A DNA stretch of 64,000 nucleotides from assembly GCA_023150875.1 (NCBI GenBank), contig JAKLKC010000031.1, forward strand, positions 1 to 64,000, written 5' to 3'. The notes under the pieces are model-generated. The model had not been told where the DNA came from and searched no databases. It saw only the letters and a program-made list of their open reading frames with translations. The stretch comes from Myxococcota bacterium. Its GTDB lineage: Bacteria; Myxococcota_A; UBA796; UBA9615; JAKLKC01. Each line of letters starts with the position of its first letter. Positions within the stretch are counted from its first letter, which is position 1. A program made the translations under genes and the position numbers. This document shows, piece after piece, positions 1-64,000 of this stretch.

Positions 1-104
1 GCACGGGCACGAAGCACGGGCACCAGGCACGTGCACGAAGCACGGGCACGAAGCACGGGCACGAAGCACGGGCACGAAGCACGGGCACGAAGCACGAGAC
101 GCGG
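1..104. repeat. 13-bp tandem repeat array
   Basis: Seven consecutive copies of a 13-base unit, GCACGGGCACGAA, occupy positions 1-91. Copies two and three carry one or two substitutions, and a decaying eighth copy runs to about 104 before grading into GC-only DNA. The array is probably longer, because it begins at the window edge. The unit does not divide by three, so it does not encode an in-frame peptide repeat. The CACGAA core recurs as CACGCGAAA-like blocks near 1450-1500, which suggests related intergenic repeat stock. Confidence 0.9.
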
Positions 105-226
105 GCGCGAGGCGCGGGCGCGGGCAGGGGCGCGGGCGGGCGGGGCGGCGCTCTGGTAAGGTGCGGCGGGCCCGGTCCGCGGGTCGGGGGCGCCCCCCCG
201 GCCTTCGCCGGGACCGGACGCGACCG

Positions 227-1237
227 ATGCCCGAGCCCGGAACAGCCCTCCCCTCCCCTGCCGCTCCGCGCGCCACCGTGCTGGTGGCGGTGTGGAACGG
301 CGCGGCGGCCCTCCCCCGGACGCTGGACTCCGTCGGCCGCCAGACCCTCGGGGACCTGGAGTGCCTGGTGGTGGACGACGGCTCCACGGACGAGACCCCG
401 TCGGTCCTGGCCGCGATCGCCCGGCGCGATCCCCGCTTCCGGGTCATCCGCAACCCCCGGAACGTCGGGCTCACCCGCTCCCTGGCCCGGGGGCTGGACG
501 AGGCCCGGGCGCCGGTGGTGGCCCGCCTGGACTGCGGCGACGCGGCCCACCCGGGCCGCCTGGAGCGGCAGGTGGCGCTCCTGGCGCACCGACCCGACGT
601 GGTCCTGGTCTCCAGCCGGGTGCGGATCGTGGACGGCGCGGGGGAACCCGTGTGCGCGGGCCTCGCCGAGCCGGGCGACGTCCGGGCGGCCCGGCTCCTG
701 GCAGGCAACCCCTTCGTCCACAGCGCGGTGGCCTTCCGCACCGACGCGGTGCGAGCCCTCTCGGGCTACGACCCCCGCTTCCGCTACGCCCAGGACTACG
801 AGCTCTGGACCCGCCTGCTGCTCCGGGGCCCGGGCCACGTGCTGGACGAGGCCCTGGTGGACTGGACCCTGGACCCCGGCGGCCTGACGGTGAAGAAGCG
901 CGCCCTCCAGAAGCGCTATCGCGAGATCGCCCGCGACGCCCTCCGCGCCCGCCTCGGCGGCATGCCCGAGGACCGGGTGGAGGCCCAGGTGGCCGACGCC
1001 CTGGCGTCGGTGTCCGCGCCCCCCTCCCCGCCCCCTCCGGCGAGGCCCGCCCCCTACGACTTCCTGTGCGCCAAGGCCGCCCTGGCCAACGGCGACCTCC
1101 CCGCCTGCCGGGCCCGGGCGCTGCGCTCCCTGACCCACCACCGCCACGCCCCCTCGGCGGCCCTCTGGGCCCTCACCTTCGCCCCCACCCGTCTCCGGGA
1201 GGGCATCACCTCCCTGGCCACCCGCGCCCGGGGCTGA
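227..1237 (+). CDS. GT2 family glycosyltransferase
   Basis: This 336-residue protein is a family 2 (GT-A fold) glycosyltransferase, expected to move a sugar from a nucleotide-sugar to a growing glycan at the cytoplasmic face. The N-terminal 110 residues carry the family order: a VLVAVWNGAAAL start strand, the nucleotide-binding VVDDGSTDE motif, the NVGLTRSLARGL segment and ARLDCGD where the DxD-type metal site usually sits (Cys-Gly-Asp is atypical). A conserved YDPRFRYAQDYELWTRL acceptor-side motif follows. The last 80 residues look like a helical tail. I chose ATG 227; an upstream GTG at 161 would add a low-complexity Arg/Gly leader. It converges with the radical SAM genes to its right and may act in the same glycan pathway, an inference from position only. 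Confidence 0.85.
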   Translation: MPEPGTALPSPAAPRATVLVAVWNGAAALPRTLDSVGRQTLGDLECLVVDDGSTDETPSVLAAIARRDPRFRVIRNPRNVGLTRSLARGLDEARAPVVARLDCGDAAHPGRLERQVALLAHRPDVVLVSSRVRIVDGAGEPVCAGLAEPGDVRAARLLAGNPFVHSAVAFRTDAVRALSGYDPRFRYAQDYELWTRLLLRGPGHVLDEALVDWTLDPGGLTVKKRALQKRYREIARDALRARLGGMPEDRVEAQVADALASVSAPPSPPPPARPAPYDFLCAKAALANGDLPACRARALRSLTHHRHAPSAALWALTFAPTRLREGITSLATRARG

Positions 1238-1260
1238 GCACCGCCCCTCCCCCGCCCGCC

Positions 1261-1500
1261 CGGGGCGAACTTCTGCTGCCTATCCGTCTGCCGCCCGAAG
1301 CTCCAAGTTTCCCCGCCCTTCCCTTTGTGTTCTCTGTGGGCCCCGGACGGGCCGCTCCGTGCCTCTGTGGGCGAGCCCAGGACGGCGAGCCATTGCGACC
1401 GCTGGCAGTCATCACGAACCGCCCCGGGTGGCATCCGGATAGGCATGGAACTACGAAACACGCGAAAGGCGCGAAACAAGACCTATCGCGTATTTCGCGT
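1261..1500. repeat. CTCTGTG / CACGAAA-type intergenic repeats between convergent genes
   Basis: The gap between the glycosyltransferase and the leftward radical SAM gene holds two short-period repeat blocks. Around 1321-1380 there are TTTGTGTTCTCTGTGG and CGTGCCTCTGTGGG. Around 1446-1505 there are CTACGAAACACGCGAAAGGC and, in inverted orientation, TTTCGCGTGTAG, which could fold into an imperfect stem between the convergent genes. Base composition is clearly less GC-rich than the neighbours. Similar CACGAAA and CTCTGTG strings are common intergenic repeats in many bacteria; their function here is unknown, possibly transcription termination. Confidence 0.55.
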
Positions 1501-1510
1501 GTAGCATCGT

Positions 1511-2539
1511 TCACACGTGCTCGAAGTTGCAGTTCAGCATGTTGCACGTCCTCGGGCAGTGGTACGCCTCCCAGCGGCGGCGCTGGGACTTGAGGCTGTT
1601 CCACATCCAGGGGAGGGGGGCGTCGCGGACGTGGCCGACGGGGGGGAGCCAGAAGCACAGGAGGAAGTTGCCGTAGGGGTCCAGGGAGATGTCGGAGTGG
1701 CCGGCGTTGCAGGGGAGGCCATTGGACTCGCCGGGGCTCCGGAAGTAGCGCTTCATCTCCTGGAGCTGTCCGACGCTGTTGCAGATGGGGCCGTCCTGCT
1801 CCTTGATGCGGGTGAACCAGTCCATCGACTCGTCCAGGAGGGGCCAGTCACGCTCGGTGGGGAACCAGGGGGAGCGGAGGTACCAGTGGGGGTCGTAGTC
1901 GCGGCCGAAGGTGGAGAAGAGGGGCTGGAGGACGAGCTGGTAACCGTGGCGGACGCAGAAGTCGAACTGGCGGCGCAGCTCGGGGAGGCTGCCGCGGTGG
2001 ACGATGTTCGCCACGATGATCCGCGGGCTGGGGAGGGCTCGGAAGTGCTCCAGGGTCCGCATCACCTTGGCGAAGGTGCCCTGCTGGCCCCGGATGGCGT
2101 CGTGGGTCTCCGCCGTCGCCCCGTCCAGGGACACGTACAGGACCTTCAGACCCGCGGCGTGGACCTCCCGGGCCCGGGCCTCGTTGAACAGGGTGCCGTT
2201 GGTGTTGCTGGTCACCTCGAAGCCCAGCCCCGTCGCGTGGGCGATGAGCTCCGGCAGGTCCTTGCGCAGGAAGGGCTCCCCCCCCGCGAAGTTGAGGCCC
2301 ACCGCCCCCGCCCAGTGGGCCGCCTGGTCGAAGACCGACCGCCACTCGTGGGTCGTCAGCTCCTTGCCCGGCGCGATCTTCCAGATGTCGCACATGTTGC
2401 AGGGAAGACAGCACCGGTCCGTGATCGACACGTGGATCTGCTTCGGCGGCGCCTCGGCGGGCTTCAGCTTGAGCAGGTCCCGCAGGGACGCGGCGGCGGC
2501 GAGGCGGGGGGGGGCGTCCAGCAGGGGCAGGGAGACCAT
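1511..2539 (-). CDS. Radical SAM/SPASM protein A
   Basis: A 342-residue radical SAM protein. The signature CxxxCxxC that binds the SAM-cleaving 4Fe-4S cluster is at C43, C47 and C50 in ITDRCCLPCNMCDIW, followed by NFAGGEPFLR (the GGEP motif) and a TNTNGTLF strand. The C-terminal third has the Cys spacing of a SPASM or twitch domain (LPCNAGHSD, FLLCFW, then HCPRTCNMLNCNFEHV at the end), so one or two auxiliary clusters are likely. The ATG overlaps the stop of the preceding gene by one base (TGATG), which points to translational coupling. It is the last gene of the leftward radical SAM operon. The substrate cannot be told; anaerobic-maturase-type or sugar/peptide-modifying roles are both possible. 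Confidence 0.9.
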   Translation of the reverse strand: MVSLPLLDAPPRLAAAASLRDLLKLKPAEAPPKQIHVSITDRCCLPCNMCDIWKIAPGKELTTHEWRSVFDQAAHWAGAVGLNFAGGEPFLRKDLPELIAHATGLGFEVTSNTNGTLFNEARAREVHAAGLKVLYVSLDGATAETHDAIRGQQGTFAKVMRTLEHFRALPSPRIIVANIVHRGSLPELRRQFDFCVRHGYQLVLQPLFSTFGRDYDPHWYLRSPWFPTERDWPLLDESMDWFTRIKEQDGPICNSVGQLQEMKRYFRSPGESNGLPCNAGHSDISLDPYGNFLLCFWLPPVGHVRDAPLPWMWNSLKSQRRRWEAYHCPRTCNMLNCNFEHV

Positions 2540-3774
2540 CAGGCGTGGACCTCCGCCCTGGCCGGAGCCCGCGCCGGGTAGGCGACGGGGTCGTCCGGGT
2601 GGGGGCTCGCCCCTTCGGCGACGTAGGGGCGGGGCAGCTCCACCAGCGGCGCGTCCAGCCCCAGGGCCGCCTGGGCTCGGGCCACCTCGGCGGGGACGAT
2701 CCCCGTGTAGTTCACCGACCGGGGGATGAAGCAGGTCTGGCAGTAGGGCAGCTCCGAGTAGTCCCCCCTCGCCACCTGCTGCCGGCGGCGGGCCAGGAGG
2801 GGGCTCCGGGTCCAGATCTCGCTGAAGCTGCGCCTCTTCAGGTCCCCCACCACCAGGTGATACGTGTTGTCCCTGGTGCACACCGTCACCCGGCCATCGC
2901 TGCTGACGGTGGGGCTCTTCCAGAAGCCCGAGCAGGTGGCGAGGTTCGTGCGACCCACCCCCACCTTCACCTTCTCCTCGACCCCGGGCGTCACCACCGG
3001 CGCCAGCCCCATGCGGCCCATCAGGGCGTCGTAGACCGCGTTCTGGCGGTCCTGCTCCTCGGGCGTCGGGCAGTCGAGCTGCTTCAGGAAGACGTGCTCG
3101 TGCTCGTCCCAGTGGGGGACGTGGTAGCCCGTGGCGCGCCACTTCAAGCCGGCACGGTCGAACTCCTCGCCCCAGAAGCGGGTGAACTCCTCGGCCTCCC
3201 CCGCGTTGGTGTCGCTGACGATGAACTGGAACACCAGCTTGGGGTTCCGGGCCCGGAGCTCGCCCTTGAGACGTACCATCCGGCGGGCGTTCTTGTGACT
3301 CCGGTCGAAGCCGTCCACCCCCTTGATGGCCACGTAGGTCTCCCGGCGGATGGCGTCCATCGTCATGTGCCACACCTGGGGCACCGGGTGGTCGTTGAGG
3401 GCGACGCGGCAGATCCGCTCCGTCAGGGGGAAGCAGTTGGTGTGGACCTCGACCTTCGAGAAGACCGCCCCGTCCCGGTTGTAGCTCAGGACGTCCCCGT
3501 AGATCTCCGCGAACTCCGGGTTCGCCAGGGGCTCCCCCAGCCAGAACATCACCAGGTTGTCGAAGTGGAGCCCCGTGGACCGCAGGTCCCGCATCAGCTC
3601 CCGCACCATCCCCCGGTCCATGTGCACGTAGTCCAGGTAGTGGGGGTGCCCCAGCTCCGCCTCCGCCACGGCGCAGTGGCGACACTTCAGGGGGCACTTG
3701 TTGGAGAGCTCCAGCACCAGGTAGCTCCCCGGGAGGTTCATCCCCGCCACGTCCAGGGCGCGGCCCCCACTCAC
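2539..3774 (-). CDS. Radical SAM/SPASM protein B
   Basis: A 411-residue radical SAM protein with LELSNKCPLKCRHC giving C27, C31 and C34. The next segment reads MFWLGEPLANP in place of a GGEP motif, the WLGEP variant also found in the split gene at 7949. The C-terminal SPASM-like region contains TCSGFWKSPTVSSDGRVTVC and YCQTCFIPRS. I chose GTG 3774 because it overlaps the stop of the upstream gene as GTGA; ATG 3741 is an alternative but has poor ribosome-binding context. The downstream radical SAM gene starts within its stop codon. Its closest relative in the window is the 7949/8719 pair, which matches it in both halves, so the two probably act on related substrates. Confidence 0.87.
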   Translation of the reverse strand: MSGGRALDVAGMNLPGSYLVLELSNKCPLKCRHCAVAEAELGHPHYLDYVHMDRGMVRELMRDLRSTGLHFDNLVMFWLGEPLANPEFAEIYGDVLSYNRDGAVFSKVEVHTNCFPLTERICRVALNDHPVPQVWHMTMDAIRRETYVAIKGVDGFDRSHKNARRMVRLKGELRARNPKLVFQFIVSDTNAGEAEEFTRFWGEEFDRAGLKWRATGYHVPHWDEHEHVFLKQLDCPTPEEQDRQNAVYDALMGRMGLAPVVTPGVEEKVKVGVGRTNLATCSGFWKSPTVSSDGRVTVCTRDNTYHLVVGDLKRRSFSEIWTRSPLLARRRQQVARGDYSELPYCQTCFIPRSVNYTGIVPAEVARAQAALGLDAPLVELPRPYVAEGASPHPDDPVAYPARAPARAEVHA

Positions 3775-6470
3775 CCGGCCGCCCTCCGGGCCGCCCGCCG
3801 CCCGCCCCGGCTTCGGCCGCCCCTCCTCTCGTCCTTGCGGGCGCCGCGAGGTCCCGCGCCCGCCGCCTCCGGGACCGGGGGGGCCAGGACCTCGGGATCC
3901 CCGGGGAGCGGCTCGCCGCCGTCGTTCCACAGCACCGGCTCCGCTGCGGGCAGGGTGACGCCCCGCCGCCTGGCCTCCCTCGACTCGCGCCCCGGCGCCT
4001 TCACCACCGCCCGCTCCACGTCCATCGGGCGCTCCGCGGGCTTGATCCAGAAGGGGAGGCCCGTCGCCTGTTGGAACTCGTACAGGGAGTGGTTGAAACA
4101 CTGGTCCAGGCAGCCGTCCCGGTGGATCGCCTCCCGCATCCGCTGGGCCTCGGGGGAGTAGAACAACACGTCCAGGGGCGTGTCGAAGACCGACCCCACC
4201 TGGAGGTCCTTCTGGTCCCACACGCAGCAGGGGACCATCCGCCCCTCGTGGTTCACCGCGAGCTGCTCCACGAGGCCCAGGCAGCGGTAGTGCTCCCGCC
4301 GCCCCCCCATGTACTCGATGCCGTGCTCGTAGTAGTCCAGGCGCTCCCTCACCGTGGGCTCGTGCTGGGCGATGCGGCGCACCGTCTCGCGGTAGGTCTC
4401 CACCTGGCCGGGCTCGGTGACGTAGAGGTGGGGGTAGCCGTTCACCGGCCAGAAGTCGAAGCCGATCCCCCGGTCCTTGGCGTATCGATACACCGCCCAC
4501 AGGTCCTGGACGTTCTGGTTCGTCACCACGAAGTACACGTTGAGCCAGATCCGCGTCTCGCGCTGGAGCCTCTCGATGGCCCTCGCGACGGCGTCGAAGG
4601 TCCCGGGCCGCCCCCGCAGCCGGTCGTGCAGGGCCCCCATCCCGTCGATGGAGATCGACAAGGAGTCCACCCCCGAGCGCTTCAGCCGGTCGAACTGGTC
4701 CTCGATCAGCGTGCCGTTGGTGGTGACGTTGACCCCGAGGCCGAGGTTCCGGGCCCTCTCGATGAGGTCGAAGGCGCCCGGGTGGACGAAGGGCTCGCCG
4801 CCGGTGACCACCAGCGTCTTCACCCCCGCCGCCGGGGCCCGGTCCACCACCTTGCACGCCTGCTCGTAGGGCATCAGGTCCTGGTGGTGCCAGAGGTCGC
4901 AGAAGTCGCACTTGAGGTTGCAGCGCTTGTTGAGCAGGAGGATCAGCGTCCGGGGCTTCGTCCACGCGGGCTTCGACGGCAGGTGGGCGACGATTTCGCT
5001 CTCCCCCAGGGCGTGCACCGGCTCCCCCGCCGCGTCGAAGCCGTGCCGGAACCCCTGGCCGCCTGCGGTCGCGCCCAGGACCGGCAGGCCCCGGCGCGAG
5101 GCCTGGCGGGCCCGCCGGGCCCTCTCCCTCTCCATCTGGGCCCGGGCCTCGGCCACCTCCTCCTCCAGGGTGGGCCGACGGACGTCCTCCAGCCCGGCGG
5201 CGACCTCCTGGTTGAAGTCCCCTCCCCGCCCTCGTCCCTCGAAGAGGGCGACGTAGCGGCGGCCGATGTCGTCCCAGTCGAAGCCCTCGACGAAGCGGCG
5301 CGCCATGCGGCCCATCCCCCGGGCCAGGGCCGGCTCCCGGAGCAGCCGCGTCACCCGGTCGGCGAAGGCGTCCCAGTCGTCGTCGGGCGTCAGCATCAGC
5401 TCGTGCCCGTCCCGCACCGGGATCCCCTCGGCCCCCTTGCGGGTCGACACCACCGCCCGGGCGCCGGCGAAGTACTCCAGGATCTTCATCCGCGTGCCCC
5501 CACCGGAGCGCAGGGGCACCACGCACACGTCGGCGGCGGCGACGTGGCTGGCCAGGTCGTCCACGACGCCGGTGTAGGTGAGGCGGGGGTGGGTGTAGTA
5601 GTCCGGGGGGTTCATGCCCGACACCAGGGCGTGGCAGCGCACGCCGCCCGCCTCCAGCCGCGGCAGGACCTCCTCCACCAGCACCTTGCAGGCAATCGTG
5701 TTGGGCCAGTAGTGGAGGGTGCCGTGGAAGTAGAGCAGCGGCACGTCCCCCGGCAGGCCGTAGCGCTCCCGGATCCCCGCCCCCGTCCGCGCCTCGAAGG
5801 TGGACAGGTCCACCCCGTGGGGGATCACGGTGATCCGCCCGGCGTCCACTCCGTCCGCCACCATCCGGTCCCGGTCGTCCCGGGACACCGCCACCACGTC
5901 GTCGCACCAGTCCAGGAGGGACAGCTCCACCTCCCGGAGCCGGCCCAGCACCTCCCGGGGCAGGCCGGTCATCTCGGCGAGGCGGAGGTGCTCGACGTTG
6001 TGCTGCACGATGCACGAACGGCCACCGTTGACCGCCGCCGCCACCACGCAGGGCATCCCGAAGCCCGGGAACTCGGCCTGGTACACCGTGATCCCGTGCC
6101 GCCGCCCCACGAAGGCGGTGCGGAGCCAGAAGTCGGGGTCGAAGACGGGCTGGTAAAGCAGGTGCTCGTCCGGCGGGTAGCCGACGGCGTGCAGCACCCG
6201 CTCCACGGTCCGCCAGTAGTCGGGCACCCCGAGGCGGCGCAGCCAGGGCAGGAGCCGGGGGGGCACCCGCGTCGCGGCGACGAGGCGCGGGGGGTAGGCC
6301 AGCTCCTCCTTCTCGCCCCCCGAGAACCGGTAGTACCGCAGGCGGTCCGCGGTCACCACGTAGGTCTCGGCCCCCGCCCGGGAGAGCGACTCGGCGGTCC
6401 GCACGATCTTCACCGCGGCGCCGTGGACGGCGGGGTACAGATCGGGGCGGGTGACGATGCAGACCTTCAC
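3771..6470 (-). CDS. GT4 glycosyltransferase fused to radical SAM domain
   Basis: An 899-residue fusion. Residues 1 to about 400 are a GT-B fold family 4 glycosyltransferase: MKVCIVTRPDLYP start, IPHGVDLSTF, and the donor-site run GTRMKILEYFAGARAVVST ending in KGAEGIPV. A charged linker (about 430-490) leads to a radical SAM domain with C517, C521 and C524 in NKRCNLKCDFCDLW, then VVTGGEPFVHPG and NVTTNGTLI. Later cysteines (YRCLGLVEQL, MVPCCVWD, CLDQCFNHS) resemble a SPASM region. The tail is Arg/Gly/Pro-rich and probably disordered. GTG 6470 fits the conserved first strand and lies about 135 bases below the predicted transcription start. It is first in a three-gene operon. A single polypeptide that both transfers a sugar and performs radical chemistry is unusual and suggests sequential steps on one glycan. 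Confidence 0.88.
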   Translation of the reverse strand: MKVCIVTRPDLYPAVHGAAVKIVRTAESLSRAGAETYVVTADRLRYYRFSGGEKEELAYPPRLVAATRVPPRLLPWLRRLGVPDYWRTVERVLHAVGYPPDEHLLYQPVFDPDFWLRTAFVGRRHGITVYQAEFPGFGMPCVVAAAVNGGRSCIVQHNVEHLRLAEMTGLPREVLGRLREVELSLLDWCDDVVAVSRDDRDRMVADGVDAGRITVIPHGVDLSTFEARTGAGIRERYGLPGDVPLLYFHGTLHYWPNTIACKVLVEEVLPRLEAGGVRCHALVSGMNPPDYYTHPRLTYTGVVDDLASHVAAADVCVVPLRSGGGTRMKILEYFAGARAVVSTRKGAEGIPVRDGHELMLTPDDDWDAFADRVTRLLREPALARGMGRMARRFVEGFDWDDIGRRYVALFEGRGRGGDFNQEVAAGLEDVRRPTLEEEVAEARAQMERERARRARQASRRGLPVLGATAGGQGFRHGFDAAGEPVHALGESEIVAHLPSKPAWTKPRTLILLLNKRCNLKCDFCDLWHHQDLMPYEQACKVVDRAPAAGVKTLVVTGGEPFVHPGAFDLIERARNLGLGVNVTTNGTLIEDQFDRLKRSGVDSLSISIDGMGALHDRLRGRPGTFDAVARAIERLQRETRIWLNVYFVVTNQNVQDLWAVYRYAKDRGIGFDFWPVNGYPHLYVTEPGQVETYRETVRRIAQHEPTVRERLDYYEHGIEYMGGRREHYRCLGLVEQLAVNHEGRMVPCCVWDQKDLQVGSVFDTPLDVLFYSPEAQRMREAIHRDGCLDQCFNHSLYEFQQATGLPFWIKPAERPMDVERAVVKAPGRESREARRRGVTLPAAEPVLWNDGGEPLPGDPEVLAPPVPEAAGAGPRGARKDERRGGRSRGGRRAARRAAG

Positions 6471-6781
6471 GCCTCGGACTCCGGAGCGGGGGCGGGCGCG
6501 GGTCCCCGGGCCCCGGAGAGAGAGGGGGCGGGGAGAGGGGGCGGAGGGAGGGCGCCCGGCGCTGCCCGAACCCCGGGGGGCGGGTGACGGGAGCGGCCCC
6601 CGACCGTCTCGTGTATAGCTGGCGCCTTCCCGGAGTGTCAACGAGAGCGGGGCCCGGCCACGGAGCGGGGGGAGTCTCCCCGCCGCGCGACCCGGGAAGG
6701 GACCGGAGCGCGGGGGGAGGCGTGTTGCGGGCCCCCCGGGCGTGTGCTACCGTGCCGTGGCCCGGCTGGTGGAATTCCTGA
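6471..6781. other. Divergent intergenic promoter region
   Basis: This 311-base gap separates the leftward and rightward radical SAM operons. It holds the leftward promoter at 6612-6641 and its transcribed leader, which is dominated by C/G runs. A weaker rightward candidate has TTGCGG at 6725-6730, a 17-base spacer and TACCGT at 6748-6753. A 65-codon rightward open frame covers part of the gap but overlaps the promoter and shows no coding character. I see no small precursor peptide here. Confidence 0.6.
6612..6641 (-). promoter_or_regulatory. Sigma-70-type promoter of the leftward radical SAM operon
   Basis: On the minus strand TTGACA (6641-6636) is followed after 18 bases by TATACA (6617-6612). 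This is one of the best vegetative promoter matches in the window. It would start transcription near 6605 and give a leader of about 135 bases before GTG 6470. Confidence 0.75.
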
Positions 6782-7942
6782 GTGATTCGGGCGATCTTGC
6801 GGCTCGGACCCCACGGTCCCGACCGCCGGGAGCGGGCCTTGGTGGCGGAGACTCCGGCGCTGCCGGTGCTGAGCGAGGGCGAGGAGATCGCCGCGCGGAT
6901 CCGCGGGTGGGACCGGGGGGAGACCCGGGGGCCCTACACCCTCGAGATCTACCCCACCATGACCTGCAACATCGACTGCGTGTTCTGCGACACCACGTAC
7001 CGCAAGGGCAAGCAGTCCGGCGAGCTGAACCTCGGCCAGTACCTGGAGGTGATCGAGGACGCCGCACGGATGGGGGTGCGACGGGTCTTCATCCTGGGGG
7101 GCGGCGAGCCCCTGGCGGCCCGGGGGGTGACCCCCGCTGTGATGAAGAGGATCAAGGACCTGGGCATGGAGGGGGTGCTGGGCACCAACGGCACCCTCTT
7201 CACCGAGGAGCTGATCCAGCAGTGCCTCGACACCGGCTGGGACGAGCTGCACTTCAGCCTCGACGCGCCCGACGCCCGGGTCAACGACTACCTCCGGGGG
7301 CGGCGGGGCAACTTCCGGCAGGTGGTCCGCCTGATGTGCCGCTTCCACGGGCTCAAGCGCGAGCGGGGCCTGGCGTCGCCCCGCATGCTGATCCACACGG
7401 TGGTCACCAACAAGAACTTCCGCCTCCTCCCCCGCATGGTGGAGCAGGCGTGGGCCGTCGGCTGCTTCCGGGTCAACTTCGACTACATCATCGCCTACCG
7501 CCCGGAACAGAGCGCCCTGAACCTCGACGACGACGAGAGGGTGGAGATCCGGGAGTACGCCCTCCGGGGCATCGAGGTCGCGAAGCGCCTCGGGATCGAG
7601 ACGACCCTGGAGCAGTTCCTCGACGTCCGCACCATGGAGCGGGGGCGGATGGCGTTCGAGAGGGTGGGCCCGGACGACGTCGCCCACGCCCCCTGCCTCA
7701 ACCCCTGGTACTACCTTGTGGTGCACCCCACGGGGCGGGTCAGCCCCTGCTGCGTGATCGCCGGCCCGGGCGAGGACGTGCGGGAGGCGGGCCTGGCGGC
7801 GACCTGGGAGAGGGGGAAGTACTTCACGGACCTGAGGGGTAGCATGAGGAAGAAGGTGATGACCGACCTCTGCCGCAACTGCAGCCAGCACATCATCGCG
7901 CGCAACGACTACATCCGCGAGCACCTGCGCGGGCCGGCCTGA
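6782..7942 (+). CDS. Radical SAM/SPASM protein D
   Basis: A 386-residue radical SAM protein. The cluster-binding triad is C62, C66 and C69 in YPTMTCNIDCVFCDTTY, then FILGGGEPLAARG and GTNGTLFTEE. The C-terminal part contains APCLNPWYYLVVHPTG, SPCCVIAG and LCRNCSQHI, the usual arrangement for auxiliary-cluster cysteines. I took GTG 6782; GTG 6842 is an alternative start that would remove 20 unconserved residues. It is first in the rightward operon, six bases before the next radical SAM gene, and is transcribed divergently from the GT4-radical SAM fusion. Substrate unknown. Confidence 0.88.
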   Translation: MIRAILRLGPHGPDRRERALVAETPALPVLSEGEEIAARIRGWDRGETRGPYTLEIYPTMTCNIDCVFCDTTYRKGKQSGELNLGQYLEVIEDAARMGVRRVFILGGGEPLAARGVTPAVMKRIKDLGMEGVLGTNGTLFTEELIQQCLDTGWDELHFSLDAPDARVNDYLRGRRGNFRQVVRLMCRFHGLKRERGLASPRMLIHTVVTNKNFRLLPRMVEQAWAVGCFRVNFDYIIAYRPEQSALNLDDDERVEIREYALRGIEVAKRLGIETTLEQFLDVRTMERGRMAFERVGPDDVAHAPCLNPWYYLVVHPTGRVSPCCVIAGPGEDVREAGLAATWERGKYFTDLRGSMRKKVMTDLCRNCSQHIIARNDYIREHLRGPA

Positions 7943-7948
7943 CCATCC

Positions 7949-8719
7949 ATGGCGCTCAACGTCAACCTCGAGCTCACCGACCTCTGCAACATCAAGTGCC
8001 GCATGTGCGGCCAGGCGTACACGAACAAGGTCCACTCGAACCCCGAGTCCTTCATGAAGTGGGACGTGTGGGTCGCCCTGCTGGACGGGCTGCGGGACTA
8101 CGGCGAGGAGATCCACCTCTGCCCCCACTGGCTCGGGGAGCCCACCCTCCACCCCCGCTTCGACGAGTTCGTCCGCTACGCTTTCGAGCGCAACGCCGGC
8201 AACCGCCTCTTCCGCCACTTCAAGCTGCACACCAACGGGGTGCTCCTGGACGACCGGCGGATCGACACCCTGCTGGACTGCGCGAACCGGCCCGACGCGG
8301 CGCCGGACACCTTCCGCTTCCTGCACTTCTCCGTCGACGCCTTCACCCCCGCGGTCTACCGGCAGGTCAAGAGGTTCGACCACGGGGCGAGGGTCTTCCG
8401 CAACCTCGGCCGCTTCGTCGAGAGGCGCGTGGAGCGCGGGCTCCGCTACCCCTACGTGACCATCGCCTTCATCGTGATGCCGGAGAACGCCCACGAGGCC
8501 GGGTGGTTCCTGGAGTACTGGAGGTCGCGGTTCGACCGCCTGGGCATCGAGCTGGCCCTGTCCTACGACTGGCCCCAGGAGGTGGTGGACACCCTCTACT
8601 TCCGGCGCCTCCACCAGGCGGACCAGGCCACCGCGGACCGCCTGCACCGGGAAGTGCTGGAACGGCTGAGGATCCTGGCCCCCGGCGAGCGGGGCGCCTT
8701 CATCTCGGAGTCCTTCTGA
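7949..8719 (+). CDS. Radical SAM core protein E (SPASM domain encoded separately)
   Basis: A 256-residue radical SAM barrel with C13, C17 and C20 in LTDLCNIKCRMCGQAY, then CPHWLGEPTLHP in the GGEP position and KLHTNGVLL. It resembles protein B (2539-3774) along its length, including the WLGEP variant, but stops where B continues into its Cys-rich C-terminal domain. The stop codon overlaps the start of the next open frame (TGATG), and that frame encodes the missing domain. Either the enzyme has been naturally divided into two coupled chains, or a frameshift has split one gene. The spacing of six bases from the preceding gene fits an operon. Confidence 0.85.
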   Translation: MALNVNLELTDLCNIKCRMCGQAYTNKVHSNPESFMKWDVWVALLDGLRDYGEEIHLCPHWLGEPTLHPRFDEFVRYAFERNAGNRLFRHFKLHTNGVLLDDRRIDTLLDCANRPDAAPDTFRFLHFSVDAFTPAVYRQVKRFDHGARVFRNLGRFVERRVERGLRYPYVTIAFIVMPENAHEAGWFLEYWRSRFDRLGIELALSYDWPQEVVDTLYFRRLHQADQATADRLHREVLERLRILAPGERGAFISESF

Positions 8720-9072
8720 TGTCGGGCGATCCCGGCGAGCGCCGCCCCTGCGCGGGCCTGTGGAACACGCCGATGGTGTACGTCAACGGCGACGTCACCA
8801 CCTGCTGCCTGGACCAGCACCTGCTGAACCGCATCGGCAACCTGAGGGAGCAGAGCCTGAAACGGATCTGGCAGGGGGAGACCGTCCACGCCTGGCGCCT
8901 CGCCCACGTCGAGGGGCGCTACCAGGACAGCGGGCCCTACTGCACCGCCTGCAACTGGCGGAGCGCGGGCACCATGCCCGACGAGAAGATCGAGGCGTGG
9001 CTGGTGGAGACCGGAGAGGCCGGAGCCCTGGCCCGCTGGCGGGCCCGGAGGGGCGACCGGGACGCCGGCTGA
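8719..9072 (+). CDS. Stand-alone SPASM-domain protein (C-terminal partner of protein E)
   Basis: A 117-residue protein with CAGLWNTPMVYVNGDVTTCC near the N terminus and GPYCTACNWRS later, the Cys pattern that binds an auxiliary 4Fe-4S cluster in SPASM domains. It aligns with the C-terminal domain of protein B, including the segment IGNLREQSLKRIW against VGDLKRRSFSEIW in B. It has no radical SAM triad of its own. Its ATG overlaps the upstream TGA by one base, so re-initiation would produce both chains in step. I read it as the detached half of protein E; a sequencing frameshift is the main alternative. Confidence 0.8.
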   Translation: MSGDPGERRPCAGLWNTPMVYVNGDVTTCCLDQHLLNRIGNLREQSLKRIWQGETVHAWRLAHVEGRYQDSGPYCTACNWRSAGTMPDEKIEAWLVETGEAGALARWRARRGDRDAG

Positions 9073-9243
9073 GCCCCTGGACGGGGGAGCCTCCTCCGTT
9101 CGCCTCGTCGACTTCCTCCGGCCCATCCGCGCGGGGCTCCTGGCCGAATCGCCCCGGCTGTGTTATGTGACCGCTCCCGCGCGCGGGGCGCCCCCCGCCT
9201 GGGTTTCGATCCATACCAGAGGCGGACCGGAGGAGACGAACCG

Positions 9244-10194
9244 ATGGCGATCGCGAAGCTGAACCTGGAGGACATCCGCGTGCCCGCCGACGTGCCCGGC
9301 GAGGTGGCCGACGACTACCGTCGCAACCTCCACCGGGCGACCCGGGGCACCGGCCGGCTGATGCTCTTCGCCGGCGACCAGAAGATCGAGCACCTGAACG
9401 ACGACTTCTTCGGTCCCGGGATCCCCGAGGAGGACGCCGACCCCGAGCACCTCTTCCGCATCGCCTCCCAGGGCACGATCGGGGTCTTCGCCACCCAGCT
9501 CGGCCTCGTCACCCGCTACGGGCGCGACTACCCCGACGTCAACTACCTGGTGAAGATCAACAGCAAGTCCCACCTGCTGAAGACCAAGACGCGCGACCCC
9601 CGGTCCTGGGCCCTGAACAGCATCGACCAGGTGCTGGAGACCCGGGAGCGCTCGGGGCTGAACATCGTGGGGGTGGGCTACACGGTCTACGTCGGCTCGG
9701 CCTACGAGCACGAGATGTTCGCCGAGGCCGCCGAGCTGGCCTTCGACGCCCGGGAGGCCGGACTGTTCTCGGTCTTCTGGATGTATCCCCGGGGTCAGTC
9801 GGTGGCGGACGAGAAGGACCCCCACGTGATCGCCGGGGCCGCCGGCACGGCCGTGTGCCTGGGCGCCGACTTCTGCAAGGTCAACTACCCCCAGCGGGGA
9901 TCCGAGCCCCGGGGCGAGCTCCTCCGCCAGGCCGTGAAGGCCGCGGGCCGCACCGGGCTGATCTGCGCCGGCGGCTCGTCGGCGAGCCCCCAGAAGTTCC
10001 TGCAGGACCTCTGGGACCAGATCAACGTCGGCGGGGCCGTCGGGAACGCCACCGGCCGCAACATCCACCAGCGCACCCTGACCGACGCGGTGCGCCTCTG
10101 CGACGCGATCTCCGCGGTGACATACGCCGGCGCCGACGTCGATCGCGCCCTCCGGATCTTCGCGGGCGACGAGAAGTTCTCCCTCCCGGGCTGA
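9244..10194 (+). CDS. DhnA/FbaB-type class I aldolase
   Basis: A 316-residue TIM-barrel aldolase of the DeoC/LacD-like, archaeal-type class I fructose-bisphosphate aldolase family, which also includes 2-amino-3,7-dideoxy-threo-hept-6-ulosonate synthase. Visible motifs are LMLFAGDQKIEH near the N terminus, YLVKINSKSHL, the Schiff-base lysine K212 in GADFCKVNYPQ, and ICAGGSSASPQKF for phosphate binding. ATG 9244 has GGAGG eleven bases upstream. It would cleave or form C-C bonds between a triose and an aldehyde in central metabolism. It lies downstream of the radical SAM operon but after a 171-base gap with a TTATGT box near 9162, so it is probably transcribed on its own. Fructose 1,6-bisphosphate is the most likely substrate, not proven by sequence. 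Confidence 0.85.
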   Translation: MAIAKLNLEDIRVPADVPGEVADDYRRNLHRATRGTGRLMLFAGDQKIEHLNDDFFGPGIPEEDADPEHLFRIASQGTIGVFATQLGLVTRYGRDYPDVNYLVKINSKSHLLKTKTRDPRSWALNSIDQVLETRERSGLNIVGVGYTVYVGSAYEHEMFAEAAELAFDAREAGLFSVFWMYPRGQSVADEKDPHVIAGAAGTAVCLGADFCKVNYPQRGSEPRGELLRQAVKAAGRTGLICAGGSSASPQKFLQDLWDQINVGGAVGNATGRNIHQRTLTDAVRLCDAISAVTYAGADVDRALRIFAGDEKFSLPG

Positions 10195-10349
10195 ACCACT
10201 TCCGCGCCCCCCACCCGCCTCCCAAGAGATCCGCGCCACCGCGGCACCCTCCCCTTGTCGTCCCGCCCCGGCTCTGCTTCAATGGGGCACTGCCGGTGCG
10301 CCCCCGTCCACGACCGACTCCGGGACGCGCCGAAGCCGGAGGTCAATCG

Positions 10350-12176
10350 ATGCCTCGGAACTCCTCCGTGCGCCTGGCGCTGGGCCTCGGCGCGGCGTCC
10401 ACGCTGCCCTTCCTGGGCTGCGGCCCCGACGTCCAGATCACCTCCCAGACGGGCGTCCTGGAGATCTCCCCGAACCTCATCGACTTCGGGGCGATCGCGT
10501 CGGGCACCGAGGCGACCGAGACGGTGAACCTCGACAACACGAGCCCGGACGTCTCCCTGGAGGTGCTCAGCGTGGCCCTCCAGGGCGCCGACGCCGGGAG
10601 CTTCACCATCGTCGAGGGGGGGTTCAGCGGGCGCATCGAGGCGTCCTCGGCGATGCCCCTGAGCATCGCCTTCCACCCCACCACCCTCGGCTTCCTCATG
10701 GCGGAGCTGGTGGTGACCACGGAGGGGAGCGAGGGCAACACGGTCTCCACCATCGACGTGCGCGGCGAGTCCGTGGACGGAGGCCTCCAGGTCTACCCGC
10801 GCGTCGTCGACTTCGGCCCCGTGGACGTCGGGGACTCCGAGGAGGCGGCGGTCATCATCGAGAACCCGACGTCCATCCCCATCGTGATCGACGAGATCGA
10901 CTTCTCGGGGGACGACGGCTTCGACTACGACGCCCCAAGCTACCTCGGCAACCTGCCCTGGACCGTCGATCCCGGTGACCGGATCGACATCGACGTCGCC
11001 TTCGAGGCGGACGGTACGGACCCCGCGTCGGCCGGCCTGACGCTCCTGGGGTCCACCTTCGACGCCATCGACGTCACCCTGCTGGCGAACACCTGCGAGG
11101 GCTCCGCCCACGGCGGGTGGGACCAGGACGGCGACGGGTACCAGACCTGCGGCGGGGACTGCGACGACGGGGACGAGGACGTCTTCCCCGGCGCGGCGGA
11201 GGTGTACGACTCCATCGACAACGACTGCGACGGCATCGTCGACGAGGGCACCGTCGGCTACGACGACGACGGCGACGGGCAGAGCGAGCTCGGTGGAGAC
11301 TGCAACGACGGCGACGCCAGCACTTCCACGGGCGCCGAGGAGATCGCCGACGGCCGGGACAACGACTGCGACGGCGACGTCGACGAGGGCACCGAGAACG
11401 ACGACGGGGACAACGACGGCTACACCGGCGCCGGTGGGGACTGCGACGACGCCGACGCCAACGTCCACCCCGGCATGCCCGAGGACGGCGGCACGGGGAC
11501 CAACCAGGGGGACGGTCTCGACAACGACTGCGACGGGTACGTGGACGAGGGCACCACCGCGTTCGACGACGACGGCGACGGTTACTGCGAGGAGGGCCCC
11601 GTGTGCGTCGGAGGCGCCGATCCCGGCGACTGCAACGACGCCGATCCCGCGGTCTACCCCTCGGCGCCGGAGACCGCCGACGGCAAGGACAACGACTGCG
11701 ACGGCATCGTCGACGACGGCTCGCCGGGGGTGGACGACGACCACGACGGGTACTCGGAGCTGGGGGGTGACTGCGACGACGGCGACAACGACACCTACCC
11801 GGGGGCGCCGGAGCTGCCCGACGGGATCGACCAGGACTGCGACGGCATTGTCGACGAGGGGACGACGGCCTACGACGACGACGGCGATGGCTTCGCCGAA
11901 GCGGGCGGGGACTGCAACGACGGGGACGCCACGATCTACCCCAACGCCGACGAGGACGGGGGGACGGGGACCGACGAGGGAGACGGCCGGGACAACGACT
12001 GCGACGGCATCATCGACGAGCGCACCCTCGACTACGACGACGACGAGGACGGGGTCACCGAGTCCGCCGGAGACTGCAACGACTACGACCCCGACATCTC
12101 CCCCGCCACCATCGAGGTCCCGGGGAACTTCATCGACGACGACTGCGACGGCGAGATCGACGAGTACGGTTTCTGA
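10350..12176 (+). CDS. Lipoprotein with ASH domains and seven MopE metal-binding repeats
   Basis: A 608-residue exported lipoprotein. The signal peptide ends with LPFLGC, a lipobox with the acylated Cys about residue 24. Residues 30-250 form two ASH/choice-of-anchor-D Ig-like domains (ISPNLIDFGAI and VYPRVVDFGPV are their first strands). The rest, from about 255, is seven 45-55-residue repeats of the MopE type (DDDGDG, GDCDDGD, a Pro-Gly pair, DNDCDGIVDEG), each with paired Cys and a Ca- or Cu-binding-like Asp cluster. The start has GGAGG at the right spacing. Such proteins are usually displayed on the outer membrane surface. The extreme Asp content makes it strongly acidic. The bound metal cannot be told from sequence. 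Confidence 0.88.
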   Translation: MPRNSSVRLALGLGAASTLPFLGCGPDVQITSQTGVLEISPNLIDFGAIASGTEATETVNLDNTSPDVSLEVLSVALQGADAGSFTIVEGGFSGRIEASSAMPLSIAFHPTTLGFLMAELVVTTEGSEGNTVSTIDVRGESVDGGLQVYPRVVDFGPVDVGDSEEAAVIIENPTSIPIVIDEIDFSGDDGFDYDAPSYLGNLPWTVDPGDRIDIDVAFEADGTDPASAGLTLLGSTFDAIDVTLLANTCEGSAHGGWDQDGDGYQTCGGDCDDGDEDVFPGAAEVYDSIDNDCDGIVDEGTVGYDDDGDGQSELGGDCNDGDASTSTGAEEIADGRDNDCDGDVDEGTENDDGDNDGYTGAGGDCDDADANVHPGMPEDGGTGTNQGDGLDNDCDGYVDEGTTAFDDDGDGYCEEGPVCVGGADPGDCNDADPAVYPSAPETADGKDNDCDGIVDDGSPGVDDDHDGYSELGGDCDDGDNDTYPGAPELPDGIDQDCDGIVDEGTTAYDDDGDGFAEAGGDCNDGDATIYPNADEDGGTGTDEGDGRDNDCDGIIDERTLDYDDDEDGVTESAGDCNDYDPDISPATIEVPGNFIDDDCDGEIDEYGF

Positions 12177-12231
12177 CCGTCCCCAGAGACGCATCGCCCC
12201 TACCGCCTCCTCCTCCGCCCACAGGCTCCGC

Positions 12232-12260
12232 TGGCCCTGCCGGGGACGCGCCCCTATAAT
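12232..12260 (+). promoter_or_regulatory. Promoter with consensus -10 upstream of the flavoprotein gene
   Basis: TATAAT at 12255-12260 is a perfect -10 hexamer. A weak -35 (TGGCCC, 12232-12237) stands 17 bases before it. It would serve the thioredoxin-reductase-like gene starting at 12305. Confidence 0.5.
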
Positions 12261-12304
12261 CCCGAGACGCGCCCTCGGGCCGAGCCGCCCGCGCGCTGCC
12301 CGGT

Positions 12305-13258
12305 GTGGGGAGTGGAGATGGCCTGCCGAAGGAGACGGGAGGGTTGACCTCGGTCGTCGTCGTGGGTGGAGGGCCCGCCGGCCTCGCCGCGGCGATCTGG
12401 GGCGACCGGCTCGGCCTCGCCACGGACGTTCTGGACGCCGGAGAGCGGCCGGGGGGCCAGCTCCTCCACCTCCGCTCCCCGATCCCCGACTACCCCGGCT
12501 TCCCCGACGGGACGGGGCCCGGGCTCGCCGAGGCCCTCGCCGCCCACGCCTGCAGGGGGTCCTCCCGCATCCACACGCGGGCCGAGGTCGTGGGGATCGA
12601 CGTGGCCCGGCGCGAGGTCGTCCTGGCGGACGGGCGCGTCTTCCGGGGGGATGGGCTGCTGCTGGCCATGGGGTGCGAGGTCCGCCGGCTGGGCGTACGC
12701 GGGGAGGAGCGGCTGGGGGATCGGGGCGTGAGCTGGTCCGCGCCCCAGGACGCCCACCGCCTCCGGGGGCAGTCGGCGGTGGTCGTGGGGGGTGGCGACA
12801 GCGCGTTCGAGAGCGCCCTGGTGCTCGCGGACGCCTGCCGAGAAGTGTCGCTGGTGCATCGGGGAGGCGCCTTCCGCGCCCGGGCCGACTTCGTGCGCCC
12901 CGTGTTGGAGCACCCGCGGATCCGGACGTCCACCCGGACCGAGGTGCTGGAGATCGAGGGGGACGGGAGCGTCGAGGCCGTGCGGCTCCGGAGGCTGCCC
13001 GGGGAAGTCCCCTTCCGCGTGCCCTGCGACGCGGTCTTCATCCGGATCGGCGTGCGCCCGCGCAGCGAGCTCGTCGCGGCCCAGGTGGCGCTGGACGCGG
13101 GGGGATACGTGCTGGTGGACCACGACCAGGGCGTGGGGATCGGTGCGTGGGCCGCGGGGGACCTCTGCACCCCGGAGGCGAGCTCCGTGTCCGCCGCGGT
13201 CGGCCAGGCCATGGTGGCGATGAAGAGGGCCCAGATCCGAGCGCTCTCCGGGGCGTGA
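12305..13258 (+). CDS. Thioredoxin-reductase-like FAD/NAD(P) oxidoreductase lacking CxxC
   Basis: A 317-residue flavoprotein of the low-molecular-weight thioredoxin reductase fold. The N-terminal FAD Rossmann motif is VVVVGGGPAGLAAAI, with GERPGGQLLHL in the FAD-binding region. The second nucleotide site is VVVGGGDSAFESAL, and AAGDLCTPEASSVSAAVGQA closes the FAD domain. In true thioredoxin reductases a redox CATC pair precedes the second Rossmann motif; here the aligned segment reads SWSAPQDAH, so disulfide exchange with thioredoxin is not expected. A ferredoxin/flavodoxin-NAD(P) reductase-like role is a better guess. The usual HRR motif of NADPH-specific enzymes is HRG. TTG 12344, preceded by a purine-rich stretch, is an alternative start. 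It lies about 200 bases upstream of the encapsulin locus and could supply electrons to it, which is speculation. Confidence 0.8.
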   Translation: MGSGDGLPKETGGLTSVVVVGGGPAGLAAAIWGDRLGLATDVLDAGERPGGQLLHLRSPIPDYPGFPDGTGPGLAEALAAHACRGSSRIHTRAEVVGIDVARREVVLADGRVFRGDGLLLAMGCEVRRLGVRGEERLGDRGVSWSAPQDAHRLRGQSAVVVGGGDSAFESALVLADACREVSLVHRGGAFRARADFVRPVLEHPRIRTSTRTEVLEIEGDGSVEAVRLRRLPGEVPFRVPCDAVFIRIGVRPRSELVAAQVALDAGGYVLVDHDQGVGIGAWAAGDLCTPEASSVSAAVGQAMVAMKRAQIRALSGA

Positions 13259-13365
13259 GCCGCCGCCGGCGGTCCTCCAGGTCGCCGGGCCGAGGCCGCA
13301 GGTTATCCATGGGGAGGGGTCGAGGCTCCTGGGGCGCGGGTGCCCTACGGGAGGCGGGAGGGGGG

Positions 13366-13394
13366 TTGACCGCACTCGTCGCCGCTTCGATGAT
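13366..13394 (+). promoter_or_regulatory. Candidate promoter of the encapsulin operon
   Basis: TTGACC (13366-13371), a 17-base spacer and GATGAT (13389-13394) stand about 70 bases before the first gene of the encapsulin pair. The -35 is good and the -10 is moderate. Confidence 0.4.
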
Positions 13395-13465
13395 GCTGCG
13401 ACCATGTCCCGGACGCGCTCGCGCAGCGTGTCCCTACGGGCTCGGGCGGAGGCGGCGGCCCCTCG

Positions 13466-13912
13466 ATGGAAGACCTGTTGGCGATCGCTCGGGAGTTCAA
13501 CCGGACCCTGGAGGGGCTAACCGCTGGCCTCGCCTCGGGCGCCGGTCCCGCCCCCGAGGCCCGCGGCCGGGCCCAGGCCGAGGTGCGCTCCCTCGCCCAG
13601 CGGCTGGACACCCTGCGGGGCACGACGGCGGCGGAGGCGGAGGGCGACGTGCGGCGGGTCTCCGATCACCTCGGCCTCGCCCTGGACCTCCTCACCCACG
13701 CGGACGTGGTGCCGGGCCTGGCCAGCCGCCTGCTGGGGCACGTCCTCGAGGAGCAGTGGGAGATCGTGTCTCACCTGGAGAGGCGGGGCCCCGGGCCTTC
13801 CCCTGCCGGAGCGGGAGCGGCGGCGGGTGGGCCGGGCTCCGGCCCCCGGCCCGGTGGGGGGCGCCCGAGCGAGGTCAACCCCCTGACGGTGGGCGAGCTG
13901 ATCGGTCGCTGA
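13466..13912 (+). CDS. Putative encapsulin cargo protein with C-terminal loading peptide
   Basis: A 148-residue protein of unrecognised family with three parts. Residues 1-107 are predicted helical, with two helices at about 59-80 and 84-107. Residues 108-135 are a Gly/Pro/Ala-rich flexible linker. The end, NPLTVGELIGR, matches the LTVGSL-type cargo-loading peptide by which native cargo binds the inner face of family 1 encapsulin shells. The shell gene begins 58 bases downstream on the same strand, which makes cargo identity very likely. The helical core has His and acidic residues (H68, D74, H78, H92, E95, E96, E99, H103) spaced so that a metal site is conceivable, loosely like encapsulated ferritin helices, but I cannot assign it to ferritin, peroxidase or hemerythrin families. 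No cysteines are present. ATG 13466 is the first start in frame. Confidence 0.82.
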   Translation: MEDLLAIAREFNRTLEGLTAGLASGAGPAPEARGRAQAEVRSLAQRLDTLRGTTAAEAEGDVRRVSDHLGLALDLLTHADVVPGLASRLLGHVLEEQWEIVSHLERRGPGPSPAGAGAAAGGPGSGPRPGGGRPSEVNPLTVGELIGR

Positions 13913-13970
13913 TCGCGGCACATGTGCGGCATGCGGCGCGTGGACGATGGACGCGCCAGGAAGGGAAGTG

Positions 13971-14801
13971 ATGAACGACTTCACGAATCCCCTGCTCGAC
14001 TGGCAGTGGGAAGAGATCAAGCGCGAGGTGGTGGAGGAGATCGCCCGGACCCTGGTGGGGAGGCGCTTCATCCACATCTGGGGCCCCCTCAAGCCGGGGC
14101 TCCAGTACCTCAAGACTGGCCGCTTCGCCAGGGACAACATGGGCGAGATGGGCATGGTCAGCGACTTCGATCCCGCCGCCAGCCACCCCGAGCGGGAGGA
14201 CCTGCTGCCGGTCCCGATGATCTACAAGGACTTCATCTACCACTTCCGGGACATCCACTACGCGCGGGAGCACGGGATCCCCGTCGATCCCACCGTCGCC
14301 ATCCGCGCCGCCCACTTCTGCGCCGACTCCGAGGACCACCTGATCTTCAACGGCAACGCGGCGTTCCGCCAGGAGGGGCTGCTCACCGTCGAGGGGCGCA
14401 ACCGCGTCGAGAGGGGGGACTGGACCCGTTTCGGCCAGGCCTACCGCGACGTGACCCGGGCCATCGAGATCCTCCTGAACAAGAACCTCCACGGCCCCTT
14501 CGCCCTGGTGGTCTCGCCCCGGATCTACTTCCAACTCGCCCAGGCCCACGAGGCGGCCCCCGTGCTGGAGCTGGACACCATCGGGCGGCTCTGCACCGCC
14601 GGGGTGTTCCAGAGCCCGGTGATCCCCGACGCCACCGCGGTCCTCGTGAGCACCGGCAAGCAGAACTTCGACCTGGCCGTCACCCAGGACGCCAGCGTCA
14701 CCTACATGCCGCCGGTGAACATGAACCACCCCTTCCGGGTGCACGAGTCCCTGGCCCTGCGGATCAAGAGGCCCGAGGCCATCTGCACCTTCGAGACCTG
14801 A
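13971..14801 (+). CDS. Encapsulin shell protein (family 1, linocin M18/HK97 fold)
   Basis: A 276-residue encapsulin, the self-assembling shell subunit that forms an icosahedral protein compartment in the cytoplasm. The length matches the 260-290 residues of family 1. Family features in order are an N-terminal helix (NPLLDWQWEEIKREVVEEIA) that lines the lumen and helps bind cargo peptides, RRFIHIWGPLKPG, the CADSEDHLIFNGNAAF segment matching the AEDxxIFxG core, EGLLTVEGRNRVERGDW, and C-terminal strands around DLAVTQDASVTYM. ATG 13971 has AGGAAGGGAAG upstream; ATG 13947 is possible but less conserved. The preceding gene carries the matching cargo peptide. Regulation may involve the palindrome cluster just after the stop. 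Confidence 0.93.
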   Translation: MNDFTNPLLDWQWEEIKREVVEEIARTLVGRRFIHIWGPLKPGLQYLKTGRFARDNMGEMGMVSDFDPAASHPEREDLLPVPMIYKDFIYHFRDIHYAREHGIPVDPTVAIRAAHFCADSEDHLIFNGNAAFRQEGLLTVEGRNRVERGDWTRFGQAYRDVTRAIEILLNKNLHGPFALVVSPRIYFQLAQAHEAAPVLELDTIGRLCTAGVFQSPVIPDATAVLVSTGKQNFDLAVTQDASVTYMPPVNMNHPFRVHESLALRIKRPEAICTFET

Positions 14802-14821
14802 CGGAGCGGTCGGCCCGGCGA

Positions 14822-14880
14822 CGGACTGTCCGGACACTGTCCGAAGATCGGACGGGCCGTCCGGTCCTCGGACGGGACCG
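14822..14880. promoter_or_regulatory. Cluster of CGGAC/GTCCG palindromes
   Basis: Overlapping perfect or near-perfect palindromes follow the encapsulin stop. They are TGTCCGGACA (14827-14836), CGGACA-C-TGTCCG (14831-14843) and CGGACGG-G-CCGTCCG (14849-14863), then another CGGACGG copy and a GGTCC/GGACC pair. Their repetition and overlap suggest an operator array or a composite stem at the transcript end. Neither role can be decided from sequence. Confidence 0.6.
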
Positions 14881-15022
14881 GGGGTCCTCCACGGGCTGCC
14901 TGGCGGGGAATCCCCTCTTGTCCTGAGGAGTTACACTCCTCCCGCCCGCCTGGCACGGCCCGTGCTCCTCGGGGAGGCTCCCGCCCGGGCGCTCCGGGCG
15001 CTCCCGGCCCTGGAATCCCCCG

Positions 15023-16393
15023 ATGTCCCGACCCAAGACCGTCTTCGCGTGCACCGCCTGCGGGCACCAGTCCCCACGATGGATGGGGCGCTGCGCCGGC
15101 TGCGGAGCGTGGAACACCCTCATCGAGGAGGCTGCCCCCTCCCCCGCCGCCGAGGTCCGCCGCACGGTGCGGCCCGCCGACGCCCCCTCCGCCGGACGGG
15201 CCCAGGCCCTGGGGGAGGTCGAGGACGACCCCGAAGACCGGCTGTCCACGACCCTTCCCGAGCTCGACCGCATCCTCGGGGGGGGGATCACCCGGGGCTC
15301 CCTCGTCCTGGTGGGCGGGGATCCCGGTGTGGGGAAGTCCACCCTGCTCCTCCAGGTGGTGGCGGGCCTGGCCCGGTCGGGCGAGAAGGTCCTCTACGCC
15401 TCGGGCGAGGAGTCCGCCGGCCAGGTCAAGGGGAGGGCCGTCCGCCTGGGCCTGCGGGACGAGCCCATCTGGCTCCTCGCCGAGACGGACCTCCAGGAGG
15501 TGCTCCGGGCCTGCGAGCGCCTCTCGCCCTCGCTGCTGGTGGTGGACTCGGTCCAGACCGTGTACACCCCCGAGCTGACCTCCGCACCCGGGAGCGTGTC
15601 CCAGGTCCGGGAGGTGGGCAGCCGCCTGATGTACCACGCCAAGTCGTCGGGGACGGCGGTCATGACCGTGGGCCACATCACCAAGGAGGGGACCCTCGCC
15701 GGCCCCAAGGCCCTGGAGCACATCGTCGACACGGTGGTCTACTTCGAAGGGGACGGGCGCCACCCGTTCCGTACCCTGAGGGTCACCAAGAACCGCTTCG
15801 GCCCGTCGGGAGAGCTGGCGCTCTTCGAGATGGTGGGCGAGGGCCTCCGCGCAGTGCCCGACCCGTCGGCCCTGCTCCTCGCGGAGAGGCCCGTGGGGCG
15901 CCCGGGCACGGCGGTCGCCGCCTGCCTGGAGGGATCTCGCCCCCTCCTCATCGAGGTCCAGGCCCTGGTCGCCCGGGGGATCCCGGGGGCGGCGCGCCGG
16001 ACCGCGGTCGGGCTGGACGGCCCCCGGCTGGCGATGCTGGTGGCCGTCCTCGAGAAGGAGGGGATCCCGCTGTACGACCGGGACATCTTCATGAACGTCG
16101 CCGGTGGCGTGCGGATCACCGAGCCGGCGGCGGACCTGGCGATCCTGGCGGCCATCGCCAGCAGCCTCAGGAACCGGGCGATCCCTGGGGATCTCGCCAT
16201 CCTGGGGGAGGTGGGCCTGACCGGTGAGGTCCGGGGCGTCAGTCGGATGGTGGAGCGGGTGAGGGAAGCGGAGCGCCACGGGTTCCAGAGGGTGCTGGTC
16301 CCGGCCCGATGCCGGGTCTCCGCCGAGGGCTCGGGGACCGAGGTGCTCCCGGTCCCCGGAGTGCGGGAAGCCCTGGACGTCCTCTTCGGCTGA
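15023..16393 (+). CDS. radA: DNA repair protein RadA
   Basis: A 456-residue RadA (Sms), the RecA-like ATPase that promotes branch migration during recombinational repair in the cytoplasm. The N-terminal C4 zinc finger has C10, C13, C24 and C27. Walker A is GDPGVGKST (about 99-107), Walker B is LLVVDSVQT, and the RadA-specific KNRFG motif is in RVTKNRFGPSGEL. The C-terminal Lon-protease-like domain contains MNVAGGVRITEPAADLA. Length and domain order are typical. The ATG at 15023 is supported by the conserved first residues. It lies downstream of the palindrome cluster that follows the encapsulin gene and is likely monocistronic. Confidence 0.96.
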   Translation: MSRPKTVFACTACGHQSPRWMGRCAGCGAWNTLIEEAAPSPAAEVRRTVRPADAPSAGRAQALGEVEDDPEDRLSTTLPELDRILGGGITRGSLVLVGGDPGVGKSTLLLQVVAGLARSGEKVLYASGEESAGQVKGRAVRLGLRDEPIWLLAETDLQEVLRACERLSPSLLVVDSVQTVYTPELTSAPGSVSQVREVGSRLMYHAKSSGTAVMTVGHITKEGTLAGPKALEHIVDTVVYFEGDGRHPFRTLRVTKNRFGPSGELALFEMVGEGLRAVPDPSALLLAERPVGRPGTAVAACLEGSRPLLIEVQALVARGIPGAARRTAVGLDGPRLAMLVAVLEKEGIPLYDRDIFMNVAGGVRITEPAADLAILAAIASSLRNRAIPGDLAILGEVGLTGEVRGVSRMVERVREAERHGFQRVLVPARCRVSAEGSGTEVLPVPGVREALDVLFG

Positions 16394-16433
16394 TCGCCCC
16401 GGCGAGCCCCTCCGCCCGCCCCCGGCGCCCAGG

Positions 16434-16461
16434 TTGACGTGCTGGGACGGGCGGTTAGGGT
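16434..16461 (+). promoter_or_regulatory. Candidate promoter
   Basis: TTGACG (16434-16439), 16 bases, then TAGGGT (16456-16461), about 100 bases before the small gene at 16561. Confidence 0.35.
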
Positions 16462-16560
16462 TCCGGCGGATCATGGACCGGATCCACCCGAGAGAACCCG
16501 GAAATCACCGGGGATCCGTGTCGAGGGGTGCCCCCGCAGGCGCCCCTCGGGGGGACTGCG

Positions 16561-16893
16561 ATGCCTGCGCGTCTACCACCACCGTCCCTGTTCGTGGGGC
16601 TGAAGGTCGACCGCGCCCTCGAACGGCTGCTCTACGGCCGCGATGGCGTCGAGGAAGCGATCCTCGGGAGCGAGTTGCTCTCCCGGATCCAGCTCAAGGG
16701 GGACTCCTACATCGGCAGGGCCATCCCGGACGGCCTCAACCCCGCGGAGTTCGACAACCTCGCCCAGAACATCCGCAGCATCCTCATCCGAGCCGGCGCC
16801 AACGTGAAGCGGAACTGCGATCAGATCCGCATCTTCGTCCTGCCGGAGAAGGAGCCCGCCCAGGCGGCGAACCAGGCTTCGGCGATGACGTGA
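16561..16893 (+). CDS. Small conserved-looking protein of unknown function
   Basis: A 110-residue soluble protein I do not recognise. Codon use matches its neighbours and it has a balanced composition (FVGLKVDRALERLLYGRDGV, then SRIQLKGDSYIGRAIPDGL, then IRSILIRAGANVKRNC), so it is probably real. Predicted features are alternating helix and strand, one Cys, no signal peptide and no membrane segment. ATG 16561 follows a GGGGGGA stretch; GTG 16528 would add eleven residues. It lies between radA and the convergent DAHP synthase-like gene with its own candidate promoter. Confidence 0.6.
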   Translation: MPARLPPPSLFVGLKVDRALERLLYGRDGVEEAILGSELLSRIQLKGDSYIGRAIPDGLNPAEFDNLAQNIRSILIRAGANVKRNCDQIRIFVLPEKEPAQAANQASAMT

Positions 16894-16998
16894 GCGGGGC
16901 CCAGGGGGTGTTGGACCAGCCCGGGTGGTGAGGGTGCTGGGGAGCGGGGGCGGGCGGGTGAGGACCCGCGGGGAGTTCGGCGTCCTTGGCCGATGGCC

Positions 16999-18096
16999 TC
17001 AGTTCCCCACCTGGGTCTCGGCGGCCCGGCGGGCGGGCGCGAGGGTGGCGAGAAGGGCGTCCATCTCGTCGAACGAGAGCTGGCTTTCGCCCGCGCCGCG
17101 GGCCGCCGCCGGGTTGGGGTGCATCTCCACGACGAGGACGGCGGCCCCGGCGGTCAGGGAGCCCCGAGCCATGGAGGGCAGGATGTCCTTGCGTCCCAGC
17201 GCGACCGACAGGTTCACCGCCACGGGGAGCAGGGTCTGGAGGTCGAGAAGGGGGATGGCGGCGATGTCCAGCGTGCTCCGGGTCCACGGGTCGAAGCCCC
17301 GGATGCCGCACTCGCACAGCACGATGTCCTCGTTGCCCTCGGCGGCGATGTACTCCGCCGCGAAGACGAACTCCTCCATCGTCGCCGCGAAGGCGCGGTC
17401 AAGGAACACCGGCTTCCCCTGGCGACCGACCTCCTTCAGCAGCTCGTAGTTGTGCATGTTGCCGGGACCGACCTCCAGGACGTCGACGGCGGCGCCGATC
17501 CGAGCGACGTCTCGACTGCCCTGGACCTCGCACATCGTGAGGAGACCGAACTCGCGCCCCACGCCCGCGAGCAGGGCCAACCCTTCGTCCCCCAGGCCGG
17601 CGAACGTGTATGGGGAGCGCTGCGAGGGGTAGACCCCGGCCCGCAGGACCCGGAGTCCCCGGTCCTTCATCCACTGAGCACAGGCGCGGAGCTGGTCCTC
17701 GGACTCCACCACCGCCGGGCCGGCGACGAGCAGCGGCAGCCCCGCCCCCACCTCCACATCACCGAGGCGGATCGCCCGCTTCGCCTGCCCCTTGGCACGG
17801 TGGACGTGCAGGGTGCGCTTCTGGCCCTGGTCCATCTGGTGGATGCTGGCCTTGAAGATCTCCGAGAACAGCTTCTTGAGCATCGCCGCCGACATCGGGC
17901 CGCGGTTCCGGAGCATCAGGGCGTCGACCATTGCGGACTCCCGCCCGGGGTCGAAGTGCTTCAGGCCCATCTCGTCCTTCACACGCCCGATGGCGTCGGC
18001 GATGTCGAAGAACTCGTTCAGGTCCTCGAGCAGGCGCCCGTTGACCGCGTCCATGCGCGTCCGCAGGTCCTCGAGCCGGTCTCGCGAATTCCTCAC
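16999..18096 (-). CDS. Chorismate mutase-DAHP synthase homologue with degenerate active site
   Basis: A 365-residue protein with the layout of Bacillus-type AroA: an AroQ chorismate mutase domain (residues 8-90) fused to a type I-beta DAHP synthase barrel (about 110-355), the first step of the shikimate pathway. Most catalytic positions are altered. GPCAVES is GPAVVES (A128 replaces the metal-binding Cys). KPRTSP is PSQRSP (157-162). GARNMQN is GPGNMHN. The LKRG lysine is D233. CERGIR is CECGIR. DxxHxxG is NLSVALG, so V298 replaces the metal-binding His. In the mutase domain the first-helix Arg after Asn-Glu is F29, while K40, R52 and E53 remain. GTG 18096 has GGAGG eight bases upstream. The frame is intact and well conserved elsewhere, which suggests a retained non-catalytic or changed role. 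Confidence 0.85.
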   Translation of the reverse strand: MRNSRDRLEDLRTRMDAVNGRLLEDLNEFFDIADAIGRVKDEMGLKHFDPGRESAMVDALMLRNRGPMSAAMLKKLFSEIFKASIHQMDQGQKRTLHVHRAKGQAKRAIRLGDVEVGAGLPLLVAGPAVVESEDQLRACAQWMKDRGLRVLRAGVYPSQRSPYTFAGLGDEGLALLAGVGREFGLLTMCEVQGSRDVARIGAAVDVLEVGPGNMHNYELLKEVGRQGKPVFLDRAFAATMEEFVFAAEYIAAEGNEDIVLCECGIRGFDPWTRSTLDIAAIPLLDLQTLLPVAVNLSVALGRKDILPSMARGSLTAGAAVLVVEMHPNPAAARGAGESQLSFDEMDALLATLAPARRAAETQVGN

Positions 18097-18574
18097 TTCT
18101 CAAGCCTCCGAGGGGCCCCCGAGGGCCCCGGTTCCGGTCAGGGTAGCGGGCGGGCCGTCTCCGAGAACAGTCAGCCCCCGGGGACGCGGCCGGTCGCCCG
18201 AGGGGCCTTCCGTTCGGCCGCCGGACGCGCCGAGCGGGGTACCCGCGCCGGCTCCGATCGGGTGGATGTCGGGGTAGGCCGGAACGGTCCGGGAAGGGTG
18301 CTCCGGCGGTCCCGGGCGGACAAGGGGTCCACGCCCGGGTGGGGCGGTGCGACAGGCGCCGGCACCGGGGCCGGGCCGTCGTGGGGATGCGGATCCACGG
18401 GCAAAGGGTAGCGATGCCGACCCTCGGTCGCAACGGGCCACATCCGGCGCGACACGGAGCGAGAGGCACCGCAGGGAGCAGGCCGTGACGCCCCCATCGG
18501 GTCCGAGCCCGATCCGGGAAGCTGAAGCGCCGGCAGCTCGAAGCCGCCGTCGGTCCTGCGCCGACGGCTGGCCG
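18097..18574. other. 478-base gap without a recognised gene
   Basis: The gap between the two leftward genes is GC-dominated with no convincing open frame. The open stretches on both strands are Arg/Pro/Gly-rich shadows. It holds the GGAGG site of the gene to its left, just above 18097. I see no further clear structure. Confidence 0.5.
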
Positions 18575-19048
18575 TCAGCCGCAGCTCGCCCCGCCCTCCC
18601 CGCACGCCCTCCACAGCAGCCGGAGGTTCGCGTACTCGATCTGCTCGCCGGTGTCGGCGTCCACCAGGATCACACCGACGTCCAGCACGGATGCCTGGCC
18701 CGGTACCCCCGCCGGAACGATGGCGGTCCACTCGGAGTGGCGGGAGGGTCCCACGTAGCCGCAGTCGTACTCCTGGTCGCAGCGGAAGGAGACGCCCGGG
18801 GAATCGAGCGCGTCGAAGGACATGCGCCACGCCCGATCGCCCACGTTCCAGAACTCGACGGAGACCTCCGCCGATGCGCCCGCGGGGAGCTCGCCGAGGT
18901 CGGAGACGAAGTCTCGACCGTCCCGCACGGACGGGTCCACGTCGAGGTACGTCACGGCGTCCGCCACGTCGCAGCCCGCCGCGGCGAGCCCGGCGAGCAG
19001 AGCGAGGGACGGGGACCAGCGCCGAAGAGACTCCCACACGTTCGACAT
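18575..19048 (-). CDS. Small exported lipoprotein with an Ig-like domain
   Basis: A 157-residue lipoprotein. The signal peptide has an Arg-containing n-region, a hydrophobic core (LALLAGLAAAGC) and the lipobox AAGC with the acylated Cys at about 26. The rest is a single beta-rich domain that reads like a truncated ASH or CARDB-type fold (AGASAEVSVEFWNVGDRAW, then a cysteine pair CDQEYDCG, then ending in WRACGEGGASCG). The Cys pairs imply disulfides outside the cytoplasm. ATG 19048 has GGAGGAG upstream. The function is unknown; a surface structural or binding role is likely from the domain type. Confidence 0.75.
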   Translation of the reverse strand: MSNVWESLRRWSPSLALLAGLAAAGCDVADAVTYLDVDPSVRDGRDFVSDLGELPAGASAEVSVEFWNVGDRAWRMSFDALDSPGVSFRCDQEYDCGYVGPSRHSEWTAIVPAGVPGQASVLDVGVILVDADTGEQIEYANLRLLWRACGEGGASCG

Positions 19049-19385
19049 CGCTCCTCCGAGGCAGCAGGCGTGGTCCCCCATCGTCCGCGTGGGGGCCGGC
19101 GCGCGCGTCCAGCCAGCGATCGGGTGCCCGGGATCCCTGAAGGCAGCGTGGGAGTCACGTACTGGACGTAACACCCCCCGCATCTCCTATGGATGATAGC
19201 GCCCGAGAACGGTCGTCGCTGTTTTTTTTCGCCGCCTGCGCGAAGAGCGCACCCGCCTCCTCGGGCGTCGCCCCCCTCGGCACGCGGATCGGAGTGCCGT
19301 CGGGGACGGGTTCAACCCCCTCGCGGCACCGCCGATGGAGCAAGGTGGAGGAGAAGGCGACGGAGGCGAGGCCGGCGAGGTCGCC

Positions 19386-20588
19386 ATGAGCGCTGCGATC
19401 CCCGTTTCTCTCCCTTTCCGCGCCGGCGTCGACGCCCGGCAGGTGCGAGGCTCCCACCCCGCCCTGGGCGCGGGGCTGCCCGTGCGACTGGACGGCTGGG
19501 CGAACCCGCCGGTGTTGGGCAGGGCGCTGGACGCCGCAGCGGCGGGTTGGGACTCGCCGGAGGGCGGAGCTCCGGCGGTGGCCGCGGAGCGCCTCGCCGC
19601 GCTCCTGGGGGCGCCCCGCACCCACCGCGTGGCGCCCGTCCGCGGGGCCGCGGAGGCCGTGCGCGTCGTCGCCCGCGCCTGGGCCGGGCCGCGGCTGCGC
19701 GCCGGCGACGAGGTCCTGCTCACGGAGTCGGCGTCCCACGCCACCCTCCTTGCGTTCCAGCAGGTTGCCCGGGCGACGGGGGCCTCGCTCCGCTTCCTCC
19801 CCTTCCGTGGACGGGGGCGGGTGACCCCCGAGGACGTGGACGACGCGATCACCCCCCGCACCCGCCTGCTCTGCCTCACCCATTGCAGCCCGGTCCTGGG
19901 GACCCTCCTGCCCGTGGCCGAGCTCGCGGAGACGGCCCGAGCCCGCCGGGTGCCGGTGCTGGTGGACGGCTCCGCCGCCGCCGCCGCCCTGCCCGTAGAC
20001 CTCGCCCTGCTGGACTGCGACTTCTACGCCGTGGACGGCCCCCCCCTGGGCGCCCCGCCGGGCACCGGCGCCCTGGTGCTCCATCGGGAGCGGCTCCACG
20101 AGATCGATCCCGCCGAGCTGCCCGGGGGCGCCGAGGTCGTCGACCTGCGGTGGAGCCGACTGGCGCCGTCCACGTCCGGCGTGGACGCCCTCGCGCCCGC
20201 GGGTCCCCTGTGCCTCGCCCTCGCAGCGGCGGCGGAGTTCCGCACCCGACTCGGCCCCTTCGCGGTGAGGCGCCACGCATCGGGCCTGACGCGGCGCCTG
20301 CTGGGCGGCCTCTCCCGGCTGCGGGAGTTGCGGGTGTTCGGCCCCGGGGCCGTGGAGGAGCGGGGCTCCAGCGTCGCCTTCGCCCCCTTCGACCGCCCGC
20401 CCCGGGATCTGGCCCGGCAACTCGCCCGCCTGGGCATCGCCGTGTCGTGCGGGCACCACGAGTCCATGCCCCTCCACCGGCGCCTGGAGCTGGACGAGAC
20501 CTGCCTGGCCTGGATAGGACCCTACACCCTCCCCGACGAGGTCGACGCCCTGGTACATGGAGTGACGCGGATCCTCGCTCCGGCCTAG
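19386..20588 (+). CDS. Class V aminotransferase homologue lacking the PLP lysine
   Basis: A 400-residue fold-type I protein of the SufS/CsdA/NifS family by overall pattern: RLDGWANPPVLGRAL, the ESASHATLLAFQQVA helix, LTHCSPVLGTLLPV, VLVDGSAAAAALPVD, LDCDFYAVDGPPLGAPPGTG and a C-terminal SCGHHESMPLHRRL. Catalytic positions are replaced. The His-Lys that binds PLP (SGHK) reads DGPP, so P220 stands at the Schiff-base lysine. The Gln of DGAQ is A197. The GHHCAQP cysteine of desulfurases reads GHHESMP. It cannot act as a normal cysteine desulfurase and may be a scaffold or regulator. ATG 19386 is chosen because upstream residues are a Gly/Glu low-complexity run. Its TAG stop lies inside the terminal repeat of the adjacent miniature element. 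Confidence 0.8.
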   Translation: MSAAIPVSLPFRAGVDARQVRGSHPALGAGLPVRLDGWANPPVLGRALDAAAAGWDSPEGGAPAVAAERLAALLGAPRTHRVAPVRGAAEAVRVVARAWAGPRLRAGDEVLLTESASHATLLAFQQVARATGASLRFLPFRGRGRVTPEDVDDAITPRTRLLCLTHCSPVLGTLLPVAELAETARARRVPVLVDGSAAAAALPVDLALLDCDFYAVDGPPLGAPPGTGALVLHRERLHEIDPAELPGGAEVVDLRWSRLAPSTSGVDALAPAGPLCLALAAAAEFRTRLGPFAVRRHASGLTRRLLGGLSRLRELRVFGPGAVEERGSSVAFAPFDRPPRDLARQLARLGIAVSCGHHESMPLHRRLELDETCLAWIGPYTLPDEVDALVHGVTRILAPA

Positions 20589-20794
20589 TACCACGTTCCG
20601 AAGGTTCCTCCCCAGTTTCTCCGTTCCCAGGCCCACCCGATCCGGAACGTAGGGCGGGGGCTTGTCCCCCGCCGCGGGGCTTCGGCGGGGGACAAGCCCC
20701 CGCCCTACGGGGCCTCCCGTTCGCGGGACCGCGACGCCGATGAGCTGGAAGGCGGACTCAGAAACTGGGGAACTCGCTCTGGAACGACGTACTA
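20586..20794. mobile_element. MITE-like element with 35-bp imperfect terminal inverted repeats
   Basis: Positions 20586-20620 and 20760-20794 are inverted copies, identical at TAGTAC, CGTTCC and CCCCAGTTTCT with a diverged stretch between. A TA lies at each outer edge, as in the target duplication of IS630/Tc1-type elements. The inside holds a second, perfect hairpin. There is no transposase gene, so the element would be moved in trans. The left edge supplies the TAG stop of the preceding gene. Confidence 0.72.
20648..20709. repeat. Perfect 26-bp-arm hairpin inside the MITE
   Basis: Left arm 20648-20673 and right arm 20684-20709 are exact reverse complements, starting CGTAGGGCGGGGGC, around a 10-base loop GCGGGGCTTC. 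Elements of the GTAGGGCGGG type recur in intergenic DNA of many bacteria. In RNA this would be an extremely stable stem and could terminate transcription of the gene to the left. Confidence 0.92.
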
Positions 20795-20875
20795 GATCCG
20801 CCGCCGGCGTTGTGCGCGGGGGTCGCGTGGTCGAGAATGGCGCCGCGGGGCCTCGGCCGCGCGGAGCCCAGCGTC

Positions 20876-22369
20876 ATGCCTCCTCCTCCCCCCTCCGTCG
20901 TCCCCCGGGGGACCGCCCCCCTCCCCCGTCGGTCCTTCGATGCCAGGCGATCCCCTCGGGCGGCGCTCGGGGCGCTGGCGGCGGCCCTCCTCGGGCCCTC
21001 GCCGGCGCTCGCCCTGGTGTATGGGGGCGCCGGCCCGGGCCCTCGGGACCTGGTCGTCGAGGGCGAGGTCGTCGACGCCGAGGCGGTGTGGTCGGACGGC
21101 CCGGGGGCCTCCATCGAGACCCGGGCCTGGATCCGGATCGATCGGGTGCTGGCCGGCTCGTCCCCGGGCGATGTCGTGGAGGTCGTCGTGCCCGGGGGCA
21201 CCGCCTCGGGACTCACCCTGGTGGTGGAGGACGTCCCACGGATCCAAGAGGGGCTCTCCGCCTCGTTCGCCCTCGCCCGGCGGGGTGACGGGCCCTTCGC
21301 CGTGGTCGCCGCCGAGGCCCTCGGTCCCGGTCCCGGCGTCCTGCCCTACGTGCTTTCCGGCGACGACTGGACCTGGCAGGACGCCCCCGTCGAGACCCCC
21401 TTCCTGCTGGTGACGAACTTCCCCGAGTCGTTCGGCGGATCGAGCCAGGTCAGGGACGCGTTCGCGGCTGCCCTGGAGACGTGGAACCTCCAGGGGGGAG
21501 CCGCGGTGGCGCTGGGTTGGGGTGGTACCACCGGCGACGGGTCCGCCTCGGGAGAGGGGGACCTCTACGCCCTCTACGCCGCCGGGGAGGTCGCCTCGGG
21601 CTCGACCCTGGCCCTGTCCCAGTGGTGGACCGATGGCGGCCACCGGATGATCGACTGCGACATCCTGTTCTACTCCGCCAACGGGCACGGCCCGATCGCC
21701 TGGAGCTCCGCGTCCTCCGGCCCGGCGCCGTCGGAGACCGACCTGCAGAGCGTGGCCCTCCACGAGATCGGGCACTGCCTGGGGCTCAACCACTCCACCT
21801 CGGGCGAGGCGGTGATGGCGGCGAGCCTGACGGTGGGGACGCAGAAGCGGTCCCTCTCCCCCGACGACGTGGCGGGGCTCCAGGCGATCTACGGCCCCGC
21901 GTGCCTCGACGGCGACGGGGACGGCTTCGCCGCCGACGCCGCGTGCGGGGGCGCCGAGGTCGACTGCGACGACCAGGACCCCGACCGGCACCCTGGGGCC
22001 GACGAGACGTGCGACGGCCTCGACAACGACTGCAGCGGGATCGCCGACGACGGCCTGCCCTCCCAGGAAGACCTTTGCGACGACGGCGAGGACGGCGACT
22101 GCGACGGGCTCGCCGACGCCCAGGACCCCGACTGCGGAGAGCCCGGCGGCGACGACGACCCGGACGACGACGCCGGTGACGGCGGGGACGACGACACCGG
22201 GGGGGACGGAGGTGGCGGGAGCGCGCTCTCTTGCGGAGACTGCTCCGCGTCCCCCGGCGCGCCGCCGCCAGCCCCGGCGCCGGTGGTCATCTGGGCGTTC
22301 GCCGGCCTGACCTGGAGCCGGCGGCGGCGGTATATTCGGTCGTCTGGCGGCCCGGTCCCCCGCTCCTGA
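20876..22369 (+). CDS. Secreted matrixin-type metalloprotease with MopE repeat and MYXO-CTERM-like tail
   Basis: A 497-residue exported protein. A signal peptide with an Arg-rich start and AALGALAAALLGPSPALA core is followed by a beta-rich domain (LVVEGEVVDAEAVW to about residue 165) that also occurs beside other metalloproteases in this window. The catalytic domain has the zinc motif HEIGHCLGLNH and a later MAAS Met-turn-like segment. After it come one MopE-type repeat (DGDGDGFAAD, EVDCDDQD, DGLDNDCSGIADDG), an Asp/Gly linker, and a tail with CGDCSAS, a hydrophobic stretch and WSRRRR, like MYXO-CTERM sorting signals. ATG 20876 has GGAG upstream; ATG 20837 is an alternative. Likely role: surface-anchored or released peptidase. 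Confidence 0.87.
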   Translation: MPPPPPSVVPRGTAPLPRRSFDARRSPRAALGALAAALLGPSPALALVYGGAGPGPRDLVVEGEVVDAEAVWSDGPGASIETRAWIRIDRVLAGSSPGDVVEVVVPGGTASGLTLVVEDVPRIQEGLSASFALARRGDGPFAVVAAEALGPGPGVLPYVLSGDDWTWQDAPVETPFLLVTNFPESFGGSSQVRDAFAAALETWNLQGGAAVALGWGGTTGDGSASGEGDLYALYAAGEVASGSTLALSQWWTDGGHRMIDCDILFYSANGHGPIAWSSASSGPAPSETDLQSVALHEIGHCLGLNHSTSGEAVMAASLTVGTQKRSLSPDDVAGLQAIYGPACLDGDGDGFAADAACGGAEVDCDDQDPDRHPGADETCDGLDNDCSGIADDGLPSQEDLCDDGEDGDCDGLADAQDPDCGEPGGDDDPDDDAGDGGDDDTGGDGGGGSALSCGDCSASPGAPPPAPAPVVIWAFAGLTWSRRRRYIRSSGGPVPRS

Positions 22370-22419
22370 GCCCCATCCCGCGCGATCCGCGCCGTCCCCC
22401 GCCCCACGGAGCCGATCCC

Positions 22420-23310
22420 ATGTCCCTCCCCTCCCGTCTCCTCCTCGCCACTTCGCTGCGCGGCGACCCCGCGGCGGAGCTGGAGAGGGCACTCCCCTTC
22501 GCCCGCGCCCTCGGGGCGGACGTGCGCGTCATCCACGTCGTCTCGGATCCCGTACCCCTCTACTCCGAGTACAGCGCCACCCTCGGCGCCAACGTCGAGG
22601 CGGCGGTGCGGGACGCCATCGCCGAGGCGCGGGGGCGCGTGGACGCCCTGATCGCCCCCTTCGCCTCCCGGGGCGTGGGGATCGAAGGCGACGTCCTGCG
22701 CGGGGACCCCCGCTACCTCGTGGTGGCCGAGGCGAAGCGCTGGGGGGCGACGATGGTGGCGGTCCACCCGGGGGAGCACGACCTCGCCGAGAGGCTGCTG
22801 CTGGGCACCACCTCCCGCTACGTGCTCCACCACGCCACCGTGCCGGTCCTGCTCCTGCGACCTTCCCCGGCCGCCCGCGGTGGGCTCGGGGAGATCGTGG
22901 TCCCCGTGGAGCCCGACGACCCGGACTTCGTTCCTCCCCAGGACGTGCTGGGGGCCCTGGCGCTGGGCCTCCCCGGCCGCCTCCGCTTCGTGTCGGTGCT
23001 CGCCGAGGCCGACCTCCTCCGGGGGCTGGACCGCGAGCAGGGCCGGGAGGCCGCCCGGAACCGCCTCGACGCGGTCCTGACCCGCCTGAGGGGCCCCGGC
23101 CACGTCGACGTCGAGAGGCTCGGCGAGGTGATCTGGGCCCGCCGGGCCAGTGACGGGGTCCTGGAGTTCGCCCGCGAGCACGGCGCGGGCCTGATCGCCA
23201 TGCGGACCCACGGGAGGAGGGCCGTTTCCCGGGCGCTGCTGGGCTCGGTGTGCGACCAGGTGGTCAGCCGCGCCCAGTGCTCGGTGCTGGCCTTCCCGCC
23301 CACGCCCTGA
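22420..23310 (+). CDS. Tandem universal stress protein (UspA family)
   Basis: A 296-residue protein with two UspA domains, about 1-145 and 150-296. The first starts LLLATSLRGDPAAELERAL and ends with GTTSRYVLHHATVPVLLL, close to the G-x(9)-G(S/T) ATP-binding pattern. The second ends GLIAMRTHGRRAVSRALLGSVCDQVVSRAQCSVLAF. Usp proteins are cytoplasmic stress-response proteins, many of them ATP-binding. The stop overlaps the start of the next gene by one base (TGATG), so it is translationally coupled to a radical SAM enzyme, an unusual partner. Confidence 0.88.
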   Translation: MSLPSRLLLATSLRGDPAAELERALPFARALGADVRVIHVVSDPVPLYSEYSATLGANVEAAVRDAIAEARGRVDALIAPFASRGVGIEGDVLRGDPRYLVVAEAKRWGATMVAVHPGEHDLAERLLLGTTSRYVLHHATVPVLLLRPSPAARGGLGEIVVPVEPDDPDFVPPQDVLGALALGLPGRLRFVSVLAEADLLRGLDREQGREAARNRLDAVLTRLRGPGHVDVERLGEVIWARRASDGVLEFAREHGAGLIAMRTHGRRAVSRALLGSVCDQVVSRAQCSVLAFPPTP

Positions 23311-24383
23311 TGACCGCGGGCCCCGGCAACGCCCGGCCGGACCCGGCGGCGCTGCTCAACTGGTTCACGGACCGGATCCATCGGCTCCCCATCGTGGTGG
23401 TGGTGGTCACCACCCGGTGCAACTCCCTCTGCCGCTCCTGCGCGTACCGCTCGGGCGGGTCCGACCTGCCACTCCACCGCGCGGAAGCCCTGGGGCGCTC
23501 CCTGGGAGCCCGGGGGACCCGGCGGGTGGCCGTGTCCGGTGGCGAGCCCCTGGTGCGGGCCGATCTCGACGAGGTCGTGGACGCGGTCCGGGACGGCGTC
23601 CCCGCGGCGGGCTTCGTGCTGCTCACCAACGGCGTGCTCCTCGCGCGGAGGGCGCGGGGCGTCGCGGAGCGCTTCCAGGAGGTGATCGTCTCCCTCGACG
23701 GCTGGGATCGGGCCTCCTACCGGGCCATCCGGGGCGTCGACGGTTGGGGGGACGTCGGTCGCGGCGTGGGAGCCCTGCACGACGCCGCGCCGGGGATCCG
23801 GATCATGGGGCGCTGCACGGTCCACCGCGCCAACGCCGGCCACCTCCCCCGGATCGCCGACGCCGCCCGCGCCCTGGGCCTCGACGGGATCTCCTTCCTG
23901 GCCGCGGACCTCTCCAGCGGCGCCTTCGGGCGGACCTCCCCCGGTGGAGACCCGGAGCTCCTCCTGGACGCCGGGACCCGGGAGGAGCTGCGGCGCGGCA
24001 TGTCGGAGCTCGCCGCGCGCCGGGCCGGGGGGGACCGCTTCGTCGCCGAGGACTCGCGGGCCCTGCGCCGCCTCGCGGCGAGACTGGACGCCGCCGCGGG
24101 CGAGGGTGCGCCACCCCGGACGCGCTGCAACGCCCCGTGGGTGTCGGCGGTCCTCGAGCCCGACGGCTCCGTCCGACCCTGCTTCTTCCTCCCCCCCCAT
24201 CCCCGGACGGGGGGATCCGGTGCCGCCGATCCGCTGGCCCCCCTCGACGCGGGGGCGGCGGTCCGCTTCCGCCGCCGGCTCGACGTGACGTCCGAACCCA
24301 CGTGCCAGGGGTGCGCCTGCACGCTGTGGATGGGGCCCCGGGAAGTGATCGGGCTCCCATCGGCGGACTTGCCATTCCCTTGA
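23310..24383 (+). CDS. Radical SAM protein coupled to a universal stress protein
   Basis: A 357-residue radical SAM protein with C37, C41 and C44 in VTTRCNSLCRSCAYRSGG, then VAVSGGEPLVRADL and LLTNGVLL. The C-terminal part keeps Cys in TRCNAPWVSAVLEPDG, VRPCFFLPP and TCQGCACTLW, fitting a SPASM-like auxiliary cluster. The N-terminal WFTDRIHRLPIVVVVV strand leads straight into the barrel. ATG 23310 overlaps the upstream stop. It is outside the 1.5-9.1 kb island and more diverged from those proteins than they are from each other. Substrate unknown. Confidence 0.86.
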   Translation: MTAGPGNARPDPAALLNWFTDRIHRLPIVVVVVTTRCNSLCRSCAYRSGGSDLPLHRAEALGRSLGARGTRRVAVSGGEPLVRADLDEVVDAVRDGVPAAGFVLLTNGVLLARRARGVAERFQEVIVSLDGWDRASYRAIRGVDGWGDVGRGVGALHDAAPGIRIMGRCTVHRANAGHLPRIADAARALGLDGISFLAADLSSGAFGRTSPGGDPELLLDAGTREELRRGMSELAARRAGGDRFVAEDSRALRRLAARLDAAAGEGAPPRTRCNAPWVSAVLEPDGSVRPCFFLPPHPRTGGSGAADPLAPLDAGAAVRFRRRLDVTSEPTCQGCACTLWMGPREVIGLPSADLPFP

Positions 24384-24532
24384 GCTGCCCCTCCGTGGTA
24401 TCGTCGCGCTCGTTCAAGGCGTCCCAAGATGGGGCGGGCCGAAGGGAGGCTGGATGGCTCCCTGGGGGGATATGATTCCCCGGCTCGTCCGCGCAGGACC
24501 CGCCCAGGCCCGCTTCGCCGTCGGGGAGGGGC

Positions 24533-25552
24533 ATGCGCGGATCGGGGCTTCCTCTGCTGGTGCTGGCGGTCATCGCCGGGTGCGGGCCCGACCCCGAGGT
24601 CGGAGGGTCACCCGCCGAGGGCGTGGACGACGGCGCCACCGCCTCTGCCTCCCGCGGGCTGAACCAGGTCCTCTGGACCTCCCCCGAGGACGGCGCCCAG
24701 GACGCCTACATCGCCGATCCGGTGCGGATCGGCTTCCGCCAGGCCGAGACGGAGCCCGACGTCCTGGTGACGGCGGGGGACCAGGGGGTGGCCGGACGCG
24801 TCGAGGTCTCCGCCGACGGCCTCGTGGCGACCTTCTGGCCCGACGGCCCCCTGTTCGCGGACACGCTCCACTCGGTGACGGTGGCGTTCTCGGGAGGGGT
24901 CCACACCTTCACGTTCCGGACCTCGGCGTGGGGACAACCCCTCTCCCCGGGCGCCGACGTCGCGGGCACCTACGCCTTCGCCTGGGCCGACGCCGAGGTG
25001 GCCGAGCCCGCCTCCTTCGCCGACCTGCTGGGGGAAGGGGCTTACGAGGGCCTGCTGATCCAGGTCTCCGGCGGGGTGGCGCCGGACTCCCTGGACCTGC
25101 TCGTCGCTCGCTCCGGTGACGGCAGCTCGGCCGCCCAGGCGCTGTGCACTCCCACCGCGCGCTGGGACGGCGCCTCCTTCGACGCCCCCCCCTTCGTCGA
25201 CTGGGACGCCGACCCCGGCGCCCTGCCCGCGAGGGCCGGCCTCCTGAGGGTCCACGAGGCGACCTTCGACGCCGTCTTCGACTCCGGCGCCGCCGTCCTG
25301 GGAGAGGTCCGCCTCGCGGGCCTCCTGGACCTGGGTCCCCTCGGCGATGGCTCGGTCGAGGCCGCCTGCGCCCGGGAGGAGGAGGCGGGCGGGGCCGGCT
25401 GCGTTCCGTGCCCCGACGACGGGGGCGCGTCCTGCCTGCCCCTCGAAGTCCGCGCCCCCGCGGCTCCCCGGACCGAGCAGTCGGTCCTGGAGCGGACCCT
25501 GGAGCAGGTCGCCGTCGACCCCAACTGCGCCGACAGCACCTCGGCGACTTGA
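24533..25552 (+). CDS. Exported lipoprotein with Ig-like N-terminal domain
   Basis: A 339-residue lipoprotein. Signal peptide LPLLVLAVIAGC gives an acylated Cys near residue 17. Residues 40-130 resemble a bacterial Ig-like (Big_5) domain: TSPEDGAQDAYIADPVRIGF, then TFWPDGPLFADTLHSVTV. The middle is a beta-rich region of unknown type, and the C-terminal part has several Cys (CAREEE, CVPCPDDGGASCLPL) suggesting disulfides. ATG 24533 follows GGGGAGGGG. No enzyme motif is visible. It sits before proC but with a separate Shine-Dalgarno and a 62-base gap. Confidence 0.78.
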   Translation: MRGSGLPLLVLAVIAGCGPDPEVGGSPAEGVDDGATASASRGLNQVLWTSPEDGAQDAYIADPVRIGFRQAETEPDVLVTAGDQGVAGRVEVSADGLVATFWPDGPLFADTLHSVTVAFSGGVHTFTFRTSAWGQPLSPGADVAGTYAFAWADAEVAEPASFADLLGEGAYEGLLIQVSGGVAPDSLDLLVARSGDGSSAAQALCTPTARWDGASFDAPPFVDWDADPGALPARAGLLRVHEATFDAVFDSGAAVLGEVRLAGLLDLGPLGDGSVEAACAREEEAGGAGCVPCPDDGGASCLPLEVRAPAAPRTEQSVLERTLEQVAVDPNCADSTSAT

Positions 25553-25614
25553 CCCGCGGGTCGCCCTGTCCCTCGCTCCGGGGCGCGGCGCGCGTCCCCC
25601 TGGATGGTGGGAGC

Positions 25615-26445
25615 ATGTTGAAGGACCGAACCGTCGCCGTCCTGGGCGCGGGCACCATGGGCCAGGCCATCGTGAAGGGGCTGGTCGTCCGGACGGGGCT
25701 GCCCCCGGAGCGGATCCGCGCCACCGTGAAGCACGCCGAGCGGGCGGCGGGGGTCGCCGAGGCGCTGGGGATCGTCGTGGGCACCGACAACGCCGCCGCC
25801 GTCTCCGGCGCGGACGTGGTGGTGATCTCCACCAAGCCGCGGGACCTCCTGACGCTCCTGGAGCGCCTCCGGGAGGCCGGCTCCCTGGACCACCGCCCGC
25901 TGATCGTCTCCATCGCCGCGGGCGTCCGGATCGGCGCCATCGAGGCCGCGCTCCCCCCCGACTCCCGGGTGGTCCGGGCGATGCCCAACACCCCCTGCGT
26001 GGTCGGAGAGGGGATGGTGGTGCTCAGCCCCGGCGCCGCCGCGACCGGGGCGGACCTGGAGACCACGCGGGCCCTCTTCGCCCCCCTCGGGCGATGCCGG
26101 GTCCTGGACGAGGAGCACCTCGACACCGTCACCGGGCTCTCGGGCAGCGGGCCCGCCTTCGTGTACGTGGTCATCGAGGCCCTCAGCGAGGGAGGGGTCA
26201 TGATGGGGCTGCCCCGGGCGGTGGCGACGGAGCTCGCCGCCCAGACCGTCGCCGGCGCCGCCCGCATGGTCCTGGAGACCGGGCGCCACCCCGCCTCCCT
26301 CAAGGACGACGTCACCACCCCCGCCGGCTGTACCATCGCGGGGCTGTTGGCGATGGAGGACGGGAGGATCCGTTCGGTGCTCGCCCGCACCGTCGAGGTC
26401 GCGGCCCGGGCGGCGGCGGGGCTCGGCGGACCCAGGGCTCGATAG
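25615..26445 (+). CDS. proC: Pyrroline-5-carboxylate reductase
   Basis: A 276-residue enzyme that reduces 1-pyrroline-5-carboxylate to proline with NAD(P)H in the cytoplasm, the last step of proline synthesis. The Rossmann motif is VAVLGAGTMGQAIVKGL. VVISTKPRDL and RAMPNTPCVVGEGM are the cofactor-side family motifs, and the C-terminal signature region is LSGSGPAFVYVVIEALSEGG through DDVTTPAGCTIAGL. Length and motif order are typical, so it should be active. ATG 25615 has a purine-rich GGTGGGAG upstream. No other proline genes are adjacent. Confidence 0.95.
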   Translation: MLKDRTVAVLGAGTMGQAIVKGLVVRTGLPPERIRATVKHAERAAGVAEALGIVVGTDNAAAVSGADVVVISTKPRDLLTLLERLREAGSLDHRPLIVSIAAGVRIGAIEAALPPDSRVVRAMPNTPCVVGEGMVVLSPGAAATGADLETTRALFAPLGRCRVLDEEHLDTVTGLSGSGPAFVYVVIEALSEGGVMMGLPRAVATELAAQTVAGAARMVLETGRHPASLKDDVTTPAGCTIAGLLAMEDGRIRSVLARTVEVAARAAAGLGGPRAR

Positions 26446-26511
26446 GCGCCCCCCCTCGCGCTCACCCGAAGAACTCGGGCGGCGACCCCAATCGTCCGAT
26501 AGTATCCCGAC

Positions 26512-29500
26512 GTGCCCCTCCCCACGGCATGCCCGCGGCTGCTGCCGCTCCTGTTGCTCTGCGCCTGCGCCGCCGCCGGAGAGGCGACCGAGGCCGAGGT
26601 GTGCCCGGTCGCCCCGCGACCGGTGGCGGAGGGCGCGCCCCGGCCCGGAGGCGGCTGGTGGGATCGGGTGGAGGGGGATCCCGACGACCCCGCCGAGGGC
26701 TCCGCCGTCCTCGACCCCGACCGCGTCCCGGTGGGCGTGGCGACCACGTTCGCGCTGCGCTTCGAGGTCGGCGGGTCCGGGATCGCCCCGGGAGGGGGCT
26801 TCGCGGTCCGGGACCCGGTGTTCTACGGGATGCGCTGGTCCCACTACGGCGCGTTCACCACCGATCCCGCCCTGTGCACGAGCGAGTGGTCGGTCCGGGG
26901 CTCCAAGGGCGACGGGCTGCTCACCGCCCGTGCCGACTCGGGGGCCGAGGTCACGGTGTGGCGGGAGACCTGCGACACGGACCGCCACAGGGACGTGATG
27001 ACCGAGGTGATCGCCCTCGACCCCCTGCCACCGGGGGACGTGGTGGTGCTCACCTTCGGGGACGTCGGACCCACCGACTCCGCCCCGGACGGGGATCCGG
27101 AGTGCGCGGTCTACACACCGTGGCGGGCCTACGAGCAGGTGACCTTCCCGGTGGCCATGCGCGAGACGCCGGACCAGGACTACCGCCCCCTGCCCTCCTC
27201 GCCGGCGCTCCGGGTCGAAGCCGACGCCGATCCGGTGGTGGCCCTGGCCCTCCTCCCGTCCCAGGCGGTGATGGGGAGCCCCACCGACCTGCGCCTCGTG
27301 GGCCTCGACCGCCACGGGAACCCGGCCCCGGGCCTCGCGGGCCCCGTCCGCTGCCGATCCCGGGACTCCGGCGGGGGTGGAGGGGAGGTCGACGTCACCC
27401 ACCGCATGGACGGTCGGGGAGGTTGGGGAGTGTTCTCCGTGACCTTCCCCTACCCCGGGGTCCGCTGGCTGGAGTGCGATTTCCCCGGCGGCCTCGCCGC
27501 GGTCTCGAACCCCATCCGGATCGAGGCCGAGGCTCCGGCGACCTCGGTGTTCTGGGGCGACATCCACGCCCACAACGGCCATGGCTACACGGGCCCCGAC
27601 GGGAGGTGGGTGGACGAGAACGTGGTCTACGCCCGGGACGTGATGGGCCTGGACTTCGGCGCCGTCGTCCCCAAGGCGAAGCCCTTGGAGATCGACGAGG
27701 ACGGGCTCTGGGACCGCCTCCAGCGGGTGTGCGTCGACGAGGAGACCGACGCCTACGTTCCGTTCCTGGGCTACGAGTGGATGGGGGATCCCCAGGTGGA
27801 TGGCCACCACAACGTCTACTTCGACTCGTGCGAGGCCGGACTCGCCGACGCCCGGGATCTGGCCCCCCTGGGCGAGTCGGGCAGCCTGTTCGACCTCGTG
27901 CGCCCCCTCGGGCGCCACGCCGTGATCCTGCCCCACGCCACCTGTTTCACCGGACACAACTGGGGGGTGGTCAGCGACCAGCGCACCACCGCGGAGGTCT
28001 TCAGCGCCTGGGGGGACGACCTCCAGGACCCGACGGACCCCGGTGCGGTGCAACAGGGCCTGCTGCGGGGCCAGGTCCTGGGCTTCGTCGCCGCCTCGGA
28101 CAACCACGACGGCTTCATGGGCAACCCCATGGCGGCCTTCAACGACCGCGGCGGACTGGCGGCCCTGGTCGCCCCGGCCAGGACCCGGGCGGACCTCTTC
28201 GGCGCCCTTCGGGGCCGGAGCAGCTACGCCACCGACGGCGCGCGGATCCTCCTCGACTTCCGCGTGGTGGACCGCTTCGTCGCCACCGACGTCGTCACCA
28301 TCCCCATGGGGGCCCGCTACGTCGGGCGGGTACCCATGGTCCGGGGGACCGTCCACGGCACCGCCCCGCTCGGGGAGGCCGTCCTGTGGAGCGGCCGCTG
28401 GCCTGGCGGGGACATGGTGGACGTCGCCCGGTGGGAGCTGGACGGCGCGTGGTCGGCGGAGCTGTCCTTCGACGCCACCGCGGGCCCCCTCCCCTTCGAT
28501 GCGGACGCGTTCTACTACCTGGAGGCCGTCCAGGTGGACGGGGGTAGGGCGTGGTCGAGTCCGATCTGGATCGACCGGGAGTGCGGCCAGGCCGCGGATC
28601 CCCTCGGGATCTGCGACGACGACGGAGACGGGCGGCGAGACGTGGAGGGGGATCCCGACGACGGCTCACCCTCGGTGCTCCCGGTCCACGGCCTCGGTGC
28701 GCGGCCGGAGGCGCCGCCGGGCTGCGACGCGGCGGGATCTTCCACCGACCTCGCGCCCCCCGCCGCCTGGGAGGCGCTCGTCCTGCTCGGCATGGCCGCC
28801 GGAGCGCGCCGGCGGAGTGGGGCCCGCCCACGCATGTCCAGGTCTTGCCTCCTCTGGCCCCCGGAGCCAGTTTTCGGGTCGGTGACCGGGAGGAGGGTTC
28901 ATGGGGGCCGAGCACATCGACCTGGTTCCGATCGGGCCCGTGCCCGACGAAGTCATGGACCACCTGCCGGGGGTTCTGGAGGCCCGCTTCCGCCGAGGCG
29001 TGCGGGTCGTCGAGCCGATCTCCGCCGATCCGCGGCTCCGCAACGAGTCCCGGCGCCAGTGGCGCTCCGATCTGCTCCTGGTGCCCCTCTCCGCCCACGC
29101 CATGGAGCGCAGCCGCTGGTCGCTGGGGGTCATGGACGACGACCTGTACACGCCCGGCCTGAACTTCGTGTTCGGGCAGGCGCGCCGGGGCGCCGCGGGG
29201 GTGATCGGGCTCGCCCGGCTCTACCCGACCTTCTACAGCGAACGCCCGGACACCGACCTCGTGCTCTACCGCGCCGAGATCGAGGCGGTCCACGAGATCG
29301 GGCACGTGGCGGGCCTGGACCACTGCCCGGATCCCTCCTGCGTGATGCGCTTCTCCAACAACATCGGCCACACCGACGTGAAGGGCAGCGACTTCTGCGC
29401 GATCTGCCGCGCCCTCCTGGACGCCCGCCTGGGTGCGCCCTCGCCCCGGCCCCCCCGCGCTCCCCTGGCGCCCCGGGCCTGAACACCGAAGCCCGACCGG

Positions 29501-29532
29501 GGCACCTCGCGCCCCCCGGACCGTTCCGCTAG
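26512..29532 (+). CDS. Exported DUF3604 (PHP-like) protein, frame open beyond its natural end
   Basis: A DUF3604-family protein with a lipoprotein-like signal peptide (LLPLLLLCACAAA). The family motif TSVFWGDIHAHNGHGYTG and YARDVMGLDFGAVV appear at about residues 342-384, with GYEWMG, HHNVYF, VILPHATCF and ASDNHDGF later, matching the PHP-superfamily layout of metal-binding His/Asp residues. A MYXO-CTERM-like tail (PPGCDAAGSS, a hydrophobic run, GARRRSG) ends near 28830, where the protein should stop. The frame has no stop until 29532 and so runs antiphase over the archaemetzincin gene. The last 230 residues are Pro/Arg/Gly-rich shadow. Either a stop codon was lost or the true product is shorter through a frameshift. 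GTG 26512 stands directly after a TAGTAT box, so a leaderless transcript is possible. Confidence 0.75.
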   Translation: MPLPTACPRLLPLLLLCACAAAGEATEAEVCPVAPRPVAEGAPRPGGGWWDRVEGDPDDPAEGSAVLDPDRVPVGVATTFALRFEVGGSGIAPGGGFAVRDPVFYGMRWSHYGAFTTDPALCTSEWSVRGSKGDGLLTARADSGAEVTVWRETCDTDRHRDVMTEVIALDPLPPGDVVVLTFGDVGPTDSAPDGDPECAVYTPWRAYEQVTFPVAMRETPDQDYRPLPSSPALRVEADADPVVALALLPSQAVMGSPTDLRLVGLDRHGNPAPGLAGPVRCRSRDSGGGGGEVDVTHRMDGRGGWGVFSVTFPYPGVRWLECDFPGGLAAVSNPIRIEAEAPATSVFWGDIHAHNGHGYTGPDGRWVDENVVYARDVMGLDFGAVVPKAKPLEIDEDGLWDRLQRVCVDEETDAYVPFLGYEWMGDPQVDGHHNVYFDSCEAGLADARDLAPLGESGSLFDLVRPLGRHAVILPHATCFTGHNWGVVSDQRTTAEVFSAWGDDLQDPTDPGAVQQGLLRGQVLGFVAASDNHDGFMGNPMAAFNDRGGLAALVAPARTRADLFGALRGRSSYATDGARILLDFRVVDRFVATDVVTIPMGARYVGRVPMVRGTVHGTAPLGEAVLWSGRWPGGDMVDVARWELDGAWSAELSFDATAGPLPFDADAFYYLEAVQVDGGRAWSSPIWIDRECGQAADPLGICDDDGDGRRDVEGDPDDGSPSVLPVHGLGARPEAPPGCDAAGSSTDLAPPAAWEALVLLGMAAGARRRSGARPRMSRSCLLWPPEPVFGSVTGRRVHGGRAHRPGSDRARARRSHGPPAGGSGGPLPPRRAGRRADLRRSAAPQRVPAPVALRSAPGAPLRPRHGAQPLVAGGHGRRPVHARPELRVRAGAPGRRGGDRARPALPDLLQRTPGHRPRALPRRDRGGPRDRARGGPGPLPGSLLRDALLQQHRPHRREGQRLLRDLPRPPGRPPGCALAPAPPRSPGAPGLNTEARPGHLAPPGPFR
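28901..29482 (+). CDS. Archaemetzincin-type metalloprotease
   Basis: A 193-residue archaemetzincin (AmzA family), a zinc peptidase common in archaea and vertebrates and sporadic in bacteria. The complete signature is present: HEIGHVAGLDH binding the catalytic zinc, immediately followed by C-x4-C (HCPDPSCVM, with the Met), then CAIC providing the second structural zinc site. No signal peptide is seen, so it is probably cytoplasmic. The N-terminal half (IDLVPIGPVPDEVMDHL, then DLLLVPLSAHAM) matches the family. ATG 28901 has a strong GGGAGGAGGG. It lies within the open tail of the preceding gene but in another frame, and coding character is clearly in this frame. Confidence 0.88.
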   Translation: MGAEHIDLVPIGPVPDEVMDHLPGVLEARFRRGVRVVEPISADPRLRNESRRQWRSDLLLVPLSAHAMERSRWSLGVMDDDLYTPGLNFVFGQARRGAAGVIGLARLYPTFYSERPDTDLVLYRAEIEAVHEIGHVAGLDHCPDPSCVMRFSNNIGHTDVKGSDFCAICRALLDARLGAPSPRPPRAPLAPRA

Positions 29533-29557
29533 AATCGCCCCGTCGAGAGGGCGAGCA

Positions 29558-30517
29558 GTGAGCGAACCGGTCATCCGCACCGAGCGGCTCCGGAAGGTCT
29601 ACGTCACCGGCCTGCTGAGGAAGCGATACGTCGCCCTGGACGGCCTGGACCTGGAGGTCCACCGCGGCGAGGTCTTCGGGTTCATCGGCCACAACGGCGC
29701 AGGCAAGACCACGGCCATCAAGATCCTGATGGGGCTGAACTTCGCCACGTCGGGGCGCGCCTTCCTGCTGGGGCGTCCCCACGACGACCCCGAGGTCAAG
29801 GCCCGGGTCGGCTTCCTGCCGGAGCGGCCCTACTTCTACGAGTACCTCACCGCCGCCGAGTTCCTGGACTTCTACGGGCGCCTCTTCAAGCTGCCCGCCC
29901 CGCTGCGCCGCCGCCGCATCGACGAGCTCCTGCGGGCGGTGGACCTGGAGGGGGCTCGGGACACCCAGCTCCGCCGGTTCTCCAAGGGCATGCTCCAGCG
30001 GGTCGGCGTGGCCCAGGCTCTGATCAACGACCCCGACCTGGTGGTCCTGGACGAGCCCATGAGCGGCCTCGACCCCATGGGGCGCTCCCTGATCCGCGAC
30101 GTGATCGCCGGGCTCAAGGCCGCGGGGAAGACCGTGTTCTTCTCCACCCACATCCTCTCGGACGTCGAGGCGATCTGCGACCGGGTGGCGATGCTGGCCC
30201 GGGGACGGCTCATCGAGTCCGGGCGGGTCGAGGACCTGCTCGCCCCGCGCACCCGCTACGTGGAGGTCCAGGCGGACCGCCTGGAGGGGGCGGCCCTGGA
30301 GAGGGCGGGGGCCCTGGCCACGGCCGTGGAGCACCGGGCGGCGCGCACCCTCGTCCGGGTGGCCGACGGCTCGGCCGCCCAGGCCCTCCTCCGCCTCCTG
30401 CTGGAGGCCGGGGTGACGGTGCACGAGGTGGCCCCCCGGAGGGAGACCCTGGAGGAGCTGTTCGTCGCCGAGGCCCGCGCCGCGGCGGCGGGGGGGCGGA
30501 CCGGGAGGGCCGCGTGA
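29558..30517 (+). CDS. ABC transporter ATP-binding protein
   Basis: A 319-residue ATPase subunit of an ABC-2-type exporter. Walker A is GHNGAGKTT, the Q-loop region is GFLPERPYFYEYLT, the signature is RRFSKGMLQRVG (FSKGM for LSGGQ), Walker B is LVVLDEPMSGLDP and the switch is STHILSD. The C-terminal 80 residues form an extra domain common in CcmA/NatA-like subunits. GTG 29558 lies after a TAGAAT box at 29529-29534. It overlaps the permease start by GTGA, so the two are made together. The substrate is unknown; drug, sodium or lipid export are typical of this class. Confidence 0.9.
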   Translation: MSEPVIRTERLRKVYVTGLLRKRYVALDGLDLEVHRGEVFGFIGHNGAGKTTAIKILMGLNFATSGRAFLLGRPHDDPEVKARVGFLPERPYFYEYLTAAEFLDFYGRLFKLPAPLRRRRIDELLRAVDLEGARDTQLRRFSKGMLQRVGVAQALINDPDLVVLDEPMSGLDPMGRSLIRDVIAGLKAAGKTVFFSTHILSDVEAICDRVAMLARGRLIESGRVEDLLAPRTRYVEVQADRLEGAALERAGALATAVEHRAARTLVRVADGSAAQALLRLLLEAGVTVHEVAPRRETLEELFVAEARAAAAGGRTGRAA

Positions 30518-31284
30518 CGGGGCAGCTCGCCGCCATCGCCCTGAACGGGTTCCGGGAAGCGGTGAGGAACCGCGTCCTGTACGCGATGCTCTTCTTCGCC
30601 GTGCTCCTGATCGGGTTCAGCTACGCCATCGGCAACCTGACCCTGGGCGACCACGTGAAGGTCGTGAAGGACTTCGGCCTCGCGGAGATCTCCGTCTTCG
30701 GCTGCCTCATCGCGGTGATGGTGGGGATCGGGATCATCCAGAAGGAGATCGAGCGGAAGACCATCTACACCATCGCGAGCAAGCCGGTGCCCCGCTGGAT
30801 CTACGTGGTGGGACGCTTCCTCGGGCTGCTGCTCACCCTGGCGGTGCAGGTCGCCATCATGGCGGCGGCGTACGTGGCCACGGTCGAGCTCGCCGGGGGC
30901 TCGGTGCGACCCCAGGAGTTCGTCGCCATCGGGTTCATCTACGTCGAGATGATGGTGCTCACCGCCTTCGCGGTGCTCTTCTCGACGTACTCCGGTCCGG
31001 TCCTGGCGATCCTCTTCAGCCTCTCGGTCTTCGTGATCGGCAGGATGTCCCAGCACCTCCGGGACCTCGGAGCCGCCTCGGAGTCGGAGGGGTTCCGGCG
31101 GTTCACGGGGGTCCTCTACCGGGTCCTCCCTGACCTGGGGACCTTCGACTTCAAGGCCCAGGCGGTGTACGGCGACCCGCTGGAGTGGCCGCTCCTGCTC
31201 GCGGCGGCGGGGTACGGGCTCGCCTGCACCGTGGCGGTGCTCGGCGTGGCGTGCCTGGTCTTCCAGGTGCGTGACTTCAAGTGA
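30514..31284 (+). CDS. ABC-2-type permease
   Basis: A 256-residue inner-membrane permease with about six predicted transmembrane helices, beginning with LYAMLFFAVLLIGFSYAI. The cytoplasmic IIQKEIERKTIYTIASKPVP loop is typical of ABC-2 permeases that pair with NatA-like ATPases. GTG 30514 overlaps the ATPase stop as GTGA, and the next gene begins in its stop codon. The three genes form one transport unit. Confidence 0.88.
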   Translation: MTGQLAAIALNGFREAVRNRVLYAMLFFAVLLIGFSYAIGNLTLGDHVKVVKDFGLAEISVFGCLIAVMVGIGIIQKEIERKTIYTIASKPVPRWIYVVGRFLGLLLTLAVQVAIMAAAYVATVELAGGSVRPQEFVAIGFIYVEMMVLTAFAVLFSTYSGPVLAILFSLSVFVIGRMSQHLRDLGAASESEGFRRFTGVLYRVLPDLGTFDFKAQAVYGDPLEWPLLLAAAGYGLACTVAVLGVACLVFQVRDFK

Positions 31285-31979
31285 TGGGCGCGGTCCGGGA
31301 GGACGACCCCGCGAAGGACGGGGCGGAGGCCCGGCCCCGGCCGCTCTCCCGCCGGGCGGCAGCCCTCGTCCTGGGCTTCGTGGTCCTGGTGGTCTGCGCC
31401 CGCGTCCTGCACGACTCCCGTGCCCAGCACGCCGCCGCCCTGGAGGCCGAGGCGGCGGGTGACCTGTGGGGGGCGGCGGTGCGCCACGAGAGGGCCCTGC
31501 ACGCCTGGCTCCCCGGCAACCCCTGGGCGGAGGCGAGCGCCCGGGCGCTGGAGCGGATCGCCGAGGACCTGGACGGCCGGGGCGACGCCGGGACCGCTCT
31601 GGAGGTCGACCGGATGCTCCGCAGCGGGGTGCTGAGCATCCGCTCGCTGTGGCAGCCGATGGGGGAGCGCCTGGCAGCCTCAGAGGTCCGGATCGCCCGG
31701 CGCATGGCCGAGGATCCCAAGGGGATCTGGCCCGATCCCTCCCTGCCCCGCGAGGCGCGGGAGGCGGCCCTGCTCGCCAACCTGCGGGAGCGGCGGGACC
31801 CTCACCCGGGCTGGGTCGTCGCCCTCGAGCTCGGCTTCCTGGCCTGGGTCGGAGGGGCGGCGATGTTCGCGCTGCGGGCGTGGCGGCCGGCGGGGTTCGA
31901 CCGGCGGGCGGCGTGGCGCTGGGGGGCGGTGGTGGTGTGCGGCTACGCGCTCTGGCTCGTCGGCATGGCGAGGGCCTGA
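31284..31979 (+). CDS. Membrane protein of unknown function in the ABC operon
   Basis: A 231-residue protein with one N-terminal membrane helix (AALVLGFVVLVVCARVL), a large helical extracytoplasmic or cytoplasmic middle part, and two helices at the C terminus (VVALELGFLAWVGGAAMFAL and AVVVCGYALWLVGMARA). The middle has TPR-like spacing (GDLWGAAVRHERALHAWLP), suggesting a protein-contact role. Its start overlaps the permease stop (TGATG; GTG 31281 is an equal alternative). It probably assists the exporter. Confidence 0.72.
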   Translation: MGAVREDDPAKDGAEARPRPLSRRAAALVLGFVVLVVCARVLHDSRAQHAAALEAEAAGDLWGAAVRHERALHAWLPGNPWAEASARALERIAEDLDGRGDAGTALEVDRMLRSGVLSIRSLWQPMGERLAASEVRIARRMAEDPKGIWPDPSLPREAREAALLANLRERRDPHPGWVVALELGFLAWVGGAAMFALRAWRPAGFDRRAAWRWGAVVVCGYALWLVGMARA

Positions 31980-31983
31980 GGCG

Positions 31984-32247
31984 ATGGCGATCCCCCCCTG
32001 GCTGGCGGCGGCCGTCGTGCTGGCGGGCCTGGCCCTGGCCGCGGCGGGGCTCCCTGCGGCCTCCCGGGAGGGGGCGGGGGCCCTGCTCCGCTCGCTGCTC
32101 GCGCCCGTCGGCATCGCCCTGGCGGTGGCGGGGGCGCTGCTGCTGGCGGTCCCCGACTTCCTGGTGCCCCGGGCCGCCGAGACCGGGGTCCCGGCGCCGG
32201 CAACGACGGCGGCCCCCCCGACTCCCGCCCCACCACCCGCGCCGTAG
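31984..32247 (+). CDS. Small two-helix membrane protein
   Basis: An 87-residue protein with two predicted membrane helices ([18 protein letters not shown] and [19 protein letters not shown]) and a Pro/Ala-rich C-terminal tail. It starts four bases after the previous stop, so it is the last gene of the ABC exporter operon. I do not recognise it. The composition is biased, but position and codon use support a real gene. Confidence 0.6.
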
Positions 32248-32316
32248 TCACGGACGCGGCGGCTGTGCGAGACTCCGCCGCGGGGCCATCCAGCCGCCCC
32301 GGAGAGACACCGCCCG

Positions 32317-33447
32317 ATGCTCGTCCCCCTGATGAACCTGAGGCTCCAGTACGCGGCCATCCGCGACGAGGTGCGGGAGGCCATGGACGAGGTGCTGGAC
32401 GCCCAGCGCCTGGTGGGCGGCCCGCGGGTCGACGCCTTCGAGGCGGCGGTGGCGGAGCTGACCGGCGTCCCCCACGCCCTCTCCTGCGCCTCGGGCAGCG
32501 ACGGGGTCCTCCTGATGCTCTGGGCCCTCGGGATCGGCCCGGGCGACGAGGTGATCTGCCCCACCTTCACCTTCTTCGCCACGTGCGAGGCGGTGAGCCG
32601 CCTGGGGGCCACCCCGGTCTTCGCCGACCTGGAGGACGACACCTTCAACGTCGACCCCGGGCACGTCGAGTCGCTGATCACCCCCCGCACCCGGGGGATC
32701 GTGGCGGTGCACCTGTTCGGCCAGCTCGCCCGGATGGAGGCGCTGTTGGCCGTCGGCGACCGCCACGGGATCCCGGTGGTGGAGGACGCGGCCCAGGCCC
32801 TGGGGACCCGACGGGACGGCCGCGCCGCGGGTGCATGGGGCCGGGCGGGGAGCTTCTCGTTCTTTCCGACCAAGAACCTGGGCGCCTACGGGGACGGGGG
32901 GATGGTGGTGAGCTCCGACGACGCCCTCGCCGAGAGGGTGGGCCTCCTGCGCCAGCACGGGATCGCCCCCAGGAAGTACTTCCACCGCCTCGTCGGGGCC
33001 AACAGCCGGCTGGACCACCTCCAGGCGGCGGTGCTGGGGGTGAAGCTCCGCCACCTCCCCGCCTGGAACGCCGCCCGCGCCCGCAACGCCGGGACCTACG
33101 CCCGCCTGTTCGAGGAGGCGGGGCTGCTGGATCACGTCCGCCTCCCCGCCGTCGCCCCGGGCAACGAGCACACCTACCACCAGTACGTCGTGCGGGTCCG
33201 GGACCGCGACGCCCTCCAGGCCCACCTGACCCGAGCGGGGATCGGCTGCGAGGTCTACTACCCCCTGCCCTGCCACCTCCAGGAGTGCTACGCGGACCTG
33301 CCCCAGCGGGAGGGGAGCTGCCCCCGCGCCGAGGCGGCGTGCCGCGAGGTCCTGGCCCTGCCGGTCTTCCCCGAGTTGACCGTCCCGGAGCAGGAGGAGG
33401 TCGTGGGCGCCATCGCCGCGTTCTACCCGGACGGGAGGTCCTCCTGA
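32317..33447 (+). CDS. DegT/DnrJ/EryC1-family aminotransferase
   Basis: A 376-residue PLP-dependent sugar aminotransferase, which typically transfers an amino group from glutamate to a keto-sugar nucleotide for surface polysaccharide. Motifs include [17 protein letters not shown] at the start, [20 protein letters not shown] for cofactor phosphate, [10 protein letters not shown], and the Schiff-base lysine in [16 protein letters not shown]. The length is typical and all key residues are present, in contrast to the class V homologue at 19386. ATG 32317 has CGGAGAG upstream. Its companion sugar genes are not adjacent. Confidence 0.92.
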
Positions 33448-33461
33448 GTTCCCCCGAGGGA

Positions 33462-34361
33462 GTGCTCTGGGGCTGGGGGCTCGGCTGCGCCGTGGCCTTG
33501 GGGCTGGTGGTGGGGTCCTTCCTCAACGTGGTGATCCACCGGGTCCCCGAGGACCGGAGCGTGGTGCGGCCCGGCTCGGCCTGCCCCCGCTGCCAGGCAC
33601 CCATCGCCGCCCGGGACAACGTGCCGGTGCTGGGCTGGCTGCTGCTGGGGGGCCACTGCCGGAGCTGCGGCGAGGGGATCCCCGCCCGATACCCGGCGGT
33701 GGAGCTCCTGACCGGCCTGGTGGCGGCGGCGGTGTGGGTCCGGGTGGTGCCGCGGGTGGACCTGGTCCACGTCGCCCCCATCCTCGGCCCCCCCGCCCTG
33801 GGCGCCGATCCCGGCGTGGTCGCCCTGCCCGTGATGCCCACGGGCTTCGACGTCGCCTCCTTCCTGGTCTACTTCGGCTTCTTCGCGGCCCTCATCGCGG
33901 TGTCGTTCATCGACCTGGACCACGGGATCATCCCCAACGTGATCTCCCTCCCGGGGATCGTCGTCGGCATCGCCGCCATCGCCCTGCTGAACGTCCTCGG
34001 CCCCGCGGAGATCTCCGTCGCCGAGTCGGCGATCGGTGCCTTCGCGGGGGGCTTCCTGCTGTTCGCCATCGCCTGGATCGGCGCCTTCGTGTTCCGCAGG
34101 GACGCCATGGGCATGGGGGACGTGAAGCTGCTGGCGATGATCGGCGCGTTCCTCGGGGCCTGGCCCACCCTCCTGCTGACCCTGCTGGTGAGCTCCCTCC
34201 TGGGTTCGCTGGTGGGGATCGCCGGCGGGATCACGGCGGGGCGGATCTTCGGCCGGGAGCTGCGCTACGGCCCGTTCCTGGCCCTGGGCGCCGCGGCCCA
34301 GTTCTTCTTCGGTCCCGAGATCATGGCGGCATGGATGGGCGCGCTCGGCCGGGGGACCTGA
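33462..34361 (+). CDS. pilD: Type IV prepilin peptidase / leader peptidase
   Basis: A 299-residue A24 aspartic peptidase of the inner membrane that cleaves and N-methylates type IV prepilins. It has [13 protein letters not shown], the two CxxC pairs of the methylase zinc site (CPRCQAPI and CRSCGEGI), and both catalytic aspartates in [11 protein letters not shown] and GMGDVKLL. About eight membrane helices are visible. The start is uncertain: GTG 33462 has a poor ribosome site, while a CTG at 33444 overlaps the upstream stop and has GGGAGG at ideal spacing. It is probably cotranscribed with the aminotransferase and the lipoprotein that follows. Confidence 0.9.
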
Positions 34362-34365
34362 GGGG

Positions 34366-36039
34366 GTGTCCCGTCGCCTGGCCCTGGCCACCCTGCTCCT
34401 CGCCGCCCTGTCCCTGACCGGATGCGGCCCCCCGGGCGGCGCCGAGGCCGCGGTCCCGACCCTGATCTTCGTCCGGGACGGGGTGGTGGTCCGCCCCGGC
34501 GGCGGGGAGGCGCTGCCCGAGGCGGGCTGGAGCTGCGGCACCGGCGGCGGGGACGCGACCGCCGCCCCCACATCCCGCCGCCTGGCCCGGGGCGCCGTCC
34601 TGCTGGGGTGCCGGTGGAGCCCGGGGGAGGCCTTCTCGGCGGCGGCGCCGGGCCTGCCCGCGGCCTCGGCGGCGGCACCGGCCCGCCCCTCGGCCCACGG
34701 GGTGCTCACCGTGGACCTGGCGACCCGCGGTGCGGGCCCAGGCGGGGCCCCCGACTCCGCCCTGGCCTTCTCCCCGGACGGCGAGTCCCTGGCGGTGGGG
34801 ACCTTCGGGGGGGATGTCCTGGTGCTGCGTCCCTTCACCGGCGAGGTGCTGTTCCGCCGCCGCATCGCCGAGGGCTTCGTGCGCCAGCTCGCGTGGGCCC
34901 CCGGGGGCGACGTGCTGTACGCCGGCGAACAGGGGGCCGACGGCAACCTCTACGCCCTGGACGCCGCCACGGGGAGGGACCTGTGGCGGGTGGCACTGGC
35001 GGAGGACCTGGGCCGCACGCCTCCCCCGTCCCCCGACGACCCCTACGGGATCTACAGCCTCCCCGGGATCTACCGGATCGCCGTGACCCCCGACGGGACC
35101 GTGTACGCCGTGGGCCTCCACTCCTGGACCGACGCGGGGGGCCGGCGGAACGCCTCCCGGGTGTACGCCTTCTCCCCGGACGGCCGGCGCCTGGCCGCCT
35201 TCCCCCAGGAGGGGGCCGCCGACGTGAACTTCACCTGGCTCGCCACCGACGCCGCCGGCCGGCGGGGCCTGGTGGGCGTCTTCCGCACCGCCGACGGCGA
35301 GCCCCGCACGGACCTGGGGAGCGGATCGGTGGTGGCGTTGGACCTCCCTACGCTGCGCCGGGCGTGGGCGAGGCGGCTTCCCCCCCTGACTCCCCACTTC
35401 CGCGACGTGTTCGTGTGGCAGGCCTTCGCGGTGAGCCCGGACGGGCGGACCTCCCTGGCGGGCCTCGGGGACGGGCGGGTGTTCCTGTTCGACGAGGAGG
35501 CGGCCGCACCACCCCGGGAGCGCTCCCTGGCCCCCGGCGGCCCCGTGGTGGTGGGGGGCGTGCCGGTGGCGGCGTCCGTGGGCTTCGCGCGGTTCGCCGG
35601 GGAGACCGCCTACGCCCTCGTGGGCCAGACCACGGTCCCCTACGGGTCCACCACCGCCGAGGCGCCTCCCAGTCCCCATCCCACCGCCCACACCCTCCTG
35701 GCGCTGGACCGGGACGGGGGCGAGAAGTGGCGCTACCGCGGCGCCTTCCACGTCGCCGGGCTGTCCGCCTCCGACGATGGATCCCTGGTGGCCGTGGGCG
35801 CGGGGGAGCGCCAGGGGGACGACCGCCGGGACCTCTTCGGGCTGCTCCTCTTCGACGGCGGGGAGGGCCCCCGCACCGGCGACGAGCGGCTGCTGGCGTG
35901 GTACCCCACCGAGGGGCCGGCCTTCTTCGCCCACGCGGTCCACCCCCGGGGCGAGCTGGCGGCGATGGTGGAGGTGCCGGGCCGCTCCCCGGCGGGGGAC
36001 GAGGTCTTCGGGGCCTACCGCCTCCACGTCGTGCGCTGA
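34366..36039 (+). CDS. Beta-propeller lipoprotein upstream of an ECF-type transporter
   Basis: A 557-residue lipoprotein with a signal peptide ending LSLTGC. From about residue 120 it consists of repeated propeller blades with SPDGESLAVG, APGGDVLYAG, TPDGTVYAVG, SPDGRTSLAG and ASDDGSLVAVG turns, close to PQQ/WD40-like families. LYALDAATGRDLWR is a typical PQQ-like blade strand. GTG 34366 follows GAGGGG and lies four bases after the peptidase stop. It probably faces the periplasm. Its position before the importer genes suggests substrate capture or sensing, which is inference only. Confidence 0.78.
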   Translation: MSRRLALATLLLAALSLTGCGPPGGAEAAVPTLIFVRDGVVVRPGGGEALPEAGWSCGTGGGDATAAPTSRRLARGAVLLGCRWSPGEAFSAAAPGLPAASAAAPARPSAHGVLTVDLATRGAGPGGAPDSALAFSPDGESLAVGTFGGDVLVLRPFTGEVLFRRRIAEGFVRQLAWAPGGDVLYAGEQGADGNLYALDAATGRDLWRVALAEDLGRTPPPSPDDPYGIYSLPGIYRIAVTPDGTVYAVGLHSWTDAGGRRNASRVYAFSPDGRRLAAFPQEGAADVNFTWLATDAAGRRGLVGVFRTADGEPRTDLGSGSVVALDLPTLRRAWARRLPPLTPHFRDVFVWQAFAVSPDGRTSLAGLGDGRVFLFDEEAAAPPRERSLAPGGPVVVGGVPVAASVGFARFAGETAYALVGQTTVPYGSTTAEAPPSPHPTAHTLLALDRDGGEKWRYRGAFHVAGLSASDDGSLVAVGAGERQGDDRRDLFGLLLFDGGEGPRTGDERLLAWYPTEGPAFFAHAVHPRGELAAMVEVPGRSPAGDEVFGAYRLHVVR

Positions 36040-36094
36040 CGGCCGCCGCTCCGTTGACGGGGGCGCCGCGGCGTGGTCTCTTCCCCGCTCCACG

Positions 36095-38023
36095 ATGCGC
36101 GCCGTGACCACCCGCAGCCGCCGGGGCCGGGCCCTGCGCTCCCCGGGCCGCCGGTGGGCTCCCCTCCTCGCCCTGATCGCCTTGATGTGCGCCGGGGCGT
36201 GCGCGCCGGCCGCGCCTCCGCACCCCGAGGTCCGCTTCGAGGGGGGAGGGATCGGTGCCCGCTGGGAGGCGGGGGGCGGCGAGGCGGCGGTGGCCACCCT
36301 GCGGGACGCGGCGGGCGCGGCGGTCACCCGGGTGGACCTGCCGGAGGGGGCCTCCGCGGCCTTCTTCCCCGTCCCCTGGACCCCCGGCGAGCGTTACTCC
36401 GTCGAGGTCCGGACCGCTTCGGGGGGCGAGGGGATCGCCACGGCCCTGGCGCCGCGCCGGGAGGGGCCGGTGGAGGCCCACCTGCTGGCCCCCTTCGGAC
36501 AGGACCGGCTGCTCCTGCCCGCCGAGGCCTCCCTCCAGGCGCCGCCGGGAGGGGCCGCGGAGTTCGGGGTGGAGGTCCTGGCCCCCCGGGATAGGCCGGT
36601 GGACGCGGTGGTTCGGATCGCCGCGGACCCCGCCGCCCCCGATCCGTCCCCCTTGTTGGGGACCGGGGAGGGCCCCCCCGGCGCCCGGACCTTCCGGGCC
36701 CGCCTCGTCCCGGGCGGCGCTCCCCTGGTGGTGGCCCTGCGGGTCCCCGTGCCCCCCGGGGGCCGTCGGGACGCGGTGGAGGTGCGGATCGCCGATCCCG
36801 CCGATCCGGGCGGCGAGCCCCTGGCCGTGCTGGCGGGATCGGTCCGGGTGGAGGCGGTGTCCCGGGATGTGCTGGCGGGGAGGGTGGAACTGTTGGCGTG
36901 GCGCTTCCCGTCGGATCCCCTGGGCCGCCCCCTCCTGGACCGCCCCGAGGACGCCGTCCACCTTCCCGCCGACTGGTGGGCGTCCCTGGCCCGGGCGGCG
37001 GGAGCCCGGGTCCGCGCCCGGGACGCGGGAGTCCCCTGGGCCCACGATGGGCTGAGGCTCCGGAACGCCGGGGACGCCGCCCTCAGCCTGGTGGTGTCGG
37101 AGCGGATCGTCGCCGCCGGGACGGACCGGGAGGCCCCCGCTTTCCGCCCCCCCCTGAGGGAGGAGGCGGCCTCGGGGGAGATCTCCCAGCTCGTCCGCGT
37201 GCCGGCCTCGGGGGAGGTGCGGGTGGCCCTCCCCCTGCACGTCGGCCGGGCCGCCCGGCCCGGGCGGTACCAGCGGGAGCTGCGGGTGTCGGCGTTGGGG
37301 CTCTCGGAGCCCCTGTGGACCCGGCGAGCCCCCCTGGAGGTCCACCGCGGGGATCCCCTCCTGGCGGGCGCCTTCGGCTCCGCCGTCACCGTCGGTTTCG
37401 CCGGCCTCGCCTGGATCGCCCTGAGCCACCGCCGCTGGCTCTCGTCCCGACCGACCGCCGAGCTGATGACCATCGCCCTGTTCGGGACGGCGCTGTCGGT
37501 GATCGGCTTCGCCGCGGACCTCCTGGGTACGGTGGCGGCGGCGGTGCTGGGGCCCTTCCAGGTCCTGGTCCTGGGGCTGGTCCAGGACCTCCTGCGCTAC
37601 TCCCTGGTGGCCACCCTGCTGCTGCTGGCACCCCGCCCGGGCACCGCGGCCCTGGCGATGACCACCGGCTTCGGCCTGCACGCGCTGGCTCTGGGGGGCG
37701 TGTCGCCGACCGGGCTGCTCTTCCTGGGCACCGCCGTCGCCCTCCAGGAGTCCCTGCTGTGGGTCGCCGGGGTGACCCGGGGGCGGTGGGCGGAGCCCGG
37801 GACGCCCTTCCTGGCGCAGTGGATCCCCCTGGCCGCCGCCCTCACCACCGCCTCGGCCGCCTCGGCCTTCGCCTCCCTGGCCCTCCACTCGGTGCTGTAC
37901 CGCCTCTTCTTCGCCCCCTGGTACGTGGCGCTGGTGGTGCTGGTGCCCTCGGGGCTCTACGTGGTGATCGCGGCGGCGGTGGGGCTGCGCCTGGGACGAG
38001 GGCTGCGGGAGGTGGCACCGTGA
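36095..38023 (+). CDS. Large exported domain fused to an ECF S-component-like membrane domain
   Basis: A 642-residue membrane protein. An N-terminal signal or lipobox (LIALMCAGAC) precedes about 400 residues of beta-rich extracytoplasmic sequence with Ig-like strands (EFGVEVLAPRDRP, ALRVPVPPGGRRD, AGRYQRELRVSALG). Residues about 430-642 hold at least six hydrophobic helices (LFGTALSVIGFAADLLGTV onward) with the size and Gly/Ala/Leu character of an S component, the substrate-binding membrane subunit of energy-coupling-factor importers. The next two genes encode the matching ATPases and EcfT, and the stop overlaps the ATPase start as GTGA. ECF S components are normally only about 200 residues, so the large external part is odd. 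The vitamin or metal substrate is not indicated. Confidence 0.68.
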   Translation: MRAVTTRSRRGRALRSPGRRWAPLLALIALMCAGACAPAAPPHPEVRFEGGGIGARWEAGGGEAAVATLRDAAGAAVTRVDLPEGASAAFFPVPWTPGERYSVEVRTASGGEGIATALAPRREGPVEAHLLAPFGQDRLLLPAEASLQAPPGGAAEFGVEVLAPRDRPVDAVVRIAADPAAPDPSPLLGTGEGPPGARTFRARLVPGGAPLVVALRVPVPPGGRRDAVEVRIADPADPGGEPLAVLAGSVRVEAVSRDVLAGRVELLAWRFPSDPLGRPLLDRPEDAVHLPADWWASLARAAGARVRARDAGVPWAHDGLRLRNAGDAALSLVVSERIVAAGTDREAPAFRPPLREEAASGEISQLVRVPASGEVRVALPLHVGRAARPGRYQRELRVSALGLSEPLWTRRAPLEVHRGDPLLAGAFGSAVTVGFAGLAWIALSHRRWLSSRPTAELMTIALFGTALSVIGFAADLLGTVAAAVLGPFQVLVLGLVQDLLRYSLVATLLLLAPRPGTAALAMTTGFGLHALALGGVSPTGLLFLGTAVALQESLLWVAGVTRGRWAEPGTPFLAQWIPLAAALTTASAASAFASLALHSVLYRLFFAPWYVALVVLVPSGLYVVIAAAVGLRLGRGLREVAP

Positions 38024-39693
38024 GCGCGGGGGCGCCGGCGCGCCCGACGGTGGCGGCGCCCCCCGCCATCGAGGCCCGGGGGCTGGGATGGCGCTACCCC
38101 TCGGGGGCGGTGATCGGCCCCGTGGACCTGGAGGTGCGCCCCGGCGAGGTGGTCCTGCTGACGGGCGCCACGGGATCGGGCAAGTCCACGGTGCTGCGGG
38201 CCCTGGCGGGGCTCCTGCCCCGGGACGGCCTGGGCCGGGCCACGGGGGCGGCGCGCCTGGGCGACCTGGACCCGGCCGCGCTCCCCGCCGAGCGGGTTCG
38301 GGCGCTGGGGTTCGTGGCCCAGGAGCCCGACGACCAGCTCTGCACGGGGCGGGTGGGGGACGAGGTCGCCTTCGGGCTGGAGAGCCTGGCCCTCCCCGAG
38401 GAGGAGATCCCGGTCCGGGTGGCGGAGGCCCTCGCGGCGGTGGGCCTGGACCTGCCCTGGGAGCGGTCCACGGCGGCGCTCTCCGGGGGGCAGAAGCAGC
38501 GGGTGGCGCTGGCCGCGGCCCTGGCCCCGGGGGCGGGCCGCCTGCTCCTGGACGAGCCGACGAGCCAGCTCGACCCCGAGGGGGCGCGGGGGCTGCTGCG
38601 GGCGGTCCGGGACCTCGCGGACCGGCGCGGGGTGGCGGTGCTGCTGGTGGAGCACCGGCTGGAGGAGGCCCTGGCCATCGCCGACCGGGTGGTGATCCTG
38701 GAGGCCGGCGCGTCCGTGGCGGACCTGCCGGCGGCGGAGGTCCTGCGGGATCCCTCGGCGCTGCGGTCCCGGGGGCTGGAGGTGCCGGAGCTGGTGGCCC
38801 TCTTTGCGGCCCTGGGGCACCCCACCCGTCCCCGGGACGCGGAGGAGGCCCTCGCGGCCCTGGGGAGGGCCCCCTCGCCCGAGACGGGGAAGGCGAGACG
38901 GCGAGGACGCGCGGCGGATCCGGCCCTGATCTCGTTGCGGGGCGCCGAGGCGGGCTGGCCCGACGGCCCGGTCGTCCTGAAGGACGTGGACCTCGACCTG
39001 GGCGCCGGCGAGCGCGTGGCGGTGCTGGGTCCCAACGGCGCGGGGAAGTCCACGCTGCTGGCGCTGCTGGCCGGGAACCTGAGAGCCCGGAGGGGGACCC
39101 GCACGGCGCGCCTCGGCGGCGGCCCCCACGGCACCCGGTCGGCGATCCGCGTGCCCCAGAACCCGGACCTCTCCCTCTTCTGCGGGTCGGTCGCCGAGGA
39201 GATCGCGTACGGCCCCAGGGCGCGGGGCCTGTCGGGGGCGGCGCTGGCCCTCAGGCGGGAGGAGAACCTCGCCGCCTTCGGCCTCGGGGAGCTCGCCGGC
39301 CGCCCTCCCCAGGGGCTCTCCCGGGGGCAGAGGCTCAGGGTGGCGGTGGCGGCCGCCGCGGCCTGCGGGCCGGACGTCCTGCTCCTGGACGAGCCCACCA
39401 CCGGCCAGGACCGCCAGCACGTGGATGCCATCCTGGCGGCCCTGGCCGGGCCGGGGCGGGCCGGGGCCCTGGTCTTCGCCACCCACGACGTGCGGCTGGC
39501 CCTGGAGCACGCCACCCGGGCGCTGGTGGTGGAGGGGGGGCGGATCGTGCTGGACGGCCCCCCGGAGGAGGTCGTCGCCGAGGCCGCCCGGCGCCCGGGC
39601 ACGGCGCTCCGGGTGCCGGAGCTGGCGCGCCTTTGCGCCCTGCTGGGCCTCTCGCCCCGCCCCGCCGAGGAGCTGGCCCGTGCCCTCGGGTGA
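38020..39693 (+). CDS. Fused double ECF/CbiO-type ATPase
   Basis: A 557-residue protein with two complete ABC ATPase domains in one chain, like fused EcfA1-EcfA2. Domain one has Walker A GATGSGKST, Q-loop FVAQEPDDQL, signature ALSGGQKQRVAL and Walker B LLLDEPTSQLDP. Domain two has GPNGAGKST, VPQNPDLSLF, GLSRGQRLRVAV (SRGQ variant) and LLLDEPTTGQD with the THD switch. ECF importers use two ATPases with a shared EcfT, so the fusion supplies both. GTG 38020 overlaps the upstream stop by four bases, and the downstream gene starts 14 bases inside it. Confidence 0.92.
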   Translation: MSAGAPARPTVAAPPAIEARGLGWRYPSGAVIGPVDLEVRPGEVVLLTGATGSGKSTVLRALAGLLPRDGLGRATGAARLGDLDPAALPAERVRALGFVAQEPDDQLCTGRVGDEVAFGLESLALPEEEIPVRVAEALAAVGLDLPWERSTAALSGGQKQRVALAAALAPGAGRLLLDEPTSQLDPEGARGLLRAVRDLADRRGVAVLLVEHRLEEALAIADRVVILEAGASVADLPAAEVLRDPSALRSRGLEVPELVALFAALGHPTRPRDAEEALAALGRAPSPETGKARRRGRAADPALISLRGAEAGWPDGPVVLKDVDLDLGAGERVAVLGPNGAGKSTLLALLAGNLRARRGTRTARLGGGPHGTRSAIRVPQNPDLSLFCGSVAEEIAYGPRARGLSGAALALRREENLAAFGLGELAGRPPQGLSRGQRLRVAVAAAAACGPDVLLLDEPTTGQDRQHVDAILAALAGPGRAGALVFATHDVRLALEHATRALVVEGGRIVLDGPPEEVVAEAARRPGTALRVPELARLCALLGLSPRPAEELARALG

Positions 39694-40543
39694 CTCCCTG
39701 CGGGCGGGCCTGGACCCTCGCCTGAAGGTGGCGGGGGTGGCGTGCGCGTCCTTGCTGGCGGTGGTGCTGGACTCGCCTCCGTCCCTGCTGGCCCTGGGCG
39801 CGGCGGGGGTGGCGTCCCTGCTGGGGGCGGGCCTGGGCCGGAGGGCCCTTTGGGCGGCTCTGGCGGGGGGCGCGGCCATCGCCTGGTCCACGGTCCTCTC
39901 CCAGGCCCTCTTCTACGGTGCGGAGCCCCGCACCCCGGTGGCGGTGCTCCTGCCCGCCTTCGAAGCGGCGGGGATCCGCTTCCCGGGCTTGGCGGTCTGG
40001 AAGGAGGGGGCGCTCCACGGCGCGGTGCAGGCGCTGCGTTTCGTGGGGGTCACGTACGCGGGGATCGCGCTGGCGGCGAGCACTCCCCCCGAGAGGCTCC
40101 TCCAGACGATGCGGCGCCTGGGGATCCCCTACGGCCTGGCCTTCATGGCGGCGACTTCCCTGAGGTTCGTGCCGGTGGTGGCGGCGGAGACCTGGGCGGT
40201 GCGGGTGGCCCGCCGGCAGCGGGGCCGGCCCCTGTGGCGCCTGGGGCCCTGGGGCTGGCTGAGGGAGGAGGTGGCGATGCTCCGCCCGGTGATCGGCGCC
40301 TCGATCCGTCGCGCCCGGGTGCTGGCGGAGTCCCTGGACGTGCGGGGCTTCGACCCCCTCGCCCGCCGGACCCACCGGGGCTCCGGCCCCATGCCCGCCG
40401 GCCAGCGCCTCGCCCTCGGGGGGCTGGCGGGGGTCACGGGGGCGGCGGTGGGGCTGAAGACGCTGTGGTGGCTGTACCTGGCGGAGCTGTGGTATCGGCC
40501 GGAGCTGCGCCCCCTCTACGGGTGGATCCGAGCCTGGCTGTAA
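39680..40543 (+). CDS. EcfT-type transmembrane coupling protein
   Basis: A 287-residue inner-membrane protein of the CbiQ/EcfT family. Hydrophobic helices start at VAGVACASLLAVVLDSPPSLL. The conserved coupling-helix Arg motifs are present as VARRQRGRPL and SLDVRGFDPLARR, matching the paired X-R-G motifs that contact the two ATPases. GTG 39680 overlaps the ATPase gene by 14 bases; no better start exists nearby. It completes an ECF importer set with the genes at 36095 and 38020. The 3' end overlaps the convergent metalloprotease gene by 28 bases. Confidence 0.9.
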   Translation: MPSGDSLRAGLDPRLKVAGVACASLLAVVLDSPPSLLALGAAGVASLLGAGLGRRALWAALAGGAAIAWSTVLSQALFYGAEPRTPVAVLLPAFEAAGIRFPGLAVWKEGALHGAVQALRFVGVTYAGIALAASTPPERLLQTMRRLGIPYGLAFMAATSLRFVPVVAAETWAVRVARRQRGRPLWRLGPWGWLREEVAMLRPVIGASIRRARVLAESLDVRGFDPLARRTHRGSGPMPAGQRLALGGLAGVTGAAVGLKTLWWLYLAELWYRPELRPLYGWIRAWL

Positions 40544-41769
40544 GCCCGGGCGGCGGCCTCCAGGGTGTCCAGCGACAGGTGGGGGGCGTTCCCGTCCTCG
40601 GGGCGGAAGGCGGCGCGGCGGGCGGCGTCGACGACGAAGCGCCCCTGCCAGAGCCCGACGGGGGCGAACTCTCCGTCGTCGGCGGCGACGAGGCAGAGGA
40701 ACAGGTCCTGCCCGACCTCGAAGGTGGGGGCGCCGATCACCCGGGTGGTGAGGCCGTCCAGGGTGCCGCCCAGGCGGTCCAGGACAAGGCGGGCCCCGAC
40801 GCCTCCCCTCAGGGACCGCTGGACGTCCAGGGTGACGAGGCTGCGGACGCGGCCCCCCTCGTCGAAGTAGGGCTCGACGGAGGCGACCCTCGCGCGGACG
40901 ACGACGTCGGCCCGGGCGACGACGTCGAGGACGGTGGCGCGCCCCACCACGCTTGCCGCGGCGGGCGCCGGCGCCCCGAGGAGGCCGGCGGCCAGCACCC
41001 ATGCGGCGCCCCGGGGCGCATTCCCCCGGCGGAGGCGGCGGCCGGCGAGGACCAGGGCGAGGGCGAGCCCCCAGGCGCCCGGGCCGCGCCCCGGCGCGGT
41101 GGCGCAGCCCGCCCCGGGGAGCCCGCAGTCGGCGTCGGGGCAGGGGTACAGGGCGCTGGCCCCGGCCCGGTCGTCGTCGGTGAGGGAGCGGGGCGCGGTC
41201 TCGCCGGGCACGTACTCCGCGGCCATGGTGGCGCCGGGGGCGTCGGAGTGGTCGAGGCCCAGGAGGTGCCCGATCTCGTGGGTGGCGACGCTCTGGAGGT
41301 CGATGGCGCCGGGCTCACCCACGGCCCACTGGAAGTGGGCACCGTTGAAGGCGATGTCGGCGTCGACGATGGTGCCGTCCTCGTAGTGGCTGACGGCGGT
41401 GACGGCGATGACCTCGGGGTCCTCCGCCCAGTCCGAGACCTCCCACCACAGGGTGTTGATGCCGTCCACGACCTCGCCGGGCTCGGTGTACTCCGAGACC
41501 TCCTCGAACAGGAGGGCGGCGGTCTCGACGGCGTCCCACGCCTCGAAGGAGGCGGCGACGGCGGCACGGGCGACGGGGAAGCTGACCCCGGGGGCGCCGT
41601 GGTGCTCCACGACCCAGGGAAGGACCGCCCCCTCCTCCCAGGCGAGGGGTACGTCGGGCGCGCCCTGGACGTGGGCCAGGTTGTAGGCGTCCGCCGTGGA
41701 GGAGCCCATCCAGGCACCCAGCAGGACGCCCAGGGCGGCGCGATGGGGGGCGCGGCGCGCGAAGCTCAT
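40516..41769 (-). CDS. Matrixin metalloprotease with internal sorting tail and a second secreted domain
   Basis: A 417-residue exported protein. Signal peptide LGVLLGAWMGSSTADA is followed by a matrixin domain with THEIGHLLGLDH and a Met-turn-like TMAAEY. A MYXO-CTERM-like tail (CGLPGAGCATA, hydrophobic run, GRRLRRG) ends near residue 260, where such proteins normally stop. Here the frame continues into a second signal-peptide-like stretch (VLAAGLLGAPAPAAA) and a beta-rich domain (VVGRATVLDVVARADVVV through LVAADDGEFAP). The same domain type is fused N-terminally in the gene at 20876 and separately encoded at 46795. It looks like two secreted genes joined by loss of a stop. ATG 41769 is well placed upstream of the signal peptide. 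Confidence 0.82.
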   Translation of the reverse strand: MSFARRAPHRAALGVLLGAWMGSSTADAYNLAHVQGAPDVPLAWEEGAVLPWVVEHHGAPGVSFPVARAAVAASFEAWDAVETAALLFEEVSEYTEPGEVVDGINTLWWEVSDWAEDPEVIAVTAVSHYEDGTIVDADIAFNGAHFQWAVGEPGAIDLQSVATHEIGHLLGLDHSDAPGATMAAEYVPGETAPRSLTDDDRAGASALYPCPDADCGLPGAGCATAPGRGPGAWGLALALVLAGRRLRRGNAPRGAAWVLAAGLLGAPAPAAASVVGRATVLDVVARADVVVRARVASVEPYFDEGGRVRSLVTLDVQRSLRGGVGARLVLDRLGGTLDGLTTRVIGAPTFEVGQDLFLCLVAADDGEFAPVGLWQGRFVVDAARRAAFRPEDGNAPHLSLDTLEAAARAYSQARIHP

Positions 41770-41947
41770 GCGTTCGACCGTTCCCAGCCCCGGACCGGCC
41801 CGCCACCACCGCGCCGGCCGCCCGCCCGACCTCCGAGGACCCGAGCACCATAGCCCGCCGATCCGCCCCCCGCAACGACTTCCCGCCCATCCCCCCACCT
41901 CCCCTCCCCCCCCGTCACCTCCACCCCGCTCACCCCCGATCCCGCCC

Positions 41948-41975
41948 TTGACAGCCCGACGCGACCCCCTATAAT
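41948..41975 (+). promoter_or_regulatory. Promoter of tRNA-Gln
   Basis: TTGACA (41948-41953), 16 bases, TATAAT (41970-41975): both hexamers are exact consensus. It ends 14 bases before the tRNA. Confidence 0.9.
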
Positions 41976-41989
41976 GGCGGCCGTCTCGT

Positions 41990-42065
41990 TGAGGCGTAGT
42001 TCAATTGGCAGAACACCTGACTCTGGATCAGGGGGTTCCAGGTTCGAGTCCTGGCGCCTCAACCA
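41990..42065 (+). tRNA. tRNA-Gln (CUG)
   Basis: A 76-base cloverleaf. The acceptor stem TGAGGCG pairs with CGCCTCA, and the discriminator A is followed by an encoded CCA. The anticodon stem CCTGA/TCAGG encloses the loop CTCTGGA with anticodon CTG, reading CAG (Gln). The T arm has the GGTTCGAGTCC pattern. It is preceded by a consensus promoter. Confidence 0.95.
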
Positions 42066-42084
42066 ACGATTCGCCACCCCAGGC

Positions 42085-42113
42085 TTGACAGCCTCCCCGC
42101 CGGCCACTATCCA
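42085..42113 (+). promoter_or_regulatory. Promoter of tRNA-Glu
   Basis: TTGACA (42085-42090), 17 bases, TATCCA (42108-42113), 18 bases before the tRNA. The -35 is exact and the -10 fair. Confidence 0.75.
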
Positions 42114-42131
42114 GTCCGGCACTGCTTCTCC

Positions 42132-42206
42132 GGCCCCATCGTCTAGTGGTTAGGACAGCGGCCTCTCACGTCGCAAGCAGGGGTTCGAGTCCCCTTGGGG
42201 TCACCA
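42132..42206 (+). tRNA. tRNA-Glu (CUC)
   Basis: A 75-base cloverleaf. The acceptor GGCCCCA pairs with TGGGGTC (one G-U), then discriminator A and encoded CCA. The anticodon stem GCGGC/GTCGC holds the loop CTCTCAC with anticodon CTC, reading GAG. The T arm is AGGGGTTCGAGTCCCCT. Its 3' end is repeated downstream at 42380. Confidence 0.95.
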
Positions 42207-42213
42207 CTCGATC

Positions 42214-42242
42214 CGAAGGCCCGCCCTCCAGGCGGGCCTTCG
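42214..42242 (+). terminator. Hairpin terminator after tRNA-Glu
   Basis: CGAAGGCCCGCC (42214-42225) and GGCGGGCCTTCG (42231-42242) are perfect 12-base arms around the loop CTCCA. No U-tract follows. The same hairpin occurs in the duplicate at 42408-42436. Confidence 0.75.
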
Positions 42243-42407
42243 GCGTTCTGGAGCCGCTCCCAAGGGGACTCGAACGGGCGCGCGGCGCAGCCTGCGGCTG
42301 AAGAGGCTCCGGGACGGAGCCGGCAGCCGCGCGCCCCGGCCCTGAAGGGAGGGGCCCGGACGGCCCCGACCGGAAGGGGCGAGTCCCCTTGGGGTCACCA
42401 CTCGATC

Positions 42408-42436
42408 CGAAGGCCCGCCCTCCAGGCGGGCCTTCG
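42408..42436 (+). terminator. Second copy of the tRNA-Glu hairpin
   Basis: Identical 12-base arms and CTCCA loop as at 42214-42242, carried in the duplicated unit. Confidence 0.7.
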
Positions 42437-42473
42437 GCGTTCTGGAGCCGCTCCCAGGGGAACCGAACGGGCG

Positions 42474-43321
42474 AGCGCCTCCCCCGGGGTCCGGGCGCCG
42501 TGCGATCCGGCGGCGCCGGTCCGGCCCGCCATCCGCTGCCTGATGAACCAGGTCGAGGAGCAGGCCGCCACCATCGCGGCGCTCCTGAGTGGTGGGGCGG
42601 ACAACCTCGCCAACAACTAAGGCGCCTCGGTGAGTGGAGGGAGATACAACGAGGCCGACGGCGAGTACTCGTCGGCGCTCGGTGAGGAGGGCATCCTCGA
42701 GACCGACGCCTGGGGCACCTACCCCGACGGTCCGTGAGCGCGGGCATTCCACCGGACGACCGGCCGATGAGAGCAGCCCCCCGCCGCCCAGGCCCGGTGG
42801 CCCGATCGCGCGGGTCCGGGGCATCCGGGGGCGTGGTGGCTCGCCGTGAGCGCGGGGCCCATGACCGCGTCCGTGCCGAAGCCCCCGAACGCGGACACCA
42901 TCCCTGAACCCGGTATCGTGCACAGCCCAACGCTCACCGGAACACCGGCGGTTCGTGGCAGACCGCCTGGTCCGGGGGCAGTGGCAGGTTCACCACGCAC
43001 GCGGCCGTGGCGGACGCCGGGCAGAGCGCCCCGGCTGCCAGGGGGACCCGCGCGAATGCGGAGCGGAGGGTGCGGCGGTCGGACCTGGGTTCGTGCCGCA
43101 TCTTCTTCCCCCCTCAACGGGCGTCACGGTCTCGATCGCCGGGCGTCCCGTCCTGACCCTTCCCAGGTGACCCGTCGGATGCTAGAGTCCGAGTGCTGGC
43201 GCGCGTTCGAGCTCGGCACCGACCACGGCGCCCCAGAGGATGTGGGACCTGACATCTCCAGGGTCTCGGCTCCTCCGGGTCCACAGGTCCACCGAGGGGA
43301 CACGGGGTACTCGGAGGAGAC
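42474..43321. other. Repeat-bearing gap between the tRNA region and a lipoprotein gene
   Basis: No gene is convincing. A short coding-like stretch ends in NQVEEQAATIAALLSGGADN before a TAA at 42618-42620, and a 35-residue frame, GTG 42630 to TGA 42737, reads YNEADGEYSSALGEEGILE. Both could be debris of a lost gene. The segment about 42670-42830 is the left copy of a diverged direct repeat whose partner lies at 44780-44940. The next gene's ribosome site (GGAGGAGAC) closes the gap. Confidence 0.5.
42670..42830. repeat. Left copy of a diverged direct repeat flanking a lipoprotein gene
   Basis: Matches 44780-44940 at an offset of 2113 bases over most of its length. Shared strings include GGGGCACC, CACGACCGGCCG against GACGACCGGCCG, GAGAGCAG, and GATCCGGGG against GGTCCGGGG. 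Identity is roughly three quarters by eye, with small indels. Confidence 0.6.
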
Positions 43322-44752
43322 ATGAAGAGGATGATCTGGCTCGCCCTCGCGGCCGGGATCCCAGCGTGCGGCGAAGGCGATCTCAACTCGGAGGATCCCC
43401 CGGGCGGCGACGAAGCCAGGATTCACGTGGATCAGACCACCATCGACTTCGGTGTGCTGGAAGCCGGCGAGGAGTCGTCGGCTGTCGTCACCATCGAGAA
43501 CGTGGGCGCGGAGACGCTCTACATCAATGGCCTGGAGCCCGCGGGAGACATGGCGTTCCGCGTCGCCGCCGATGGAATGCAAGACACGCTCGTTCCGGGC
43601 GATTCCGCGTGGTTCACGGTCTACTACGTCGCGTCGGGCGGGGTGGACATGGGCACCGTCTCCGTCCATAGCTCCGACCCCATCGACCCCGTGGTCCCCG
43701 TCGAACTCGTCGGCGGTCTGCGCGGTGCCGAGTTCGCCTGGGACAGGGATCCCCTCGACTTCGGCGTCCTCACCGTGGGCGAAGCGGCGACGGAGACGGT
43801 CACGATCACCAACGCCGGTGAGGCCGAGCTGACCGTCGACGCTCTCGTCCTCGACGGCGACGCCTTCTCCGCCGAGCTCCCCGCGACGCCGTTCTCGCTC
43901 GCGGGGGGCGAGGCCGTCTCGCTCGCCGTCACCTTCGCCCCGGCGTCCTCGGGCGTCGAGACGGGGACGATCACGGCGGCCAGCAATGCATACCAGGACA
44001 ACGTCCTCGACATCACGGGGACCGGGACCAGCAAGCCCATCGCCGTGTGCGGCGTCGATCCCGAGACCGTGACGGGCCATGGCCAGACGGCGAACTGGAT
44101 CGGTGAGGGGTCGTACGATCCGGACGGCGCCGGGATCGCGGACTACCAGTGGTCCCTGTACTCCCAGCCCGAGGGGAGCGCCGCGACGATGCCGGGGGAA
44201 GGGGCCGACCGCGGGCCCTTCGAGTGGGACCTCGCGGGCGAGTACGTGGGCGAGCTCGTCGTGACCAACACGCTCGGCGGGGTCTCCGACCCCTGCTACG
44301 CGACGCTGACCGCGAACCCGGAGGCCGGCCTGTGGATCGAGATGTACTGGGCGCACTCCGGGGACGACATGGACCTGCACCTGCTCGCGCCGGGCGGGAT
44401 CGTCGAGAGCGACATGGACTGCCATTACGAGAACTGCGTGGGGGGATTCCTGGACTGGGGCACTGGCGGGTACTCGGCGGACGATCCCAGCCTCGATTTC
44501 GACGACGTCGACTGGACAGGCCCGGAGAACATCCGGATCGAGGAGCCCCAGGACGGCGAGTTCACCGTGATCGTCCACGACTACCCGAACAGCGTCTACT
44601 CGGGATCCAACCAGGTGTGGGTGAAAGTCTACGTCGGGGGCGAGCTGGCCTTCTCCGACGACTGCGGCATCTCGGGGGAGGACTCGTACACCACCTTCGC
44701 CTACGTCGAGTTCCCCGGCGGGACGGTCACGGACGGCCCCGCCTGCGACTGA
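43322..44752 (+). CDS. Lipoprotein with two ASH domains, a PKD-like domain and a YfaP/DUF2135-like domain
   Basis: A 476-residue lipoprotein: a signal peptide with LALAAGIPAC, then two ASH domains (VDQTTIDFGVLEAGEESSAV and RDPLDFGVLTVGEAATETV as first strands) to about residue 240. A PKD-like domain follows (GEGSYDPDGAGIADYQWSLY), then a C-terminal domain WAHSGDDMDLHLLAPGG with CHYENC and FTVIVHDYPNSVYSGSNQVW, resembling the YfaP/DUF2135 surface-protein domain. ATG 43322 has GGAGGAG upstream. Codon bias is a little less extreme than its neighbours (more A and T), and it sits between diverged direct repeats, so recent mobility or duplication is possible. Likely displayed on the cell surface. 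Confidence 0.85.
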   Translation: MKRMIWLALAAGIPACGEGDLNSEDPPGGDEARIHVDQTTIDFGVLEAGEESSAVVTIENVGAETLYINGLEPAGDMAFRVAADGMQDTLVPGDSAWFTVYYVASGGVDMGTVSVHSSDPIDPVVPVELVGGLRGAEFAWDRDPLDFGVLTVGEAATETVTITNAGEAELTVDALVLDGDAFSAELPATPFSLAGGEAVSLAVTFAPASSGVETGTITAASNAYQDNVLDITGTGTSKPIAVCGVDPETVTGHGQTANWIGEGSYDPDGAGIADYQWSLYSQPEGSAATMPGEGADRGPFEWDLAGEYVGELVVTNTLGGVSDPCYATLTANPEAGLWIEMYWAHSGDDMDLHLLAPGGIVESDMDCHYENCVGGFLDWGTGGYSADDPSLDFDDVDWTGPENIRIEEPQDGEFTVIVHDYPNSVYSGSNQVWVKVYVGGELAFSDDCGISGEDSYTTFAYVEFPGGTVTDGPACD

Positions 44753-45130
44753 GCCACGGATGCCGGCAGGCTCTCCCGGCGCCTCGGTGTGCGGGGGGGG
44801 CAAGCATCGCCCAGACCGACGACGGGGGCACCGACCCCGAACGTCCATGAGCGCAGGCATTTCACCGCACGACCGGCCGGCGAGAGCAGTCCACCGCCCC
44901 AAAGGCCCGACGCTCCCATGGCACCGATCCGGGGAAGCCAAGGGTCCGCGAGCCGCTGCGCCTCCGCCGGGAGCGCGCGGAGGAGGCCCGCCCCCGAGCC
45001 GGTCGGCAACCCGCCCGCCCCCGCGCGGCACCGGAGTGGCCCACGCCGCGCGGGGTGTCCCCCTTGAATGGCCCCCGGCTGCGGGGTAGCCTGCCGCCGC
45101 CGTGCGCCGGCCGGGCCCACCTTCGCCTCG
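44753..45130. other. Gap carrying the right direct repeat
   Basis: About 380 bases without a recognised gene. Apart from the repeat at 44780-44940 it is GC-rich Arg/Pro-type shadow coding. No promoter stands out. Confidence 0.5.
44780..44940. repeat. Right copy of the diverged direct repeat
   Basis: Partner of 42670-42830 in the same orientation. Together they bracket the lipoprotein gene at 43322. Confidence 0.6.
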
Positions 45131-45532
45131 ATGCCTGGTCGCGCCCGCCGGAGTCCCGCCTTGCTGCTGGTGCCGACCTACGTCGCCCCGAGCGCCATCC
45201 ACGGGCTGGGGGTGTTCGCCGCCGAGCCCATCCCCCGGGGGACACCCATGTGGCGCTTCCAAGAGGGGCTCGACGCCATCGTCCCCGCGGGGGTGACGGA
45301 GGACCTGCCCGGAGTCGCTCGGCGCTTCCTCCGGCGGTACGCATACGAGTCGCCCCAGTTCCCCGGAGGCCTCGTGCTGGGCTTCGACGACTCGCGGTTC
45401 ATCAACCACAGCGACGACCCCAACACCGATACCCGCGCCGAGGTGACCGTCGCCCGCCGGGACATCGCGAGGGACGAGGAGATCACCTGCGACTACGGCG
45501 AGTTCTGCACCGAGTTCGACCTCGCTGACTGA
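45131..45532 (+). CDS. Small SET-domain protein
   Basis: A 133-residue protein that is almost entirely a minimal SET domain, the fold of protein lysine methyltransferases that use SAM. Visible motifs are SAIHGLGVFAAEPIPRGT at the start, FINHSDDPNT (the NHS/DPN pseudoknot motif), and ARRDIARDEEITCDYGEF with the catalytic tyrosine region (usual ELTxDY; here ITCDY). There are no pre- or post-SET cysteines. Bacterial SET proteins of this size occur widely, and their targets are mostly unknown. ATG 45131 has only a weak ribosome site; ATG 45068 would add 21 Arg/Ala-rich residues. Confidence 0.85.
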   Translation: MPGRARRSPALLLVPTYVAPSAIHGLGVFAAEPIPRGTPMWRFQEGLDAIVPAGVTEDLPGVARRFLRRYAYESPQFPGGLVLGFDDSRFINHSDDPNTDTRAEVTVARRDIARDEEITCDYGEFCTEFDLAD

Positions 45533-45624
45533 GCCTGGGGTCGCCCGGGCCCGGCTCCGAACGGCCGCGGGCGGTCTTCTCGAACGCAGACCCACGGCAC
45601 GTCCGGACGCGGCGCCCCCGGGGG

Positions 45625-46713
45625 TCAGGGCGTGACGCGGACGGCGATGTACGTGGCGTTGTCGCCCTCTTCGACCTCCGCCAGCTCGCCTTCGGAGTCC
45701 AGGACGACGCCGACGTACTGGAGTCCCGTAGAGGCGTCGGAGGGGATGGTGATCCCCCAGGTCTCGGTCATGAGATAGCCGGCGTCCGCGTACACCGGGG
45801 CCTCGCCGATACGGCGGTCCCACAAGGTGATCGACGGGTCGCGAGAGAGCATGACCGCCGACTGGACCGCCACCGGCACGGCGCCGGCGTTCTCCAGGGT
45901 GAAGTCGAACAGGTAGGTCCGCCCCCGCCGCACGTCGAAGACGGGCTCCCCGTAAAGCATCCGGGTCGCCACCGGGGCGCCGTAGAGGTCGGTGACCTCG
46001 GTGCGCTGGGCCGCCGCATACTCCCCCCAGGGCTCGAGGTACTCCCAGTGGGTGATGCTGATGTCGTCGTACCCTCCGGCGGCGCCGTAGGAGGCGAGCA
46101 GGCCGGCGGCGGTGTCCGAGCCGATGTGGGGGATCGCCCGCATGCCGTTGGCGATGGAATGGGTCCAGTCGACGCCCATCAGGCTGTACAGGCCGTCCTC
46201 GTGCCCGAGGCCGGCGCAGTGTCCGAGCTCGTGCATCACCACCGCGTCGAGGGGCCTGCCGCCACCGCCGTAGTGGATCATCGTGATCTTCGCGTCCCGG
46301 ACGGTCCACGCGACGGCGGAGTCGATGTACACGTCGGTCTCGATCAGGTCCGTGCCGAGGTACCAGTAGAGCGTGATGGCGGGGTGGCCCCCGAGGATGG
46401 CGGCGTCCGTGGTCAGCGCCAGCTCGTTCTCCCCGTTCCCGGAGACCTGCTCCTCGTCGTCGTCCGGCGACAGGGCGAACCAGATCGTCGCGGGGTTGAG
46501 CGCGAAGCGGTCGAAGGCGCCCTGGATCGCGTCGAGCACCGAGGGGACGTCCCCGACGTCGGGAGCGTGGTGGATGGTCACGCCGTATTCGCCGCCGGGC
46601 CAGGTGAGGGGACCTTCGCCGGCGTTGAGCTGCTGGAATGCGCTCGCGGCGTGGGGGAGAAGGGTCGCCAGGGCCAGGACGGCGGCGGAGGCGATGGGAG
46701 ACTTGCGACTCAT
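45625..46713 (-). CDS. Secreted matrixin-like metalloprotease
   Basis: A 362-residue exported protease. A signal peptide (AAVLALATLLPHAASAFQQ) is followed by a matrixin domain with VVMHELGHCAGLGH and a Met-turn-like YSLMGVDW. After residue 225 a beta-rich CARDB/APHP-like domain follows (FDFTLENAGAVPVAVQSAVM, ending GDNATYIAVRVTP). Unlike the other matrixins here it has no MopE repeat and no MYXO-CTERM tail, so it is probably released. ATG 46713 is the conserved start. The gene just upstream on the same strand encodes the small domain that accompanies matrixins elsewhere in the window. Confidence 0.87.
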   Translation of the reverse strand: MSRKSPIASAAVLALATLLPHAASAFQQLNAGEGPLTWPGGEYGVTIHHAPDVGDVPSVLDAIQGAFDRFALNPATIWFALSPDDDEEQVSGNGENELALTTDAAILGGHPAITLYWYLGTDLIETDVYIDSAVAWTVRDAKITMIHYGGGGRPLDAVVMHELGHCAGLGHEDGLYSLMGVDWTHSIANGMRAIPHIGSDTAAGLLASYGAAGGYDDISITHWEYLEPWGEYAAAQRTEVTDLYGAPVATRMLYGEPVFDVRRGRTYLFDFTLENAGAVPVAVQSAVMLSRDPSITLWDRRIGEAPVYADAGYLMTETWGITIPSDASTGLQYVGVVLDSEGELAEVEEGDNATYIAVRVTP

Positions 46714-46794
46714 GGGGGCTCCAGGGCCGCGCGCCCGCGCGGCGTTGGACCCGGGCCCGAGGCGCTCGCGCCTCTGCCCGGGGGTTGCAGGGAG

Positions 46795-47391
46795 TCAGCG
46801 GACGTCCTGGTCCAGGAACGCGGGGAGGTCGAAGGACAGGGGGGTGCCCGCGTCGGTGCGCGGTCCGTCGGCCCCCATGCGGATCCGCCCCCTCTCCCAA
46901 CCCACAAGCGGACAGGTCGGATCGGTCGAGTCCACGAACAGCAGGTCCCGGTCCCCCTCGCGGAAGGTGGGGATCCCGCTCACGCCCAGCACCCGCCCGT
47001 CGCTGGCCCGTCCGCCGAGGAAGGTCAGGACCACCTCGTCGCCGGTGGCGGCGCCCTTCCAGGCCCGGACGACCTCGAAGGCGACGCGGGTGGCGGGCAT
47101 CTCGCCCAGGGATCCGAACACGCCCACGGTGGCTTCGACCCGGACGGCGTGTCCCTCGAACACCCGGTCGGCGCGTTCGAGCATCTCGTGGGCTCCCGCG
47201 ACACCTCCCGCGGCCCCCTCCTCCCCCGCCATGCCGGGCTCGTGGGGGGACGGCGCCGGGGCCGCGACGGTGCCCTCGGCCGGCGTGGATTCGCCACCGG
47301 GCGACGGGGCGCACCCTGCCAGGGCGGCGAGGACGGCGAGTCCCGCCGTACGGAACGCGCGGGAAGCGGGGGGGTTCTTCTTGGCGAGCAC
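46795..47391 (-). CDS. Lipoprotein with the matrixin-partner domain
   Basis: A 198-residue lipoprotein with lipobox LAALAGC. After a low-complexity linker, residues 65-180 form a beta-rich domain (LERADRVFEGHAVRVEA, then RVAFEVVRAWKGAATGDEVV, then FREGDRDLLFVDS) that matches the N-terminal domain of the metalloprotease at 20876 and the C-terminal domain of the one at 40516. It lies directly upstream of the matrixin at 45625, 81 bases apart on the same strand. GTG 47391 has GAGGAGAAGG upstream. Its function is not established; constant association with matrixins suggests an inhibitor, prodomain-like or binding module. Confidence 0.75.
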   Translation of the reverse strand: MLAKKNPPASRAFRTAGLAVLAALAGCAPSPGGESTPAEGTVAAPAPSPHEPGMAGEEGAAGGVAGAHEMLERADRVFEGHAVRVEATVGVFGSLGEMPATRVAFEVVRAWKGAATGDEVVLTFLGGRASDGRVLGVSGIPTFREGDRDLLFVDSTDPTCPLVGWERGRIRMGADGPRTDAGTPLSFDLPAFLDQDVR

Positions 47392-47707
47392 CGGCCTTCT
47401 CCTCGGGGAGCGGCGGCTCCCCCTGGGTTCGAATAGACAGTCGAGGCATCGGGAGGATGTGACACGCGCGCCTCGCCGAGATCCGTCGCGGCCGTCGCTC
47501 CCATTCCGGCCGCCCGGTCCCCGAAGCCCACCCTGCCCGTCGGGGCCGACGCCGACGGCGCCGATCCCGGGGACGGGGTGGGCGCGCCCACCCGGGGTCC
47601 ACCGGGTCCCCCGTGCGCCGGCGGGCCCCCCGCTACGGGACCCTAGACAGCGGCCTCTTGCGTCCGTTATCTTGCCGCCCAGGCGCGGGGCTCCCCGGGC
47701 GACTTCC

Positions 47708-48316
47708 ATGCACCAGCAGGACCGGCAAGCGATCGAGGAGAGGGTGCGGGATCGGCTCGCGGCGGGGGACGCGGCGGCGGCGGCGGAGGCGATCGTGCTC
47801 GGCTACGGGCCCGAGGTCCTCGGCTGGCTCCGGGTGTCCGTCAGGGACGAGCACGAGGCGGCTGACATGTTCTCGGCCTTCTCCGAGGAGGTCTGCCGGT
47901 CCGTCGGCCGGTTCCGGGGGGACAGCTCGGCCCGCACCTGGGCCTACGCCGTCGCTCGGAACTGCCAGCGCCGCCTCTGGGCCGCGCCCCGCCGGCAGCG
48001 GGAGGCCCCCCTCACCCCGTCGCTGGCGTCCCGCCTGGAAGTCCAGGTGCGGACCGAGACCCTGCCGTACCTCCGGACCGAAGCGAAAGACCGCCTCGAG
48101 GCCATCCGGGACTCGATGTCCGCCGAGGACCGCTCGCTTCTGGTGTTGCGCCTGGACCGGGGGCTGGCGTGGGAGGAGATCGCCCGGGTGCTCGCCGAGG
48201 ACGGCGCCCCGGAGGCGGAGGGGGTCCGGAGGCGGGCCGCGGCGCTGCGGAAACGCTTCCAGCGGCTGAAGGAGGCCCTGCGCGAGCGCGCCCGGGCCGA
48301 GGGGCTGGTGGAGTAG
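47708..48316 (+). CDS. ECF-type RNA polymerase sigma factor
   Basis: A 202-residue sigma-70 family protein. Region 2 is recognisable in DEHEAADMFSAFSEEVCRSV followed by FRGDSSARTWAYAVARNC, the -10 recognition helix. Region 4 has LLVLRLDRGLAWEEIARVLA with a Glu/Arg-rich helix after it. Length and lack of region 3 fit an extracytoplasmic-function sigma factor. It starts at ATG 47708 with no strong ribosome site. The kinase gene 19 bases downstream is almost certainly in the same transcript and may control it, as in known ECF sigma-kinase pairs. Confidence 0.86.
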   Translation: MHQQDRQAIEERVRDRLAAGDAAAAAEAIVLGYGPEVLGWLRVSVRDEHEAADMFSAFSEEVCRSVGRFRGDSSARTWAYAVARNCQRRLWAAPRRQREAPLTPSLASRLEVQVRTETLPYLRTEAKDRLEAIRDSMSAEDRSLLVLRLDRGLAWEEIARVLAEDGAPEAEGVRRRAAALRKRFQRLKEALRERARAEGLVE

Positions 48317-48335
48317 CCTCGCGGAGGTCCATCGG

Positions 48336-51300
48336 GTGGGGGACGCTGGAGAGTCCGCGGCGGATGCCGTGTCGGCGGCGGGAGAGCCCGACTCCCTCAC
48401 CGCGTCCCCCGGGACGGATGGCCCCGGCGACCCGACCGCGTCGGGGGATGTGGACTCCTTCCTGCGCCAGCTCGCCCGGGCGCCGCCCGTCGAGATCGCC
48501 GGCCAAGTGGACCGCCCCCTGGGCCCCGGAGACGTGGTGGCGGGCCGCTTCGAGGTCATCCGCGCCCTGGGCCGCGGGGGCATGGCCACCGTGCACCTCG
48601 CAAGGGACCTGGCCCTCGGCCGCTCCGTCGCGGTGAAGGCGGTGGACGTCCCCCCCGAGGGGGGCCCGAGGAGGGAGCGCTGGCTGGCGCAGTTCCAGGA
48701 GGAGGCCCGGGCGACGGCGAGGCTGAACCACCCCCACATCGTGACCCTCTACGAGGCGGGCCAGTGGGGATCGCGCCCCTTCATCGTGCTGGAGCTGCTG
48801 ACGGGGGAGACCCTCGCCACCCGCCTTCGCCGGGGCCGCCTCACCGTGCGGGAGTCGCTGGAGACCGGCTCCCAGATCGCCGCGGGGCTTGCCCACGCCC
48901 ACGGGCGGGGGATCCTCCACCGCGACCTCAAGCCCCAGAACGTGTGGATCTGCGAGGACGGGACGGTCAAGGTCATGGACTTCGGCCTCGCCCACGTCGA
49001 GCGTCTCGACCCAGGGCAGATCGAGTCGATGTTCACGGGGACCGGCCCGCGCATGGAGTTCGAGGCCCGGGGGAGCCCGACGGCGGGGACCCCCGCCTAC
49101 ATGGCTCCCGAGCAGTGGGCCGGCGAGGCGCAGGACCCGCGGACGGACGTCTTCGGGCTCGGGGCGACCCTGTACGAGATGCTGGCGGGACGACCGCCGT
49201 TCGCCGGGCGGGACCGCGACGGACTGCGGCGCTCCGCCGCCGGCCAGGGCCCGGCGCCGTCGATCCGGGACTCGGTCCCGGACCTCCCGGAGCGGGCGGC
49301 GGGGATCGTCGACGCCTGCCTCGCCCGAGAGCGGAGCGCGCGACCGGGGGCCGACGAGGTGAGCCGCGCCCTCCGGGCTCTGGTCCGCCCGGGCACCCCC
49401 GGCGCCCGCGGGGACGAGAACCCCTACCGGTTCCTCCACGCTTTCGGCGAGGAGGAGGCGTCTCTCTTCTTCGGCAGGGAGCGAGAGGTGGGACGCCTGC
49501 GTCACCTGCTCCGCCACCACCCCCGCCTGGCCGTCGTGGGACCGTCGGGGGCGGGCAAGACCTCGCTGGTCATGGCGGGCCTGGTGCCCCGGCTGAGGGA
49601 GGAGGCGCCGCCCTGGGACGTCGTCGGCGTCCGCCCGGGTCCCGATCCCCTCGCCTCCCTGCAGCGCGCCCTCGCCGGCCTCCCGGGAGCGCCCTCGGAC
49701 CGGGACCTCGCCGACGCCCCCGGCCTCGCGGGGTCGACCCTGAGGTCCCGGGCGACCGCGACGGGCCGGCCGGTTCTGGTGGTCGTCGATCCGTTCGAGG
49801 AGCTGTTCACGCGTTGCGTCGATCGTCGGGATCGGCGGGCGTTCACGGCGGCGCTGCGCGGGGCCGCGGACGACTCGGCGGGGGCCGTACGCCTGGTGCT
49901 CCTGGTCCGCGAGGACTTCCTGTCGCGCCTCGCGGAGGCGGGAGACCTCCTGGGCGACGACGGGGGGGCGATCTTCCCGCTCTCGGCCCCGGGGGAGCGG
50001 GCGCTGCGAGAGGCCATCGAGCTGCCCGCCCTCGCCGTCGGGCACTCCGTCGAGCCCGGCCTGGTGGAGGACCTGCTGGGCCCCCTCTCGGCGCACCCGG
50101 CCCCCCTCCCCTTGCTCCAGTTCGCCGCCGGCCAGCTCTTCGAGCGCCGGGACCCGGTGGCCCGACGGCTGACCCGTGGGGCCCTCCAGGACCTCGGCGG
50201 GGTGGCGGGGATCCTGGCGACCCACGGGGACGAGGTGCTCCGGGCCCTGCCGGGGGAGGCCGACCGCGACGTCGCCCGGCGGCTCCTCACGGCGCTGGTG
50301 ACGCCGGAGGGCACGCGCCGCCTGCTGGGGCGCGACGCCCTGGTCGGTGAGCCTCCCGACGGTCCGAGCGCGCGCGTGCTCCGCCGGTTGATCGACGGGC
50401 GCCTCCTGACCTCGGTGGCGGGGGGAGGAGTGGAGCTGGCGCACGAGTCCCTCGTCACCGGCTGGACGACCCTCGCGGGGTGGCTGGCCGAGGACCGGGA
50501 GGGCCTCCTGGTGGTCCGCCGGGCGGAGGACGCGGCGAGGCACTGGGACGAGCGCGGGCGCCCCCCGGGCCTCCTCTGGCAGGGCCCGGCGCTGGACGAA
50601 GCGGCGCGCCACCTCCCGCGGGCGGGCCAGGGTGCGGGCCCGGTGCTGGCGGCGTACCTCGCCGCCGGACGATCGAGGGAGGGGCGGGCGCGCCGGCTGC
50701 GGCGCGGGCTGCTGGCGGCCCTCGTGGGGGGCGCGGTGGCGGTGGCCGGGGGTTCGGTCCTCGCCGCGCGGATCTACCGGGCGAAGGAGGCCGAGGCGGT
50801 GGCGCAGGCGGCCCGCGCCGCGGAGGCGGGCGCCGAGGCCCAGGCCCAGGCCCTCGCCCTGGAGGCCGACCAGGCGGCCTCCACCGATAACACCCGGAGC
50901 CTCCGGCTGGCCGTCCGAGCCGTCGAGTCCCGAGCGGGGACGGCGCAGACCGACGCCCTCCGCAGGGCCCTCCAGCTCCCCTACGTCGAGGCGGTGTACC
51001 TGGGGCACTCGGACCTGCTCAAGGACGCGGACCTCGCGCCCGACGGCCACACCGTGGCGACCGCCTCGTGGGACGGGACGGCCCGGATCTGGGACGCGGG
51101 GGGGCGTCTCCGCTCGGTCCTCCGGCACGACGGCCCGGTGGAGACCGTCTCGTTCTCCCCGGCGGGCGACCGGGTTCTCACCTCCTCGTGGGACGGCACG
51201 GCGGGGCTGTGGACCCTCGCCGGCGAGCGCCTGGCCAGGCTGGGGGAGCGAGAGGGGCGCCTTCACGGCGCGCGCTTCTCTCCGTCGGGGGACGCCGTGC

Positions 51301-53423
51301 TGACCTGGTCCAGTGACGGGACGGCCCGCCTCTACGCCGCGAACGGTCGTCGGGTGGCCACGCTGGGGGGGGAGGGAGGCGTGTTCGGGGCCGCGTTCTC
51401 GCCCCGGGGCGACGTGGTGGCGACGGCGCACGGGGACGGGCGCGTGCGGATCTGGGACCGGTCGGGCGCCCTCCTGCGGACCCTCGCCGGCCACCCCCGG
51501 GCGGCCGAGACGGTCCTGTTCAGCCCCGACGGGTCGGTCCTCGCCACCACGGGTTGGGGTGACAACGTGGCCCGCCTGTGGGACCTGCCCTCCGGTCGGC
51601 TGAGGGCCCGGTTGGAGGGGCACGTCCGCCGGGTGAGCCGGGCGGTCTTCCACCCGTCGGGGGAGGCCCTGGTGACCCTGTCCTACGACCGCACGGCGAG
51701 GATCTGGGGTCTGGACGGGAGCCCGCGCAACGTCCTCGCCGGTCACACCGGACGGGTCGTGGACGCCGGGTTCTCCGCCGACGGGCACCTGCTCTTCACC
51801 GTGGACGACGACGGCGCGGGCTTCGTTTGGACCCTCGACGGGCGGAAGCGGGGTGCCCTGAGGGGTCACACCGGTTGGGTGACCCGGGTGAAGGTCGCCC
51901 CCGACGGCCATCGGGTGCTGACGGCGGGTCAGGACGGCACCGCGAGGTTGTGGGCCCTGGACGACGCCCTGACGGCGTGGCTTGCCGACACGAGGGCGAA
52001 GGCGAAGGGCGGGAGGGTCTCGGCGCGGGACCCCCGGGAGGTGGTGCGGGGGGCGGATGCCGAGGCGCGGCCGCTGGCCCTGGAGGGCACCCCCGACCTG
52101 ACCTTCCTGCCGGCGCCCCACCGGTGGGTGTCCCACCTGGGCGTCTCCCCGGACGGCACGGCGGCCGTCACGGTCTCCGGGGACCGGGAGGCCCGGATCT
52201 GGGACCTCGCCCGCCCAGCACCGCCGGCCGTGCTCCGCGGGCACGCGGGCTGGGTCACCCGGGCGGCCTGGTCCCCCGGCGGCGAATCCGTCCTGACCGC
52301 CTCCGACGACGGCACCGCTGCGATCTGGGACCGGGCCGGCCGGCGGCGGGCGGTGGTCGTGGGGCACGACGGGCCCGTGAGGGCCGTCGCGTTCTCCCCC
52401 GACGGCGCCCTCGTCGCCACCGGCGGTGCGGACGGGACCGTCCGGGTCACGGACGTCGCGGGCGCGACGCGCTCCGTGGACAGGGGCCACTCCGGGCCGG
52501 TCACGGCCGTCGCCTTCTCGCCCGACGGTGCACGGCTGGCCACGGCCTCCCAGGACGGCTCCGGGAGGATCTGGGGCGTGGACGGGGTCCCCCGCGCGGT
52601 GCTGGGAGGACACACGTCCGCCGTGCTTTCCGTGGCGTGGGACGATGCGGGCGACCGGGTCCTGACCCTGGACGGGGACTCCGCCCGGACGTTCACCGCC
52701 GGCGGGCGGCCCCTGGGGACCTTCGGCGATCCCGACGCCCACGTGGTCCTCGCCGCGTTCGTTCCCGGCACCCCCCGGGTCGTCACGGCGGACAACCGCG
52801 GGCAGGTCCGGATCCGCGACGGGTCGGGCTTCGACCGCGTCCTCCCCGGCCACGCGGACCGGGTGACCGTGCTCCGGTTCAGCCCCGACGGCCGCCGGCT
52901 GGTCACCGGCTCGGGCGACGGCACGGCGCGGGTCTGGACGGCGGACGGGGCACCCGTGGGCGTCCTCGGCGGTCACGGCGGCTTCGTCCTGGAGGCGCGG
53001 TTCAGCGGAGACGGGTCCCGAGTGGCCACGGGGTCCTGGGACGGACTGGCCAGGGTCTTCGAGGCGGGGGGCACCCTCCTCGCGACCCTCCCGGGCCACG
53101 ACGCGCCGGTGACGGCGGTGGCGTTCGGCCCAGGGGACGACACCCTCTGGAGCTGGTCCCGGGACGCCGCGGTCCAGCGGCACGAGAACGCGCCGGAGCG
53201 ACTCCTCGCCAGGGCCCGGCAGCGGCTGGCGGCCGTCCCGCCGGGTCCCCACGGTCTGCGGATCGGCATGGGCTGGGACTTCGAGGCCCCGACGGGTCCC
53301 ACGGCACGCCCTCCGGCCCAGACGCGCGGCGCCGCTCCGGTGGCCGGTTCGGCGGTCCTCCCCACGGGCCCGATGGCCGAGTCGGCCCCAGAGCAGGGCA
53401 AGGACGGCCCCCAGGGCCGCTGA
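48336..53423 (+). CDS. Serine/threonine kinase-nSTAND-WD40 protein
   Basis: A 1695-residue signalling protein. Residues 71-340 are a Hanks-type kinase with [13 protein letters not shown], the VAVKAVD lysine, [14 protein letters not shown] and MAPEQW, so all catalytic elements are present. Residues 365-700 form an nSTAND1-type NTPase ([15 protein letters not shown], Walker [22 protein letters not shown]). A membrane helix (about 790-812) and a short helical stretch follow. Residues 889-1650 contain about seventeen WD40 repeats (GH...V..FSPDG...[12 protein letters not shown]) in two groups separated by an Arg-rich linker. GTG 48336 has GGAGG. The receptor-like WD40 part would lie on the far side of the membrane from the kinase. 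It is paired with the upstream sigma factor. Confidence 0.9.
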
Positions 53424-53489
53424 ACCGCCCGCCGTGGGCCCAGCGTACCCGGCCCTGTCGGCGGTCGCCGCGGGGTCCCTGACCCCATT

Positions 53490-55400
53490 TCACGCCGCGT
53501 CGCGCTCCGCCGGGCTCCCGGGTCGGAACCCAGGGATCCGTGCCGTCGCCAGCCACGCCGGGACGTCCTCCGCCGGGATGGGGCGAGAAATGAAGTACCC
53601 CTGGGCGATGTCGCAACCGAGGCGGGCGAGTGCATCCCACGTCTCCCGGTCCTCCACCCCCTCGGCCACCACGGACAGACCCAGGCCGTGCCCGAGTTCG
53701 ATCGCGGCCTTGACGATGGTCGCGTCCTCGCCGCTCCGCATCATCCCCTTCACGAAGGACTTGTCGATCTTCACCTTGTCCACCGGGAAGCGCTTGAGGT
53801 AGCCGAGCGCCGTGTGTCCGGCGCCGAAGTCGTCGATGGCCACCCGCACGCCCATGCGCTGGAGGAGTTTCAGGTTCTCGATGGTCCGCTCCACGTCCAC
53901 GAGCAACGCGGTCTCGGTGACCTCCAGGTTCAGGAAGCGGGGGTCCATCCCCCACCGGTCGAGGGCCGCCGCGACCTGCCCCGGCAGGTCCTGCTCGTGG
54001 AGGTTGCGCATCGACACGTTCACCGCGAGCACGATCTCCAACCCAGCATCCAACCACTCCCGTCCCTGCTTGATCGCGGCATCCAACACCCAGGCGCTCA
54101 AGGGACGTATCAACCCGGTCTGCTCGGCCATGGGGATGAACTCGTCAGGCGGCACGAGGCCCCGCGCGGGATGCCTCCAGCGCACGAGCACCTCCGCGCA
54201 GGCCAACTCCCCTGTCCGCAGATCCAGCGTCGGCTGGTAGTGCAGGACCAGCTCGTCCCCTTCGATCGCCCGCTTCAGCTCGGCGATCATCGCCAGGCGG
54301 TCGATGCTGTTCTCGTCCAACTCGGGCGAGTACACCGCGCATCCACCCCCCGCCCTCTTGGCCACGTACATCGCCACGTCCGACCGCCGCAGCAGCGCCG
54401 TCGCGTCGTCCGCCCCAGGCTCCAGGGTAGCGATGCCGATGCTCGCGGAGATCAGCAGGGCGTGACCGTCCACATCCACCGGAGCGCCGACGGCCCGGAG
54501 CAACCTCTCGGCCACGCGCCGTGCGGTGCTGGTGCCGCATCCCGGCAGCAGCACGGCGAACTCGTCCCCCCCGAGGCGCGCCACCGAGTCCGCGCCGCGG
54601 ACCACCGCGGACGCCCGCCGGGCGATCTCCCGGAGGAGCCCGTCACCCTTGGTGTGACCCAGGGAGTCGTTCACCTCCTTGAAGCGGTCGAGGTCGATCA
54701 GCAGGAGGGACAAGGGCTCTCCCCGCGCTCCGGCCGCCTCGATGCTGTCCCGGAGCCTCTCCTGGAGGAAGAAACGGTTGGGGAGCCTCGTCAGGGAGTC
54801 GTGTCTCGCCTGATACCGGAGCGTCTCCTCCGTCCGCTTGCGGTCAGTGATGTCTCGGAAGACCAGGACCGCTCCCTGGATCTCCCCCTTGCTCCGGAGG
54901 GGGTTCAGCGTATAGGAGACCGGGATCCGGCCCCCGTCGCATCGCGCGAAAGATGCGTCCTCGTCCCGGAAGGTCCGGCCCTCCCGAAGCACGTCGCACA
55001 GGAGGCGTCCCGACACTCCTCGGCCACTGGCGGTCAGGCCGAGACGCTCCAGCACGTCCACTCCCCTGAGCTCGGCGTCCGACCAGCCCAGCAGGCGCTC
55101 GGCCTCGGGGTTGGCGAGGAGCGCTCGACCCTCCGAGTCCATGGCGCAGAGGCCGTCCCCGATGGACGAGAGGATCACCCCCAGTTTCTCGTGCTCCATC
55201 GCCTGCGAGCGATACAACGCCTGCATCTCCCTCGACGATATCGTCAGGGATCGCTCCAGGAGGTATCGCTCCTGGTCCGCGTCATGGAAGGCCCTCCCGA
55301 TGGACTCCAGGAAACGGGTCCAGCTCGCGGTACCGGGGGGCGCCCCCGGGTCAGCGACGCCGGACCTCTTCAGCAGCCTCTGGACGAGGGGATGGGTCAT
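53490..55400 (-). CDS. PAS-GGDEF-EAL cyclic-di-GMP enzyme
   Basis: A 636-residue protein with a helical N-terminal 75 residues, a PAS domain (about 75-185, GDGLCAMDSEGRALLANPEA), a GGDEF domain with the intact RLGGDEF motif (200-360), and an EAL domain with AEVLVRW in place of EAL (375-620) plus the DDFGAG, KIDKSF and EGVE motifs of active phosphodiesterases. It may therefore both make and break cyclic-di-GMP, or one domain may regulate the other. ATG 55400 overlaps the stop of the FIST gene as ATGA, so sensor and enzyme are coupled. No membrane segment is visible, so it acts in the cytoplasm. Confidence 0.93.
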   Translation of the reverse strand: MTHPLVQRLLKRSGVADPGAPPGTASWTRFLESIGRAFHDADQERYLLERSLTISSREMQALYRSQAMEHEKLGVILSSIGDGLCAMDSEGRALLANPEAERLLGWSDAELRGVDVLERLGLTASGRGVSGRLLCDVLREGRTFRDEDASFARCDGGRIPVSYTLNPLRSKGEIQGAVLVFRDITDRKRTEETLRYQARHDSLTRLPNRFFLQERLRDSIEAAGARGEPLSLLLIDLDRFKEVNDSLGHTKGDGLLREIARRASAVVRGADSVARLGGDEFAVLLPGCGTSTARRVAERLLRAVGAPVDVDGHALLISASIGIATLEPGADDATALLRRSDVAMYVAKRAGGGCAVYSPELDENSIDRLAMIAELKRAIEGDELVLHYQPTLDLRTGELACAEVLVRWRHPARGLVPPDEFIPMAEQTGLIRPLSAWVLDAAIKQGREWLDAGLEIVLAVNVSMRNLHEQDLPGQVAAALDRWGMDPRFLNLEVTETALLVDVERTIENLKLLQRMGVRVAIDDFGAGHTALGYLKRFPVDKVKIDKSFVKGMMRSGEDATIVKAAIELGHGLGLSVVAEGVEDRETWDALARLGCDIAQGYFISRPIPAEDVPAWLATARIPGFRPGSPAERDAA

Positions 55401-56557
55401 CGCCCGCAGTGCTCCCGGACGGTGGTCAGCGTCATCGTCTGGTTGTGGAGGTCGCAGCTCCCCGAGGCGTGGGGGGAGATCTCGCCGTAGGAGTAGAAGC
55501 CGACCTGTTGCGTCCCCACCGGGAGCCCTTCCAAGGTCGCCTCGATCTCCTCCTCGGTCCGCTCACCCAGCACCAGGCGACGGCCGACACAGCTCACCGC
55601 GATGGCCAGGGTGGCTCCGGCGACGCCATCTCCCGCACGGGGCAGGGGGGCCGTCATCCGGGCCGCGCCCGCGGCAGCGTCGATGAGGCGGTCGAAGTTG
55701 GCCCGCATGAGCTGGGCCAGGGAGCCCAGGGGCATGTCCCCCGCGAAGGTCATCGAGTTCGTCTCCTCGTCGATGGCGAGGACCGTGCGGACCAGGGCCT
55801 TCTCGTCTCCGTCGTTGGCCCGGAGCGAGAGGGGAAAGAGCAGCGCCGTCGCCGGGAGCCCCCGGGCCAGGTCGCCGAGGTACTCCTTGTAGATCTGGAG
55901 GGCCGGCCTGCCGTCCAGCTCGTACAGGACGTTGCCCTCCGACCGCGTCACCTCCCGTTCCGGGCCGAAGATGTCCCATCCGCCCTGGGAGCCGTGCCCG
56001 ATCTCCACGCGCTCGCCATACAGCCCGGCGGCGCAAACGAACCCCGTCGTAGGGACCCCCTCCCGCAGCACCCAGGTCCGCTTGAAGGCGCTGCCGTCGC
56101 CGGCCAGGCCACCGGTCACCGGCACCGAGTCCCCGACCACCGCGTCGATCCCGCGTACCAGCTCGCTGCCGTTGACGTGGAGGCCGTCCGAGAACACCAG
56201 GATGGCGCGCAGATCGGGGCGCTTCAGCGCTCGGGCGATGATCGATCCCGCCGCAAAGGAATCGGTCGGACGGTGCACGGGCGCGAACGCCGTGGCCACC
56301 CGAGTGTGCTCGAACCTCGCCACGCTGACGGCGAGTCCCCGGTCGGCGAGTCGCGTGCCGCAGATCTCCCCCGCGGTGGAGCAGCCCACCATGTGGGAGC
56401 AGGGGAAGCGGCGGGCGAGCTCCTCCAGGGGCCCGGGCGCGTCCAGCAGTTCCGACGCGCCGAAGGCGATGACCAGTGTGTCCTCGGAGTCGAGGGGGGG
56501 AAGGGGTTCCACGGACCATGCGGTTCCCGGGGACCAGGTGAACGTGGCGAGCTGCAC
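55397..56557 (-). CDS. FIST-domain sensory protein
   Basis: A 386-residue protein with FIST N (residues 20-215) and FIST C (220-365) domains, which are predicted ligand-sensing modules for small molecules such as amino acids. Typical strands are LVIAFGASELL, HMVGCSTAGEI, AILVFSDGLHVNGSELVRG, PVTGGLAGDGSAF and, at the C terminus, VGFYSYGEISPHASGSCDLHNQTMTL, the characteristic FIST C ending. GTG 56557 has GGAGG upstream. It overlaps the cyclic-di-GMP gene by four bases. Together they look like a two-protein input-output unit that feeds an outside or metabolic cue into cyclic-di-GMP levels. Confidence 0.9.
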   Translation of the reverse strand: MQLATFTWSPGTAWSVEPLPPLDSEDTLVIAFGASELLDAPGPLEELARRFPCSHMVGCSTAGEICGTRLADRGLAVSVARFEHTRVATAFAPVHRPTDSFAAGSIIARALKRPDLRAILVFSDGLHVNGSELVRGIDAVVGDSVPVTGGLAGDGSAFKRTWVLREGVPTTGFVCAAGLYGERVEIGHGSQGGWDIFGPEREVTRSEGNVLYELDGRPALQIYKEYLGDLARGLPATALLFPLSLRANDGDEKALVRTVLAIDEETNSMTFAGDMPLGSLAQLMRANFDRLIDAAAGAARMTAPLPRAGDGVAGATLAIAVSCVGRRLVLGERTEEEIEATLEGLPVGTQQVGFYSYGEISPHASGSCDLHNQTMTLTTVREHCGR

Positions 56558-56759
56558 GGGGAGATCCTCCGCCGGAGAGGCCGGGCGCGGCGGTGCGCCC
56601 TCGCCTGTGACCGCGTGTCGATGTCTCCTTGTCGGACGGGCTCCCGGATCCCTTACCGGGGCAGCGTGGCCCCGGCCCCCCGCGGATGCCGTCCCCGACG
56701 TGCCCATGGCCGTCGACGCGGTCGCGGGGCCAGCGACGGACGCCCTCGCGTACCCCGCA

Positions 56760-57626
56760 TCAGGCCCGCGCTCGCCCGCCTTCCTCGGCCGCGCGGGCGA
56801 CCAGTACCGGACAGGGCGACTCGGCGACCACCCTCCTCAGCACCCGGGCCCGCGCCGGGGCCAGGCTGCCCTTCCAACCCAGGGCCACCAGGTCGATCCG
56901 CAGGTCCCTGACGTGCCGGAGGATCTCTTCGCCGGGATCGCCGTGGGCCATCACGAACCGCAGGCGCGCAGGGTCCAGGTCCGGGCAGCCACACGCGGTC
57001 CGCGCCAGGAACTCCCGCACCCACTCCGGCCACTCGTGCTGGGGCTGGTCCACGTAGCGGGGCGCCGACATCGCGCCCCGCTCCTGGGGGGGGCCTCCCC
57101 GGGCGGCCACGTACAGGACGGTCAGCTCGGCGCCCGCGCACGAGGCGAGGTGGGCGGCGGGGCCGATGGCGGCGGCCATCGCCGGGGTGCCGTCCTGGGG
57201 CAGCAGCGCCCTCCTCACGGAGTAGGGACCGGTCCCTGGCGACGGCGGCACCAGAACCAGCGGCGCCGCGGTGGCCGCGAGGATCCCCTCGGCCATCGCC
57301 CCCAGCGCCCCCTCCTCCGGCGGGCGCTGGGCGCGCCGGCCGATCACCACCAGCGACGGCCTGGCCTTCCGCGCGAGGCGCGCCGTCGCCTCCGCGGGCT
57401 CCCCCTCCTCCGACTCGATCACCGCGCCCAGCAGCTCCTCGTCCCCGAGGGCGAGCCGCCGGCGGACCTCCTTCGGCGACAGGCGCCCCGGGGTGACGTG
57501 GACGACGTGGAGCGTCCCCCCGAGCAGGTCCGCCATTCCCCGGGCCACCCGCAGGGCCGCCCCCGCCACCGGCGTGCCGTCCAGCGCCGCCAGGATCACG
57601 CGCCCACGTTCCTCGGCCGCGCTCAT
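56760..57626 (-). CDS. Tandem universal stress protein
   Basis: A 288-residue protein with two UspA domains, about 8-128 and 135-280. The first begins RVILAALDGTPVAGAALRVARGM and ends GAMAEGILAATAAPLVLVPP. The second ends LVALGWKGSLAPARARVLRRVVAESPCPVLV. ATG 57626 overlaps the stop of the GH65 gene as ATGA, so the two are coupled. The linkage of a Usp to a sugar phosphorylase suggests expression under stress or starvation, an inference from position. Confidence 0.85.
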   Translation of the reverse strand: MSAAEERGRVILAALDGTPVAGAALRVARGMADLLGGTLHVVHVTPGRLSPKEVRRRLALGDEELLGAVIESEEGEPAEATARLARKARPSLVVIGRRAQRPPEEGALGAMAEGILAATAAPLVLVPPSPGTGPYSVRRALLPQDGTPAMAAAIGPAAHLASCAGAELTVLYVAARGGPPQERGAMSAPRYVDQPQHEWPEWVREFLARTACGCPDLDPARLRFVMAHGDPGEEILRHVRDLRIDLVALGWKGSLAPARARVLRRVVAESPCPVLVARAAEEGGRARA

Positions 57627-59965
57627 CCCCGGACCTCCCGCCACGCCCCGAACCCGCCGTCCACCGCGGCCGCCCGGTACCCGCGCCCCGGGCGCGCCGC
57701 GACGGAGGGCCCCCCGTCCAGGCCCACCCGGAGCCCCCGGGCCCCCGAGACGTCCACCCGGACCTCCCCGGGGCCGATGCAGAAGACCGTGCGGGCGCCG
57801 CGCCACCTCGCCACGAACCGCAGCCGACGCCAGCCGGGCGGCAGCCGGGGTGAGATCGCCAGCCCCGACGCCGTCGCCCGCAGGCCTCCGAACCCCATTA
57901 CCGCCGCCTGCCACAGCCCGCCGAGGGCCGCGGCGTGGACCCCGCCCGCGGCGTTGCCCATGTTGTCCGCCAGGTCGATCTCCGCGGTCTGCCGGAAGTA
58001 CCGCGCCGCCAGCTCCGCGTCCCCGATCCGCGCCGCCACCACCGCGTGGACGGGGGGGCTGAGGGAGCTGCCGTGGCCGCAGCGCGGCTCGTAGTAACGG
58101 AAGCTGGCCTCTCGGACCCGGGGAGGCAGCTCGTCCCACAGCAGGTGGACGAGCTGCACGACGTCCGCCTGCTTGATGACCTGGGAGCGACGGGTCCGCT
58201 CCGCCCCCAGCAACACGTCCATGGGCGCGGAGCGGGGCTCGTGGGCGGCGAGGTCGATGGGTTCCAACCCGAAGTACCCGCGGAACTGCTCGATCACGCC
58301 GCTCGCCGGGTCGAGGCCGTCGTACATCGCCCCGGCGATCTCGCCCCATGCGGCGGGCTCCTCCCCACCGAGGCCCAGCCGCTCCTCCAGGACGCCGAGA
58401 CGGTCGGGGGAGCGTCCACGGAGCCAGTCCAACACCTCCAAACCCTTCCGGAGATTCCACCTCGCCATCCCGTTGGTGTAGGCGTTGTCGTCCACCGCCT
58501 CGTGGTACTCGTCCGGTCCGATCGCCTCCAGGACGTGGTACAGCCCGTCTTCCCCCCGGACGGCGCGGCTCGCCCAGAAGCGCGCCGTCTCCAACAGGAT
58601 CTCCGCTCCCGGACCCGCCAGGAACTCCTCGTCGTCCGCGACCTGCGCATACTGCCACGCGCCGAAGGCGACGGCGGCGGAGACGTGCTGCTCCAACTCG
58701 CCGTTCCGGATCCGCACCCGCCTCCCCTCCGGGTCCACGACCGACGGTGGGGTGACCTCCTCCCCCGTGTCCGCGGACTCCCAGGCGTAGAGCGCGCCCC
58801 GGTAGCCCATGGCACGGGCCCGGGCCCGGGCGGCGTCCAGCGTGTGCCAGCGATACATCAGCAGCGCGCGCGCCGACGGCGGGTGCGTGAACACGAAGAA
58901 GGGGAGCATGAACACCTCGGTGTCCCAGAAGACGTGGCCGAGGTAGGCGGGTCCCGTCAGCGCCCGCGCCGGGATGGAGACGCGCTCGTCCTGGGGGTTG
59001 GCCGCCGACACCAGGTGATACGCGGCGAACCGGAGCGCGCGGGTCGCCCCGTCGTCCCCCAGGACCTCGACGTCGGCGTCCTCCCACCGGGCCGCCCAGG
59101 CGGCGGCGTGGGCGGCGACGACCGACGGGATGCCTTCCCGGACGGAGCGCTCCAGGCGCCGCGAAGCCCGCGCCCCCGGGCTCGGCCCCTCGCGGGAAGA
59201 GGAGACGGACACCAGGCGATCCAGCCGGCGGGTGCTCTCGATCCCCACGTCCCCCTCCACCACCCCGCCGGCCGGGATCCACCCCCCTGGGCCCTCCGGC
59301 GCGCCGGCCTCCCGCTCCAGGCGGTCCGCCACCGCCAGCGCCACGACGGCCCGGGAGCCCACCACCCCGGCCTCGTGGACGCCGATGGACGGGGCCCACC
59401 CCACGGGGGCCAGGGGCGCCCCGGCCACCCGGGCGTCGGCGCGCACCCGGCCGCTGTAGTTCTCGGGGGTGAGGGACAGGGACTGGTACAGCAGGTGCCG
59501 GTCTGCAAGGGAGGCGAGGCGCACCCCCCGCACCCGCGTCACCCGGCCCGCCGGGTCGCGGTGGCGCCACTCCAGGAAGAAGACACCCTGGCGCATGTCC
59601 AGGATCCGGCGGTGCTCGATGGGGGTCCCCCTCTCGATGGCGAGGTCCAGATCTCCCACCCGCACCGCCACGCGGGTCCAGTCCGGCAGTGACGCCAGGA
59701 CCGGCACGTCCACGCCCGGCGGCCGCCCATAGACGCCGGCCACCCACGTCGCCGGCTCGGAGAAGCTGGTGCGCTCGGGGAGGGCGGCGCGGACGCCGCA
59801 GGTCCCGTTGCCGCACGCGAACAGCGACTCGACCTCGTGCTCCCGTGCCAGCTCGAACCCCCCCTCCACCAGCAGCCACCCCGGATCGAGGGTCGGCTCG
59901 ACGAGGCGGGACGGCGATCCCCCGACGGGGCTCCGGCCCCCCCGCTCCTGCCGCTCCGCCCGCAT
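57623..59965 (-). CDS. GH65 family disaccharide phosphorylase
   Basis: A 780-residue glycoside hydrolase family 65 enzyme (maltose, trehalose, kojibiose or nigerose phosphorylase type). The N-terminal beta-sandwich is followed by an (alpha/alpha)6 barrel with FWDTEVFMLPFF, the general-acid glutamate E486 in EAIGPDEYHEAVDDNAYTNG, and YYEPRCGHGSSLSPPVHAVV, where CGHGSSLS matches the phosphate-binding segment that marks phosphorylases over hydrolases. KQADVVQLV is also typical. ATG 59965 has GGAGTCGAGGG upstream. The product would be beta-glucose 1-phosphate, and a beta-phosphoglucomutase-like gene lies nearby at 62173. Donor disaccharide cannot be told. Confidence 0.92.
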   Translation of the reverse strand: MRAERQERGGRSPVGGSPSRLVEPTLDPGWLLVEGGFELAREHEVESLFACGNGTCGVRAALPERTSFSEPATWVAGVYGRPPGVDVPVLASLPDWTRVAVRVGDLDLAIERGTPIEHRRILDMRQGVFFLEWRHRDPAGRVTRVRGVRLASLADRHLLYQSLSLTPENYSGRVRADARVAGAPLAPVGWAPSIGVHEAGVVGSRAVVALAVADRLEREAGAPEGPGGWIPAGGVVEGDVGIESTRRLDRLVSVSSSREGPSPGARASRRLERSVREGIPSVVAAHAAAWAARWEDADVEVLGDDGATRALRFAAYHLVSAANPQDERVSIPARALTGPAYLGHVFWDTEVFMLPFFVFTHPPSARALLMYRWHTLDAARARARAMGYRGALYAWESADTGEEVTPPSVVDPEGRRVRIRNGELEQHVSAAVAFGAWQYAQVADDEEFLAGPGAEILLETARFWASRAVRGEDGLYHVLEAIGPDEYHEAVDDNAYTNGMARWNLRKGLEVLDWLRGRSPDRLGVLEERLGLGGEEPAAWGEIAGAMYDGLDPASGVIEQFRGYFGLEPIDLAAHEPRSAPMDVLLGAERTRRSQVIKQADVVQLVHLLWDELPPRVREASFRYYEPRCGHGSSLSPPVHAVVAARIGDAELAARYFRQTAEIDLADNMGNAAGGVHAAALGGLWQAAVMGFGGLRATASGLAISPRLPPGWRRLRFVARWRGARTVFCIGPGEVRVDVSGARGLRVGLDGGPSVAARPGRGYRAAAVDGGFGAWREVRG

Positions 59966-60152
59966 CCCTCGACTCCACGCCCCCCATGCCCCCCCTGGGC
60001 ACAAGCACGCCGCGTGCCGCGACCACTGGCAAGGCCCCGCGCGCTCCGCAGATTCGGGGCATGGGAGGACGGCGAGGGATGGGGGCTTCGGGGGAACCGG
60101 AGGGCGGCGGGCCGCGGGAGGCTGGCCCGGGGCCTCCACCTGGGGCGACGCG

Positions 60153-62171
60153 TTGAACCCGCGCGCCGGGCCGCCCCCCACCCGAGAGCCGCCAGGCGGC
60201 GCCTGGCACGCGGTCGGCGCGGCGGAGGTCCTGAAGCTTCTGGACAGCGGCCCGGATGGCCTGGGCATCCCCGAGGCGGCCCGGCGGCTGGGCCTCCACG
60301 GCCCCAACCAGCTCCCCGCCCCCGAGCCTCCGGGCCCGCTCCGAAGGCTCCTGCGGCAGTTCGACCACGTCCTCATCTACGTGCTGCTCGCCGCGGCGGG
60401 GGGCACGGCCCTCCTCCGGATCTGGCTGGACACGGCGGTGATCCTCGCCGTGGTGGCGATCAACGCCGCGATAGGGTTCGTGCAGGAGGGCAAGGCCGAG
60501 AGGGCCCTGGAGGCCATCCGGGGGATGCTCTCGCCCAAGGCCCTGGTCGTCCGCGAGGGCCAACGCAGGCAGGTCCCCGCGGCGGAGCTGGTCCCGGGGG
60601 ACGTGGTGCGCCTGGGCGCGGGGGATCGGGTGTCCGCCGACCTGAGGCTGGTCCAGGTCAAGGACCTCCGGATCGACGAGGCGGTCCTCACCGGCGAGGC
60701 CGAGGCGGTGGAGAAGGACACGGAGCCGGTGGCGGCCGGCGCGGACCTGGGGGATCGGACCTCGATGGCGTACTCCGGCACCCTGGTGACGGCGGGTCAG
60801 GGGCTGGGCGTGGTGGTGGCGACGGGCGGGCGGACCGAGCTCGGGCGGATCAGCGCGTTGGTGGGGGAAGTCCAGGAGGTGACGACCCCGCTGCTCCGGC
60901 AGGTGGACCGGTTCGGGCGCTCCCTCTCCGTGGCGATCCTGGCGGTGGCCGCCGTGACCTTCGCAGTCGGGTACGGCTGGAGGGAATATCCCCTCGGCGA
61001 GGCGTTCCTGGCGGCGGTGAGCCTGGTGGTGGCGGCCATCCCCGAAGGGCTCCCGGCGATCATGAGCGTCACCCTGGCCGTGGGCGTGCAGGGGATGGCC
61101 CGCCGCAACGCCATCATCCGCCGCCTCCCCGCCGTGGAGACCCTGGGAGCGGTGAGCGTGATCTGCTCCGACAAGACGGGCACCCTGACCCGCAACGAGA
61201 TGACCGTCACTTCGGTCCTCACCGGGGACGCGCGGTACGAGGTGAGCGGGGTGGGCTACGAGCCGCGGGGCGCGTTCTCCGCCGGAGGGCGGGAGGTCGA
61301 TCCCCAGGGGGAGGCCCCGGCCCTCGCGGAGTGCCTGCGGGCGGGCCTCCTGTGCAACGACGCACGGCTCCGGTCCCAGGAGGGCCTCTGGGTCCTGGAC
61401 GGGGAGCCCACCGAGGGGGCCCTGGTCGTCGCGGCGGTGAAGGCCGGCTTCGACGAGCGGGAAGTCGAGGAGCGATTCCCGCGGGTCGACGTCATCCCCT
61501 TCGGGTCCGCCCACAAGTTCATGGCCACCCGGCACGCCGACCCCAGGGGGAACGCGTTCGCGTGCGTCAAGGGAGCCCCCGAGCGCGTGGTCGAGCGCTG
61601 CGTCCGGGTGAGGTCGTCCCGGGGGGACCTCCCCCTCTCCCCCGTCCAGGTGCTCTGGGTGAACATGGTCACCGCGGTCACCCTGGGCATCGCGCTGGCC
61701 TTCGAGCCCCCCGAGCCGGGGGTGATGCGACGCCCCCCCCGGGACCCGGGGAGGGCCATCCTGTCGGGCTTCCTGCTGTGGCGGGTGGTCTTCGTGTCGG
61801 CCCTCCTGGTGGGAGGGACGTTCGGGCACTTCGTTTGGATGCGCCAGGACGGGTTGGACTTGGACACGTCGCGGACCATCGCCATCAACACGCTGGTCGC
61901 CGGCCAGCTATGCTACCTGTTCAACAGCCGGTACATCGTCGGCTCGTCCCTCCGGTGGGCGGCGCTCGCGGGGAACCGGGCGGCACTGCTCGCGGTCGCC
62001 GCCCTCCTCGTGTTCCAAGGCGCCTTCACCTACCTGGCGCCCCTCCAGGAGCTGTTCGGCACCGCGCCCATCGGCGCGGCGGAGTGGGGACGCATCCTGG
62101 GGTTCGGCGTGGGACTCTTCCTGCTGGTGGAACTGGAGAAGCTGTGCCTTCGGGGCCGAGGAGGGCGTTGA
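60153..62171 (+). CDS. P-type cation ATPase with internal deletion of the P domain
   Basis: A 672-residue protein of the P2A (calcium/SERCA-like) type, which should be about 900 residues. The N-terminal cation-ATPase domain, the TGE actuator loop (AVLTGEAEAVEKD), the M4 segment AAIPEGLPAIM and the phosphorylation site D340 in CSDKTGTLTRNEM are present, as is the N domain start (CVKGAPERVVERC). Directly after that the sequence jumps to LPLSPVQVLWVNMVTAV, skipping the second half of the phosphorylation domain including the TGDGVNDAP motif. The reading frame is kept, so the gap is an in-frame deletion of roughly 200-250 residues near 61610-61630. It cannot complete the normal transport cycle. 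TTG 60153 is the best available start. It runs divergently from the GH65 gene. Confidence 0.85.
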   Translation: MNPRAGPPPTREPPGGAWHAVGAAEVLKLLDSGPDGLGIPEAARRLGLHGPNQLPAPEPPGPLRRLLRQFDHVLIYVLLAAAGGTALLRIWLDTAVILAVVAINAAIGFVQEGKAERALEAIRGMLSPKALVVREGQRRQVPAAELVPGDVVRLGAGDRVSADLRLVQVKDLRIDEAVLTGEAEAVEKDTEPVAAGADLGDRTSMAYSGTLVTAGQGLGVVVATGGRTELGRISALVGEVQEVTTPLLRQVDRFGRSLSVAILAVAAVTFAVGYGWREYPLGEAFLAAVSLVVAAIPEGLPAIMSVTLAVGVQGMARRNAIIRRLPAVETLGAVSVICSDKTGTLTRNEMTVTSVLTGDARYEVSGVGYEPRGAFSAGGREVDPQGEAPALAECLRAGLLCNDARLRSQEGLWVLDGEPTEGALVVAAVKAGFDEREVEERFPRVDVIPFGSAHKFMATRHADPRGNAFACVKGAPERVVERCVRVRSSRGDLPLSPVQVLWVNMVTAVTLGIALAFEPPEPGVMRRPPRDPGRAILSGFLLWRVVFVSALLVGGTFGHFVWMRQDGLDLDTSRTIAINTLVAGQLCYLFNSRYIVGSSLRWAALAGNRAALLAVAALLVFQGAFTYLAPLQELFGTAPIGAAEWGRILGFGVGLFLLVELEKLCLRGRGGR

Positions 62172-62172
62172 G

Positions 62173-62853
62173 ATGCGGTTCGACGCCGTGGTCATGGACG
62201 TGGACGGCGTGCTGACCCGGACGGCGACGGTCCACGAGAGGGCTTGGAAGGAGCTGTTCGATGCCGTCCTGGTGGGGTGCGGGGACCCCCGGCCCTTCTC
62301 GAGACTGGACTACCTGACCTACGTGGACGGCAAGCCACGATTGGACGGTCTCCGGGACTTCCTGGCCTCCCGGGGCGTGCGCCTCCCTCCCCGGGAGGTC
62401 CTGCGCCTCGCGGGGCGCAAGGACCGGACCTTCGTGCGGATCGTCGAGAGGGAGGGGGTGGAGGCATTCGAGGACGCGGTGGACCAGGTGCGGCGATGGC
62501 GGCGCCGAGGCCTGCGGATCGCCTTCGTGTCCGCCAGCCGGAACGCGGGCCGGGTCCTCCGGGCGGCGGGCCTGGAGGGCCTCTGCGACGTCCGGGTGGA
62601 CGGGGAGACTGCGGCCGAGGTCGGACTCACCGGGAAGGTGGAGCTGTTCCGGGAGGCGGCCCGGCGGCTGGGGACCGAGCCGGCGCGGGCGGTGGCGGTG
62701 GAGGACGCGGTGGCCGGGGTGGAGGCGGCTCGGGAGGTGGGCTTCGGGCTGGTGGTGGGGGTGGCCCGGACCGGCGACGCCGCGGCGCTGGTCGCCCGGG
62801 GGGCGGACCGCGTGGTCGGGGGGCTCGACGAGCTGGACGAGGTGGTGGACTAG
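62173..62853 (+). CDS. Beta-phosphoglucomutase-like HAD phosphatase
   Basis: A 226-residue HAD-superfamily protein of the beta-phosphoglucomutase/trehalose-phosphatase group. The nucleophile motif is VMDVDGVLTRTATVH with D9 and D11. RIAFVSASRNA follows as motif II, then a conserved Lys in GLTGKVELFREA and motif III in AVAVEDAVAGVEAAREV. The cap insert follows the first motif. It starts one base after the ATPase stop. In the context of the GH65 phosphorylase it would convert beta-glucose 1-phosphate to glucose 6-phosphate, the standard second step after a GH65 phosphorylase. Confidence 0.88.
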   Translation: MRFDAVVMDVDGVLTRTATVHERAWKELFDAVLVGCGDPRPFSRLDYLTYVDGKPRLDGLRDFLASRGVRLPPREVLRLAGRKDRTFVRIVEREGVEAFEDAVDQVRRWRRRGLRIAFVSASRNAGRVLRAAGLEGLCDVRVDGETAAEVGLTGKVELFREAARRLGTEPARAVAVEDAVAGVEAAREVGFGLVVGVARTGDAAALVARGADRVVGGLDELDEVVD

Positions 62854-63040
62854 ACCTCCGGGGGTGGCCCCCCCCCCCGCCTGCCCGCGCCCGCTCCCTG
62901 GCGCCTCGCGGGGGGAGGTCGCAGGGTTGTCGTGGGAGGGCCGGATCGCCGGGTCACCGGAACCACCCGACCGACGCCGGTGGGGAGGCGCCCCACGCGA
63001 CCGACGGCGCCCCGACCGGGTCGGGATGGCGGGAGGTCTC

Positions 63041-64000
63041 GTGCCGTCGAGGCAGGATGCCGGGGGACCCTGTCGCCGCGAGGAGGGGCCGGAACGCGCC
63101 CGCTGCCGGCGGGAGGGCGAGGACGGCCGGACTGCCGAGGAGGGGAGGAGGGCCGGGGGTCCCCCGGGTCCGCCCCGGCCCTCGGCGGGGTCCGGGGGGA
63201 GCCCCCCGCGGATCGGGCTGGTGCTGGGGGCGGGCGGCATCGCGGGTGCCTCGTACATCACCGGCGTCCTGGAGGGGCTGAGGCGCCTGACCGGCTTCGG
63301 ACCCGAGGACTCCACCCTCATCGTGGGGACGTCGGCGGGATCCTTCATCGGCGGCCTGGTGCGGGCGGGGCTGCCCATCCACCTCCTGCACTACGCCTGC
63401 ACCGGCGACATGCCCGAGGGATGGACCGCCGACGACGAGGTGCTGCGCCTGGCCGACGAACTGGAGCGCCACAACGAGGGGGGCTTCCTGCGGCGCTTCC
63501 CGCCGCGGGCCGGGATCTTCCGGCGGCCCCTGCTCGCCTGCCCCAGGGCGGTCTGGCGGGGGCTCGCCGCCGAGGGGGGGCCGGCGCTGGAGCTGGTGCT
63601 GACCGGGCTGCTGGGGGAGGGGCCCTTCTCGACGGGATCCATCACCGAGATCGTGCGGAGCGCCTGGCCCCGGGGCGGCTGGCCCGATGGGGACCTCTGG
63701 GTCACGGCCTGCGACCTGGAGTCGGCGGAGCGGGTGGTCTTCGGCCGGGCGGACGCCCCCCTCGCCGACCTGCACGTCGCCGTGTCGGCGTCGGCGGCGG
63801 TCCCCGGGCTGTTCGCGCCGGTGCGGATCGGCGGGAGGCGGTACGCCGACGGGGGGGCCCTCAGCGCCAACCACCTGGACCTGGTGGCCGGGCTCGGACT
63901 CGACCTGGTGGTGTGCGTCAGCCCCCTCGCCGGGGCGCCCGGGGCCGGCGAGACTGCCGGCGCCGGCCTCGCCGCCCGCTGGGTGCGCCGCCTGGACGCC
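63041..64000 (+). CDS. Patatin-like phospholipase, incomplete at window end
   Basis: A patatin family serine hydrolase, at least 320 residues, running past the edge. The core begins about residue 58 with RIGLVLGAGGIAGASYITGV (oxyanion Gly loop), then the nucleophile serine in VGTSAGSFIGG and the partner aspartate in RYADGG, forming the Ser-Asp dyad. The N-terminal 55 residues are Arg/Gly/Pro-rich and probably disordered. I chose GTG 63041, which follows GGGAGGTCTC; ATG 63026 in the same frame is also possible. It would hydrolyse acyl esters of phospholipids. There is no signal peptide. Confidence 0.82.
   Translation, partial: MPSRQDAGGPCRREEGPERARCRREGEDGRTAEEGRRAGGPPGPPRPSAGSGGSPPRIGLVLGAGGIAGASYITGVLEGLRRLTGFGPEDSTLIVGTSAGSFIGGLVRAGLPIHLLHYACTGDMPEGWTADDEVLRLADELERHNEGGFLRRFPPRAGIFRRPLLACPRAVWRGLAAEGGPALELVLTGLLGEGPFSTGSITEIVRSAWPRGGWPDGDLWVTACDLESAERVVFGRADAPLADLHVAVSASAAVPGLFAPVRIGGRRYADGGALSANHLDLVAGLGLDLVVCVSPLAGAPGAGETAGAGLAARWVRRLDA

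Follow-up and report, generated by a model that had tools for sequence, protein, structure and literature searches.

A predicted tandem-hairpin cargo beside a family 1 encapsulin shell gene of a Myxococcota bacterium

Targeting peptides have been described for the encapsulins that most resemble the system treated here. The M. xanthus peptide is PLTVGSLRRGG, in which replacement of Ser by Ala caused the smallest loss of loading among three mutants tested (PMC7925596), and the peptide of IMEF systems is TVGSLI (PMC11202242). M. xanthus also has EncD, a tagged flavin-binding ferric reductase cargo whose family can release iron, and the ligands of the ferroxidase EncFtn are E32, E62, and H65 (PMC11202242). 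After the main survey of 2021, 90 family 1 systems still had no cargo assigned to them (PMC8346489). Some of the encapsulins that lack a known cargo type would be explained by a coherent clade of shells that has a small cargo family of its own.

The locus lies in a window of 64,000 nucleotides (the whole stretch of DNA that was analyzed) from contig JAKLKC010000031.1 of a Myxococcota bacterium. Its features are as follows.

12305 to 13258, + strand: neighboring gene, encoding a thioredoxin-reductase-like flavoprotein that lacks the CxxC pair (SAPQ in place of CATC)
13366 to 13394, + strand: promoter-like sequence upstream of the cargo gene (TTGACC-17-GATGAT), a pattern match only
13466 to 13912, + strand: cargo gene with ATG start, 148 aa, predicted divergent tandem-hairpin (group D) cargo
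13469 to 13618, + strand: first helical hairpin, residues 2-51 (AlphaFold2 helices 2-22 and 30-51; column table)
13631 to 13786, + strand: second helical hairpin, residues 56-107 (AlphaFold2 helices 56-77 and 83-107; alignments)
13787 to 13876, + strand: Gly/Pro/Ala-rich linker, residues 108-137, predicted to be disordered (pLDDT mostly about 45-55)
13877 to 13909, + strand: putative C-terminal targeting peptide NPLTVGELIGR, from its likeness to the M. xanthus and IMEF peptides
13971 to 14801, + strand: gene for the family 1 encapsulin shell protein (276 aa), which groups with the shells that have hairpin cargo

The shell protein matches NCBIfam encap_f1 (1.2e-68, 231 bits, cut-off 100) and Pfam Linocin_M18 (1.4e-53, 182 bits, cut-off 24.3), both above the curated cut-offs, which makes it an HK97-type shell and confirms the first-pass annotation of this gene as a family 1 encapsulin. 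Its closest relative in the PDB is M. xanthus EncA (1e-66). The cargo ORF lies 58 bp upstream on the same strand and is itself preceded, by about 72 bp, by the promoter-like site, a pattern which shuffled sequences did not yield. Further upstream, the flavoprotein is possibly a ferredoxin or flavin reductase. A tblastn search with this gene found no match in the other loci, and it was therefore rejected as part of the system; its membership is doubtful. Beyond it, at about 10353-12176, lies the gene of a large protein, probably calcium-binding and secreted, whose Asp-rich repeats read DGDGDGY..CDD..DND(C)DG.

The cargo ORF has GC contents of 0.83, 0.58, and 0.91 at the three codon positions, resembling its neighbors, and so has the composition of a real gene. 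In the AlphaFold2 model the protein has four helices with a core pLDDT of about 90; the linker after them is disordered, and a further short helix lies at the tag. The first-pass annotation had described a tagged gene in front of the shell with a Gly/Pro linker before the tag, and both statements held: the protein ends in NPLTVGELIGR after a linker that is disordered in the model, which is the arrangement of a family 1 cargo with its C-terminal targeting peptide behind a flexible linker. The specificity of such tags was counted among ORFs of at least 60 aa from the window and the encapsulin loci collected by then. The motif [LIVF]T[VIL]GxL ended 52 of these 6,420 ORFs; all 52 were cargo ORFs, and nearly all directly adjoined a shell gene. 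Moreover, a GC-rich codon pattern for [LVIFM][TS]VGxL occurs at 39 sites in the 6.9-Mb genome of the window. Just two of these are in the reading frame and no more than 30 codons from a stop, namely those of the window cargo and flagellar FliP. Judged by these counts, the tag of the window cargo is more than a chance occurrence. The FliP-like membrane protein (L191, G000:C136, - strand) has the C-terminus NLTVGSLVRGFGP, which imitates an encapsulin tag, so that searches for tags can be expected to pick it up falsely. The window tag carries Glu at the GSL position where the known peptides carry Ser. This substitution is unusual, not prohibitive, because the Ala mutant of the M. xanthus peptide loses the least loading.

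The core itself gave no match above cut-off against Pfam, NCBIfam, or the PDB, in line with the earlier remark that it resembles no described cargo. Foldseek searches of the PDB with this model and with that of a second protein of the same layout, the group D cargo of locus L044, returned generic matches only and none at E 1e-3 or better. The proposal of an unrecognized cargo was therefore right as far as curated families are concerned, but the protein is not unique, and appears to be a degenerate member of a family of tandem-hairpin proteins.

This family emerged when shells were gathered from the phylum and from a large genome collection and their neighboring genes were read. The window shell used alone as a query found nothing in the genome collection, and an alignment of shells was needed. 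The closest shells carry two tagged and mutually related cargo types, termed groups C and D. Group C proteins are single α-hairpins with invariant EH, DxGM, and H-x3-EE motifs, found in Planctomycetota, Sandaracinaceae, and other Myxococcales and often bearing two tags; two tandem C-terminal targeting peptides were seen in seven cargos encoded upstream of the shell (L008, L009, L010, L034, L037, L041, and L047). Group D proteins carry a tandem double hairpin in one chain and come from Obscuribacterales/Melainabacteria and one deltaproteobacterial MAG. Since both halves of group D align to group C (90% and 88% alignment probability), group D is read as a duplicated hairpin. Five melainabacterial members encoded upstream of their shells (L062, L076, L084, L098, and L103) have long His/Gly-rich linkers followed by a WTVGPxW tag. 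The conserved columns of group D are mostly His, Glu, and Asn, partly spaced i, i+4, and these columns, together with the His-rich linkers of the five proteins, suggest a metal. No tested member of either group reached a Pfam or NCBIfam cut-off, and no description of a hairpin cargo family was found in the open-access papers searched. The shell family and the tagging principle are known, and the hairpin cargo family is without a Pfam or NCBIfam model. From the loci collected, it appears to be common to related shells in several phyla. Related shells in Acidobacteriota (L043 and L049) and Armatimonadota (L035) had no tagged neighbor that could be recognized; their cargo may be encoded elsewhere or be of an unfamiliar type.

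Several comparisons place the window cargo with group D. A group D profile built with the window excluded scored 19.9 bits against the window core (E 8e-4), where the best of 20,000 shuffles reached 12.4. In hhalign the alignment covered residues 3-105, and thus both hairpins, with a score of 28.3 against a maximum of 20.8 for 500 shuffles and 13.9 for the reversed sequence. The hhalign probability was 45%, which makes the window cargo a distant relative of group D. The best credible pairwise match, by tblastn, was the L044 cargo (36% over 64 aa, E 3e-5). Group C alone was considered as the nearest relative and rejected, as group D fits better. A search of 70 other genomes from the class of the host gave no credible homologue; two candidates (L003 and L005) were rejected for their differing alignments and the lack of an adjoining shell, and the L003 match was weak after composition correction.

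The conserved residues are distributed unevenly over the two hairpins. In the first, the window cargo has R9, E10, T14, a gap, E39, V40, and L43 where the family has H, N, H, H, E, E, and N. In the second, five of the six conserved His/Glu residues are kept (H68, H92, E95, E96, and E99), as is the D67-H68 pair, while H104 of the family reference is replaced by Q97. The first-pass annotation had listed H68, H78, H92, E95, E96, E99, and H103 in a helical core; the residues and the four helices are there, but the conservation of His and Glu holds for the second hairpin only. With one of seven positions kept in its first hairpin, the protein can at most be a degenerate member of group D, and a divergent or degenerate tandem-hairpin protein is what the alignments predict. 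Because the His/Glu set of the first hairpin is mostly lost, a single chain is unlikely to contain a complete metal centre.

A tree of the shells, built without cargo data and thus independent of the cargo comparison, placed the window shell in one clade with all group C and D shells (support 100/98). This clade is sister to the IMEF shells (support 84/78). The window shell sits on a long branch, and therefore its exact place in the tree is unsure.

The genome of the window has a single family 1 shell. It also encodes a complete EncFtn on another contig, far from the shell (L157:1465-1869, equal to G000:C33:100837-101241), which matches TIGR04535 at 7.2e-40, above cut-off, and ends in TPPSVGSLIDDSHLPPGTAR with the tag-like tail PSVGSLID. 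The only family 1 shell of the genome can presumably also receive this EncFtn from elsewhere, and of the two proteins EncFtn seems the more likely ferroxidase. In two further genomes (G683 and G708) the tagged D protein is encoded away from the shell, which adjoins an EncB-like ferroxidase, so that with the window genome three genomes hold a D-type cargo together with a canonical tagged ferroxidase.

From this, it may be inferred that the window cargo handles metal or iron. The two genes would form an encapsulin nanocompartment with an operon-linked cargo, whose tandem hairpins would fold into a four-helix bundle, with the disordered linker and the LTVGEL peptide holding it to the inner wall of the shell. 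The shell would store iron or a similar metal, and ferrous iron would be oxidized by the EncFtn encoded elsewhere, which is assigned to this shell because the genome has no other family 1 shell for it to enter. The window protein would bind metal at the mineral or at the inner surface through its H68/H92/E95/E96/E99 face, acting alone or as a homodimer that pairs two second hairpins. The description in which the shell stores iron, EncFtn acts as the ferroxidase, and the window protein is a metal-binding partner is given an even chance of being right.

The main rival to a metal-binding partner is a ferric reductase. EncD is a helical hairpin dimer, and the hairpin family could likewise consist of flavin-containing, NAD(P)H-dependent enzymes that release iron. 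Group D would then be a fused EncD-type dimer, the window cargo the reductase, and EncFtn the oxidase. The ferroxidase partnership in three genomes fits such a complementary role, and a flavoprotein reductase gene lies upstream of the window cargo. Moreover, the group C protein of L047 matched the NCBIfam EncD model (NF058680) at 1.7e-4 over 89 residues and others at 0.025-0.08, but all these scores, some of which include the shared tag, are far under the 120-bit cut-off, the best group C protein reaching 22 bits. The window protein and the group D proteins tested gave no match to the model, and the conserved residues are His and Glu, as is typical of metal sites. A reductase of this kind is therefore considered unlikely.

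Slightly less favor is given to the window cargo as a member of the ferritin-like superfamily with di-iron ferroxidase activity, its site lying between two chains as in EncFtn. The spacing E-x24-H-x3-EE-x2-H of planctomycetal group C proteins equals, on a reading of the sequences, that of E32, H57, E61/E62, and H65 in EncFtn; group C also aligned to an EncB-type profile at 62% in hhalign, and designed di-iron proteins gave weak matches in sequence. The window core, however, scored at most 0.3% against EncB, EncFtn, and IMEF, matched none of their curated models, and lacks the final histidine of the ExxH ligands, and the genome has a canonical EncFtn in trans. It is similarly improbable that the window protein is loaded yet no longer binds metal, being a structural filler, an assembly helper, or the product of a decaying gene. 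The loss of nearly all conserved residues from the first hairpin, the long shell branch, and the missing homologues within the class would agree with this, but the coding signature and the tag are intact, five of six residues of the second hairpin are kept, and the four-helix model is confident. Curated models, together with comparison of profiles, led to the rejection of hemerythrin, EncFtn, EncB, and IMEF as identities of the core, hemerythrin (PF01814, with its H-HxxxE-HxxxH-HxxxxD motif) giving no Pfam match and 0.2% in hhalign.

Groups C and D could together be a new cargo class that evolved jointly with a shell clade of its own in Planctomycetota, Myxococcota, and Melainabacteria. In the tandem form, the two fused hairpins would make a redox or metal centre working opposite a separate ferroxidase inside one shell, one cargo oxidizing and storing, the other reducing and releasing; as a whole this proposal is speculative and rather improbable. 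Hairpin cargos would offer engineers tagged modules of very small size, and the family would permit a direct test of the release of stored iron from encapsulins.

Compared with known systems, the window cargo shares with the hemerythrin cargos of Actinobacteria a four-helix, His/Glu-bearing, and shell-linked character (PMC8346489), but the profile match is 0.2% for the window protein and 2.9% for group D, and loop lengths and motif order differ. EncFtn (TIGR04535/PF22277) is likewise a tagged helical cargo, with a ligand spacing shared by group C, whereas the window core reaches 0.1% against the EncFtn profile, has two tandem hairpins per chain, and lacks the ExxH motif. The M. xanthus system of EncA, EncB, EncC, and EncD provides the nearest PDB shell and a tag, PLTVGSLRRGG, close to the PLTVGELIGR of the window; its several cargos and its iron function are both counted as likenesses. 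In contrast, the operon cargo of the window is not EncB or EncC and has no EncD-model match, and the shell falls in another clade. The IMEF cargo of Firmicutes, of about 200 aa, forms a family of its own (TIGR04536) without a match to the window core, but these encapsulins resemble the window system in their sister shell clade, their TVGSLI tag, and a helical metal cargo that adjoins the shell.
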